Below are positions 1 to 44,264 of a stretch of DNA of 44,264 bases, in pieces. This DNA comes from Desulfurococcaceae archaeon (GTDB taxonomy: Archaea > Thermoproteota > Thermoprotei_A > Sulfolobales > NBVN01), in NCBI GenBank assembly GCA_020833255.1, contig JAJHQR010000005.1:1-44264 (forward strand). Direction: 5' to 3'. The translations under genes were made by a program, and so were the position numbers. The notes beneath the pieces are model-generated. The model was not told the DNA's origin. It did not search any database and worked only from the letters and a program-made list of their open reading frames with translations. Numbering within the stretch: the first letter of the stretch is position 1; every line of letters begins with the position of its first letter.

Positions 1-143
1 ATGAGGGAAGCCCTAGTGGGTGCAGAACCTTCGTCATGAATAGCTAGGAGCCGCTAGTATTGCAGGGAAGTGACACGTTAGTTATAGGTTCGCTCCCGCC
101 AAATCATATTTTGTTCGGAGGAGGTTCCCGGCGCGGAAATGTT

Positions 144-671
144 CTACAAACTCGCAGGCATCACGAGCCCTACTATGTAGGCCCTCGCGCCAACCCCTCT
201 CCTTAAGTTTTCGATTAAGCTTCTCTTTATGTCTGCGGCAGACTTAGTTGAGTTTATAGCTAGGGTGTTTCGACTTATGTGTGTGGATTTCCTGATTATT
301 ATTCTTCGATCATCACTTAACTCAAGTCTTGGATCACCTCTACCTACAATCAAGTCGTACTCACCTAACTCATCAACAAGCAATACTAGGATTACGGAGT
401 CCCTACTCCTTATGATCTGTTTTAATTCTTGGTTTAAGTCTGCTAACCCTTTATCAGCGCTAACCCCTATTATGCAGTCCCCTCTAGGCGTTAAGTAGTT
501 TTCTTTAGTTATTTCGAGCGTGGTCCTATGTGTTGCTCTGACGTTGGGGTGTCCTTTAAAACTTACTACGTCTAACCCGGCGAGGTGCTTAAGATCTGAA
601 AAAACCCTCACGTTATTCTGGCGGTTTATGAGTTCCTTCAATATACTTCCGGAGCTCTCCACTCCCCCCAC
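144..671 (-). CDS. DUF371 family conserved archaeal protein
   Basis: I recognise this as the archaeal DUF371 family from the block around residues 36-65 (FKGHPNVRATHRTTLEITKE, then TPRGDCIIGVSADKGL). Its function is unknown. The downstream gene order shows it is the last gene of the methylmalonyl-CoA mutase operon, and its 5' end overlaps the mutase stop by 34 nt. The start is uncertain: GTG at 671, GTG at 662 or TTG at 641 would all keep the conserved domain, which begins near residue 26. No membrane segment or signal peptide is visible. Confidence 0.8.
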   Translation of the reverse strand: MGGVESSGSILKELINRQNNVRVFSDLKHLAGLDVVSFKGHPNVRATHRTTLEITKENYLTPRGDCIIGVSADKGLADLNQELKQIIRSRDSVILVLLVDELGEYDLIVGRGDPRLELSDDRRIIIRKSTHISRNTLAINSTKSAADIKRSLIENLRRGVGARAYIVGLVMPASL

Positions 672-2317
672 ACTTCTCTCAAAGTCTTAGAGATCTCGCC
701 TAGCGTCGCTTTATGCTTCACCGCCTCGTAGATGTACGGGAATATATTCACGTCCTCCCTCTCAGCAGCTTTCCTGAGCTCGTTTAACGTGTCCCTAACC
801 TTCATAGAGTCTCTTTCCTTCCTTAGTTGCTCCAGCCTGAGTATGACCCTCTCCCTGACTTTAGGGTCTACCTTAAGAATCTTTATGTTCGGGGTTTCCT
901 CCTCCACGAGCGTGTTAACACCTATTATCGGTACCTCACCCCTCTCAACCCTTAACTGCCACTCATACGCTGCCCTAGCTATCTCCCTCTGCGGGTAACC
1001 TAACTCAATAGCTTTAATCATGCCTCCCAACCTATCGATCTCATCTATTATTTTCCACGCTCTCTCCTCTATCTGGTCGGTAAGCCATTCTATGTAGTAC
1101 GAACCTCCGAGAGGGTCTACAGTGTCGATGACTCCTGACTCGTAGAGCAGTACTTGCTGCACCCTAACAGAAAGCTTAACAGACTCCTCAGTAGGTAAAG
1201 ACAATGCCTCATCGTACGAGTTAACGTGCAGTGATTGCGTGCCTCCCAGAACCGCTGCCAGCGCCTGCAACGTAGTCCTAATCAAGTTAACCAGCGGTTG
1301 CTGAGCCGTGAGCAACACGCCGGCGGTCTGCGTGTGGAATCTGAGCATCATCGACCTAGGGTCTTTAGCGTTGAACCTATCCCTCATGATCTTAGCCCAC
1401 ATCCTCCTAGCAGCTCTAAACTTCGCTATCTGCTCGAATAAGTTGGTTCTAGCTGCGAAGAAGAAGGACAACTGACCGGCGAACTCGTCCACGTTCATCC
1501 CCCTCTCAAGAACCCAGTTAACGTACTCTATAGCGTCAGCTAGCGTGAAGGCTATCTCCATAGCCGGGGTCGCGCCAGCCTCCTCGAAATGATACCCTGA
1601 GATACTAATAGAGTTCCACTTAGGTATGTTCTTAGCAGCGTAGATTATAAGGTCCGTAGCATACCTCATAGAAGGTCTCGGCGGGTATATGTAGTTATTC
1701 CTGGCTATATACTCCTTCAGTATGTCGTTCTGGACAGTTCCCCTAAGCAAAGACCTACTTATGCCTCTAGACTCGGCGACGGCAACATACATTGACAATA
1801 TCTCGATAGCTGTGGCGTTTATGGTCATGGAGGTAGAGATCTTGTCCATAGGGATGTCCTGAAACACTAGATCCATCTCGTTAACTGACGGCATGGAAAC
1901 ACCGACCTTACCGACCTCATACCAAGCTAGCTTGTCGTCAGGGTCGAGACCTAACTGAGTTGGGAGGTCGAAAGCCATGCTAAGCCCTGTTTGACCGATA
2001 CTCAAGAGGTACTTATAGCGAGAGTTCGTGTCTTCAGCGGATCCAAACCCAGCGTACTGCCTTATAGTCCAGGCACGACCCCTATACATAGTCGGGTATA
2101 CTCCCCTAGTGAAGGGGTAAGCGCCCGGAAACCCTAACTTACTTAGGTAATCCCACCCAGCACCCTCCGTGTCCAGAGGCGTGTACAAACCCTTAATCTC
2201 CAACCCTTCCTCAGAAAGGAAACGAGGCTTCGCCTCAGGAGCTTTCTTAATCGTTGGCTGGAGAACCTCGTTAACCCACTCACTAAACTTCTCCCTAAGC
2301 TTCTCTAAGTCAGTCAT
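638..2317 (-). CDS. mcmA1: Methylmalonyl-CoA mutase, catalytic (large) subunit
   Basis: This is the adenosylcobalamin-dependent subunit that interconverts (R)-methylmalonyl-CoA and succinyl-CoA. Family hallmarks are PFTRGVYPTMYRGRAWTIRQ near residue 70, the QTGLSMAFDLPTQ segment, RFHTQTAGVLLTAQQP in the barrel, and SLPTEESVKLSVRVQQVL. At 559 residues it has the usual length of the split archaeal type, in which the B12-binding domain is a separate protein. Here that protein is the first gene of the same operon. The order is B12 subunit, epimerase, catalytic subunit, DUF371, with overlaps of a few bases that imply translational coupling. No MeaB/ArgK-type chaperone GTPase is visible in the window. 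Confidence 0.95.
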   Translation of the reverse strand: MTDLEKLREKFSEWVNEVLQPTIKKAPEAKPRFLSEEGLEIKGLYTPLDTEGAGWDYLSKLGFPGAYPFTRGVYPTMYRGRAWTIRQYAGFGSAEDTNSRYKYLLSIGQTGLSMAFDLPTQLGLDPDDKLAWYEVGKVGVSMPSVNEMDLVFQDIPMDKISTSMTINATAIEILSMYVAVAESRGISRSLLRGTVQNDILKEYIARNNYIYPPRPSMRYATDLIIYAAKNIPKWNSISISGYHFEEAGATPAMEIAFTLADAIEYVNWVLERGMNVDEFAGQLSFFFAARTNLFEQIAKFRAARRMWAKIMRDRFNAKDPRSMMLRFHTQTAGVLLTAQQPLVNLIRTTLQALAAVLGGTQSLHVNSYDEALSLPTEESVKLSVRVQQVLLYESGVIDTVDPLGGSYYIEWLTDQIEERAWKIIDEIDRLGGMIKAIELGYPQREIARAAYEWQLRVERGEVPIIGVNTLVEEETPNIKILKVDPKVRERVILRLEQLRKERDSMKVRDTLNELRKAAEREDVNIFPYIYEAVKHKATLGEISKTLREVWGEWRAPEVY

Positions 2318-2721
2318 TCACGCCCCACCCTCTCAACCAACTCAAGCAAAACCCCGCCGGTCGACTTCGGGTGAACGAAGTTTATCTTCCTAGAACCCTT
2401 AGAAACCAGCCTCGCCTTATCGTAGACCAGCACAGCACCCCTACTCTTAAGAATCTCAGTAGACCTATCCACGTCATCAACCCTTATCGCTATGTGGTGT
2501 ATTCCCTCACCCCTCTTCTCAATGAACTTGCTTATAGCCGAGTCTTGAGTAGTTCCCTGAAGTAACTCTATGTACGTCTCGCCAACCCTAAACATAGCTA
2601 CCCTAACATTCTCCTCAGGAACTTCCTCAATATCCTCGAGCTCAAGCCCTAACACGTCCTTATAGAACTTCACGGCCTCATCCAAGTTCTTTACAGCAAT
2701 ACCTATATGATCTATCCTCAC
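2314..2721 (-). CDS. mce: Methylmalonyl-CoA epimerase
   Basis: A 135-residue vicinal-oxygen-chelate (glyoxalase-fold) protein that epimerises (S)- to (R)-methylmalonyl-CoA, supplying the mutase encoded next to it. It starts with [18 protein letters not shown], and has [10 protein letters not shown] in the middle and [16 protein letters not shown] at the C-terminus, placing the metal-binding His and Glu residues where the family has them. It starts at GTG 2721, overlapping the stop of the B12 subunit by 4 nt, and its own stop overlaps the mutase ATG by 4 nt. Confidence 0.95.
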
Positions 2722-3155
2722 GTACCACTCACCTCACACGCTCTCTCAAAAACCTCAGCCACCTTCTTAAGCGGTGTCCCCGGTGTGAGGACCTCGAAAA
2801 CCCCTAGCTTCTTCAGCTCCCCTACGTCCTCAGGAGGTATTATCCCTCCAACTATGACCGGTATGTTAACTCCTCGCTCCCTCAACAACTTAAGCAAGTC
2901 ATTAACGAGTTCTAGGTGTGAGCCGGAAAGTATGGAGACACCTATCGCGGCAACGTCCTCCTCCACAGCCGCTTCAGCCACGTCTTCAGGGGTTTTATGC
3001 ACGCCTAGATACACTACCTCAAACCCGGCGTCCCTTAAAGCTCTAGCAATGACCTTAGCGCCGCGGTCATGCCCGTCTAAACCGAGTTTAGAGACCAGAA
3101 CCTTCCTCCTAACACTCTTGGTTTGGGTTACGGCTTCAGACACCGATAAGGACAC
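2718..3155 (-). CDS. mcmA2: Methylmalonyl-CoA mutase, B12-binding (small) subunit
   Basis: A 145-residue cobalamin-binding domain with the DGHDRG motif (residues 27-32) that supplies the lower axial His, followed by the GxS segment GVSILSGSH and the GG segment [11 protein letters not shown]. It forms the holoenzyme with the catalytic subunit downstream. It is the first gene of the operon. TATA-like sequences lie at about 3163-3173 and 3183-3191. GTG 3155 and the in-frame GTG 3143 are both possible starts, and the choice only affects four N-terminal residues. Confidence 0.95.
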
Positions 3156-3233
3156 GTGACCCCCCTATATAATTAGCGACATAATCCTAATAAGAATTAG
3201 CGTTCGAGTTATGAAGACTTGACAAACCATACG

Positions 3234-4403
3234 TCAGAGGTCTTTGCTCACCATACAACATATGAAGAAACCCTCAGTGAGGTGTTTATGCGGGTGTAAA
3301 CGCATAAAGTAGCTGTGATGCTCGTAGGGCTCATAACCTTCTGAAGCCCATTGAATAGGCCTGTAAAACCTGACCTTCTCGGAAATCGTGTTAGCTACTT
3401 CCTCACCCTCCTCCGGCATCAGAGAGCAGGTTGAGTAGACCACTGTCTTACCTAATGATACGGACTTACTAATTAATTCTTTCTGCACGGCGGAGTAATA
3501 CCTTATTTTAGACTCCGTTAAGGTTATTTTAAGACCGGGGTCTTTAGATACAGCACCGCTATTACTGCACGGCGCGTCTAAGAGAACCTTATCGAAAACC
3601 TTCCTTAACTGTGTACTCCTTGAGTCGTTAACGATTACGTAGACCCTGCTTAAGTCAACCCCAAGCTTCCCTAATAGTTGACGCCCCAGCAAAGACCTCT
3701 TATAGCTTATGTCTACGGCAACGACTCTTGCCTTATTATCTGACAACATCATTATTAAGGAGGTCTTCATCCCCGGCGCGAAAGCCATGTCTAGAACGTC
3801 ATCTCCTGGTTGAGGGTTCAGCGCTTCCACGACCGCTACCGACGCTTTATCCTGCAATATTAACTCATAGTTTTTCACGGCGCTGAGGAGTCTGACCGGC
3901 TTAGGACTCTTGATTATCTGAAGTAAGTAAGGGTAGTTAGAGTCAACAACGTAATCAACGCCCTCACTACTCAAAGACCTCAAAACCTTCTCTTCAGAAG
4001 CTTTCAGGGTGTTGATCCTAGCCCATAAAACCCTCTTACTAAGAGATGTGAGGAGTTCACGCACCTCACCACCAACCAGACTAGAGAGTTTCTCGTAAAA
4101 CCAGCGACTAACGCCGTACCTACACCATTCGGGAAGACCCTCCTCGCTCACACCCCCCTCAACCCACGCTCTAGCATAACTGCTATAGCTCCTGCCAACC
4201 CCTAAGAAACACTTCACTTTAATGTAGTCAGAAATAAAATCCCTTGCCGCGTTGTATAGGGCCTCCCTCTCAGCCAAGCTCAGCTTACAGACACCCTTAC
4301 AAGCTCTCTTAAACGCTACGTCAACAGAGACCCTGTAGTTAACGACGTTGTAAAGAACTCTTGAAAGAACTTTAACTACTAAACGCTTACTAAGACCCTG
4401 CAA
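3234..4403 (-). CDS. NOL1/NOP2/Sun-family RNA m5C methyltransferase
   Basis: A class I SAM-dependent RNA cytosine-C5 methyltransferase. The SAM loop is LDMAFAPGMKTSL (about residues 203-215), the DAPCSNSG motif (about residue 273) carries the release Cys, and YSTCSLMPEEGE carries the nucleophilic Cys. The first 130 residues resemble the helical N-terminal domain of RsmB-type enzymes. The C-terminus (GFFICCMVSK) is typical. At 389 residues it is longer than the second family member at 22059. The start is TTG 4403. Whether the target is rRNA or tRNA cannot be told from the sequence. Confidence 0.9.
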   Translation of the reverse strand: MQGLSKRLVVKVLSRVLYNVVNYRVSVDVAFKRACKGVCKLSLAEREALYNAARDFISDYIKVKCFLGVGRSYSSYARAWVEGGVSEEGLPEWCRYGVSRWFYEKLSSLVGGEVRELLTSLSKRVLWARINTLKASEEKVLRSLSSEGVDYVVDSNYPYLLQIIKSPKPVRLLSAVKNYELILQDKASVAVVEALNPQPGDDVLDMAFAPGMKTSLIMMLSDNKARVVAVDISYKRSLLGRQLLGKLGVDLSRVYVIVNDSRSTQLRKVFDKVLLDAPCSNSGAVSKDPGLKITLTESKIRYYSAVQKELISKSVSLGKTVVYSTCSLMPEEGEEVANTISEKVRFYRPIQWASEGYEPYEHHSYFMRLHPHKHLTEGFFICCMVSKDL

Positions 4404-4512
4404 ACCGTCGCGCTCCGCGGCCGGAATCCCTGACCACTCCCTACAAAGTATTAACGGGCGCCGTTATGAATTCACTACACAAACCACTTAAGAGGTAGCT
4501 AAGTCGTGAGAG

Positions 4513-4573
4513 AATTTCTCAGTTCGTCGCGAGATCCTCACCCCTCAGTCTGGAGCGGCTACATCATCAAATT
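4513..4573 (-). ncRNA. Box C/D guide sRNA
   Basis: Read on the minus strand, this 61-nt element has every part of an archaeal C/D sRNA. There is a 5-bp terminal stem (AATTT at 4573-4569 with AAATT at 4517-4513). Box C is TTGATGA, or ATGATGT in a shifted register. Box D' is CTGA (4548-4545) and C' is TGAGGA (4540-4535) after a 4-nt gap. A 12-nt spacer follows, then D (CTGA, 4522-4519). A TATA-like TTAAGTTAATAA centred near 4598 would start transcription at about 4572. The D guide can pair over 10 nt with the 23S rRNA in this window and would direct 2'-O-methylation of the U at 24072 (about E. coli 2460). I found no target for the D' guide. Confidence 0.7.
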
Positions 4574-4618
4574 ACATCATCACTACAAACCTTATTAACT
4601 TAAGCTTCCTCAAACAGA

Positions 4619-5110
4619 TTACGCGGTCTCAGCATATCTCTTAGCTTTCTTGTAAGTGCCTGTGGTTCTCTCCGGGAATACCTGAGTTAAGAGTTCCTTC
4701 CTCTCTAAGTACGCTAAGGCAAGCAACACGCCCCACCTATAGTGATTCCTAACCCTGATCACCGCCTTCGAGGTTTTCTCGTTAAAGTATAGGACTCTCG
4801 GAGACGCCTCCGAGTACCCTCTCCTCCCGTATAACTCTATGAAGGCCTCGTCAATACGTTTCTGCAACTCATTAACGCTGATATTGCTTGAGCTAATCAG
4901 CCTCACAACCAAATACCTGTTCTTGTACTTCCTACGCTTCTCAATACTCTTAACGACGTGTCTCAAAACTTTCGAATTCAGGTTGCCTAGCACGTACCTA
5001 ATCTCACGCCGGAACATAATTAATTGAAGTAAAGCTATCACAGCGAGAATTAAAGCTACTGAAGCTACTACTAGGTAGACAGCCTCAAGCAACCCAGTCA
5101 AAACCAGCAC
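4619..5110 (-). CDS. rnp2: RNase P protein component 2 (Pop5) with N-terminal membrane segment
   Basis: A protein subunit of archaeal RNase P, which matures tRNA 5' ends. The Pop5 fold starts near residue 58 (KRRKYKNRYLVVRLIS) and includes the FIELYGRRGYSEASPRVLYF and VIRVRNHYRWGVLLAL segments. It follows the Rpp30 gene with a 26-nt overlap; Pop5 and Rpp30 form a known complex. The odd point is about 55 extra N-terminal residues, with a strongly hydrophobic stretch at residues 7-31 that reads as one transmembrane helix. The listed start is GTG 5110. Starting at the internal Met in the MFRREIRY segment would remove the helix, but no good ribosome-binding site marks either start. Confidence 0.88.
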   Translation of the reverse strand: MLVLTGLLEAVYLVVASVALILAVIALLQLIMFRREIRYVLGNLNSKVLRHVVKSIEKRRKYKNRYLVVRLISSSNISVNELQKRIDEAFIELYGRRGYSEASPRVLYFNEKTSKAVIRVRNHYRWGVLLALAYLERKELLTQVFPERTTGTYKKAKRYAETA

Positions 5111-5702
5111 CTCTAAGGATGGATACGGGGTTCGTGGTGAGTGCTGAGAGAGCCTTAACCTCGGAAAGACCTAACTCCAGTAGGAGAGCGTAGTATACGA
5201 TCGGGTGGTGTACCTCGTTCAGGTTACGCGCCCCACTACCTAAAGCTATGGTAATCCGGCTCCTCTCGTAAAAACTCAGCAGCACGCGGAGACCTGAGAG
5301 ATCCCTCCCAGAAGATATTAAGTCTAGGACTTCCGACGCGTTAATTATCACCGGCACTCCCACGTTAACTAACTTCACGTAACTCTTCCTAAACTTGCTA
5401 TCAGTCAGTAACCTGCCCCCCACCTCCACAGCGTTTAAGACTTTCAATACCCGGTTACTTAACTTCAGTTCATCAGGTGTTCTAGCTGAGAGCACCTTAA
5501 GCGACTTACTCTTAATTGCTTGAGGAACTTCATCGTAGCTCACGATAGTGCACGGAATTAGCTTAACATCACTTAACGTTCTGAAGTCAGGTATGTCTCG
5601 CAGGACTATGACGGAGTACGCGTAATTACTAGCTTTCTCAACTAATTGATTAAGTAGTGAGGGAGGGGTCTTATTGCTGACGTCTACGTACTTAAACCGC
5701 AT
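5085..5702 (-). CDS. rnp3: RNase P protein component 3 (Rpp30)
   Basis: A PHP-like TIM-barrel subunit of RNase P, 205 residues. Family signs are the early KYVDVS strand, the IINASEVLDLI segment and the C-terminal ALSALTTNPVSILRGAG helix. It overlaps the preceding COG1325 gene by 19 nt and Pop5 by 26 nt. This order (L15e, COG1325, Rpp30, Pop5) follows the archaeal superoperon that links ribosome, exosome and RNase P genes. Confidence 0.93.
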   Translation of the reverse strand: MRFKYVDVSNKTPPSLLNQLVEKASNYAYSVIVLRDIPDFRTLSDVKLIPCTIVSYDEVPQAIKSKSLKVLSARTPDELKLSNRVLKVLNAVEVGGRLLTDSKFRKSYVKLVNVGVPVIINASEVLDLISSGRDLSGLRVLLSFYERSRITIALGSGARNLNEVHHPIVYYALLLELGLSEVKALSALTTNPVSILRGAGFDWVA

Positions 5703-6154
5703 TCCTCAAACACCTTAATCACGTAATCACTTAAATCTCTCAGACTCTTAACCCCCACTACCGTCGCTGACACCCTGATCACGTCATCCCCGTCCATCAA
5801 CATGATATTACCTAGGAAAGCGTCTTGCTTGCTGAGCCTCAAGTATATTAAGGAGTTTTTAGAGCCTACACGCCTGTGTAAAGTGGCGACGAAGACTGAT
5901 CTATCCGTTGAATTCAGAGAGCATAAGATGTGCTTGAGCGCGTACTCACTATCTCCCTTGTCCCTCAACCTCGCGGTGATCAGGGTTATCGGGTTCCCGT
6001 AATGCCCCTGCACTACCTGCTCCTCGATTAAAGCCTTCTCCCTCAGCTGCGTTGGCAGAACGTTCAAGACCGCGTGCTTCACCTTACTTAAGTCTTCAGT
6101 ACTATGTGAGAAAACACTTAAAACTAAGTTACTCACTACGTATTTCCTGCTCAT
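5684..6154 (-). CDS. COG1325 RNA-binding (predicted exosome-associated) protein
   Basis: A 156-residue protein of the archaeal COG1325 family, often described as a predicted exosome subunit or RNA-binding domain. The recognisable part is GHYGNPITLITARLRDKGD..ALKHIL, then SLIYLRLSKQDAFLG. It sits between L15e (2 nt upstream) and Rpp30 (overlapping), the place this family usually takes. The molecular role is not established and is inferred from context only. Confidence 0.8.
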   Translation of the reverse strand: MSRKYVVSNLVLSVFSHSTEDLSKVKHAVLNVLPTQLREKALIEEQVVQGHYGNPITLITARLRDKGDSEYALKHILCSLNSTDRSVFVATLHRRVGSKNSLIYLRLSKQDAFLGNIMLMDGDDVIRVSATVVGVKSLRDLSDYVIKVFEECGLST

Positions 6155-6156
6155 GA

Positions 6157-6828
6157 TTACTTCTCAAGACCTAACTCCTTGGCTTTATCCTGCGGTAATA
6201 TTAGTCTCGCACCTCTCGATGCCTCGTGCCTCTTCCTCAACTCCCTCTCCTTCGCTTTCTTCTTCCACTTCCAGTGGTGAGTTCCTCTAACCCCTCTGTT
6301 CCCTAGAAGACCCCTCATCCTCCTCCCGGCCATGGTCTTGCCTCTGAAAACCCTGCCTCTCTGGGAAGGAGACGTCACCCAGTTTATGTCGGGGTCTGAC
6401 TTTATCGACGGGTGGTTGGGGTCTACTAATATCACCTCGAAATACTCGTAGATTCCGTCGTCACCAACCCAGTAAGAACCGAGGACCTCCAAGTTGCGGA
6501 ATTTCCTGGCGGCCTTCTCCTCAGCGATTAATTGCTGAGGCTTCTCCGGGGCGTAACCGTAGACACCCATCCTCTTAGGTCTGCGCCCTGAATTAGGTCT
6601 AGGCTTACTTAAGCCGCCTTTCTTAACCCTAACCCTCGCCACGACAAAACCTTGCTTAGCTTCATAACCTATCGCTCTAGCTCTGTCAAGCCTCGTTGGT
6701 TTATCAACCCTGACTACTGTGGGGGCTCTCCTCCACTCTATGTATCGCTCTCTCATCAATTCCTTCATAGCGGCGGAGTCGAGATTCTTCCACGCCTCCG
6801 CTATGTAGCTATACACTGATCTCGCCAT
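6157..6828 (-). CDS. rpl15e: 50S ribosomal protein L15e
   Basis: A large-subunit ribosomal protein shared by archaea and eukaryotes. It is recognised from [14 protein letters not shown], the [22 protein letters not shown] segment split around residue 80, and [22 protein letters not shown] near the end. I place the start at ATG 6828 because it is preceded by GTGAGGAG at the right spacing and a TTTAAA box lies about 45 nt upstream. A longer frame to TTG 6861 exists but would add 11 residues that the family lacks. This is the first gene of the operon that continues into COG1325, Rpp30 and Pop5. Confidence 0.95.
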
Positions 6829-6895
6829 CCTACTCCTCACTTCCTTCAAATAATGTTTCAAGGGTTTAAAAGACCTTAAACGAGGGGGACACGCA

Positions 6896-8125
6896 CTATC
6901 TGGTCGAGACCACCTTGACTACGTCGTTATTCTGTAACTCGTAAGTACTCCCAACCCTCTTGTTTTCCCTAGCTAGTATGGCGTAGAGGAATCCCTTACC
7001 TAAGTCCGTGTGAATCAGGTAAGCAAGTTCCTGCGCTGTAGTACCCTTCCTGACTAAGTACGCGTCGGGGAGAACGTTACCACTACTATCGGTGAACCTA
7101 TGCTGGTCCTCAACAGGGTAGACCACGATATAGTTTAAGACTTCGAAGACCGCGGCATTCAACGCTTGCTGAACGCCGGTCCCGCCGAACCTCCTCATGA
7201 AGTCCCTTATCTTGTCTAGAACTAACTTCTGCTTCGGGTTCAGCTTACTCTCATCAATTATCGTGAAGTCTTGGTCCCCGGGGAGGTACTTAATCAACCC
7301 CGTCTTAGAGGCTTTCCTCAGAGCTAACTCGTAAACAGAGCTAGCGGGTATGAAGACCCTGTTCCTCAAAGCCTTAACCACGCGATCGATGTTGTCTAGA
7401 GCCTCAGGCAAGTCTGCTTTATTGCCTACTATTATTGTAGGCTTAGCTACCTCACGCAATTTAATCACGAAGCTCCTCAACTCCTCCTCCCTCCACGAGC
7501 TAGGCTTAGTTAACTCAAGATTACTTAATTTCAGAGCCGCCACCACGTGCTCACGCCTTATCGAAAGCCCTGAGACCCTCTTAGTCAACGCATCCACTAC
7601 CTGATCCCAGGGCAGGTTATCGAGACCTCTAGCAAACCTGATCCAGTCCCTACTTATTATCCCGTAAAACCACTCATTAACCTCGTTCTCAATACTTAAC
7701 ACTTCTTCCACAGGGTCGTAAGTGCCGGGAGGGACGGGTCTCCCCTCCTCATCAGTAGACCCGGAAATATCCACCACGTGGATTAAAACGTCGGCCTGTC
7801 TTAAGTCGTCCATGAACTTATTCCCTAAACCCCTGCCCTTATGCGAATCCTTTATGAGTCCGGCAACATCCATTAACTTCACCGGTATCATTCTCACACC
7901 GTTTAAACAGATGGAGTTTCTGGCATCACATTTAGGCAGTCCTAGCTCGGTGTGAACACACTTAGTTCTCACGTAAGCTATCCCCACGTTAGGTTCTATA
8001 GTCACGAAAGGCCTGTTCTCTATCTTAACCTCGATTAAAGTAGCTGCGGCGAAGAATGTAGACTTACCGACGTTGGTCTTACCTATAACCCCTATGAGGG
8101 GAGGGGTTGGCGGCAACTGAAGCAC
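6896..8125 (-). CDS. OBG/YchF-type translation-associated GTPase with TGS domain
   Basis: A P-loop GTPase of the OBG family. G1 is [14 protein letters not shown] (residues 12-25), G3 is [21 protein letters not shown] and G4 is [10 protein letters not shown] (about residue 237). The C-terminal 70 residues form a TGS domain ([25 protein letters not shown]). At 409 residues it matches the archaeal YchF-like group, which acts on the ribosome. The start is GTG 8125 or the in-frame TTG 8116; the second has better spacing to GTGAGGTG. Two tandem TATA-containing repeats lie just upstream. Confidence 0.9.
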
Positions 8126-8137
8126 CTCACTAAGAAG

Positions 8138-8170
8138 TAATATCTACAACACCTAATATCTGCAACTACC
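8138..8170. repeat. Imperfect 16-nt tandem repeat ahead of the GTPase gene
   Basis: The unit TAATATCTACAACACC (8138-8153) is followed directly by TAATATCTGCAACTACC (8154-8170). On the minus strand each copy carries GATATTA. It lies in the promoter region of the gene starting at 8125, so it could be a duplicated promoter element or a regulator site. Only the repeat itself is seen. Confidence 0.6.
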
Positions 8171-8210
8171 TAACGCGGGGTGGGACCTAGAGCTTCAGGG
8201 CAGTTCTTAA

Positions 8211-9500
8211 TCAATAACTAACCCACAGCCGTTTATCTACCCTACACTCATCCCTTAACTCCCGTATATCCTCCTCACTCACGTAAATACTGCAAGGCGG
8301 GACGTCCCGAGTCACTACAGCCCCGGGATAGATCCAGGAGTAAGCACCTACCTTGACCCCAGGCATGGTGGAGACGTCAACCCCTGTCTTGACGTGATCC
8401 CCGAAAACCGCCCCGAACTTAACTCTATTAGTAGATTCCCTAACTTTCTTAACTACGTAACTCACCGGTTTCTCATCAAACCTCAGGTTAGCTGTTATCG
8501 TGCCAGCACCTAAGTTGCATTCCTCACCTATTATTGAGTCCCCTACGTACGCGTGATGAGACACGTGAGTCTTATTCATCACAAGACTCTCCTTCACCTC
8601 GACGTTAAACCCTACCTTAGCTTGATCAAGGATTACTGTGTAGGGTCTGACGTAGGAGTTCGGACCTACTACGACGTCACGCCCTATGTAAGCAGGGCCG
8701 ACCACGTAGGTTCCGGATAAGATCTCAGCACCCTCATCCACGTAGACAGGGTTTTTGATCGTTGCACCCGACTCAACCTTCCCTTTAATTACGGAATCCC
8801 TCCACGAGGACATCAAGTCCTTGTTTAGTTCAAGTATGTTCCAAGGTCTTCCAAGATCTTTCCAGTAATTTAACTTAACCACGTGAACACCCTCCTCCCT
8901 GCTAAGCTTTACGACGGCTTCAGTTAACTCGTACTCGCCCCTAGGACTTAACTCTAGTTCATCGAGATATTTTCTCACCTTACTGCTCAGTAAGTAGATA
9001 CCTGCGTTGATTAAGTTGGAGGGCGCTTTCTCAGGCTTCTCAATAATGTCTCTCAAAGTAAAGTCTTCGTTGATCACTAACACGCCGTATTTCCTAGGAT
9101 CGCTTACTTCGTAAGCTCCGAGGAGGTTCCTGCCTGCCTTAACGAATCCCTTAACGTCTTCGTAGCTTACGTAAATATCCCCGTAAACTACCATGAAATA
9201 CTCAGAGCTGATCTCCTCTAAACCCCTCCTCACCGCATCCCCGGTCCCGAGAGGCTTGCCTTGATCAACCACCTTCACCTCACACGATAGCTTGTTTGAG
9301 AGGAGTCTTGCACGCTCCTCCACCTGCTCCTTCAGGTAGCTAACCACTATAACTACCCTATCAACACCTGCATTAACAAGGTTTTCTAGGTGGTGGTCTA
9401 GCAGAGTCTTATTAATCACTGGAATCAAGACCTTACTCCTGGTATGCGTTAAGGGTTCTAGACCCCTCCCGTAACCAGCTGCTAGAAGCAGTGCTTCCAT
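8211..9500 (-). CDS. Sugar-1-phosphate nucleotidyltransferase with left-handed beta-helix (GlmU-like)
   Basis: The N-terminal nucleotidyltransferase domain (MEALLLAAGYGRGLEPLT, with the Lys of RSKVLIPV) is followed from about residue 245 by hexapeptide repeats of a left-handed beta-helix. This is the layout of bifunctional GlcNAc-1-P acetyl/uridylyltransferases, although archaeal members with this layout differ in sugar and nucleotide, so the exact substrate is open. I choose ATG 9500 over ATG 9515 because the family starts right at the beta strand before AAG, and the TTTTTAAA box (centre about 9533) predicts transcription starting near 9506, making a nearly leaderless mRNA. Confidence 0.85.
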   Translation of the reverse strand: MEALLLAAGYGRGLEPLTHTRSKVLIPVINKTLLDHHLENLVNAGVDRVVIVVSYLKEQVEERARLLSNKLSCEVKVVDQGKPLGTGDAVRRGLEEISSEYFMVVYGDIYVSYEDVKGFVKAGRNLLGAYEVSDPRKYGVLVINEDFTLRDIIEKPEKAPSNLINAGIYLLSSKVRKYLDELELSPRGEYELTEAVVKLSREEGVHVVKLNYWKDLGRPWNILELNKDLMSSWRDSVIKGKVESGATIKNPVYVDEGAEILSGTYVVGPAYIGRDVVVGPNSYVRPYTVILDQAKVGFNVEVKESLVMNKTHVSHHAYVGDSIIGEECNLGAGTITANLRFDEKPVSYVVKKVRESTNRVKFGAVFGDHVKTGVDVSTMPGVKVGAYSWIYPGAVVTRDVPPCSIYVSEEDIRELRDECRVDKRLWVSY

Positions 9501-9616
9501 GATTAAGCCCGACATACATAGAAAACGGATTTAAAAACCGTTTAGGCGCTGAAGAACTACCCGTACCTTACGGGGCGGCTAAACGATGATTGAGTAAGCC
9601 GCGTTAACCCGGTTGA

Positions 9617-10249
9617 TCACGTGATTGCTTGCGGGAGGACGACGGCTTTCTTCAACCCTTCAGGCGTCGTTAAGTAAAGTAGTTTCGACTTATATATCTC
9701 GACCTTCCTGATAGGGTATATCTTCTTGCAAGACTCAAATATCTCTGCAGCTAAAGTCCCGAAAACCATGCTCTTAACGAATTCCGTGAGGCTTGTTTGC
9801 GAAGCTCTCTCACTCAATATCCTCATCATCTCCTTCCTAATCGCGCTTTTCTGGCTGGTCTTGCACCTGTAGGTAGTCAGGGAAACCGCCGTGACTCTTA
9901 AGACGTAACCATCACTCGTAGTCACGTTAGTTATAGCGACTATCTTGCTTGATTTCCTCCTTATTAAGGACCTCATGTAATCCCTGGCTAACTCATGCCC
10001 CTTAAACCACGTGCGCGCCACATCCTCCTCAACATTAACTACCTGAAACTTAAGCATTATGTGGTGCTTGCTGAAATCGCCGGTGAGGTCGAAGAGAGAG
10101 ACTTCGAAAGTCCTCCCTAAAACCTTGGACGGGTCGTCCGCCGGCGTCGTAGCTATCTCAACACTACCGAAAAATTCCGGTGCTAAGACCCTATACCACT
10201 TCTTCAGCTTCCACTTATCCTTTACTTGAGGAGCTCTCGACATCTTCAC
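9617..10249 (-). CDS. rps3ae: 30S ribosomal protein S3Ae (eS1)
   Basis: A small-subunit protein found in archaea and eukaryotes, 210 residues. It is recognised from KDKWKLKKWYRVLAPEFFG, GRTFEVSLFDLTGDFSKHH, and the C-terminal PIRKVEIYKSKLL. GTG 10249 or ATG 10243 could be the start. A TTTTATAAG box centred near 10277 places the transcript start at about 10251, favouring a leaderless GTG. Confidence 0.95.
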   Translation of the reverse strand: MKMSRAPQVKDKWKLKKWYRVLAPEFFGSVEIATTPADDPSKVLGRTFEVSLFDLTGDFSKHHIMLKFQVVNVEEDVARTWFKGHELARDYMRSLIRRKSSKIVAITNVTTSDGYVLRVTAVSLTTYRCKTSQKSAIRKEMMRILSERASQTSLTEFVKSMVFGTLAAEIFESCKKIYPIRKVEIYKSKLLYLTTPEGLKKAVVLPQAIT

Positions 10250-10305
10250 GACCTATACCTATTTCAATTAAGGCTTATAAAACTTACTGGGAACGCTAGC
10301 AAACG

Positions 10306-10584
10306 TTAAGTCAGGGTTTCCAGCAACATTCTGTAGAGCCTTAATATCTCCTCAGCCGTTGAGACAGCGGTTCTCACGGCTTCAGATGTTGTGGGCCCGT
10401 TATAAGATATCGTAAAGACCGCCTCACCACCCCTTACCTCGTGGGTTATGGTGAAATTCGCGGGAGGGTTAGCGTCGTCAGGTAGCGTGGCTTTATGAAA
10501 CGCTTCGATGAGTTTTAAATCATTCCTTAAGTAAACCTTAATCACTATCCTCAGAGTAAACACACCTCTACGACGGTACCTCAC
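10306..10584 (-). CDS. pcc1: KEOPS complex subunit Pcc1
   Basis: A small subunit of the KEOPS complex that makes N6-threonylcarbamoyladenosine in tRNA, acting as a dimerisation hub for Kae1. The 92-residue sequence has the Pcc1 layout of two strands, a helix rich in alternating hydrophobics and the C-terminal AVRTAVSTAEEILRLYRMLL helix. It overlaps the preceding RecJ-like gene by 17 nt. Kae1 and Bud32 lie 2-4 kb upstream in the same orientation. The start is GTG 10584 or an internal codon closer to LRIVIKV. Confidence 0.82.
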   Translation of the reverse strand: MRYRRRGVFTLRIVIKVYLRNDLKLIEAFHKATLPDDANPPANFTITHEVRGGEAVFTISYNGPTTSEAVRTAVSTAEEILRLYRMLLETLT

Positions 10585-11689
10585 CCAAAACCGCGTAACC
10601 CCCCTGAATACCGTGTTTTGACGCGGACTCCCTCCTATTCTTCTGTGTTAGCGACGCTAAACTCACGTAATATTTACCGCCATACTCGATCACTACCTGA
10701 GTCTTCGAGGGATCTAAGACGTTAAGACCCCATAACACCTTACCTATGAGTGTGGTCGATAAGGTGCTTGGGTCCCCTCTAATAACTACGTTCTTGGCTT
10801 TAGTAGTGTTAGGTTTTTCGCTAATCAAGCTATCCACGCGTTCCTTCATTTCCTTAATGCTTTTCACGTAGTGTAGGTAGTAGTTCCTCATATAGTTTGA
10901 GTTTATGACGGAGGACACGTAACCCTCAAATCCTTTAACGTCAAGCAACCACGTGAGGAAGTATGCCAGGGTGGTTAAGTCTCTCACGAACCAGCCGTAC
11001 TTAATTACGTAGGTCTTCAGCTTCATCTTATCTAGCGGGGCTTTATAAAAATCGGATAACAATCTTAACGTCTCACTCAGGCTTTCTCTAACCAGGCTTG
11101 ACGGCACGTAAGGGTCTATTCCCATAGCGAGTGTTTGAGTCTGTGAAGTGAAGTACGGGATTATCGGCGCCTCAACAGCTTCGAGGAGGCCCTCACTAAC
11201 CAAGGTGCTCAGGAACTCCCTATCCTCCTCACTCGGTCTCAACTCCTTGATTCTCGGTATGTATTTAGCGTAGGTAGCTGAAGCCGCCACATACTTCAAT
11301 TCCTTGCTGACAGCCATGAACTCCCTGAGTAGGTTAATCAGCCCGGGAAGTAGTGACGGGTACCTCACTACCGTGCTATTCTTAAGACGCGATACCTGCG
11401 CCTCACTCGATGTCTGAAAAACTATGCATGCGTCGCACTCGGTGTGAGGTATGTTGACCCCTAAGACCCTAACGTTTAATTCCGTGATTGAGGGCACGTA
11501 ATCCGGTAATATCTCAGCGTCTAGTTCCATAGATTTAAGAACCTTAAACAACAAACCCCCGGCCGCGAGAGACTCCACGTCGAAACACGCTGTTATCTTG
11601 ACTAACTTCCCACTCTTCTTAACGTCTTCCAGAAGCTCGTGGAATACGTCGACGTCAGCGATGCTCTTACTACTCTGAACCAAAAACAC
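10568..11689 (-). CDS. Inactivated DHH-family protein (archaeal RecJ/Cdc45-like)
   Basis: A 373-residue protein at the S15 - RecJ-like - Pcc1 - S3Ae position typical of crenarchaeal RecJ homologues. The DHH-family fold is suggested by KLVKITACFDVESLAAGGLLFKVL, where active enzymes have a His-x-Asp-x-Asp-Gly motif, and by the strand VLGVNIPHTECDACIVF, where a DHH triad would be expected. Both metal-binding motifs are missing, so nuclease activity is unlikely. In Sulfolobus a catalytically dead RecJ homologue joins GINS as the Cdc45 counterpart of the replicative helicase; I infer the same role here. A TATTTAAAG box near 11718 gives this gene its own leaderless promoter. Confidence 0.7.
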   Translation of the reverse strand: MFLVQSSKSIADVDVFHELLEDVKKSGKLVKITACFDVESLAAGGLLFKVLKSMELDAEILPDYVPSITELNVRVLGVNIPHTECDACIVFQTSSEAQVSRLKNSTVVRYPSLLPGLINLLREFMAVSKELKYVAASATYAKYIPRIKELRPSEEDREFLSTLVSEGLLEAVEAPIIPYFTSQTQTLAMGIDPYVPSSLVRESLSETLRLLSDFYKAPLDKMKLKTYVIKYGWFVRDLTTLAYFLTWLLDVKGFEGYVSSVINSNYMRNYYLHYVKSIKEMKERVDSLISEKPNTTKAKNVVIRGDPSTLSTTLIGKVLWGLNVLDPSKTQVVIEYGGKYYVSLASLTQKNRRESASKHGIQGGYAVLGEVPS

Positions 11690-11744
11690 ACCCGACTAAC
11701 ATTCCGTTGGATCTTTAAATAAATATCTTACGCGAGATCTCAGG

Positions 11745-12224
11745 CTACTTGCTCTCGCTGTACGGGATGAGAGGTCTCTGAACGAGTATCTTAGCTTCTT
11801 CTGGGTCGTACTTCCAGTCTTGCGGTAACTTACCGACCCTCTTATAGTACTTGACTAATCTGTGTATCTTAGACTCAACACTTATTAGCCCTCTCAGCGA
11901 GTGCTTGTCTTTAGGGTGTTCGCTTAAGTGCCTCCGCAAGTTAACTGCTTTCTTCATCAGGTTGTAGAGGTCTTCAGGTATTGCGGGAGCCAAATTATAT
12001 TTTCTCAGTATTTCAGTGACCTTAGCGTTTAAGACGGCCTTAGTTAGCGGGACCCCGTACTGATCCCTCAGTATTACCCCGATCATCGACGGGGGATAGC
12101 CTTTCTTAGCTAACTCGATGATTATGGATTCTATCTCCTCAGGAGTGTACTGTAGCCACTTAGGAGACACTAGCGTGGGAGGCCTTGTCGAGTGCGACTT
12201 ACCCTTCTCTTTCCCCTTCCTCAT
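11745..12224 (-). CDS. rps15: 30S ribosomal protein S15
   Basis: The archaeal uS15 with its N-terminal extension (159 residues). It begins [16 protein letters not shown], followed by the [22 protein letters not shown] helix region split around residue 40, and ends with [20 protein letters not shown], which binds the 16S central domain. It follows the HAM1 gene by 11 nt and is probably co-transcribed with it. Confidence 0.96.
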
Positions 12225-12235
12225 TCCAGCACCTA

Positions 12236-12841
12236 CTAAATTTCCTGTACTTGGGATTTATAAGCAGTTCTCAACCAGTCAACCATAGCTCTGAAAGCCC
12301 TGGCTCTGTGAGACAGTGTGTTCTTGGTTTCAAGATCCATTTCAGCGAATGTCTTAGTATGCCCTTCCGGTATGAAGATCGGGTCAAACCCGAACCCGCC
12401 CGAACCCCTAGCCTCGAAAGATATGGTGCCCCGCACCGAACCCTTAAAGACTTTAAAGCCTTGTCGCGGGCAGTGTAAGACTATGACTGATTCGAAGGAA
12501 GCGCTCCTGTCATCAACTCCTGACATGAGCTTCAAGACCCCCTCAACGCCTATGGTCTTGTAGACGTAGCTACTGTAAGGTCCCGGAAACCCTTTTAAAG
12601 AGGTTATGTAGAGTCCTGCGTCCTCAACGAAGAAGACGTCTCTTAAGTATAGGGAGGCTTGGACGGCGCTGTAGAGAGCTATAAGCGCTAGATCATCGGA
12701 CTGTATCTCAACCTTATCTAGGCTTACGGGGATCACATCCACGCATTCACTGACCCCTAAACCCCTAAACTCCTTGATCTTGCCTTCATTCCTGGAGACT
12801 AAGAAAATCTTAAATACCTCTCCGCACTCTCCTCTCCTCAA
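12236..12841 (-). CDS. XTP/dITP diphosphatase (HAM1/RdgB)
   Basis: A house-cleaning pyrophosphatase that hydrolyses XTP and (d)ITP. The nucleotide-binding start is [13 protein letters not shown] (residues 13-25), followed by the metal site [19 protein letters not shown], and the C-terminal [13 protein letters not shown] and LSHRARAF motifs. It overlaps the end of Bud32 by 32 nt. TTG 12841, preceded by no spacer gene, is the only reasonable start upstream of the conserved first strand. Confidence 0.93.
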
Positions 12842-13484
12842 CGTACCTACCCCGCATTCTTATTTCCTTCACTTTTATTAACAGAGAGTCGGTGAAGTCT
12901 CTCCCCTTAACCTTAGCGTAACCCTTCATGAAATGTCTTAATAAAGCTTCCTTCAAACCGTAGTGCGTGCTCTCCACAGACCTTATAAATAGGTGGATGT
13001 CCGTGGCCAGATCCTCCAACCTCCTGGAATACTTCGCTAAGCCGAAGTCTACTAGGTAGACCCCGTCACCCCCCACTATGACGTTAGAGGTGGTTATGTC
13101 CCCGTGGACTACGCCGGCGTCGTGCACGCTGGCCACTAACTCACCTAGTTCTTCAAGACACTTAAGTGCTTTCTCCGAACCCCTGTATATTAAGTCCCTC
13201 AGCAAAGGCCCTTCAACAAACTCCATAACTATCAAACCCTCGCTTAAGTCAACGTAGTAGAGCGCCGGGACGTTAAGGCCCTTCAACCTCAATTCCGCCA
13301 GTATCTTCGCCTCAACCTCACTCCTACTCCTGATTAACATGGTGTCTAGACCGCGATCCCTGTAGGGCTTCCTGACCCTGACCTTGAATATTGAGGGCAT
13401 GCCCTCATAGCATGCCTTAACTAAGACAGCCTCAGCTCCCAGAGCTATTAGTTCTGGCGAGCCAGGGCACGTCGACTTGATCAA
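12810..13484 (-). CDS. bud32: KEOPS complex kinase/ATPase Bud32
   Basis: A small RIO-like kinase of the KEOPS complex that supports Kae1 in making t6A. Motifs are LIALGAEAVLVKA (residues 11-23), the catalytic HGDITTSNVIV loop, and VDFGLAKYS in place of the DFG segment. Its 5' end overlaps Kae1 by 53 nt in another frame; in many euryarchaea the two are one fused protein. The start at TTG 13484 is only a best guess, since the conserved domain begins about 10 residues in. Confidence 0.93.
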   Translation of the reverse strand: MIKSTCPGSPELIALGAEAVLVKACYEGMPSIFKVRVRKPYRDRGLDTMLIRSRSEVEAKILAELRLKGLNVPALYYVDLSEGLIVMEFVEGPLLRDLIYRGSEKALKCLEELGELVASVHDAGVVHGDITTSNVIVGGDGVYLVDFGLAKYSRRLEDLATDIHLFIRSVESTHYGLKEALLRHFMKGYAKVKGRDFTDSLLIKVKEIRMRGRYVEERRVRRGI

Positions 13485-14454
13485 GCTTCCACCTCTGCCT
13501 CACGTAAGCTTCCTCAGGTCTTACGTGCACGCCGTGCTTTAAGAGTAGTAGACCGGTCCACGCTATCATGACCCCGTTATCCACCGCGTACTGAGGCGGT
13601 ACTATACCTAGCTCAACCCCCCTCAACCTACTCATCACCTCGAACTTACTCCTCAAGACAGGGCTTGAAGCAACCCCGCCAACAACTAATACTTCCTTAT
13701 TACCTGTGTGAGCGAGAGCTCTCTCACTAACCTCTATTATGGCTGAGTAAGCGATTTCCCGAGCACTATAACATATGTCGCTTAACTCCGCTCTAGAGCT
13801 CTTGTACAGTTTTAAAGCCGCCGTCAAGAGTCCTGAGAACGACACGTCCTGCCCTTTAACGACGTAGGGTAATTCTATGAAGTTCTTCCCGTTCTGAGCG
13901 CAACGATCTATCTGATGCAGTCCGGAAACAACGTATGGTGGGGCAATCCCTAATTCACGCGCCAGGGTGTCTAGGAAATTACCTAATGAAATATCGAGGG
14001 TCTCCCCGAAAATCCTGTACCTACCCTCAGAAAACGAGGCTATCAACGTGTTACCGCCTGAGAGATAGACTATCAATGGGTTCTTGAAAGAGAAAAGCAT
14101 CTTACCTATCTCGACGTGTGCGAGAGCGTGGTTTACTGGGATTAAGGGCTTGCCGTAATATGAAGCCATAGCTCTAGCTAACGTGGCCCCTACCCTCAGG
14201 CAAGGACCCATCCCAGGACCTAAAGCGACCGCGATCCCGTCTAAGTCTCTTACCTTAACCCCGGCTTTACTTAAGGCTTCCTTAACTGCTTCAGGCGCGT
14301 TACTCATGAAGTACTGGGAAGCTTCCTTAGGGTGTATCCCCCCGGTCTTAGGCTTGTACACGAACCTGACGTCGGCTAGTATGTGCGGGGGCTCATCCCT
14401 AACCACGCCGACCCCGAAGGTGTGCGCGGAGGACTCTATGCCTAGGATAATCAT
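13432..14454 (-). CDS. kae1: tRNA N6-threonylcarbamoyladenosine transferase Kae1
   Basis: The catalytic KEOPS subunit, 340 residues, of the ASKHA fold. It transfers threonylcarbamoyl to A37 of ANN-decoding tRNAs. It starts with ILGIESSAHTFGVGVV, and has the metal-binding HALAHVEIGK (about residues 104-113), the nucleotide loop YLSGGNTLI, and the C-terminal VVGGVASSPVLRSKFE and YAVDNGVMIAWTGL. Downstream Bud32 overlaps it. No TsaB-like paralogue is present in the window, as expected in archaea. Confidence 0.96.
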   Translation of the reverse strand: MIILGIESSAHTFGVGVVRDEPPHILADVRFVYKPKTGGIHPKEASQYFMSNAPEAVKEALSKAGVKVRDLDGIAVALGPGMGPCLRVGATLARAMASYYGKPLIPVNHALAHVEIGKMLFSFKNPLIVYLSGGNTLIASFSEGRYRIFGETLDISLGNFLDTLARELGIAPPYVVSGLHQIDRCAQNGKNFIELPYVVKGQDVSFSGLLTAALKLYKSSRAELSDICYSAREIAYSAIIEVSERALAHTGNKEVLVVGGVASSPVLRSKFEVMSRLRGVELGIVPPQYAVDNGVMIAWTGLLLLKHGVHVRPEEAYVRQRWKLDQVDVPWLARTNSSGS

Positions 14455-14476
14455 TGCCCACGCTTTCCCGCTACAT

Positions 14477-14638
14477 CTATTTCACGTACTCTACGTGATG
14501 GCAATACCCGCAGTACCATCGAGGAACAGGGTTGGAGTAGTACCCCATCACCCTACCGCACTTAGGGCATATCTTATTCTTAAGCCTTATCTTACCTGTC
14601 TTCACGTCCACCTCGTATAGTTTGTGCCTCTCAGCCAA
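14477..14638 (-). CDS. rps27ae: 30S ribosomal protein S27ae
   Basis: A 53-residue zinc-ribbon ribosomal protein, read directly from the sequence. It translates as MAERHKLYEVDVKTGK, then IRLKNKICPKCGRVMGYYS, then NPVPRWYCGYCHHVEYVK. The two CxxC pairs (CPKC and CGYC) form the zinc site, matching the C-terminal part of eukaryotic S27a without ubiquitin. It starts at TTG 14638, with GAGGGGGT just upstream and S24e ending 4 nt before. Confidence 0.95.
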   Translation of the reverse strand: MAERHKLYEVDVKTGKIRLKNKICPKCGRVMGYYSNPVPRWYCGYCHHVEYVK

Positions 14639-14641
14639 GGC

Positions 14642-14956
14642 CTACCCCCTCTTAATCAGGTAGTCAGGTTCGAAGAACTTCAGCCTCTGAAGATCCTCGT
14701 ATATGTTAGCCCTGAAAACAGATCGGTGGGAACCGTACTCACTCCTAATATATTTTATCACCACATACTCCGGACTCTTACCGTAAAGCCTTGCAAGCAC
14801 CTCCTTTAAAGAACTCCTGCGCGGCGTAGCCTTACCTAAGTGAATTACCTCACCGAATAACTCGGTCCTGTTAATAATCTTATTATACCTCTCCCTAAGT
14901 ACGTTCACCACAACACCTTCCTCAATACTCGCGGTCTTCAAAGGTGCTTGACTCAC
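14642..14956 (-). CDS. rps24e: 30S ribosomal protein S24e
   Basis: A 104-residue ribosomal protein recognised from YNKIINRTELFGEVIHLGKA, PRRSSLKEVLARLYG and YVVIKYIRSEYGSHRSVFRA. It precedes S27ae by 4 nt and starts at GTG 14956. In many archaea a DUF359 gene lies between Spt4 and S24e; here that gene is elsewhere (30284-30847) and a 180-bp non-coding gap remains. Confidence 0.95.
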   Translation of the reverse strand: MSQAPLKTASIEEGVVVNVLRERYNKIINRTELFGEVIHLGKATPRRSSLKEVLARLYGKSPEYVVIKYIRSEYGSHRSVFRANIYEDLQRLKFFEPDYLIKRG

Positions 14957-15057
14957 GATCTCACACCACTAAATAAAGCATATATTAAGGTATTTTAAGC
15001 TATGTCCGCGTCCACAACGCGTGAATACACCTAAAACCTGAAACGAAAGTGGTTATT

Positions 15058-15098
15058 GCCCTTCAGTCCTGGGCTGAGGGCTCCCCACCTTGAAGGGC
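15058..15098. other. Structured intergenic hairpin between Spt4 and S24e
   Basis: The 180-bp gap 14957-15136 contains a perfect 8-bp inverted repeat, GCCCTTCA at 15058-15065 and TGAAGGGC at 15091-15098. It encloses a GC-rich 25-nt loop that can fold further (GGGCTGAGGG facing CTCCCC). It lies directly downstream of the Spt4 stop. It could be a terminator or processing site of the Rpo7-Spt4 transcript, a small RNA, or the end of a decayed transposable element. No box C/D or ACA motif is convincing. Confidence 0.5.
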
Positions 15099-15136
15099 GA
15101 GGGTTCTAACGAGCGAATTAAGGGCTTCAAAGTTTG

Positions 15137-15364
15137 CTATACTCCTAGCTGTAGGGCGTACTTACCTTCCTTTTTTATGTTTAGGTGTTTGCTGACGGAG
15201 GAATTCTCCGGGTCTATTATTAGGATGACGCCTTTCCAATCGTCTGTGAAGGACTCGTTACCGCAGTTAGGGCACTTGGTCACGTCCCTGCTTACCAGGT
15301 ATTTGCAGTTCGTGCAGGCCTTGAATACCTGTTTCTTGCTTCTCGAGGTGGACGTCTTAATCAC
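15137..15364 (-). CDS. spt4: Transcription elongation factor Spt4 (RpoE'')
   Basis: A 75-residue zinc-binding partner of Spt5 that aids RNA polymerase processivity. It has KACTNCKYLV and CPNCGNESFTDDWKG, giving four Cys for zinc, then the strand VILIIDPENS. It overlaps the end of the Rpo7 gene by 4 nt, so the two are translationally coupled. Confidence 0.95.
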   Translation of the reverse strand: MIKTSTSRSKKQVFKACTNCKYLVSRDVTKCPNCGNESFTDDWKGVILIIDPENSSVSKHLNIKKEGKYALQLGV

Positions 15365-15879
15365 CTCACCTTACCTAAGCCGGGTTGCCTGAGCGTGAGC
15401 CCTATCCTGATGTGTACTGGGTGGGCTACCGAGACGTTGATGACCCTGCCCCTAACTATGTCGCCCTTAGCGAAAACTATCTTCGTGGCTTCCCCTATCA
15501 ACGAGTCTCTTGCTTCGTCGTATACTAGCTTATCATCCGCTAACTGGCTGACGTGAGCGAAAGCGTCTACAGGGCCCACGTTAACGAATATCCCTGTTCT
15601 CTTAACGTCAACCACCTCCCCCTCAATAACTTCCTGCGTGACCGGGTAGAAAGTCAGCAAATCAGCCACTACTTTATGGTATGTTGCCCCGTCCCCGGGC
15701 AGTATCTTGCCCTCAGGCTCCGTCACCACCCTCCACACGGAGATTATCACGCCTAAGGCCGGGTCTATCCTACCGACGTATTTCTTCTTGAGTTGCTTAA
15801 GCGCTACTAAGTCTAGGTCCTCCCCGAAGAACTCCGGAGGTATCCTGACAACGTCCTCTATCGTGACTAATCTAAACAT
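15361..15879 (-). CDS. rpo7: DNA-directed RNA polymerase subunit Rpo7 (E')
   Basis: A 172-residue stalk subunit of archaeal RNA polymerase. The N-terminal tip domain has IEDVVRIPPEFFGEDL and the C-terminal S1 RNA-binding domain starts near residue 83 (GEVVDVKRTGIFVNVGPVDAF). It is encoded with Spt4 directly downstream and with a PIN protein and aIF2-gamma just upstream. Confidence 0.96.
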   Translation of the reverse strand: MFRLVTIEDVVRIPPEFFGEDLDLVALKQLKKKYVGRIDPALGVIISVWRVVTEPEGKILPGDGATYHKVVADLLTFYPVTQEVIEGEVVDVKRTGIFVNVGPVDAFAHVSQLADDKLVYDEARDSLIGEATKIVFAKGDIVRGRVINVSVAHPVHIRIGLTLRQPGLGKVR

Positions 15880-15916
15880 CCCCGGTTCACCAAATACGTA
15901 TTCATAGTAGAGAAAT

Positions 15917-16315
15917 TTAAGCTATAGAAAACCTGCACCTACTAGACCACCAAGTAGCTACTTTAACACCCACCAGCTTCAGCAGCTTCCTGAGCTTCTT
16001 GTCTAGGGTCACCACTATGTAGTCCGGGTTTGCTGAAGCGTAGCTTATCAAGGCTTTATCGCCTGACCCCTCATCAGCCCCCGCCTTCAAGACTGTCACG
16101 TGCTTCGAAACGTATTCTAGCGCGTGCCTTGCCGGAGGCGCTTTCTTAACGCTCTTGCTTGAGGCAAGGTTCCTCAACTCGCTTACCACGACGTCTAGCG
16201 TGTAGAGCTCCACCCTATCACAGTCTAAATCCTCACGTAACTTGATGTCTAGGTCCACACCCTCACTAATCAGTAGTAGGGCGCTCGTATCTAGCAGTAA
16301 CTTACATAACTTCAT
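15917..16315 (-). CDS. PIN-domain protein (COG1412-like, Fcf1-related)
   Basis: A 132-residue PIN-fold putative ribonuclease. The acidic residues are the Asp of LLLDTSALLL (residue 9), the Glu in VVVSELRNL, and Asp residues in GSGDKALISYA and VTLDKKLRKLL. Such a PIN gene between aIF2-gamma and Rpo7 is a conserved archaeal arrangement and is not a toxin-antitoxin pair; no antitoxin gene is adjacent. A role in rRNA processing is likely by analogy with Fcf1/Utp24, but is inference. Confidence 0.82.
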   Translation of the reverse strand: MKLCKLLLDTSALLLISEGVDLDIKLREDLDCDRVELYTLDVVVSELRNLASSKSVKKAPPARHALEYVSKHVTVLKAGADEGSGDKALISYASANPDYIVVTLDKKLRKLLKLVGVKVATWWSSRCRFSIA

Positions 16316-16330
16316 TGCGAGACCCTTAAC

Positions 16331-17563
16331 CTAGTCTATGTGGCCCCAGCCCACAAGCCTCCAACGACCTAACACTTGCTTACTTATCGCGACCCTCATC
16401 CCCTTCCAAGCTACTACAGGTCTCTTAAGAGTTAAGGAAGCTACCTCCCTACTAATCGAGTCCACGCTAGCTAACGTCACCGCAACCCCGGCAGTCAGCA
16501 TGATCGTTTCCTTAGGCTTGAGGGGCTCCACCCTCACCTGCTCTTTAGTGCCAGGCACCCTCTCCAGCAACGAATACCTTATCGAGACCTGAGTCACCGG
16601 GTCCGGCACCGTCCCGGCCTTACCGCACACGTTACCTACGAGGCTGTCTGCCTTAGTTAGTGAGGGGTCTAGCCTCGTGCCGAGAGCTACCAAACCCCCT
16701 GGCCTGGCCTCACTGAAGGACCTATCCCCAAACTTAATACTCACTACCTCCGTAGTTAACGGCTCGTAGTATTCCTTCCCGCCCCTACGTACCTTAATCC
16801 CGGGCTTTATCTCTATCTCGTCACCAACCCTGATAACACCCCTCAGCAACGCACCGCCGATTACACCACCCCTTAAATCAGAGGGTGGGGTGCCCGGCTT
16901 GTTGACGTCGAAGGATCTAGCGACGAACATCAGAGGCGGCGAGCTGAGGTCCCTCTCCGGCGTAGGTATTAGCTTCTCGATAGCCGTGGTTAGCACGTCC
17001 ACGTTTATCTTGTGTAGAGCGCTGACGGGTATTACCGGGGCGTTCTCGGCCGGCGTACCCCTCAGGAATTCCCTGATAGCCCTGTAATTCTCTAAGGCTT
17101 TCTCCGGGGGCACTACGTCAACCTTATTCTGAACAACTATTATGTTCTTAACCCCTATTATGTTGAGAGCGGCGAAATGCTCTCTGGTTTGCGGTTGCGG
17201 GCAGGGCTCGTTAGCCGCCACAACCAGTAACGCCCCGTCAATCAACGCAGCACCCGACAACATGGTGGCCATCAAGACCTCATGGCCCGGCGCGTCAACG
17301 TAGGAAACACTCCTCCTGTAAACGCTGCCCTCACACGTTGGTTGCGGCACGTACCTGCGGCTCGGCTCCGCCCCCGGACACTCGTATATGTCGCCGTCAG
17401 CGTATCCGAGCTTTATGGTCATGGCTTTCTTAAGTTCTTCTGAATGCCTGCCTGTCCATATCCCGGTTAAGGCTTGAACTAGCGTTGTCTTGCCGTGGTC
17501 TACGTGGCCGACAACACCTATGTTTACCTCAGGCTGTCTCTTCTCTTGACTCACCCGCCTCAC
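16331..17563 (-). CDS. eif2g: Translation initiation factor aIF2, gamma subunit
   Basis: The GTPase that carries initiator Met-tRNA to the small subunit. It has GVVGHVDHGKTTL (G1), SYVDAPGHEVLM (G3), VVQNKVDVV (G4) and VSALHK (G5), followed by two beta-barrel domains, 410 residues in total. The zinc-knuckle region (YECPGAEPSRRYVPQPTC) shows only two Cys instead of four. It starts at GTG 17563, inside the end of the FKBP gene (35-nt overlap); GTG 17554 is an alternative. Confidence 0.96.
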   Translation of the reverse strand: MRRVSQEKRQPEVNIGVVGHVDHGKTTLVQALTGIWTGRHSEELKKAMTIKLGYADGDIYECPGAEPSRRYVPQPTCEGSVYRRSVSYVDAPGHEVLMATMLSGAALIDGALLVVAANEPCPQPQTREHFAALNIIGVKNIIVVQNKVDVVPPEKALENYRAIREFLRGTPAENAPVIPVSALHKINVDVLTTAIEKLIPTPERDLSSPPLMFVARSFDVNKPGTPPSDLRGGVIGGALLRGVIRVGDEIEIKPGIKVRRGGKEYYEPLTTEVVSIKFGDRSFSEARPGGLVALGTRLDPSLTKADSLVGNVCGKAGTVPDPVTQVSIRYSLLERVPGTKEQVRVEPLKPKETIMLTAGVAVTLASVDSISREVASLTLKRPVVAWKGMRVAISKQVLGRWRLVGWGHID

Positions 17564-18266
17564 CGCCTCTGAACTCAGCGCTCTCGTACCTCTCTAAGAA
17601 CACAACCTCGTTAACTCCCAGCCACCTCAGTATGTCTCTCGAAATTAAGTATTTCGTTATCTGTATGTTCTCACTGAGTCTGTAGTCTTTAGGTAGCTCT
17701 ATCTCAACGACCTTCCCATCATCCTTCAAGGAGGTCTTGAGGGCGCTTACGTCGAGGGTCTTAATCCTCCTCTTAACCAAGTACCTCACCTTCTCCTCAG
17801 CGTCCTCGAGCTTCTTGATTACCGTGAACTCCGCCTTAAGTGTTTTGCCGGCTAACGGGTGGTTGAAGTCTACGGTCACTCTGCCGCCGGTCACCGCTAT
17901 TATCCTCCCAACGGCGTTATTGACGGTTACTTCCTTGCCTACGTCCGGCGTTATGTTATTCTTTAGGAATAGCCTTGCCGGGAAGACCTTAACCTTCCCC
18001 GGGTCTCTCTCGCCGTACGCTTTATCGGGCAGTATCTCCACCTCGTACTTCTTATTAAGTTCCTCAGCTCCTGCGACAGCCTCCTCAAACCCTTTTATGA
18101 ACCTGCCCTCACCAACAATCACTAATTCGGGCCCGTAGACTCTGCCCTCCTCATACTTCTTGTGCTGCCTAGCTAGGGACTCGAGAGTCGTGTCTACCAA
18201 CTCCCCGGTCTCCTTAACGAATATCGCGTAATCAACCAGCAACATATCCCCTGCTTTGAAAGGCAT
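17529..18266 (-). CDS. FKBP-type peptidyl-prolyl isomerase (SlyD-like)
   Basis: A 245-residue FKBP with an insert-in-flap domain. The first part is AGDMLLVDYAIFVKETGELVDTT, followed by GEGRFIKGFEEAVAG and the catalytic VDFNHPLAGKTLKAEFTV. The C-terminal 90 residues are the extension common in archaeal long FKBPs. It acts as a folding catalyst and chaperone in the cytosol. TTAAATAA near 18298 gives a good promoter for this gene and aIF2-gamma. Confidence 0.92.
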   Translation of the reverse strand: MPFKAGDMLLVDYAIFVKETGELVDTTLESLARQHKKYEEGRVYGPELVIVGEGRFIKGFEEAVAGAEELNKKYEVEILPDKAYGERDPGKVKVFPARLFLKNNITPDVGKEVTVNNAVGRIIAVTGGRVTVDFNHPLAGKTLKAEFTVIKKLEDAEEKVRYLVKRRIKTLDVSALKTSLKDDGKVVEIELPKDYRLSENIQITKYLISRDILRWLGVNEVVFLERYESAEFRGGEAGESREETA

Positions 18267-18381
18267 TCCTACACACCAAGATAAATCTGAACACTATTAT
18301 TTAAGCACAAAAACTAACCGCGGACGACTTGAGCGGGTGTGTGCACGCTAGCGGCGTGGTCAGCGTTTATGAACTCTGTTT

Positions 18382-19443
18382 TCACGTGCTGCCCCCCGGC
18401 CGTATCCTTAGCTTGAAGGGCTTGCCGAGCTCCCCGGAAATCTCGTACTCTACCCTTAGGAATTGCTTCAGAACCCAGAGCGCTGTGTGTGCGTGCATGC
18501 TGTACTCAGCCCCCGTGATCGTAGAGGTCCCCTCACCGAGTGCTAGGTATATCAATATGTTGTCGGACATGTGTCTGTCGAGGGCCGCACCTGTGTTGAG
18601 GTCATGCAACAACTTCTCAGCGGCTTCCGCGCCAACCACCTCCGCTCTCTTCCCCTTAGCTCCTAAGGAGTCTCCTCCGAGGATTGAGTTCTCGGTATCA
18701 GCCCAGAGCACTATGCCTGACCCAGGCCCTAAGTGCGGGTCCTTACCCGGTTCGTAAAACTCTAACGATACTTCGACAGGAACGTTAAGATTCCTTGATT
18801 TAAGGTATGTCTTCGCGCTCTCCGCTTGCCTAACCGCGACGTCTTTAGGTAGCTTAACGCAGTGTGAGACCCCTTTAACGACCCTCACCTCACCCCTCCC
18901 TAACAAGTTGATCGGGTTGAAGCCCTTAGGGGTGTTCAGGGTTCTTAACTTGATTAAGCCACCGCCCCTCGGGTAGTGGCCCCTCCTAAGCAAGCTTACT
19001 TCCACGTGGTACCCTGCCCTAGATAGGTGCGGTAACATGACGTACCTCACGTAATCTATCGGCGGCGACCACGGGACGTCAGTACCCCCCTTCAACACTA
19101 ACTCAACCCTTCTCTCGCTGAAAGCCAGCACCGGCAGTATTGTCTGCATTATTAAGGTGACTGAGCCAGCCGTCCCAACATCGAATTCAGCGTCCCTAGG
19201 GTTTATCGTTGAGGGCCTGAAGACTATCTCAGTGGACCCTACACTCACGCCCTCCGTCTGAGCCCTGCATATCTCCTCAGCCACCTTGATTGAGGTAAGG
19301 TGTTGCGGGCGTAACCCCGGGTTATCTCTCTTAGCTCTTATATTGAATATCTTGACGTCGCTCCCGGTTATACACGATAAAGCCACGGAGAGTCTGAGTA
19401 TCTGCCCGCCGCCCTCGCCGTAGGAGCCGTCAATCAATATCAT
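18382..19443 (-). CDS. rtcA: RNA 3'-terminal phosphate cyclase
   Basis: An ATP-dependent enzyme that turns RNA 3'-phosphate ends into 2',3'-cyclic phosphates. The N-terminus IDGSYGEGGGQILRLSVALS and the RPQHLTSIK segment are diagnostic. The adenylated His lies in ALDRHMSDNILIYLALGEG (about residue 306). At 353 residues it has the family's length. Its ATG overlaps the stop of the NMNAT gene (4 nt). Confidence 0.95.
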   Translation of the reverse strand: MILIDGSYGEGGGQILRLSVALSCITGSDVKIFNIRAKRDNPGLRPQHLTSIKVAEEICRAQTEGVSVGSTEIVFRPSTINPRDAEFDVGTAGSVTLIMQTILPVLAFSERRVELVLKGGTDVPWSPPIDYVRYVMLPHLSRAGYHVEVSLLRRGHYPRGGGLIKLRTLNTPKGFNPINLLGRGEVRVVKGVSHCVKLPKDVAVRQAESAKTYLKSRNLNVPVEVSLEFYEPGKDPHLGPGSGIVLWADTENSILGGDSLGAKGKRAEVVGAEAAEKLLHDLNTGAALDRHMSDNILIYLALGEGTSTITGAEYSMHAHTALWVLKQFLRVEYEISGELGKPFKLRIRPGGST

Positions 19444-19976
19444 TTATCCATCCCTGTGACTTCCCTGAGTCTCTCAACCCCTCTTATCTCCTCTATCACC
19501 CTAGCCACAGAACTAGGTACCAACTCCTTCCAGCTTTCATCACCCAGCAACATCAACTTCCTTATCGTCGTGGAGGAATACCTGCCTCTCTCGAATGGCG
19601 GGGGTATTAATACGTCGTATCCTGAGTCTTTAAAGAGTCTTAAGACTAGGGGGTTTCTGGCCACGCCGTAACGGAACTTAGGCACGTACATCTGGAGGTA
19701 CTGTGGCCAGACAGAGTTCATCAGTATATCGGGTACTGGGATTATGTAGACTCTGGTGAGGTCTATTGAGTATTCTTTTAACGCTTCCCTAATCATCAAG
19801 ACCCTCTCCCCGGCCGTGAAGGGGTTGACGACTGTGTGCGATTCTTGAGCCGTCCCAATAGCTATTATGAGTTCATCCACTTTCGTCATAACCCACTCAA
19901 TAACCTTCAGATGCCCTAGGTGGATTGGCTGAAACCTGCCCGGGAACACAGCCCTCACTACGGAGTCCCACACCAC
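19440..19976 (-). CDS. Nicotinamide-nucleotide adenylyltransferase
   Basis: Makes NAD+ from NMN and ATP. It has the GRFQPIHLGH nucleotidyl-transfer motif (residues 13-22) and RYSSTTIRKLM (about residue 134). At 178 residues it matches the archaeal type. It starts at GTG 19976 (preceded by GGGTGAGAGC and a TATTAAGAG box near 20012); the in-frame GTG 19958 would give the more usual short N-terminus. Confidence 0.94.
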   Translation of the reverse strand: MVWDSVVRAVFPGRFQPIHLGHLKVIEWVMTKVDELIIAIGTAQESHTVVNPFTAGERVLMIREALKEYSIDLTRVYIIPVPDILMNSVWPQYLQMYVPKFRYGVARNPLVLRLFKDSGYDVLIPPPFERGRYSSTTIRKLMLLGDESWKELVPSSVARVIEEIRGVERLREVTGMDK

Positions 19977-20037
19977 CAGCTCTCACCCTATTAACGAATC
20001 ACTCAAGCTCTTAATATTCAAACCCCGTAAGAGGTGT

Positions 20038-20892
20038 TTATCGTGTTGGGGGTGTGGAGAGCCGTGAGCGGCCCTCCCTCGAGGAGGGGCTAGCCGTACT
20101 CAACACTATCTCCGCTCCCCTTATCAGGTCCGTTGCTCTGCCCATGTATAACGCTACCTCTATTAACTCGTAACTCCCTTCGTAAACGGCTAGCTCCCCC
20201 ACACCGACGTGCGAGAAGCTCTCGACGTACTTAGCTTCATACCAGGTTTTAAGATCTGTGGTGAGGGCTATCCTATCCCCAACCCTTACCTTAAGCCCCT
20301 CCTCCAAAGCTTCCTTGCTTAAGGACGTGATTATGTTCCCGAAGTCGTCGACGTGTACTACACTGGCTTTAAGCCCTTCCTTAATAATCTCCCCCCGACC
20401 AAACTCTACGGGCGGCTTAACCAACCCCTCGAAAGGTATCGGGCTCCCCAGAGACTCAGGGCTCACCCCGCAAGCTATTAAAGCTGCTGTAGGAGCATAT
20501 ATGTCTCTCCCGTGGAACGTGTGCGAGATTCTGCCGATCCTCACCTTATTAACGTCTATCTCGTACGCTTTCGGGTCCTCGTCGGAGGCTGCCGGGGTTA
20601 GTAAGCCGTTGTCAGGACCTACGTACACTCGCTCACGCGTCTCGATCATTACGTTCCGTCTAGGGCCCCCGACGCCGGGGTCTACCACCGCGAGAACCAC
20701 GGCCTTCTTCGGTAGGTACTTCCTGCTTATTTTGATGATGTGTGAGGCTAGCGCCACGTTGTATTTAGGTATGTCGTGGGTTATGTCTATCACCTCTGCT
20801 TCAGGACAGACAAGCTTTATGACTGCCTTCAAGTGTCCTACGTAGTGGTCTCTGAGCCCGTAGTCTGTTAAGACCGCTATCAACGGCCTCAC
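20038..20892 (-). CDS. SAM hydrolase (DUF62, S-adenosyl-L-methionine hydroxide adenosyltransferase)
   Basis: A 284-residue member of the chlorinase/fluorinase superfamily that, in archaea, hydrolyses SAM to adenosine and methionine. Motifs are LTDYGLRDHYVGHLKAV, VDPGVGGPRRNV, VGPDNGLL, TFHGRDIYAPTAAL and VVHVDDFGNIITSL. The last 25 residues (TASPSSREGRSRL..) are a poorly conserved tail. It overlaps the CYTH gene stop by 4 nt. Confidence 0.93.
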   Translation of the reverse strand: MRPLIAVLTDYGLRDHYVGHLKAVIKLVCPEAEVIDITHDIPKYNVALASHIIKISRKYLPKKAVVLAVVDPGVGGPRRNVMIETRERVYVGPDNGLLTPAASDEDPKAYEIDVNKVRIGRISHTFHGRDIYAPTAALIACGVSPESLGSPIPFEGLVKPPVEFGRGEIIKEGLKASVVHVDDFGNIITSLSKEALEEGLKVRVGDRIALTTDLKTWYEAKYVESFSHVGVGELAVYEGSYELIEVALYMGRATDLIRGAEIVLSTASPSSREGRSRLSTPPTR

Positions 20893-21452
20893 GTACCACG
20901 CCCCTCCATCTTGAGTTCCAGGTATGACTTAACTATGTTTTCCTCCTTGCTCAGCCCTAACTCTTCCTTGACTTGATTCAGTGTCTTCATGTATTCCTCT
21001 CTTGACTCAGGATTCATTACCTCGATCTCGACGTAGTTCCCCAGCCCCTCTACCTCGTCTAAGTATATCTTCGCTTTGCTTTCGGTGGTTGAGTATATTC
21101 TTCTCTTCTTCCTCACAGTTATTATCGGGAAGCCTGAGAGCAGCAATATCTCGGTTACTTTCTCAGGGTCTTCCAGCTTGGTCGTGATCTCTTCCCGTGC
21201 CTTAACCCCCTCCTCTATTAGAGCGCCCTTGAAGGTCAGCTCCGACGTGGAAGTGTTTTTGGTTAGGCTCTTCCTCAACCTCACGCGCAGGGCTATCTGG
21301 CGTGCCGGGCTGCCTGCACAGTGGGTTAGGTCTACGTAGCGGTCCTCCTCCACGACCACGTCCTCCAGTCTCCACCCACTACTCAGGAGCTTCCTCTCCA
21401 CGCTCTCCAGGTTCTCAACCCTCACCTTGACCTCGTACTCTCTAGGCGTTAT
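20889..21452 (-). CDS. CYTH-domain protein (class IV adenylate cyclase/ThTPase-like)
   Basis: A triphosphate tunnel metalloenzyme. From GTG 21425 the frame gives only 178 residues and lacks the signature ExExK. Reading upstream in frame gives ITPREYEVKV, and EYEVK is exactly that motif, so the real start must lie further up. The frame is open to a TGA at 21480-21482 and contains no ATG, GTG or TTG there. ATA 21452, with GGTGAGG 6-7 nt ahead, or ATT 21467 are the only plausible starts. A TTAAGTTTT box near 21488 predicts transcription from about 21462. The reaction is unknown; cyclase or triphosphatase activity are both possible. Confidence 0.75.
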   Translation of the reverse strand: MTPREYEVKVRVENLESVERKLLSSGWRLEDVVVEEDRYVDLTHCAGSPARQIALRVRLRKSLTKNTSTSELTFKGALIEEGVKAREEITTKLEDPEKVTEILLLSGFPIITVRKKRRIYSTTESKAKIYLDEVEGLGNYVEIEVMNPESREEYMKTLNQVKEELGLSKEENIVKSYLELKMEGRGT

Positions 21453-21489
21453 GAGTGCCTCACCAATACTTACGGTTCCTCAAGAAAAC

Positions 21490-22080
21490 TTAAGCTTTGT
21501 ATTTTCTCTCCTTCCGTGCCTCACCCCTTATGTACCACCCGACGTCGAAGAGGTTTGAAGCTACCTCGTCTAGATCCTTCCTCTTCTCTAACTCCTCACA
21601 CCCGTCTATCTTGGAGATCCCCAGACCGTAAACCCTCATGTCAGTCCCTAAAACAGCTACCACATCCCCTTTCCTTACTGGTTGGCGGCAACTCACCACG
21701 GACTTCCTCAGCACGTCTCCCCCGTACAGGAAGGGTTTGAGGCCTTCCTCAGCCACCACCAACGCGTTGACTACCTCCCCGGTCCCCTGGTATATTTCCT
21801 GGAGTATGTTGATTGACGGTATGAAGCTTGGCTTACCCTTCCTGAGCCTGCCTAGGTAGAGGCCCGCTGAGTAGGGGGTGAGCCCTTGAGCGATTATCTT
21901 CTCCACTACCTTAGCTAGTTCCTCGCTTAGTACGAAGATCTCTGTGAATCTGCCCTCGCAGGAGAGTATGGTTGCTTCAGCGTACTCCCTCCTTAAGTAC
22001 TCGCTTATGTGTGGTGGCAGGCTACCCGCGATTTCCTGCAGCGCTGTCTTCCTACACCTCACTTTAGCTCCATTAAGCAT
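21490..22080 (-). CDS. NIP7-like PUA-domain ribosome-biogenesis protein
   Basis: The archaeal homologue of NIP7. An N-terminal domain ends near residue 95, and a C-terminal PUA domain holds FLYGGDVLRKSVV, GDVVAVLGTDMRVYGLGISK and NLFDVGWYIR. In yeast, Nip7 works with Nop2 in 60S assembly, and here it is encoded right after a Nop2/Sun methyltransferase, overlapping its end by 22 nt. I choose ATG 22080, which has GGAGGGG about 10 nt upstream. A longer frame to 22128 is open, but it lies inside the methyltransferase coding region. Confidence 0.82.
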   Translation of the reverse strand: MLNGAKVRCRKTALQEIAGSLPPHISEYLRREYAEATILSCEGRFTEIFVLSEELAKVVEKIIAQGLTPYSAGLYLGRLRKGKPSFIPSINILQEIYQGTGEVVNALVVAEEGLKPFLYGGDVLRKSVVSCRQPVRKGDVVAVLGTDMRVYGLGISKIDGCEELEKRKDLDEVASNLFDVGWYIRGEARKERKYKA

Positions 22081-23033
22081 ATGAAGAACCCCTCCATCCC
22101 GTGTACGTGCGGGTATGTCCTGCCGCAATACCTTATCCTCTCATCCACCCGTATGCCGTAGTACTCCGTCACCGGGGGAGATAGCTTCACCGGTGTTTCA
22201 AGGCTTAAGACCCTGACGTCGTCCCTCCCCTTAATTACCTCGTTCAGGACTAACTCGTTTTCTTCCGGCGCTATCGAGCACGTCGTGTAGAGTATCCTAC
22301 CCCCTCCCTTAAGGGAGTCTAGAGCGCTCCTCAACAACTCCTTCTGTATTTCGTGGTGCTTCACGAGGTCTTCCAGAGAGGTTTTCGTTTTTCTTGAGGG
22401 GTCCAGCATTATTATTCCTTCCCCGGTGCACGGGGCGTCGAGCAGTGCTTTAGTGAAGGTTTTCCTGAATACCTTGCCGGCTTCCCGACCGTCCAGTCTG
22501 AGTAGCACTGTGTTCTTAACCCCGAGCCTCTCCACGTTATTCCTTAAGACCCTTAGCCTCCCCTCGTCAGGTTCTAGAGCTACTATGAGTCCTTTGTTCC
22601 TCATTATTTGAGCCATGTGCGTTGTTTTGCCTCCGGGTGCTGCGGCCATATCCAGTACCTCATCCCGCTCACCGGGTTTCAGGGTTATCGGAGGTATTAG
22701 TGATGCCTTACCTCTGTAGAGGTAGTATAGGCCTATCAGGTGCTCGTGTGTTGAGCCTAGCGAGGGTTTCTCAGGCTCTCTCAAGACCTCATAAGCCTCA
22801 CTACACCACCCTATCCTCTCTAGGAGGAAGCCCATCTTCTCAAGCCTCTCAATCAGTTCCCTGCAGTCAGCGAGCTTCAGCTTATTACACCTTATGGAGG
22901 GTCTCAACGCTTTCTCGAAGGCTTCCAGCAACTCCTCCACTTCCTTCAGGTCCCCAAGTATTTCTAGGTACCTACCCACCATGTACGGCCTGTACCCGTA
23001 CCTCCTGGCAAGCTCCTTAACGTCCTCACCCAA
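22059..23033 (-). CDS. NOP2/Sun-family RNA m5C methyltransferase
   Basis: A 324-residue SAM-dependent enzyme with VLDMAAAPGGKTTHMAQIM (about residues 130-148), LLDAPCTGEGI and YTTCSIAPEENE, giving both Cys residues of the m5C mechanism. The C-terminus GMEGFFICLMELK is typical. Pairing with NIP7 directly downstream suggests an rRNA (Nop2-like) rather than tRNA substrate, but this is inference. It is distinct from the longer paralogue at 3234. Confidence 0.92.
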   Translation of the reverse strand: MGEDVKELARRYGYRPYMVGRYLEILGDLKEVEELLEAFEKALRPSIRCNKLKLADCRELIERLEKMGFLLERIGWCSEAYEVLREPEKPSLGSTHEHLIGLYYLYRGKASLIPPITLKPGERDEVLDMAAAPGGKTTHMAQIMRNKGLIVALEPDEGRLRVLRNNVERLGVKNTVLLRLDGREAGKVFRKTFTKALLDAPCTGEGIIMLDPSRKTKTSLEDLVKHHEIQKELLRSALDSLKGGGRILYTTCSIAPEENELVLNEVIKGRDDVRVLSLETPVKLSPPVTEYYGIRVDERIRYCGRTYPHVHGMEGFFICLMELK

Positions 23034-23141
23034 CCTAATCCTTTTCTTGAGGTGTTGTAGCAGGTTCCTTGAAAACCACCCGTTAATAACTTAATACCCT
23101 AACGTATTAAATAATTGTTAGGGTTGGCCGTGGGCAGGTGC

Positions 23142-23414
23142 GTGAGAGCTCACTTAAGGATCTACGGCTTAGTTCAGGGGGTTTTCTTCAGGTCATCAAT
23201 GCGTGAAGTAGCTTTAAGACTCGGGGTTACTGGGTGGGTACGTAACATGCCTGACGGAAGTGTTGAGGCATTGGTTGAGGGGGATCGGGAGAAGGTGGAG
23301 GAGTTGATTAAGTGGGCTTGGAGAGGCCCTCCCACGGCCGTGGTCGAGGACGTGAGGGTCGAATACTCCGAATGCACCAACGAATTCAAGACCTTCAGGA
23401 TAAGGTATTGGTAG
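23142..23414 (+). CDS. acyP: Acylphosphatase
   Basis: A small acyl-phosphate hydrolase of about 90 residues. The phosphate loop is GLVQGVFFR (catalytic Arg) and [17 protein letters not shown] holds the catalytic Asn. I choose GTG 23142 because ATTAAATA at 23106-23113 predicts transcription from about 23135, AGGTG lies just upstream, and the family usually starts one strand before VQG. The open frame extends up to TTG 23115. It converges on the 3' end of the rRNA operon, with about 40 nt between. Confidence 0.92.
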
Positions 23415-23454
23415 AACACACTAAGCACGAATAACCAAAGCATAAACCAAGCGG

Positions 23455-23502
23455 AGAACGCCGCGCACAGGCCTAGTCAACACCGCGCCAGCCAACACCC
23501 TA
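23455..23502 (-). other. 3' half of the 23S rRNA processing stem
   Basis: The transcript here pairs with 26781-26824: AGGCCTGTGCGCGGCG opposes CGCCGCGCACAGGCCT, and AGGGTGTTGGCTGGCGC opposes GCGCCAGCCAACGCCCT. Between the two helices, CAAC/GTTG forms a short central helix with a 3-nt bulge on this side and 2-3 nt on the other, a slightly relaxed bulge-helix-bulge. It is the expected substrate of the archaeal splicing endonuclease that frees pre-23S. Confidence 0.85.
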
Positions 23503-23808
23503 GAGGAAAGCGTCGACATCGGGCTGTTGGGAGCGGCGGGCATACACCCCCGCCCCATCAAACCCGTCTTCTACGGGTGCCCTCCCCCCTCCCGGGAGAC
23601 CCGGGAGGGAACGGCCGCCTCTTTTCGGGGAGAGCTTCCCGCTTAGATGCTTTCAGCGGTTAGCTCCCACGGCGTAGCTGCCCGGCATGCCCTGCCGGAC
23701 AGCCGGTACACCATAGGCCGCGGCCTCCCGTTCCTTTCGTACTAGGGAGACCTTCCCCTCAGGCGGCCAACACCCCCCGTGGGTAGAGTCCGAGCTGTCT
23801 CACGACGC

Positions 23809-23842
<34 letters not shown>

Positions 23843-23845
23843 GGC

Positions 23846-23979
23846 TTGGGGAGGGGGGAGCGGCGCCGAGAAGCGTGAGGATTTAATTAACACTTCTCTC
23901 TGTTTCTAGGCCATCTTACGTTCACGTACATATTTCAACCCAATGCATAGGGTGTCTTAAAATGCGCCCTCACCCCCTT
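23846..23979 (-). other. 134-nt BHB intron in 23S rRNA after E. coli position 2552
   Basis: The conserved A-loop region is interrupted: GGGTGGGGCT is followed by 134 nt before GCCCGCCCATTAAAG resumes. The ends form a bulge-helix-bulge: central GGGG/CCCC, 5' bulge CTA, 3' bulge AAG, and an inner helix of AGGGGG, GAG and GGCGC with their complements. Splicing within the bulges rejoins the A-loop stem. The core is AT-rich and has no open frame long enough for an endonuclease. Confidence 0.85.
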
Positions 23980-24622
23980 AGCCCCACCCTTGGCGGCTGC
24001 TGCACCGCCAGGATGGGAAGAGCCGACATCGATGTAGCAAACCGCGGGGTCGATGGGGACTCTCGCCCGCGACGACCCTGTTATCCTCGGGGTAACTTTT
24101 CTGTCATGCCCGGCCCCCACTGAAGGGGGCACGAGCGTTCGCTAGGCCGCGGTTTCCCGACCAGACCCCTCACGATGCAGGGTCTGGTAAGGCCGGCTTT
24201 TGCCCTTGCACTCTACGGCGGAGTTCTGACCCACCTCTCGGCCCGTGGTAGCAGGATAAGATACTCCTACTAGCCACGGTGAGCCGACCTTTGGGCGCCC
24301 GTGTTACCTTTTCGCGGGCGTGCCGCCCCAGCCGAACCGCCCACCTGACGCTGTCCCCCGGGCTAACCCCGGGGTTAGACTCCCAGATCGCGGTAGGCGG
24401 TGTTTCACTTACGGCTCACCCGCTCCCGGAAGAGCGGGTTCATCGCCTCCCGCCTACACTACGCACCGCAACCCGGAAGCCAACGCCAGGCTGCGGTAAA
24501 GCTCCACGAGGTCTTCTCTCCCTACGGGGGGATGCCGGCCTGTGCACCGGCTCCGTGGGCTTCACGGGGACCCGGGCTGGGACAGTGGGGCCCTCGTTGA
24601 TCCATTCATGCGCGCCGGAACT

Positions 24623-24671
24623 CTCGGTGGTGGGGTCCCAGGATATGTTTTTAACTCAGGGACTCCCACCA
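24623..24671 (-). other. 49-nt intron in 23S rRNA after E. coli position 1952
   Basis: GCCTTGCCGGGTA and AGTTCCGGCGCGCAT, normally contiguous, are separated by 49 nt. The insert folds as a hairpin, TGGTGGG-A-GTCCC with GGGAC-CCCACCA, closed by a relaxed bulge-helix-bulge (3-bp central helix CGG/CCG). Exact removal restores the conserved sequence. This junction is the known homing site of I-DmoI. No endonuclease is encoded here. Confidence 0.85.
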
Positions 24672-25503
24672 TACCCGGCAAGGCATTTGGCTACCTTAAG
24701 AGGGTCAGAGTTACCCCCGGCCTTCAGCGGCGCTTCACCCGGTTGTACCCGGGCTTCACGTACCGCCAGTGGCCAGGATTCACCCCCCGTACTAACCCTT
24801 TCGGGCTAGCGGGGAGCTATGTTTTTATTAAACAGTCAGGACCCCCTAGTCACTGAGGCCCGCGGTTCCACGGGTTTTCCGCAGAACCGCAGGCACCCCT
24901 TCTCCCTAGGTTACGGGGCTAATTTGCCGAGTTCCCTAGCCCGGGTTAGACCCCACAGGCCTTGGGCTTCTCACCCAGGGGCACCTGTGTCGGTTCTCGG
25001 TACGGGCGCGGGGGATCGTTCCCGAACCCCTTTTCATGGGCGCCAAGGATCGGCCGAACCCCCTAACGGGGGCCATTCCCCCCTTCAGCCGGTTCTCACC
25101 ATTACGGTACTCCCCGGCCTTCGGGTGGTTAGCCGGGGCGACTGCCCCGGTCGGCCTACCTCGACGCGTCAGGGTTCGGGCTTGCGTTGCCGCACCTACC
25201 CCCGCGGCACGGGAATATTAACCCGTTTCCCTTTCGGCGACTCCGGTTAGGGGCCGCCTTAGGACCGGCTAACCCTCAGCTGACGACCGTTGCTGAGGAA
25301 CCCTGGCCCTTATGGCCGTGGGGATTCCCACCCCACTTTGCTGTTACTACCGCCGGGATCCGCACTCGGAGCGGGTCCACCGGACCTCACGGCCCGGCTT
25401 CTGCCCCACCCCGACGCCCTCCTACCGGATCACGACCTCAGTGAGGTCGTGCCCCGGGGTCTCGGCGGCCGGCTTAAGCCCCGACGTATTTTCGGGGCCC
25501 GCG

Positions 25504-25549
<46 letters not shown>

Positions 25550-26234
25550 TTAGGCCCACCTTCCCGCTGTCTTAGGCCGCGGACGCCCTTTACGCTTGGC
25601 ACTTAGCCGGCACTTAGGGGCCTTAACCCCGGTCTGGGTTGTTCCCCTCTCGGCCCCCAGGCTTACCCCGGGGAACCCCACTCCCGCCGTCTACGGTGGT
25701 CGCGGGTTCGGAGTTGGACTAGGGGTCCGGGGCCTTCCGGCCCACGGTGCCCCTAATCCGTAGCTCTACCCCGCGACCCACCTCGGGCGGGGCTGAGCTA
25801 AGACTCATGTCGGAGGGAACCAGCTATCACCGGGCTAGATTGGTCTTTTGCCCCTAGGCGGAGGTCATGGGAGCGAATTGCACGTCAGCACCCCTTCGGG
25901 CCTCCACCGGGGTTTCCCCCGGCTTCGCCCTACCCCCGCCTAGATCGCCCGGTTTCGGGTCTCACGGCAGTGACTCCGGGCCCTTGCAGACCCCGCCCCT
26001 CACGGGGATTGAACCCCGTTGCGGGCTTGTCGGTTTCCCTACGCCTCCGGGGTTAACCCCCTTAAGCTCGCCACTGCCGTGAACTCCCCGGCCCGTGTTT
26101 CAAGACGGACGGTGCGACCCCGGTCCACCCCCCTCGTACTCAACGGTCACCCGTTTTTCCTTCGGGGGGCTTCACTCCTTGCGAGCCGCACCGTGATTGG
26201 CCATCCGGTTTCAGGCTCTTTTCACCCCCCTCAC

Positions 26235-26265
<31 letters not shown>

Positions 26266-26780
26266 TAGTGCGCTATCGGTCTCGGGACGTATTTAGCCTT
26301 GGAGGTCAGTGACCCCCAGCTTCCCACGGCAAAACCAAGCCGTGGTACTCTAGCCCCCGGCAGGGGCCCCCACAGTTTCGCCTACGGGGCTATCACCCTC
26401 TGCGGCGGGGCTTTCCAGCCCACTTCGGCTACTGTGGGTCGGCCCCCCGGGCTCGAAGCCCAGCCGAGGGCTCGACAACACCACATCCCCGCCGACTCAT
26501 CGCCGGCGGGTTTGGTTTGGGCTAACCCCCTTTCGGTCGCCCCTACTCAGGGGATCCCGATTGGTTTCTTCTCCTCCCCCTACTAAGATGTTTCCGTTCG
26601 GGGGGTTCCCGACCCCTGAATGGGGTCGCCGGGGGCTGTTAACCCCCGGCAGGAAGTCCCATTCGGGGATCCCGGGTTCGACGGCTGCTTGCGCCTCCCC
26701 CGGGCATATCGCAGCTTGCCGCGCCCTTCCTCGGCGCCCGAGCCGAGCCATCCACCGGACGGCTTGGCGTCGACGCCTCA

Positions 26781-26824
26781 GGGCGTTGGCTGGCGCAGTC
26801 TGTTGAGGCCTGTGCGCGGCGCTC
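26781..26824 (-). other. 5' half of the 23S rRNA processing stem
   Basis: Complementary to 23455-23502 as described for that feature. It lies in the roughly 150-nt spacer between 16S and 23S, which contains no tRNA gene, as is usual in Crenarchaeota. Confidence 0.85.
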
Positions 26825-26882
26825 ATTCAAGAGTAGGTATCGCGCCGTCAGTCCGGGAGGGATCCCTCCCAGACCTCATGAA

Positions 26883-26922
26883 GGGGCCACCCAAACACTC
26901 ACGTAAGCAACCACCCCAACCC
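26883..26922 (-). other. 3' half of the 16S rRNA processing stem (canonical BHB)
   Basis: This 40-nt stretch pairs with 29355-29394. On the transcript the order is a 19-bp inner helix, the 4-nt CGTG of the central helix, a 3-nt AGT bulge, then a 14-bp outer helix ending GGTGGCCCC. With the 5' half it gives two 3-nt bulges around a 4-bp helix, the exact splicing-endonuclease motif. Confidence 0.95.
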
Positions 26923-26929
26923 GGGGAGC

Positions 26930-26993
<64 letters not shown>

Positions 26994-27051
26994 GAGGGAG
27001 GGTTCGACTCACCCTGCAGGAAACCCCGCAGAGCGAGCCTCACCCTCCCCC

Positions 27052-27110
<59 letters not shown>

Positions 27111-27172
27111 GTTGACGCGCGGTTACTAGGGATTCCTCGTTCACGAGGACGAGTTACAGTCCTCGATCCCAA

Positions 27173-27922
27173 CTACGGCGGGGTTTGAGGGATTGCCTCC
27201 CCCTTTCGGGTTCGGATCCCGCTGTCCCCGCCATTGTAGCCCGCGTGCAGCCCGGGGGTTTCCCGGCCGTGGTCCCGGGTAGGTAAGAAAGCGTAAGTAA
27301 AAATGCGATTCATTAAATAGGAGCTAACTTTTATTCTATCATCTTCTATCCTGGATAATCTTTCTTTATGAGCAGGGTTTTGTAGGTAGAGAGCTACAAT
27401 CCACGCATTTCTATCTATGTGTATTTCGTATCCATCTTTTTTATCGGCTTTACTGGTAATTATACCGAGGCTATGCAGTACCTGTCGCATCCAATCTCTG
27501 AGCTCTCTACTCTTTGTCTTTATTCCAATACGTAGGTAGTAGTATGTTTTTCCGTTGGCTTTCTTCTTGACTTGCTCTATCCAGCCATCTCCGTCTATGA
27601 ATCCAACAATATACCATAAGGGATCGCATCTGATGGGAGGTTTTAGCAAATATGATTTTTTACCAGTTCTTACACCATTACTGAGCAGATAGCTGTAGAA
27701 ATCCTTATCCCTCATCTTTATTTTCCATACACCCGCACTTCTATCGAAAAATACTGACGATATTTTGATATTGCTATTCCTAACAAACTCTACTAGCCAA
27801 TCAATAAATCTCCTGTCTTTTTGAGCCAGTGCTATACATCCATTACTCTCAAGATGTCCATCTGCGGCAATTAAGCCACACAAATAAGACCAAGAGTCCA
27901 AGATAGGATCACCAAGTCTCAA
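27173..27922 (-). CDS. Intron-encoded LAGLIDADG homing endonuclease
   Basis: A two-motif LAGLIDADG endonuclease: YLCGLIAADG (residues 13-22, catalytic Asp 21) and YIVGFIDGDG (residues 104-113, Asp 112). The spacing is typical of single-chain enzymes of the I-DmoI type. It lies in the 687-nt 16S intron. Counted from TTG 27922, codon 221 is the last in the intron; the remaining 28 codons run into the 3' exon of 16S rRNA and end at 27173-27175. No clear ribosome-binding site is seen. The coding region is much richer in A and T than the rRNA around it. The native protein probably ends near residue 215-221 or continues on circular intron RNA. Confidence 0.9.
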   Translation of the reverse strand: MRLGDPILDSWSYLCGLIAADGHLESNGCIALAQKDRRFIDWLVEFVRNSNIKISSVFFDRSAGVWKIKMRDKDFYSYLLSNGVRTGKKSYLLKPPIRCDPLWYIVGFIDGDGWIEQVKKKANGKTYYYLRIGIKTKSRELRDWMRQVLHSLGIITSKADKKDGYEIHIDRNAWIVALYLQNPAHKERLSRIEDDRIKVSSYLMNRIFTYAFLPTRDHGRETPGLHAGYNGGDSGIRTRKGEAIPQTPP

Positions 27923-27946
27923 ACAACTCGCCCAGGAACCACGGCT
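27260..27946 (-). mobile_element. 687-nt mobile BHB intron in 16S rRNA after E. coli position 1213
   Basis: Exon sequence CCCCGAA/ACCCCCGGGCT is split here. The transcript ends form a BHB: central CCCG/CGGG, AAA bulge on each strand, and an inner helix GCCGTGGT/ACCACGGC. The boundary lies within a repeated AAA, but the length is 687 nt whichever cut is used. It carries the LAGLIDADG gene and is therefore a potential homing element. Position 1213 is a recurrent archaeal intron site. Confidence 0.93.
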
Positions 27947-27954
27947 TTCGGGGC

Positions 27955-27984
27955 CTCAGCGGGGCTCTCATGAGAGAAGCCCCT
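27955..27984 (-). other. 30-nt mini-intron in 16S rRNA after E. coli position 1205
   Basis: GGTCAGCAT and GCCCCGAA should be contiguous but are separated by 30 nt. The transcript forms a compact BHB: central helix CAGC/GCTG, 5' bulge ATA, 3' bulge AGG, and a hairpin GGGGCT..AGCCCC capped by a self-complementary CTCTCATGAGAG. Cutting within both bulges restores the conserved sequence exactly. The element is almost nothing but the splicing motif. It is 8 nt from the next intron. Confidence 0.92.
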
Positions 27985-28083
27985 ATGCTGACCTGCCGTG
28001 GCCCCCTCCTTCCTCCGCCTTAAACGGCGGCAGTCCCCCTAGTGTGCCCCAGTCCCGAAGGACTGGGTAGCAACTAGGGGCAG

Positions 28084-28239
<156 letters not shown>

Positions 28240-28354
28240 CTGGCGACGGCCATGCACCTCCTCTCAGCGCGTCCGGCAAGGTCGTTAGCCTGGCCATCAT
28301 CCTGCTGTCGCCCCCGGTAAGATTCCGGGCGTTGACTCCAATTGAGCCGCAGGC

Positions 28355-28398
<44 letters not shown>

Positions 28399-28504
28399 CC
28401 TTGCGGCCGTACTCCCCAGGCGGCGGGCTTAACGGCTTCCCTGCGGCACTGGACGGGCTCTAAGCCCGTCCAACACCTAGCCCGCATCGTTTACAGCCGG
28501 GACT

Positions 28505-28581
<77 letters not shown>

Positions 28582-28800
28582 CGGCTTTCGCCCCTCACCG
28601 TCAGGCGCGTTCCAGCCGGCCGCCTTCGCCACTGGTGGTCCTCCCGGGATCAGCGGATTTCGCCCCTACCCCGGGAGTACCGCCGGCCTCTCCCGCCCTC
28701 TAGCCCGGCAGTATCCCCCCCGGCCCGGGGTTGAGCCCCGGGTTTTAAGGGAGGACTTACCGGGCCGGCTACGGGCGCTTTAGGCCCAATAACCGTCCCA

Positions 28801-28841
<41 letters not shown>

Positions 28842-28969
28842 ACTTGCCCCCCGCTTATTCCCCCTCCATCTTACGGAGGGGAAAAGCCCCTCTTCGGGGC
28901 ACTCGGGGTGACCCCGTCACGGTTTCCCGCATTCCGCTAGGGAGTCTTGTGACCCCCTATTTGCGGAGT

Positions 28970-29013
<44 letters not shown>

Positions 29014-29020
29014 GGCCCAT

Positions 29021-29059
<39 letters not shown>

Positions 29060-29225
29060 CTTGGCGGGCCGTTACCCCGCCAACTACCTGATGGGCCGTG
29101 GCCCCATCCTCGGGCGGTGGCGCGGACATCCCCGCACCACCCTTTCGGTGAGGAACCCTTCCAGGCCTCCTCACCTATCGGGGATCAGCCCCAGTTTCCC
29201 GGGGTTGTCCCCGTCCCGAGGGTAG

Positions 29226-29260
<35 letters not shown>

Positions 29261-29354
29261 CGGTTGCCGAGGCGTGCGACTTCCATGGCTTAGCCTCACC
29301 CCGATAGCGGTTGGGTCCGGCAGGATCAACCGGAATCGCGGCCGCAAGGCCGCG

Positions 29355-29394
29355 GGGTTGGGGTGGTTGCCTACTACGTGGTTTGGGTGGCCCC
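29355..29394 (-). other. 5' half of the 16S rRNA processing stem (canonical BHB)
   Basis: On the transcript: GGGGCCACCCAAAC (outer helix), CACG (central helix), TAG (bulge), then a 19-nt inner strand ending CCCCAACCC. It pairs with 26883-26922 as described there. Cleavage in the bulges releases pre-16S and can circularise it, as known in archaea. Confidence 0.95.
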
Positions 29395-29399
29395 TGTCA

Positions 29400-29442
29400 G
29401 GCGTGAATGTGCTGGGGTTAGTGTCCCCAGCTTATTCACGCC
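29400..29442 (-). other. Leader hairpin of the rRNA transcript
   Basis: GGCGTGAAT (29400-29408) and ATTCACGCC (29434-29442) pair perfectly, with a second stem CTGGGG/CCCCAG inside. It sits directly outside the 16S processing stem in the 5' leader. The rest of 29336-29570 is GC-rich leader with lesser hairpins and no gene. Confidence 0.75.
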
Positions 29443-29570
29443 TCCATTTCGTGAGCGTGATTGTCGCCGCGGTTGGAGGGCGGTTCTTCATTCTCGGGGT
29501 TTTACCCCGTGTCCGACCTTGCCGCCGTCTTAACCGCGGCGTATCGCCGTATTTATTCTGGGTGTTAAGA

Positions 29571-29586
29571 GCTTATAAAGTTTAGC
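29571..29586 (-). promoter_or_regulatory. rRNA operon promoter (BRE and TATA box)
   Basis: On the minus strand CGCTAAACTTTATAAGC matches a BRE plus TATA box. With a spacing of about 26 nt, transcription starts near 29552, giving a leader of about 215 nt before 16S. A second AT box (AATAAATA) lies at 29550-29558. The stretch 29590-29690 is very AT-rich and separates this promoter from the divergent nicotinamidase gene. Confidence 0.8.
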
Positions 29587-29699
29587 GGTTTTCTCGACCC
29601 GTGGTTTAGTTATTTATATTTGTTTTTTGTATAATTTTGTCCAATATTTTTTGTATAATTGATTGTCAGATTTAAGCTCTGGCAAGAACTACTTACTAG

Positions 29700-30287
29700 G
29701 TGTCGGGCTTGAGGGTGGGTCTTACGAGGAAATCCGCTCTCGTAGTGGTTGATATGCAGGAGGATTTCTGTGAGGGCGGCTCACTGCCTGTGAGGGGTTG
29801 TAGGGCTTTAGTAGGTAAGATAAACAACTACATAGGCTACTTCAGGAACGCCGGGCTAGCTGTGATAGCTACTAGGGATTGGCACCCCCCGAACCACGTC
29901 TCCTTCAAGGAGCGCGGGGGGCCTTGGCCAGCACACTGCGTTGCTGGGAGTAGGGGGGCTCAGTTCGTCGAGGGACTTAAACTACCTGAGGACGTGATAG
30001 TGGTGTCTAAAGCTACTGAGCCGGACATTGAGGCGTACTCCGCGTTCAAGCTAACCCCACTACACTACGTACTAGCCGCTAGAGGGGTTAGAAGGCTCTT
30101 CATAACGGGGGTGGCGACAGACTACTGCGTGAAGGAAACAGCTATGGAAGCGCTTAAGCTAGGCTACGAAGTAATCGTTTTAGTAGACGCCGTGGCAGGG
30201 GTTAGCGAGGAGACGAGCAGGAAAGCGCTTGAGGAACTAGTGAGTGAGGGAGCGATACTAGCAGTCGAGGAAGACATAGCAAGGTGA
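29700..30287 (+). CDS. pncA: Nicotinamidase
   Basis: A 195-residue isochorismatase-fold amidase that converts nicotinamide to nicotinate in NAD salvage. Catalytic residues are Asp in VVDMQEDF, Lys in VSKATEPD and Cys in GVATDYCVKETA; ATRDWHPPNHVSF carries the metal-binding Asp and two His. It starts at GTG 29700; a GATTTAAG box centred near 29674 puts the transcript start at the same base, so the mRNA is probably leaderless. It overlaps the next gene by 4 nt. Confidence 0.95.
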   Translation: MSGLRVGLTRKSALVVVDMQEDFCEGGSLPVRGCRALVGKINNYIGYFRNAGLAVIATRDWHPPNHVSFKERGGPWPAHCVAGSRGAQFVEGLKLPEDVIVVSKATEPDIEAYSAFKLTPLHYVLAARGVRRLFITGVATDYCVKETAMEALKLGYEVIVLVDAVAGVSEETSRKALEELVSEGAILAVEEDIAR

Positions 30288-30847
30288 AGAAACTGAGAGC
30301 GCTGAAACTACCTGAAGAACTCAGGAAAACGCTATCGAAAGGAACAGAGGAAGTGGTTGAGGGGAGAGACCCCATACAAACAATGAAGAAAACACTCGAG
30401 AAACTGGGGGAGTGCTCCAAGCTAGTAGCGGTCGGAGACCTAGTCTGCCACACCATGATAGAGAACGAAGTCGTGCCGGACATATGCGTAATAGACGGGA
30501 AAACGAAGAGAACGAGCAAAACACCGGAGATAAGGGTGGAGAAGTTCAGCAAGGTAGTGAAGACTTGGAACCCGTCGGGACACATAACCCAGGACGCACT
30601 AAACACGATCGAGGAGGTCGTGAAGGCACTGAAAGAAAACCTGAAAACCCTGATAATAGTCTCAGGTGAGGAAGACTTGCTAGCCCTCCCGCTAATAACT
30701 CGGCTACCTGAAGGTAGCTGCGTGGTTCTAGGAATACCGGACGTCGGGGTCGGTTACGTGAGGGTGTGTGAGGAGGCGAGGAAGAAAGCGGAGGAGGTGC
30801 TGAGTAAGTTCCACGAAGTGGAGATCACGACTTCCCAGACCTCCTAG
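30284..30847 (+). CDS. GTP-dependent dephospho-CoA kinase (DUF359)
   Basis: Catalyses the last step of archaeal CoA synthesis using GTP. Diagnostic parts of the 187 residues are VAVGDLVCHTMIE, PDICVIDGKTKRTSK, NPSGHITQDAL and SGEEDLLALPLIT. In many archaea this gene lies in the Spt4-S24e cluster, but here it is coupled to nicotinamidase (GTGA overlap), joining two cofactor-synthesis steps. Its last 23 nt overlap the convergent protease gene. Confidence 0.92.
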   Translation: MKKLRALKLPEELRKTLSKGTEEVVEGRDPIQTMKKTLEKLGECSKLVAVGDLVCHTMIENEVVPDICVIDGKTKRTSKTPEIRVEKFSKVVKTWNPSGHITQDALNTIEEVVKALKENLKTLIIVSGEEDLLALPLITRLPEGSCVVLGIPDVGVGYVRVCEEARKKAEEVLSKFHEVEITTSQTS

Positions 30848-32717
30848 AACTAGAGAAATACCCGAGTAACGCGCCGGAGACGGCTGAGACGGCTACGACC
30901 GCTAGGACGTAGTACCAGGTAGTCCAGGAAACGCCGACGTTCCCGGTCGGTGTGGGGGTGCTGGGAGGCGCCTCAGTTAGGTTGAGCGGTACTCTAGTCC
31001 TTGATAAGATGAGGTACCATAGGGAGTTGAGGATGGCTTGATCTAGGAAGTATGCAGCACTCTTGACGTCCGTGCTCACTAACGAAAGCCCTCTCTCCAA
31101 GTAAACTAGGGACACGACCGGCTCGATCCCGGAGCTCTTGGCTAGGCTCACGTACCTGCGTGCCGCGTCAACCAACCTACCCACGAGCAACGAAGTATTG
31201 CTCTCGAAGCTTAAGTGCGTATCGATAGAGGCGAGGGAGGAAGCCCTTAAAGCTAGGTTGAGCGATACTAAGGTGTTGTTCAACCCACCCCTAGATAAGT
31301 GGCTCTCAGCAGTACTGAGGTAATTAGTTAACTCGCTAACATCGACTGACGAACCAAGCAAGGACTGAAGGTATGTCACGGAAGCCTGAGAAAAACTCAG
31401 CAATACTTGGGTACTGCCCCTCAACGAATTAACGTCCACACTCAAACCAGGACTCTCAAGAACCTCGTAGATAGTGCCCCACCCGCGAACAGACCTAGCC
31501 CTCATGTACGTGTAAGCAGCCTTATATACATCGTTAACCGCGGGGACGTTAACGGAGCTCAGCTCACTTAAATAAGCTTGAGACTCGTAAACCCTGCCAG
31601 CCAACTCGACCAACACGCTAAGACTAGAAATTCCTAGATTAACCGGGTTAGTCCCAGACACTAACGAGTTGAAGTATTCAGACGCGTTAGAAACCTCCCT
31701 GCTAACGAAGCCTAAGACATCCGACCAACCACGATTCCTCACAACCATATCAACTACGAGCTTAGCAGCCCAAACATAGACTAAGGCGCCGAAGTAATCT
31801 GAGGACGCGGCGTAGTAATTCGTGGAGTTATAGGATTCCTCACCCCTCAAAGCACTCTCCCTAGAATACCCTAGGAATCCGGCGACGTCGTCATCAACCC
31901 CCGCACGCCTCAAAGAACCACGGTAATTACTGTAGTCCCTACTTACGTTAGAGTAAAGCTCGTCGTACTCAAGCCTGTAGTCATCCGCGATAGATTTAAA
32001 AGCAAGCATCACGTTACTACTTAAACTCACGTTAAGGTCTTCAGGCAAGGATATCGATATCCCGAAATACTTGAGAGCGTCGTAGATAGTTGACGCCTCA
32101 ACCACCTCGACGCCCAACCTCCTCCCAGCCTCAACTACGTCAACGACCGAGCCGGTCTTAAGACTCACCGAGAATCTCTGTCCAGCAGGTATTATCATGA
32201 GCTTAGCGCCAACAGAGGCAGCGGCCTCAAGCTTCTCCGGAATACCCCCAACAGGGCCCACCAGCGTGTCCGGCATTATCATGCCGGTAATCACGACGGA
32301 TTCGTTGATGGTTGCGTTACTGAATAAAGCCAGCAACGCGGTCGTGAGCGCCGCCCCGGCCGAAGGACCCCCGACTATAGGGGTACTGGAATGAATCCTC
32401 ACCAAAACAGAGTAATTGCTGAGATCAAACCCTGAAATAAAACCAGCTATTAAGGAAGCTATCTTAAGAGAAGACTGCGTGTCGAGTTCGGAGAGAGGAT
32501 CTATAGACAGGTAGACAGACCCGTCACCAGGGATTAAACTAGCCTTAAGCTGCGTGGCAACGCCACGGTAGGAGCCCTCGGAACCTCCCACAGCAAGTAA
32601 GTACATACTCACCTCCCTAACGACACACCCGCTCAGAGCTTCCGACAGGAAACTGGAGGGAAGTGCGGTGAAGATTAGAAACATCAAGACAAGCGAAAAC
32701 AGCCTTACCTCAACCAC
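30825..32717 (-). CDS. Membrane-anchored S16 (Lon-like) serine protease
   Basis: An exported protease with the Lon Ser-Lys dyad. Counting from GTG 32717 (630 residues), Ser119 lies in GGPSAGAAL and Lys162 in GGIPEKLEAAASVGAK. It has no ATPase domain. The N-terminus FSLVLMFLIFTALPSSFL is a signal segment, the C-terminal WYYVLAVVAVSAVSGALLGYF is one membrane helix followed by basic residues, and a long helical middle (about 240-580) with many Asn-x-Ser/Thr sites faces outside. This matches the predicted archaeal COG1750 proteases. TTG 32723 is an alternative start; the frame is open to 32774 but the TTTAAATAA box at 32748-32757 lies inside that extension. Confidence 0.85.
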   Translation of the reverse strand: MVEVRLFSLVLMFLIFTALPSSFLSEALSGCVVREVSMYLLAVGGSEGSYRGVATQLKASLIPGDGSVYLSIDPLSELDTQSSLKIASLIAGFISGFDLSNYSVLVRIHSSTPIVGGPSAGAALTTALLALFSNATINESVVITGMIMPDTLVGPVGGIPEKLEAAASVGAKLMIIPAGQRFSVSLKTGSVVDVVEAGRRLGVEVVEASTIYDALKYFGISISLPEDLNVSLSSNVMLAFKSIADDYRLEYDELYSNVSRDYSNYRGSLRRAGVDDDVAGFLGYSRESALRGEESYNSTNYYAASSDYFGALVYVWAAKLVVDMVVRNRGWSDVLGFVSREVSNASEYFNSLVSGTNPVNLGISSLSVLVELAGRVYESQAYLSELSSVNVPAVNDVYKAAYTYMRARSVRGWGTIYEVLESPGLSVDVNSLRGSTQVLLSFSQASVTYLQSLLGSSVDVSELTNYLSTAESHLSRGGLNNTLVSLNLALRASSLASIDTHLSFESNTSLLVGRLVDAARRYVSLAKSSGIEPVVSLVYLERGLSLVSTDVKSAAYFLDQAILNSLWYLILSRTRVPLNLTEAPPSTPTPTGNVGVSWTTWYYVLAVVAVSAVSGALLGYFSSSRRSGKS

Positions 32718-32801
32718 CTCCAACCACCGACAGATAAGAGAGTACGCATTATTTAAACGTTGCGGGACGCACAAAAATAATCTTAAGTAAGGATATTATG
32801 G

Positions 32802-33431
32802 TTGAGGTGGTGGGGAGCGTTACTCATCGTAGATAACTGGGAGGAGCGCTTGTCGCCGTGGCTCCTCAGCGAGTACCGCTTCGTCGCCGACCTATTCAAG
32901 GGTAGCGTGGTATTCACGAACGTAGTGTTTGAGGAGATGCTTCAAGCGCTGAGGCCGTTAGCTGAGGCGACGCCGAAGAGCGTTAGAGAGTTTCTCGTAG
33001 CTAACGATATCCCCTTAAGTAAGGTCTTAGTGCTTGATCCGGCGGCGGAGGAGGAGCTAAGCCCTCAAGACCTCGGCAAGGTCAGGGCGGTCGTTATAGG
33101 CGGTATAATGGGTGATCACCCGCCGAAGGGGAGGACGCGCGAACTCATAACCAGTAGATTGCCGGGGGCCTTAGCCAGGAACCTGGGCAGAGAACAGTTA
33201 ACGATAGCTGGCGCGGCTTACGTGCTTAAGAAGGTTTCCGAGGGTTACGCTCTGAAAGACCTGGACCTAAGGTTCGGGTTAACGATAAGACTCAACATAC
33301 TCAACGCAGACGTAGAGATTTTCTTGCCCTACGCATTCCCTTACGAGGGAGGTAAGCCGGTGCTCCCTGAAGAATACCTTAAGATCGTGGCTATGAGGTC
33401 CCTATACTACGAGGGCGTCGAGCTCGGCTAA
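32802..33431 (+). CDS. DUF431 SPOUT-family methyltransferase (Sfm1-like)
   Basis: A 209-residue protein of the family that includes yeast Sfm1, a SPOUT enzyme methylating an Arg of ribosomal protein S3. Recognised from LSPWLLSEYRFVADLFKG, VFTNVVFEEML, and the trefoil-knot segment VVIGGIMGDHPPKGRT..ARNLGREQLTIAGAAYVL. The substrate in archaea is unknown, and RNA is also possible. The start is TTG 32802, with ATAATCTTAAG just upstream; it is divergent from the protease gene. Confidence 0.8.
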   Translation: MRWWGALLIVDNWEERLSPWLLSEYRFVADLFKGSVVFTNVVFEEMLQALRPLAEATPKSVREFLVANDIPLSKVLVLDPAAEEELSPQDLGKVRAVVIGGIMGDHPPKGRTRELITSRLPGALARNLGREQLTIAGAAYVLKKVSEGYALKDLDLRFGLTIRLNILNADVEIFLPYAFPYEGGKPVLPEEYLKIVAMRSLYYEGVELG

Positions 33432-33437
33432 CCAGCA

Positions 33438-34481
33438 CTAAGAACTCCTCCTCAAGTCAGCTCTGAACACGTACTTCCTCGGAGCATAATCAAGAACCCT
33501 CTTAACGCTAACCACGGAGAAAACGGAGGGGTCCACCGCGTTGCTAACCAGGTGCTTTGCTTCCTCAACAGAGTAACTAATTAGGTATACGTGGATAACC
33601 CCGCCCACACGCAGCTTACTACTCACTGCGGGTACGTACTCGAGAGCCTCGAGAGGTAAGTTCATGACGACCCTGTCGAAAACGCCGTCACCAACCACTC
33701 TCAGAAAATCCCTCACGTCACTTAAGATAGGCACTACCCTGCCCTTGAGCTTCCTCCTATTCATCTCGATAGATTCTATGAGGCACTTTATAGCGTCAGG
33801 GTTGAAGTCAACGGCGTAGGAGGTCGCGTCCCTTAAGGAGGCTATGTGAAGTGAGAAAGGACCTACACCGCAGAACAGATCAGCAACCAACTCACCATCA
33901 TTAACTAACCCAGCGATTCTCCTGTGTTCTTCCGCTAGTGAGGGGTTATAATACGTCCTCAACACGTCAACGGAAATCCTTAAACCGTATTCCTTATGCA
34001 CGGTCTTACTCACAGGATCCCCGAACACGTGTTTCAACTCCCTAACCCTGTACTCGCCGCTCACGTAACCGCCCGCGTAGACCGCTCTCACGTTGCGTGA
34101 CACCCTGGAGATGGCCTCGCCGATTAACTTGCCGTACTCTAGCAAGTCCTCAGGTATGTTGATGACGGCTATATCGCCGATCACGTCGTAAGACGACGGG
34201 ATCCTCCTGAGAACACCTTCAGGAATCAACCCGGTAAGCAAGTCCTTGAAAGAGAGCCCGAGGGTTCCGCAAACGAAGTCTTCATAGCATGACTCGCTGA
34301 CTAGAGCCGCCGGCAATTCCTTAATCAAGCTTACGTCTAGGTCTTCCTTGACGGGTATGGCAACACTCCCGTCACTCAATTTCTTAACCTTGCAATTCCT
34401 CACGTAAGCACCTCTAGACTTAAGGAACTTAAGCACCTCCTCAACATCCTTAGCTGAGACCCTCACGCAAGGCAGCCTCAA
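33438..34481 (-). CDS. trm5: tRNA (guanine-N1-)-methyltransferase Trm5
   Basis: Methylates G37 next to the anticodon, using SAM. The SAM-binding motif is VADLFCGVGPFSLHIA (about residues 199-214), the catalytic segment is VMNLPLEALEYVP, and RTYYNPSLAEEHRRIA precedes it; an N-terminal D1-like domain of about 80 residues is present. At 347 residues it fits the archaeal type. It converges with the SPOUT gene, 6 nt apart. Confidence 0.93.
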   Translation of the reverse strand: MRLPCVRVSAKDVEEVLKFLKSRGAYVRNCKVKKLSDGSVAIPVKEDLDVSLIKELPAALVSESCYEDFVCGTLGLSFKDLLTGLIPEGVLRRIPSSYDVIGDIAVINIPEDLLEYGKLIGEAISRVSRNVRAVYAGGYVSGEYRVRELKHVFGDPVSKTVHKEYGLRISVDVLRTYYNPSLAEEHRRIAGLVNDGELVADLFCGVGPFSLHIASLRDATSYAVDFNPDAIKCLIESIEMNRRKLKGRVVPILSDVRDFLRVVGDGVFDRVVMNLPLEALEYVPAVSSKLRVGGVIHVYLISYSVEEAKHLVSNAVDPSVFSVVSVKRVLDYAPRKYVFRADLRRSS

Positions 34482-34556
34482 CTACACGCACCCACGCATG
34501 TGATGAGGGACTCAATCATAATAAACCTTTTAAGCGTTTTTATTTTGGTGTGGTGA

Positions 34557-35390
34557 GTGAGGTTAGGCATAGTCCCTAAGCTCAATAGTCCTGAAGCATT
34601 ACAGCTAGCTAAGCTAGTGTTGAAGAACGCTGAGAGCAAGGGTCTGACACCATTCCTAGACTCTAGAGCTAAGGACCTCATAACGTGGGATAAGTTCTTC
34701 CACTTAGGTAAGGACAGCGTGGATATGATAGTGGTTATCGGGGGTGACGGAACTGTCTTGAACACGCTCCACCTACTGAAGGACGCTGACGTACCCGTAG
34801 CGACGATAAGGTACGGTAGGAGGGGTTTCCTATGCGACGTCCCCCCCTACGAGTACTCTGAGATGATCTCGAGGATAGCGTCAGGAGATTACAAGCTGGT
34901 CGAGTACATGAGGCTTAGGGGGGAGGTTAGGGGGGTGGAAGTCACGCCCCCAGCACTGAACGAGATAGCTGTCGTGAGTTCAGGGAGTGGTAGAGCTAAG
35001 GTAATAAGATTGTACGTTCATAAGGACGGCGATGAGGTTTACAGGAGGTTGGTGGGTGACGGCGTGATAGTGGCTACCCCCGTAGGCTCAACAGCCTATA
35101 GCCTGGCTGCCGGAGGGCCCGTAGTAGACCCGTTTATGAGAGCGTTGATAGTGACGCCGCTTGCGTCGATAACTCTGTGCACGAGGCCCGTAGTACTGCC
35201 GCCGGACTCCGAGATAAGGGTTACTGTAGCTAAAGACTCTCCTGAAGCTCTCTTAATAGTTGACGGGTCTTATAGCTTGGCTCTGAAGCCGAAGGACTCG
35301 GTCATTATAAGAGAGTATCATAAGCCGGCTAAGTTCGCTAGATTCTACCTAGGTGACTACTACGTTAAGATATTCGAGCGATGTCTGTGA
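34557..35390 (+). CDS. nadK: NAD kinase
   Basis: Phosphorylates NAD to NADP. Motifs are VVIGGDGTVLNTL (about residues 60-72), NEIAVVSSG, VATPVGSTAYSLAAGGPVVDP and VDGSYSLAL. At 277 residues it matches archaeal enzymes. It starts at GTG 34557. With nicotinamidase (29700) and NMN adenylyltransferase (19440), the window covers three steps of NAD(P) metabolism. Its 3' end overlaps the PIN gene by 38 nt. Confidence 0.95.
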   Translation: MRLGIVPKLNSPEALQLAKLVLKNAESKGLTPFLDSRAKDLITWDKFFHLGKDSVDMIVVIGGDGTVLNTLHLLKDADVPVATIRYGRRGFLCDVPPYEYSEMISRIASGDYKLVEYMRLRGEVRGVEVTPPALNEIAVVSSGSGRAKVIRLYVHKDGDEVYRRLVGDGVIVATPVGSTAYSLAAGGPVVDPFMRALIVTPLASITLCTRPVVLPPDSEIRVTVAKDSPEALLIVDGSYSLALKPKDSVIIREYHKPAKFARFYLGDYYVKIFERCL

Positions 35391-35778
35391 TGAGGCTTAC
35401 GTACTCGACGCCGCGGCATTCTTCGCCGGCTACCAACTATACCTAACTAAGAACGTCTACACGGTCAAGGAGGTAATTCAGGAAGTGAAGGACTCGGAAA
35501 GCCTCAAGAACCTTCAGCTAGCTCTCTCGGCAGGGAGGGTTGAGATCCTTGAACCAGGGGAAGCACACAGAGAGAGAATCAATCGGTTAGCCGGGGAACT
35601 CAATATGCTCAGCAAGCTCTCTAAGGCAGACCTAGAACTCTTAGCTTTAGCAAGCGATCTAAGAGAGAGGTGCGGCAGGGTGGTAGTCATAAGCGATGAC
35701 TCGGCGGTGAGGAGGGTGGCTACGCGGATAGGCGCGGCAACGCTAACAATAAAGTACTGGAGAACACGGACTAAGTAG
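35353..35778 (+). CDS. Nob1-like PIN-domain endonuclease lacking the zinc ribbon
   Basis: The PIN domain of the 20S pre-rRNA nuclease Nob1. YVLDAAAFFAGYQL (catalytic Asp near residue 19), VYTVKEVIQEVKD, LSKADLELLALASDL and VISDDSAVRRVATRIG follow the Nob1 pattern closely. It ends at residue 141 with TIKYWRTRTK, where typical Nob1 proteins go on into a four-Cys zinc ribbon. It starts at GTG 35353, inside the end of NAD kinase; no later start codon keeps the catalytic Asp. Confidence 0.85.
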   Translation: MTTTLRYSSDVCDEAYVLDAAAFFAGYQLYLTKNVYTVKEVIQEVKDSESLKNLQLALSAGRVEILEPGEAHRERINRLAGELNMLSKLSKADLELLALASDLRERCGRVVVISDDSAVRRVATRIGAATLTIKYWRTRTK

Positions 35779-35808
35779 AAATAACGCGTTCAAGACGTCA
35801 TACTAATA

Positions 35809-35817
35809 ATTTAAAAG
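35809..35817 (+). promoter_or_regulatory. TATA box of tRNA-Leu
   Basis: ATTTAAAAG, centred about 28 nt before the first base of the tRNA, as expected for an archaeal promoter with a very short leader. Confidence 0.75.
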
Positions 35818-35841
35818 ACCCTAATTATTAGGATATTATTG

Positions 35842-35929
35842 GCGGGGGTGCCCGAGCCAGGTCAAAGGGGTCAGGCTGAGGCCCTGATGGCGTAGGCCTG
35901 CGTGGGTTCAAATCCCACCCCCCGCACCA
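35842..35929 (+). tRNA. tRNA-Leu (anticodon GAG)
   Basis: Acceptor stem GCGGGGG/CCCCCGC, anticodon stem TCAGG/CCTGA around loop CTGAGGC (anticodon GAG, reading CUC and CUU), a long variable arm as in leucine tRNAs, and T arm GTGGG-TTCAAAT-CCCAC. The discriminator is A and CCA is encoded. No intron is present. Confidence 0.97.
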
Positions 35930-35982
35930 ACCCAGCAACCAAGGATTCAAAGACTTAAATTACTTAACGAGTTACGAATTCG

Positions 35983-36543
35983 GTGAGTTGCTTGAGCGTT
36001 TTGCTAGACCTGTTTCTAGAGTTCCTGAAGGTAGGGTTTTTCATGTTCGGCGGTGGTTACGCAGGCATAGCACTCCTACATAAGGAGTTAGTCGAGCTTA
36101 GGGGGTGGCTCACGGACGAGGAATTCGTTGACGTGATAGGCATAGCTGAGAGTACTCCGGGCCCCATAGCCATAAACTCAGCTACCTTCATAGGCTACAA
36201 GATATGCGGTGTTTTAGGGTCGGTAGTAGCTACCTTAGGGGTGGTGCTCCCAGCGTATTTAGTCATACTAAGCATCGCGATGGGTTTATCACCCTACTTA
36301 ACGACGCCTATAGCTAAAACCATATTGAGGGGGATTAACGCCGCCGTCGTAGCGCTAATATTGGTAGCTCTGCTAAGAGTAGGTAACACTGTATTAATTC
36401 ACGACAACACGATAAGGATTGTTGAGGCAGCGATCTTCGTCATCGCGCTCGCGCTAATCCTGTTACTAAAGCAACACCCGATAACGGTCATAGGAGTCTC
36501 GGTAGCGTTAAGTCTCTTAGCTAAGTACCTGCTAGGCATTTAA
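35983..36543 (+). CDS. Single-domain chromate transporter family protein (ChrA)
   Basis: A 186-residue CHR-domain membrane protein with about six hydrophobic segments. FFMFGGGYAGIALLHKELVE, GWLTDEEFVDVIGIAESTPGP and INSATFIGYK are CHR signatures. Short-chain CHR proteins usually come as adjacent pairs encoding oppositely oriented halves, but no partner is nearby. The substrate may be chromate or sulfate, and is not certain. GACTTAAATTA at about 35951-35961 predicts a leaderless mRNA starting at GTG 35983. Confidence 0.88.
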   Translation: MSCLSVLLDLFLEFLKVGFFMFGGGYAGIALLHKELVELRGWLTDEEFVDVIGIAESTPGPIAINSATFIGYKICGVLGSVVATLGVVLPAYLVILSIAMGLSPYLTTPIAKTILRGINAAVVALILVALLRVGNTVLIHDNTIRIVEAAIFVIALALILLLKQHPITVIGVSVALSLLAKYLLGI

Positions 36544-36570
36544 TGAGGGTTTCTCGAACATGTTAATGTG

Positions 36571-36646
<76 letters not shown>

Positions 36647-36669
36647 CCACCTAATTCTTACTACTCAAG

Positions 36670-36679
36670 CTCTTAAATC
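36670..36679 (-). promoter_or_regulatory. TATA box of tRNA-Ala
   Basis: GATTTAAGAG on the minus strand, centred 28-29 nt from the first tRNA base. Confidence 0.7.
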
Positions 36680-36738
36680 GTTTTCGGGAGACTAAACCGA
36701 CTACACCGCCTTTTGCAACTGTGTAGAGTTTCGTAAAG

Positions 36739-36748
36739 GTTTATTAGG
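36739..36748 (+). promoter_or_regulatory. Promoter of the 36771 structured RNA
   Basis: GTTTATTAGG preceded by purine-rich GTAAAG (BRE-like). A spacing of 26-28 nt predicts transcription starting at the run of G at 36771, which is exactly where the folded element begins. Confidence 0.6.
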
Positions 36749-36770
36749 GGTTGTTGGTGCTTTCTTTACT

Positions 36771-37030
36771 GGGGGACGCCTCGAGATGCGGGTTTAATGT
36801 AGAGACCTGAGAGAGGCGTCTTCGGGGGGCCAGGATGCGGGGGTTTTCCCCACAGCGATGAACCTGAGAAGACGATGAAGGAGGAGCTGTGGGTAGGGGT
36901 TACCCTGAGCGGGCGGAGCCCGATGAAGCGGATCCCAATGAAAAGAGATCCCGAGGGCGATGAAGCCAAGGGGGAGGGCTTGACGCCAAACAATATCAAG
37001 CCCGATGAAACCCAAACCCCTTGCTCGGGC
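36771..37030 (+). ncRNA. Candidate structured RNA with repeated kink-turn motifs, family unknown
   Basis: The 386-nt gap between tRNA-Ala and the MoeA-like gene has no plausible coding sequence but strong structure. Helices seen: GACGCCTC/GAGGCGTC (36775-36782 with 36813-36820), CCCACAGC/GCTGTGGG (36849-36856 with 36886-36893), CGGGC/GCCCG (36910-36922), GGC..AGCC/GGCT..GCC (36956-36987), and GCCCGA/TCGGGC (37000-37005 with 37025-37030). CGATGAA occurs five times, at 36856, 36873, 36921, 36958 and 37003, with CTGA or TTGA opposite (36864, 36905, 36980). This is the GA/GA pattern of kink-turns and kink-loops that bind L7Ae. The spacers are too short for C/D guides. It lacks RNase P RNA and SRP RNA signature sequences. 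Confidence 0.6.
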
Positions 37031-37032
37031 CC

Positions 37033-39024
37033 TCATTCTGCGAGAACCTTACCTGTCTTCGGGTACGTCTTATAGCCTACGTACCTACTCAGTATCTCCT
37101 TTATTTTCTCGCTGTTAAGTAGGTCGAGCATCTTACGTATGGGTTCCTTACCTAAGCTGTCCTTAAGTATTACGAGGTCATACACTTCCTCACCTACTTT
37201 AATGAATTCCAGCCCGTACGTTTCGGCAGCGTGCCTGACCCCAACCCCTACGTCCGCCCTCCCCTGAAGCACTGCCACAGCCACCCCGCTATGCGTTTTA
37301 GCCTCGTTTAAGTACCCCTTAACAACCCTCGGTATCTCGCCAGGGTTTATTCCCAGCTCCCTCGCAGCCATCCTCAAGTTAATGTCTACGAGGGTTCTAG
37401 TCCCGGAACCCTTATTCCTGTTTATGAAGACCACGTCCTCCCTGAATAAGTCTTTAAACGACCTTATGTTTTTAGGGTTGTTCCTAGGCAGTATAAACCC
37501 TATCTCCCTAACCCAACCACCCACTAAGACAGCCCTGCCCGACAAGTTCAGCTTCTTAAAGTACGGTATGTTATACTCACCGCTCTCCTCGTCGAGGAGG
37601 TGCGCGCCACTTAAATCAGCCTCACCCCTACCAACTGCTAGGAGACCTCCCAGAGACCCAGCATTAATTAACTTGTAGTTAGGTCCCTCAACAACCAGCC
37701 TAATCAACTCGTCAATCACGTAGTCGTGACTACCTATGAATACTAGGTCCGGAACCCTCCAGAACCTCCTAAAAAGCTTCACAACCACCTCACTACCCTC
37801 ATCGATCACCAAGGTGTCTTCAGGCACCTCGATAAACCCGTCAGTATACGTCAAAACCCTGATAGACCCTGAGGGGGTTAAGACGGGGTAGGCCGTCAAC
37901 ACGTTCCCCCTCCTTACTAGAGCGACAGGAACTAACGCTGTCCTCCCCCTAACACCTAAGACTTTCTGAAGTACGACGGCCTTAACCTCGGACCAACCCC
38001 AGTAGCTCGCCGGGATCCCGGCAAGCCTGGAAATCACTGGGGCTACCACAGACCTGAAAATCATAGCTGCTGAGAGGGGGAATCCCGGGAGACCGAACAC
38101 TAGCTTCCCGTTAATCACTGCTACGATGGTAGGCTTTCCCGGCTTAACCTTCAGTCCGTGAACCACTATCCCCGGCTCGCCGAGGCTCTCGATAACCCTG
38201 TAGGTGAGGTCCCCGAGCCCGGCCGACGTCCCCCCAGCAGTGATGACCACGTCATTCTCCTCCAGAGCTCTCCTCAAGACCTCCCTCAAGGAATCCTCGT
38301 CATCCGGTACTATACCGTAGAATTGAGGTACGGCACCTAACTCAGCTAATGAGGAGGTAACGTAGTGTGATGAGATCTCGAATATTTTGTAGTCTTGGGG
38401 AAGACCTTCCTCAACACTAACTAGCTCCGAACCTACCGAGACAACGCCGACCCTCGGCTTAACGAAGACTTTAACCCTGCTCACGCCGGCGGCGGCCAGG
38501 GTCGCTAGCTCTGCAGGCCCTAGCAAAGTACCCCTACGGAGAACTAGCTCCCCCCTCATGATGTCGGAACCCGCTCTAGCCACGTTATCCCCCGGAGCTA
38601 CGGAAGCGTAGACGTAGACGTGCTCGCCAACCCTCCTACTATACTCAACCATGACCACAGAGTCAGCACCCCTAGGTATGGCTGCACCAGTATCTACCTC
38701 GACAGCTTCCCCAACACCTACCTCAGTATCCGGAGGGTAGCCTACCCTGACCGAGCCCTTAAGCCTTAGCTTAGCAGGCGCGTCCTCCTCAACACCGATC
38801 AACGAGATAGAGTTGACGGCATAACCGTCTACCTCAGACCTGTCGAAAGGCGGGTAATCGTAAACAGCGTAAACATCCTCCGCTAAAACCCTGCCCAACC
38901 CCTCACGCAGACCAACCCACTCAAAACCCAGAGGCCTTAACTCAACGTATGATGAGATAATACTCAATACCTCGTCAAGCCTGCGGAGCTCATGGAAAAT
39001 CTTCCTCAACCAAATCACCAACAT
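37033..39024 (-). CDS. moeA: MoeA-type molybdopterin biosynthesis protein fused to a substrate-binding-like domain
   Basis: Residues 1-400 are MoeA, which inserts the metal into molybdopterin: DYPPFDRSEVDGYAV, DTGAAIPRGADSVVMVE, VITAGGTSAGLGD and VFGLPGFPLSAAMIF. Residues from about 420 (VFIGSHDYVIDELIRL to the end) form a periplasmic-binding-protein-like domain (COG1910) without a signal peptide. This fusion is known in archaea; the second domain may sense molybdate or tungstate. I take ATG 39024 because the TATA box at 39040-39048 predicts transcription from about 39018; the frame is open to 39036. It serves tungsten/molybdenum enzymes. Confidence 0.9.
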   Translation of the reverse strand: MLVIWLRKIFHELRRLDEVLSIISSYVELRPLGFEWVGLREGLGRVLAEDVYAVYDYPPFDRSEVDGYAVNSISLIGVEEDAPAKLRLKGSVRVGYPPDTEVGVGEAVEVDTGAAIPRGADSVVMVEYSRRVGEHVYVYASVAPGDNVARAGSDIMRGELVLRRGTLLGPAELATLAAAGVSRVKVFVKPRVGVVSVGSELVSVEEGLPQDYKIFEISSHYVTSSLAELGAVPQFYGIVPDDEDSLREVLRRALEENDVVITAGGTSAGLGDLTYRVIESLGEPGIVVHGLKVKPGKPTIVAVINGKLVFGLPGFPLSAAMIFRSVVAPVISRLAGIPASYWGWSEVKAVVLQKVLGVRGRTALVPVALVRRGNVLTAYPVLTPSGSIRVLTYTDGFIEVPEDTLVIDEGSEVVVKLFRRFWRVPDLVFIGSHDYVIDELIRLVVEGPNYKLINAGSLGGLLAVGRGEADLSGAHLLDEESGEYNIPYFKKLNLSGRAVLVGGWVREIGFILPRNNPKNIRSFKDLFREDVVFINRNKGSGTRTLVDINLRMAARELGINPGEIPRVVKGYLNEAKTHSGVAVAVLQGRADVGVGVRHAAETYGLEFIKVGEEVYDLVILKDSLGKEPIRKMLDLLNSEKIKEILSRYVGYKTYPKTGKVLAE

Positions 39025-39039
39025 TACATACAGCAAACA

Positions 39040-39048
39040 CTTAAATAA
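39040..39048. promoter_or_regulatory. TATA box shared by tRNA-Arg (+) and the MoeA gene (-)
   Basis: CTTAAATAA is near-palindromic. On the plus strand it is centred about 29 nt before tRNA-Arg. On the minus strand (TTATTTAAG) it is centred about 20-26 nt before the likely MoeA starts at 39024/39018. No other TATA-like sequence serves either gene. Confidence 0.55.
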
Positions 39049-39073
39049 CTCTCTAATGAATAAGATCTTGGCT

Positions 39074-39151
<78 letters not shown>

Positions 39152-39250
39152 CAACCCAATCAAATCACTAACACCGGCGACGTAAAGATTTTTATTAGCC
39201 TTAAAAACGCTTTCCTGCCCTAAACCTAAAAGATGTAGTCCCGATTAAAT

Positions 39251-39271
39251 AGCTCTAATCCCCTTAGAGCT
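39251..39271. promoter_or_regulatory. Inverted repeat upstream of the TRAP transporter promoter
   Basis: AGCTCTAA and TTAGAGCT form a perfect 8-bp inverted repeat around TCCCC. It lies about 55 nt upstream of the TATA box of the TRAP operon and could be an operator. The rest of the 213-nt gap 39152-39364 holds only AT-rich promoter-like sequence. Confidence 0.45.
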
Positions 39272-39321
39272 GGAACGGTAGTGCAATATGCCCAGGTATT
39301 CCGGTCTAAAAAGTATTTTAT

Positions 39322-39332
39322 TTTTAAATATT
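39322..39332 (+). promoter_or_regulatory. Promoter of the TRAP transporter operon
   Basis: TTTTTAAATAT, with a predicted transcript start near 39353, about 12 nt before ATG 39365. Confidence 0.65.
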
Positions 39333-39364
39333 TTGGTTTACTCCCAATCTTGGGTGCTTTAAGC

Positions 39365-40528
39365 ATGAAGCTCCTGCACCTAGCTGTTATTGCTTTAGTA
39401 GTTATAGTGGTGGTCGCCGCAGTCGCCTTACTAATCCCTCAGTTAACGTCTCCAACGACCCCGGGAACCTCAACACCTACTACATCACCAACCCCTACCA
39501 GAGAGTATAAGTTGAGTGTGGTCGTGGGTCCTCAATCACCTTGGGGTCAGGCAGCTCAGATGTGGGCTGATGAAGTCTACAATAAGACTGGTGGCAGGGT
39601 ATATATTAGGGTCTACTACTCCGGCCAGCTATTCGCCGGGCAGCAAACAAACGAGTTTCAGCTACTCTCTCAAGGCGTGGCGGACTTTGCCGTAGGGTCA
39701 GTCATTAATTGGGCACCGGTAGTTAAGGAATTAAACCTGTTTATACTGCCGTTCTTCTTCCCTGAAGGCGCGAATAAGGGGGATATATACAAAGCTGTTG
39801 ACGCGATAGAGGAGGGTGAGGCAGGGAAGCAAATACTTCAGATACTGGAGAGCTACGGCGTGATAGGGCTTGCTTGGGGTGAGAACGGCTTCAGACAAAT
39901 AACTAACTGGAAGGTGCCTATAACGAAGCCTGAAGACCTGGCTGGTCTTAAGATAAGGGTTGTTGGGTCACCTATATTCATAGACACTTTCAAGGCTCTG
40001 GGCGCGGACCCCACGCAAATGAACTGGGCTGACGCGTTAACCGCTTTCCAGCAGAAAGTCGTTGACGGTCAGGAAAACCCCATCAACACTGTGATAATAC
40101 CTTACAAGTTATGGGAGTATCACAAGTACATAACTATATGGGACTACGCCATAGACCCGCTCATCTTCGCCGTGAATAAGAATACTTGGAATTCCTTCGA
40201 CGAAAACACTAGACAGATAATTCTTGAAGCAGCTAAGAAGGCTGCTAGATGGCAGAAGGCTATGGCTAGGGTAGGGCTTGACGACGGCACGTCCTTGAGG
40301 ATACTGCAGGAAGAATTCAAGTACACGCCTCAAATCACTGACCCGATAAAGCATCTTCAGAATCAGGGGATGGAGGTAGTCTTCCTCAACGAGACTCAGA
40401 GGAACCTCTTTAAGCAGAAAATGCATGACGTCTACAGTAAGTGGGTCCCGACAATCGGTGAGAGCCTGGTTCAGAAAGCCATTAATGACGTGAAGAACAA
40501 GCTCGGAATAACTATTCAACTACCCTGA
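39365..40528 (+). CDS. dctP: TRAP transporter substrate-binding protein (DctP family)
   Basis: An extracytoplasmic binding protein for organic acids. Starting at ATG 39365 (387 residues), residues 1-28 are a hydrophobic membrane anchor, followed by a Thr/Pro/Ser-rich linker to about residue 48, typical of archaeal surface binding proteins. The mature domain has GPQSPWGQAAQMWADEV, GQLFAGQQTNEFQLLSQG, the TRAP-typical IRVVGSPIFIDTFKALGA, and QKVVDGQENP. The ligand cannot be told. The frame is open to 39281, but the promoter lies in that part. Confidence 0.92.
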   Translation: MKLLHLAVIALVVIVVVAAVALLIPQLTSPTTPGTSTPTTSPTPTREYKLSVVVGPQSPWGQAAQMWADEVYNKTGGRVYIRVYYSGQLFAGQQTNEFQLLSQGVADFAVGSVINWAPVVKELNLFILPFFFPEGANKGDIYKAVDAIEEGEAGKQILQILESYGVIGLAWGENGFRQITNWKVPITKPEDLAGLKIRVVGSPIFIDTFKALGADPTQMNWADALTAFQQKVVDGQENPINTVIIPYKLWEYHKYITIWDYAIDPLIFAVNKNTWNSFDENTRQIILEAAKKAARWQKAMARVGLDDGTSLRILQEEFKYTPQITDPIKHLQNQGMEVVFLNETQRNLFKQKMHDVYSKWVPTIGESLVQKAINDVKNKLGITIQLP

Positions 40529-40581
40529 AACAACACTCTTCTTTTTTGTGAGGAAAATCCTTATGTGTGAGGCGATTCAAA

Positions 40582-41058
40582 ATGAGTAAGAAAAACTTGG
40601 TTAGGAATTTAATGAGTAATTTAGAGGAGTATGTAGCCGCGGTCCTGCTCCTCATAATGTTCTCAGTAGCTTTCGTTAACGTTCTCTCAAGGTATTTATT
40701 TAAGATGTCGCTTGCCTTCATAGAAGAGATAGAGGTTAATTTCTTTGTTTGGATGAGCGTTCTAGGAATCGCGATAGCTTTCAAGAAAAACTCGCACTTA
40801 AGCATGGATTTCTTGAAGAATATAGCGCCCGCGAAGGTTCGGAACTACTTAGGCGTTCTGGGGTTGGTGCTGAGTCTAGCCGTATTTATAGTCTTGATTT
40901 ACTTATCCTCAATCCTGATCTATAACGAGGTAACGCTGTACAGAACCTCGAGTATGGCGCTAGACATACCTATGTGGATCTACTATGTCGGTATGACACT
41001 CTGCTCTCTGGTGGTTGTGGTGAGGATATTGCAGAGTTTAAGGCGTTGGCAGGTGTAG
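40582..41058 (+). CDS. dctQ: TRAP transporter small permease (DctQ)
   Basis: A 158-residue four-helix membrane protein. ATG 40582 is preceded by GTGAGG at 8 nt; an upstream GTG 40567 is less likely. Segments YVAAVLLLIMFSVAFVNVLSRY, EIEVNFFVWMSVLGIAIAFKK and HLSMDFLK fit the DctQ family. It is followed 4 nt later by the large permease. Confidence 0.9.
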   Translation: MSKKNLVRNLMSNLEEYVAAVLLLIMFSVAFVNVLSRYLFKMSLAFIEEIEVNFFVWMSVLGIAIAFKKNSHLSMDFLKNIAPAKVRNYLGVLGLVLSLAVFIVLIYLSSILIYNEVTLYRTSSMALDIPMWIYYVGMTLCSLVVVVRILQSLRRWQV

Positions 41059-41062
41059 TGGA

Positions 41063-42349
41063 ATGAACCCAGTATTGGTGACGCTACTCATATTCGTCGT
41101 AATACTCCTGACAGGAACCCCGATAGGGACTGCCTTAGGTGTTGCGTCAATATTCTCCATATGGTACTACAACTACGGCGTGGGGGTGATAGCGCCTAAC
41201 TTCTACGCGAACATAGCTAAGTTCCCACTCCTAGCCATACCGTTCTTCATCTTCGCCGGCCTCGCGATGGAGAGAGCCGGGGTTGCTGAAAGACTTGTTA
41301 GGTTGATTAAGGCGTTGGTTGGGTGGATGCCGGGCGGCCTAGCCGTAGCCACTGTGCTTATAGGCACGTTCTGGGGCGCTGTTTCAGGGTCCGGCCCGGC
41401 CACGGCCGCCGCGATAGGGGTGATCTTGATACCGATGCTCATTAACGCGGGCTATAGTAGGGCTTTCTCAGCAGCTCTAGTAGCTACGGTGGCCGGACTC
41501 TCGATAATAATACCTCCCAGCGTTGCCTTCATAATATATGGGACGATACTCAACGTGTCTATAGGGGCTTTATTCATAGCGGGTATTATACCCGGGTTGC
41601 TCTTAGGTCTTTCCTTAGCTACGGCTAGCTTCCTGATATCCTTGAGGAGGGGTTATAAGGGTTTGGAGAAGGCTTCATTGAGAGAGATCGTGGAGGCTTT
41701 TAAGGACGCGGTCTTAGGCCTCATGGCGCCCGTAATAATACTAGGCGGGATCTACACAGGGGTTTTCACACCTACTGAAGCTGCCGTGGTAGCAGTAGCT
41801 TACAGCTTATTCCTAGGTTTCGTAGTTTATAGGTCTATATCTCTTAAAGACATGCTTAAAATCTTGGCAGATTCCGCCGAGATGTCTTCTATAGTCATGT
41901 TCGTCGTCGCTTTCGCAGGAATCTTCTCGTGGGCTGAGCAGACAGCCGGGTTGGTGGAAGCGTCCGTTAAGTGGATTTTATCAGTAACTCAAGACCCGTT
42001 GGCCGTCATGCTATTATTCATGCTAATCTTGTTGTTCGCCGGCATGTTCCTAGACGCTATCTCGATATACTACATCTTCCTACCACTCATGGTCCCCATA
42101 ATGATACGCTTCAATTGGGACCCCATATGGTTCGGCGTCATAATGACTATAAACCTAGCAATAGGCCAGGTAACTCCCCCGGTAGCAGTTAACGCGTACG
42201 TAACAGCCAAAATAAGTAAAGCAACACTAGAAGATATAGGGAAGGAAGCAATACCACTAATAATCACCGTCTTCATAATACTCTGCCTACTCATACTATT
42301 CCCGCAAATAGTTCTATGGTTACCGAACCTCATGAGGAGAACCCCCTAA
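41063..42349 (+). CDS. dctM: TRAP transporter large permease (DctM)
   Basis: A 428-residue sodium-coupled transport subunit with about 12-13 membrane helices. Signatures are TGTPIGTALGVAS, FAGLAMERAGVAERL, GTFWGAVSGSGPATAAAIGVILIPML split over the first half, IIPPSVAFIIYG, TPTEAAVVAVAYSL and GQVTPPVAVNAYV. With DctP and DctQ it forms a complete tripartite transporter, transcribed as one operon. Confidence 0.95.
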   Translation: MNPVLVTLLIFVVILLTGTPIGTALGVASIFSIWYYNYGVGVIAPNFYANIAKFPLLAIPFFIFAGLAMERAGVAERLVRLIKALVGWMPGGLAVATVLIGTFWGAVSGSGPATAAAIGVILIPMLINAGYSRAFSAALVATVAGLSIIIPPSVAFIIYGTILNVSIGALFIAGIIPGLLLGLSLATASFLISLRRGYKGLEKASLREIVEAFKDAVLGLMAPVIILGGIYTGVFTPTEAAVVAVAYSLFLGFVVYRSISLKDMLKILADSAEMSSIVMFVVAFAGIFSWAEQTAGLVEASVKWILSVTQDPLAVMLLFMLILLFAGMFLDAISIYYIFLPLMVPIMIRFNWDPIWFGVIMTINLAIGQVTPPVAVNAYVTAKISKATLEDIGKEAIPLIITVFIILCLLILFPQIVLWLPNLMRRTP

Positions 42350-42368
42350 AACACAGGGCCTTTTCTCG

Positions 42369-42406
42369 GTAGGTAGTGGTTCGTTTTAAGACTCCCCACC
42401 ACCTAC
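42369..42406 (+). terminator. Hairpin after the TRAP operon, possible terminator
   Basis: GTAGGTAGTGG (42369-42379) pairs with CCACCACCTAC (42396-42406) with one mismatch, 20 nt after the DctM stop. The loop contains TTCGTTTTAAG. Archaeal termination usually depends on T runs, and none is strong here, so a processing or stabilising role is also possible. Confidence 0.4.
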
Positions 42407-42527
42407 TTCTCAACGGTCTCCCCGAGCCCCCTCACCGTAGTGACTCAGCCCCTGTCACCAGGAGCTTCATAATCCCACGGATCTCGGGGTGTGAGTGGAG
42501 CTGGCGAACCCGTACCGAGGCCCAACC

Positions 42528-42578
42528 CCGCTAACGGAGATACGAGTGTTCACATATATCGTCAAATACTGTTAGCGG
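42528..42578. other. Inverted repeat in the 399-nt gap before the FAD-binding subunit gene
   Basis: CCGCTAAC (42528-42535) and GTTAGCGG (42571-42578) form an 8-bp stem; both arms are next to a GGAGA/GGAGAA motif. A further CTCGG/CCGAG pair lies at 42484-42519. The gap 42350-42748 has no convincing gene. A TTTTATTA box near 42704-42714 can serve the gene starting at 42749. Confidence 0.45.
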
Positions 42579-42748
42579 AGAAACGCTGGGAATCGTCAGC
42601 AATCAACTCATAAGTTTTCCGCTTTCGATGATTAATTCCTTAGTTTTTAGTGAGTTTATTCTATCCGGTATTGATCTTTTTTGAAGTATTTGCGTGAACG
42701 TTGTTTTATTATGTCGGTCACCCAATCCTAGCTTAGGTGGTTCCTTGA

Positions 42749-43630
42749 ATGTTTCGTTTTGAGGTTGTAGTGCCGAAAGACTTTGATGACGCTCTTAATA
42801 TTCTTGATAAAGACGTTGAGGTCGTGCCGATAGCTGGGGGAACTAATCTTTTGGTGTGGGTTAGGGACGGCAAGATCAGGTTTAAGAAAGTCCTGGATTT
42901 ATGGAGTCTACGTAAACAGCTCTCGTACGTGGTAGTTGAGGGTGACGTAATAAGGGTGGGTTCTATGACTACTGTGGACGAGTTGTGTGGGGCCAGCGAG
43001 CTTAGAAAACCTCCCCTATCAGGACTAGCTGATGTTTGCGCGACCTTCGCCAGCCCTTACATAAGGTCCGTGGCTACAGTCGGCGGTAATATTGAGTCGG
43101 CTAATCCCTTGTCTGACATAGCGATATTTTTCTTAACTCTCGACGCTAAAGTCAGGCTTGAAAGTATTAACGGGTCGAGGGAAGTATCCTTAACGAATTA
43201 CTATAAGGGGATGCGTTCCACGATTAGGGAAAGAAACGAGTTGATTAAGGAGGTAGTGATCAGAAACCCACCGCCTAATTCGTCGACAGCTTTCATGAAA
43301 ATAGATAAGAGGAGAGGCCACATAATGGGGCTAGCTATAGGGGCTGTCTACGCGGAGTATGACGGGGACTTAATCAAGGACGTAAGAATAGCTTTCGATA
43401 GTGTCTCCAAGCCATTCCCGGAGAGAGCGTTCCTCACAGAATCCTTCCTCAGAGGAAAGAAGTTTAGCGAGGAACTCTTGAGGGAGGCTTCAGATACTGT
43501 ACTGCCTAAGGAGATGGTGCGCTACACTGGGAGGAGGGCTTCAGCAGAATACAGACTCCACCTATCTAAGGTGATACTACGCAGGGCGCTCACGAAAACA
43601 TATGAGAGACTTAAGCTTTCTTCAAGATAA
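42749..43630 (+). CDS. FAD-binding subunit of a xanthine/CO dehydrogenase family molybdoenzyme
   Basis: A 293-residue medium-subunit homologue (CoxM/CutM). FAD contacts are PIAGGTNLLVWVRDG (about residues 27-41) and SPYIRSVATVGGNIESANPLSD (about residue 102), and the C-terminal third has the CO-dehydrogenase flavoprotein fold. Partner large and iron-sulfur subunits are absent next to it; the next gene is on the other strand. It may combine with subunits encoded elsewhere. The substrate is unknown. Confidence 0.88.
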   Translation: MFRFEVVVPKDFDDALNILDKDVEVVPIAGGTNLLVWVRDGKIRFKKVLDLWSLRKQLSYVVVEGDVIRVGSMTTVDELCGASELRKPPLSGLADVCATFASPYIRSVATVGGNIESANPLSDIAIFFLTLDAKVRLESINGSREVSLTNYYKGMRSTIRERNELIKEVVIRNPPPNSSTAFMKIDKRRGHIMGLAIGAVYAEYDGDLIKDVRIAFDSVSKPFPERAFLTESFLRGKKFSEELLREASDTVLPKEMVRYTGRRASAEYRLHLSKVILRRALTKTYERLKLSSR

Positions 43631-43640
43631 AAAAACTCGC

Positions 43641-44264
43641 TTAAGGTTTGGTTGTGTTGAAGACTACCGTGACCTGCCCTGTAGCCACCATGTTCTGCAG
43701 CTTCATAGCCCACTCATTGACTTCGCTGGGAACGAACTTCAGCGGGAACTTTATGTATGAGGCTCTACCGAACTCAATCTCGTAATACCCTGTCTTAACG
43801 CCCTTAAGTATCTGGCCCACGATATACTCCAACGCCACGCCGTAGTCGTATATGTAGGACGTTATCAGGTTATTCGGTAGCATGGAAGACTTATCAGTGT
43901 ATTTAGTTGTTGCTAAGACGTAGAGACCTTTAGTAGTGTTAGCTTCTTTAATAGCCTCGAAAAGCCCGTAGTTAGCTAAGTTAAGGGAAGACATGACCAC
44001 GTCACAACCCTGATCTATGAGATTGGCCGTGACTGTCTTAGCTTTGACAGGGTCGTTAAAGTCTCCGGTCCACACGGGGATAAAGGTGACGTTCTTGCGT
44101 AGGTCGCGTAAAGCCTGAAGAACGGCGTTGACCTCTGAGATCGTGAAGGGTAGTTGAACACCGCTGACGTAGCATATGACGCCTGTTTTAGTCACGTTAG
44201 CGGCTATAGCTCCTAACACGTAGAAGCCTTTATGGAAGGCTGGGTCAAGCTGCCACACATTAGG
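43641..44264 (-). CDS. BMP-family (PnrA-like) ABC transporter substrate-binding lipoprotein, partial
   Basis: The C-terminal part of a basic-membrane-protein family binding protein, which usually takes up nucleosides. WQLDPAFHKGFYVLGAIAA, the GVICYVSGVQLP strand, DPVKAKTVTANLIDQGCDVVMSS and SYIYDYGVALEYIVGQIL fit the family. The frame stays open to the window edge (PNVWQ), so the N-terminus and signal peptide lie outside. Its stop lies 10 nt from the convergent flavoprotein gene. Confidence 0.85.
   Translation of the reverse strand, partial: PNVWQLDPAFHKGFYVLGAIAANVTKTGVICYVSGVQLPFTISEVNAVLQALRDLRKNVTFIPVWTGDFNDPVKAKTVTANLIDQGCDVVMSSLNLANYGLFEAIKEANTTKGLYVLATTKYTDKSSMLPNNLITSYIYDYGVALEYIVGQILKGVKTGYYEIEFGRASYIKFPLKFVPSEVNEWAMKLQNMVATGQVTVVFNTTKP

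Follow-up and report, generated by a model that had tools for sequence, protein, structure and literature searches.

A multi-copy archaeal RNA with kink-turn motifs, very probably the omegaRNA of an IS607 transposon carried by solo elements

TnpB is an RNA-guided DNA cutter and the ancestor of Cas12. The IS607 TnpB and its reRNA have been characterized in bacteria, where they form an RNA-guided nuclease with an reRNA of ~150–187 nt that ends in the flank of the element (PMC10711439, PMC11061315). A possible kink-turn and an E-loop have been reported in bacterial IS607 reRNA under the name RAGATH-18 (ISFba1, ISXfa1); 64% of the RAGATH-18 RNAs adjoin an IS607 TnpB, so the remainder do not (PMC11061315, PMC10711439). 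In archaea, MITEs of ~260 nt were seen in 14 copies beside the IS607 elements of Staphylothermus marinus in 2009 (PMC2678158), and the Sulfolobus MITEs SMN1 and SM3A are known (PMC3718332). One of the genomes compared here (G111) holds matching repeats of ~260 bp.

The window analyzed here, a 44,264-nt stretch of DNA from a Desulfurococcaceae archaeon, contains a 310-bp segment that is very probably an IS607-derived solo omegaRNA (reRNA) element. On the best reading of the sequence comparisons, it is a non-autonomous IS607 element (MITE) from which tnpA and tnpB have been deleted, leaving the omegaRNA of the parent as its only cargo. The original prediction had placed a structured RNA at 36771–37030; the structured RNA was borne out, but its limits were not, because the true unit spans 36711–37020, which makes it longer on the 5′ side and ends it exactly at 37020. 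The ends of the element and its surroundings are as follows.

36708 to 36710, + strand: GCC next to the left end, the putative IS607 insertion site with the core dinucleotide and the probable TAM of TnpB
36711 to 37020, + strand: complete solo element of 310 bp, with both ends as in the autonomous element on contig C14 of the same genome (G000) and an empty site in three congeners
36740 to 36747, + strand: predicted TATA box TTTATTAG, which aligns with GTTTTCATGAAGGTTTATAAGGGTTG upstream of tnpA at the parent locus (L021) and with other solo copies
37014 to 37020, + strand: right end of the transposon, AAACCCC, which is also the 3′ end of the scaffold; A[AG]CCCC is near-invariant and the next base is random
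37021 to 37040, + strand: predicted guide TTGCTCGGGCCCTCATTCTG, host DNA at the right flank, positioned according to omegaRNA/reRNA anatomy (PMC10711439, PMC8612924)

Sequence comparison established the ends and the insertion of this element. The left end of the window copy, TTTTGCAACTG.., begins at 36711 and matches the left end of the parent, whereas the same spacer between a tRNA-Ala gene and a MoeA-like gene lacks the 310 bp in three congeners (G001, G002, and G003) and thus represents the empty site. In 63 of 78 copies (counted by eye), GCC immediately preceded the left end or stood within 1–2 nt of it on that side, and the sequence beyond varied; in the IS607 copies compared, the left junction read CC/GCC and the right end CCCC. 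This GCC would suit a crossover at CC and is the probable TAM. On the right, the repeat stops exactly at AACCCC (37020), and the sequence that follows was different in all 86 copies with a readable end. The MoeA-like protein is encoded at 37033–39036 on the − strand, and its C-terminal part resembles a ligand-binding domain of the PBP type. Between the stop codon of this gene and the right end of the element there are 13 bp, which makes the predicted guide overlap the end of the gene. A fitting promoter had been proposed for the RNA, and the TATA-like TTTATTAG does lie ~25 nt upstream of 36771; it is predicted to be the tnpA promoter of the parental left end, now situated just upstream of the RNA. 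In the solo copies of another genome (G037), such as L026, L030, and L036, a second TATA-like box (TTATATAAGC) occurs in the interval between the left end and the first hairpin of the RNA, and may serve the solo RNA as a new promoter; other lineages lack it.

Elsewhere in the window, the 16S rRNA gene (26932–29336, − strand) measures 2405 bp against a model of 1478 positions, which implies ~0.9 kb of insertion. A 249-amino-acid ORF inside this gene (27173–27922, − strand) resembles a LAGLIDADG-type homing endonuclease of an rRNA intron. The 23S rRNA match (23507–26779, − strand) exceeds its model by ~290 bp, possibly because of another intron or an expansion.

The parent of the solo element was found intact on contig C14 of the same genome (L021), with the left end, the TATA box, tnpA at 2879–3493, tnpB at 3459–4772, and the RNA at 4598–4787, overlapping the 3′ end of tnpB. 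Its TnpA is a serine recombinase with an N-terminal MerR-type HTH (Resolvase + HTH), scoring 228.7 bits against a cut-off of 110 with the NCBIfam IS607 transposase equivalog NF033518, and tnpB follows downstream of tnpA, as in other IS607 elements. The TnpB carries the Pfam TNB domain (the C-terminal domain of TnpB/Cas12f, Cas12f1-like) above its cut-off, although it falls below the cut-offs of NCBIfam itself (57 bits against 100). The RuvC residues D210, E290, and D366 and the zinc cysteines 341, 344, 358, and 361 did not vary among 14 TnpBs, the most divergent at 36% identity. In a Foldseek search with a low-confidence structural model, in which the N-terminal half is good and the RuvC half poor, the best ranks went to Cas12f, the ISFba1 TnpB (IS607), and Fanzor2 (E = 1e-8 to 1e-6). 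By its sequence, this protein is a divergent TnpB, and its nuclease activity is putative. The window copy retains its left end (with the tnpA promoter), a hairpin descended from the first codons of the zinc ribbon, and the RNA core, whereas tnpA and nearly all of tnpB are gone. The locus is non-coding, as originally stated, but a remnant of the C-terminal TnpB frame is still legible at 36839–36982, with 83% identity to TnpB residues 383–430. At several loci, translation of the stretch immediately 5′ of the RNA gives the TnpB zinc ribbon, TCPRCG..V.TRVGR.FKCPRCGFELDRQKLASINIYLK.

Because the repeat is dispersed, and because the parent locus combines an IS607 tnpA, a TnpB, and an overlapping RNA, the RNA is assigned to the omegaRNAs (reRNAs) of an archaeal IS607 element. 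Its anatomy agrees with this assignment, in that a structured RNA lies at the right end, in the same orientation as tnpB, and stops at the transposon boundary; the solo copies likewise have the properties of MITEs, with both ends in common with the autonomous copy, the genes gone, multiple copies, and known empty sites. In its own genome, the element has four or five copies (the window copy, those on contigs C9, C40, and C14, and a fragment on C47), the full ones being 89–90% identical, and relatives contain 17 (G003), 11 (G009), 10 (G018), and 18 (G037) matches. Counting as solo those copies with <60 amino acids of tnpB upstream and ≥600 bp of flank available, 61 of the 95 sampled copies were solo, whereas 18 adjoined at least 250 amino acids of tnpB, and many genomes contained one or two parents together with many solo copies. 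A single scan of the genome contigs gave two loci only. Of 214 genomes of the order, 64 gave matches to the covariance model, among them genomes of the large-genome family f11, and the RNA was multi-copy there; across the phylum, the model matched 63 of 398 sampled genomes, the hits outside the order being weaker and putative members of the family.

The stable fold that had been claimed for the 260-nt stretch was confirmed (−106.5 kcal/mol; z = −3.1; none of 200 shuffles was as low). Taken separately, the 5′ hairpin (36771–36828) and the hairpin at 36849–36895 had z values of −4.3 and −5.1, respectively, and the other two were weaker (−1.3 and −2.1). The predicted elements of the scaffold are listed below.

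36771 to 37020, + strand: predicted omegaRNA (reRNA) scaffold, from the low folding energy, the covariation, and covariance model R1, which finds its core at 36831–37023 (E = 1.1e-46)
36772 to 36823, + strand: P1 hairpin, left over from the zinc-ribbon code of TnpB; its internal loop, GAU-G-C / GA, resembles a kink-turn, and the hairpin aligns with the ..TCPRCG..VKTRVGR.. code of tnpB
36849 to 36893, + strand: helix H1 with predicted kink-turn K1, from conservation and covariation; bulge GAU at 36857–36859, GA at 36860–36861 facing GA at 36884–36885
36896 to 36905, + strand: short hairpin H2 (GGG-GUUA-CCC), 96.8% paired and nearly invariant
36918 to 36958, + strand: predicted kink-turn K2; C-stem GCCC/GGGC, bulge GAU at 36922–36924, GA at 36925–36926 facing GA at 36953–36954, NC stem 36930–36936/36945–36951
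36970 to 37013, + strand: predicted kink-turn K3; C-stem GGGCTTGA at 36976–36983 and TCAAGCCC at 36996–37003, bulge GAU at 37004–37006, GA at 37007–37008 facing GA at 36974–36975, NC stem GGG/CCC at 36970–36972/37011–37013

Covarying helices in homologues, which had been named as support for the RNA, were found with the covariance model. The working structure was drawn by hand from complementary changes and applied to 25 copies and then to 95 copies aligned by the model; 91% of the cells paired, and two-sided changes occurred in 28 of 38 pairs. There were 291 cells with two-sided changes against 103 in shuffles, none of 500 shuffles attained any of the five measures, and pairing dropped to 53% or less when the structure was slid along the alignment. 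The 95-row alignment leans towards the structure because it was fitted to the covariance model, whereas the 25-row MAFFT alignment is free of this bias, though the structure was drawn from those same sequences. RNAalifold gave a poor consensus on the raw MAFFT alignment of 51 copies because decayed and shortened copies were included.

All five exact CGATGAA copies that had been noted are present on the + strand (36856, 36873, 36921, 36958, and 37003), and the heptamer occurs eight times on the two strands of the whole window, against 2.74 expected (none of 100 shuffles reached eight). Only ATGA is conserved among the copies, not the full heptamer. Three strongly conserved motifs (TGA 81–100%, opposing GA 89–99%) mean that the kink-turn reading holds for three of the five: those at 36856, 36921, and 37003 are the bulge strands of K1, K2, and K3, whereas the one at 36873 lies in a variable apical loop and the one at 36958 in a joining strand. 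In 95 copies, the TGA of K1 was conserved at 98/100/98% and its GA at 96/96%, and the two occurred together in 76; helix H1 was 96.4% paired, with two-sided changes in seven pairs. The hairpin 36849–36893 thus retains its kink-turn, but not the kink-loop once proposed above it, as the apical part is of variable length and some lineages lack it. K2 (TGA 81/99/97%, GA 89/99%) had two-sided changes in all seven NC-stem pairs, and pair 141–186 of its C-stem was AU in 31 copies, CG in 31, and GC in 21. In the copies of family f11 it reads as a near-textbook kink-turn, AAG-GAU-GA-GCGGAGCA..UGCUCCGU-GA-CUU. K3 (TGA 96/97/99%, GA 93/96%) had two-sided changes in eight of nine C-stem pairs and is unformed in the shortened copies of G003, G018, and G035. 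For all three, a conserved motif and stems that mostly covary point to kink-turns, and P1 carries a fourth, looser, kink-turn-like motif. L7Ae is the core protein of the archaeal box C/D and H/ACA particles and is abundant in the host. Its gene is present in this genome, and it possibly loads onto the RNA. Our literature search returned no relevant publication linking L7Ae and TnpB, and "kink-turn" and "TnpB" appeared together only in the RAGATH-18 study.

From these features, we infer that the solo RNA is transcribed, guided by its own flank, and loaded in trans, with a possible role for L7Ae. The left-end promoter, which formerly drove tnpA, would now drive the solo RNA directly. TnpA from an autonomous copy would recombine the conserved ends and transfer a solo element to another location with a CC dinucleotide (flank GCC). 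A transcript starting at about 36771 would continue beyond the right end into host sequence, and its final ~16–20 nt would thereby become a guide for that insertion site. The TnpB, intact on C14 with its RuvC D-E-D kept, would bind this RNA and cut element-free copies of the site next to GCC, after which repair from the occupied copy would restore the element; cutting of element-free chromosomes would favor its persistence, in line with the homing model published for TnpB elements. The kink-turns would shape the scaffold, and L7Ae may bind them. On balance, we favor the view that the solo copies work as guides in trans to TnpB.

The strongest competitor, which we consider somewhat improbable yet well worth weighing, is that the solo copies are plain MITEs or relics, carried only for their transposon ends, with a fold left over from the parental omegaRNA and no working guide. 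Its parentage is the same as that of the preferred explanation, and the sole difference is whether the solo RNA works. The S. marinus repeats provide a precedent within the order, and some copies have decayed. Compensatory changes in the core showed no excess over shuffles among the solo copies of single genomes, so selection on the core after the deletion is unsupported and the pairing of P1 is the sole sign of that kind. Against this rival, P1 still pairs although it is non-coding and lies away from the transposon end, with lineage-specific changes that keep the pairing in 33 solo copies (none of 2000 random re-pairings of the arms attained the observed pairing). The solo copies have also retained the promoter directly upstream, and in most of them the kink-turn residues are intact. 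One genome (G068) contains ~12 copies of the RNA and tnpB only as broken fragments, from which it follows that copies can persist as relics; there, the solo RNAs may have outlived their nuclease or may be served by another TnpB.

A domesticated guide bank, in which the host would use TnpB and the dispersed guides for regulation or defence, seems quite improbable to us. It is suggested by genomes where an intact tnpB and numerous solo RNAs occur together and a cognate tnpA is lacking, namely G037 (one intact tnpB of 443 amino acids and 18 sampled copies without tnpB) and G018 (tnpB and seven copies without any tnpB remnant). In both genomes, which are rich in solo RNAs, there is a locus (L025 on G037:C6 and L061 on G018:C11) with an intact tnpB and no tnpA between the left end and tnpB. 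New jumps in these genomes would need another transposase, since no close tnpA is present. However, the 86 right flanks all differ and resemble plain insertion-site DNA, and a search for shared or recurring guides among these copies found none. The first 16 nt of the window guide have a single occurrence in their own genome, namely the guide itself, with up to two mismatches allowed. Plasmid and phage records gave no match to the element, and a pattern from its most conserved stretch gave 26 matches in viral contigs, none of them a true copy according to the covariance model. With tnpB lacking tnpA in G037 and G018, and copies lacking an intact tnpB in G068, a function in trans cannot be generalized.

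The stand-alone host RNA of the original prediction, built to bind several copies of L7Ae independently of any transposon, is now very improbable. The three conserved kink-turn motifs, the fourth-like one in P1, and the L7Ae gene agree with it, but this RNA also makes up the right end of IS607 elements, where it overlaps tnpB, and it is patchy, multi-copy, dispersed, and inserted, with a 3′ end that abuts a different host sequence in each copy. An H/ACA or other modification guide RNA, the alternative offered at the time, can practically be dismissed. The multi-hairpin shape and the kink-turns agree with it, with only a sub-threshold match to a trypanosome H/ACA RNA on the opposite strand (20.6 bits against 60), but the element ends and insertion sites give a full explanation. 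No Rfam family matched at threshold; a significant match to one had been named as a refutation of the original prediction. H/ACA, RNase P, and SRP gave no family match, in keeping with the absence of RNase P and SRP signatures noted originally, and at E ≤ 10 only tRNA and chance matches appeared. The RAGATH-18 model had no match at its gathering threshold in the window, the parent locus, or the other copies, nor at E up to 10 in 36540–37300.

With the IS607 omegaRNA as the preferred reading, an unknown archaeal RNA family, multi-copy across the phylum and absent from Rfam, is assigned to the TnpB guide RNAs, and putative MITEs of hyperthermophiles would be explained as solo guide-RNA genes. 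The identity of this family, its kink-turn-rich scaffold, and MITEs that are solo guide-RNA units with a promoter all appear to be new. Solo guide-RNA genes may represent an intermediate between transposon nucleases with one guide and CRISPR systems with many, and conserved kink-turns in a guide RNA make a part for L7Ae in an RNA-guided nuclease directly testable. A more far-reaching proposal, which we regard as speculative and rather unlikely as a whole, is that L7Ae is a structural subunit of an archaeal IS607-type TnpB omegaRNA with three or four kink-turns, and that the one TnpB of each genome draws in trans on a scattered bank of solo omegaRNAs, which number up to ~18 and each have a promoter and a guide of their own.

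Compared with the kink-turn RNAs bound by L7Ae (box C/D, H/ACA, RNase P, and SRP; PMC5539422), the window RNA has the same 3-nt bulge, tandem GA facing GA, and two stems, but it lacks a guide-box architecture and belongs to a transposon, and its L7Ae binding is putative. The solo elements resemble the archaeal MITEs in being short and non-autonomous and in having a related transposon in the same genome, and the S. marinus repeats are linked to IS607; in the accessible portions of those reports, however, the S. marinus and Sulfolobus MITEs are presented as ORF-less DNA repeats, not as omegaRNAs (PMC2678158, PMC3718332). As with the omegaRNAs of IS200/IS605 TnpB, including that of the archaeal SisTnpB1 (PMC8612924, PMC10640517), the RNA overlaps the 3′ end of tnpB, stops at the right end, and would take its guide from the flank, whereas the recombinase is a serine enzyme here and a Y1 transposase there, and the flank is GCC here and an AT-rich TAM (TTTAA/TTTAT) there. 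With RAGATH-18 and the bacterial IS607 reRNA, the window RNA shares its position at the right end of an IS607 element (serine-recombinase TnpA and TnpB), a scaffold of ~190–250 nt, and a predicted guide in the right flank. It differs in its flank (GCC here, AGGAG/GAGGG/GGG there), in its overlap with the tnpB code, of which the RAGATH-18 reRNA is independent, in its three or four predicted kink-turns, and in its archaeal, phylum-wide distribution.
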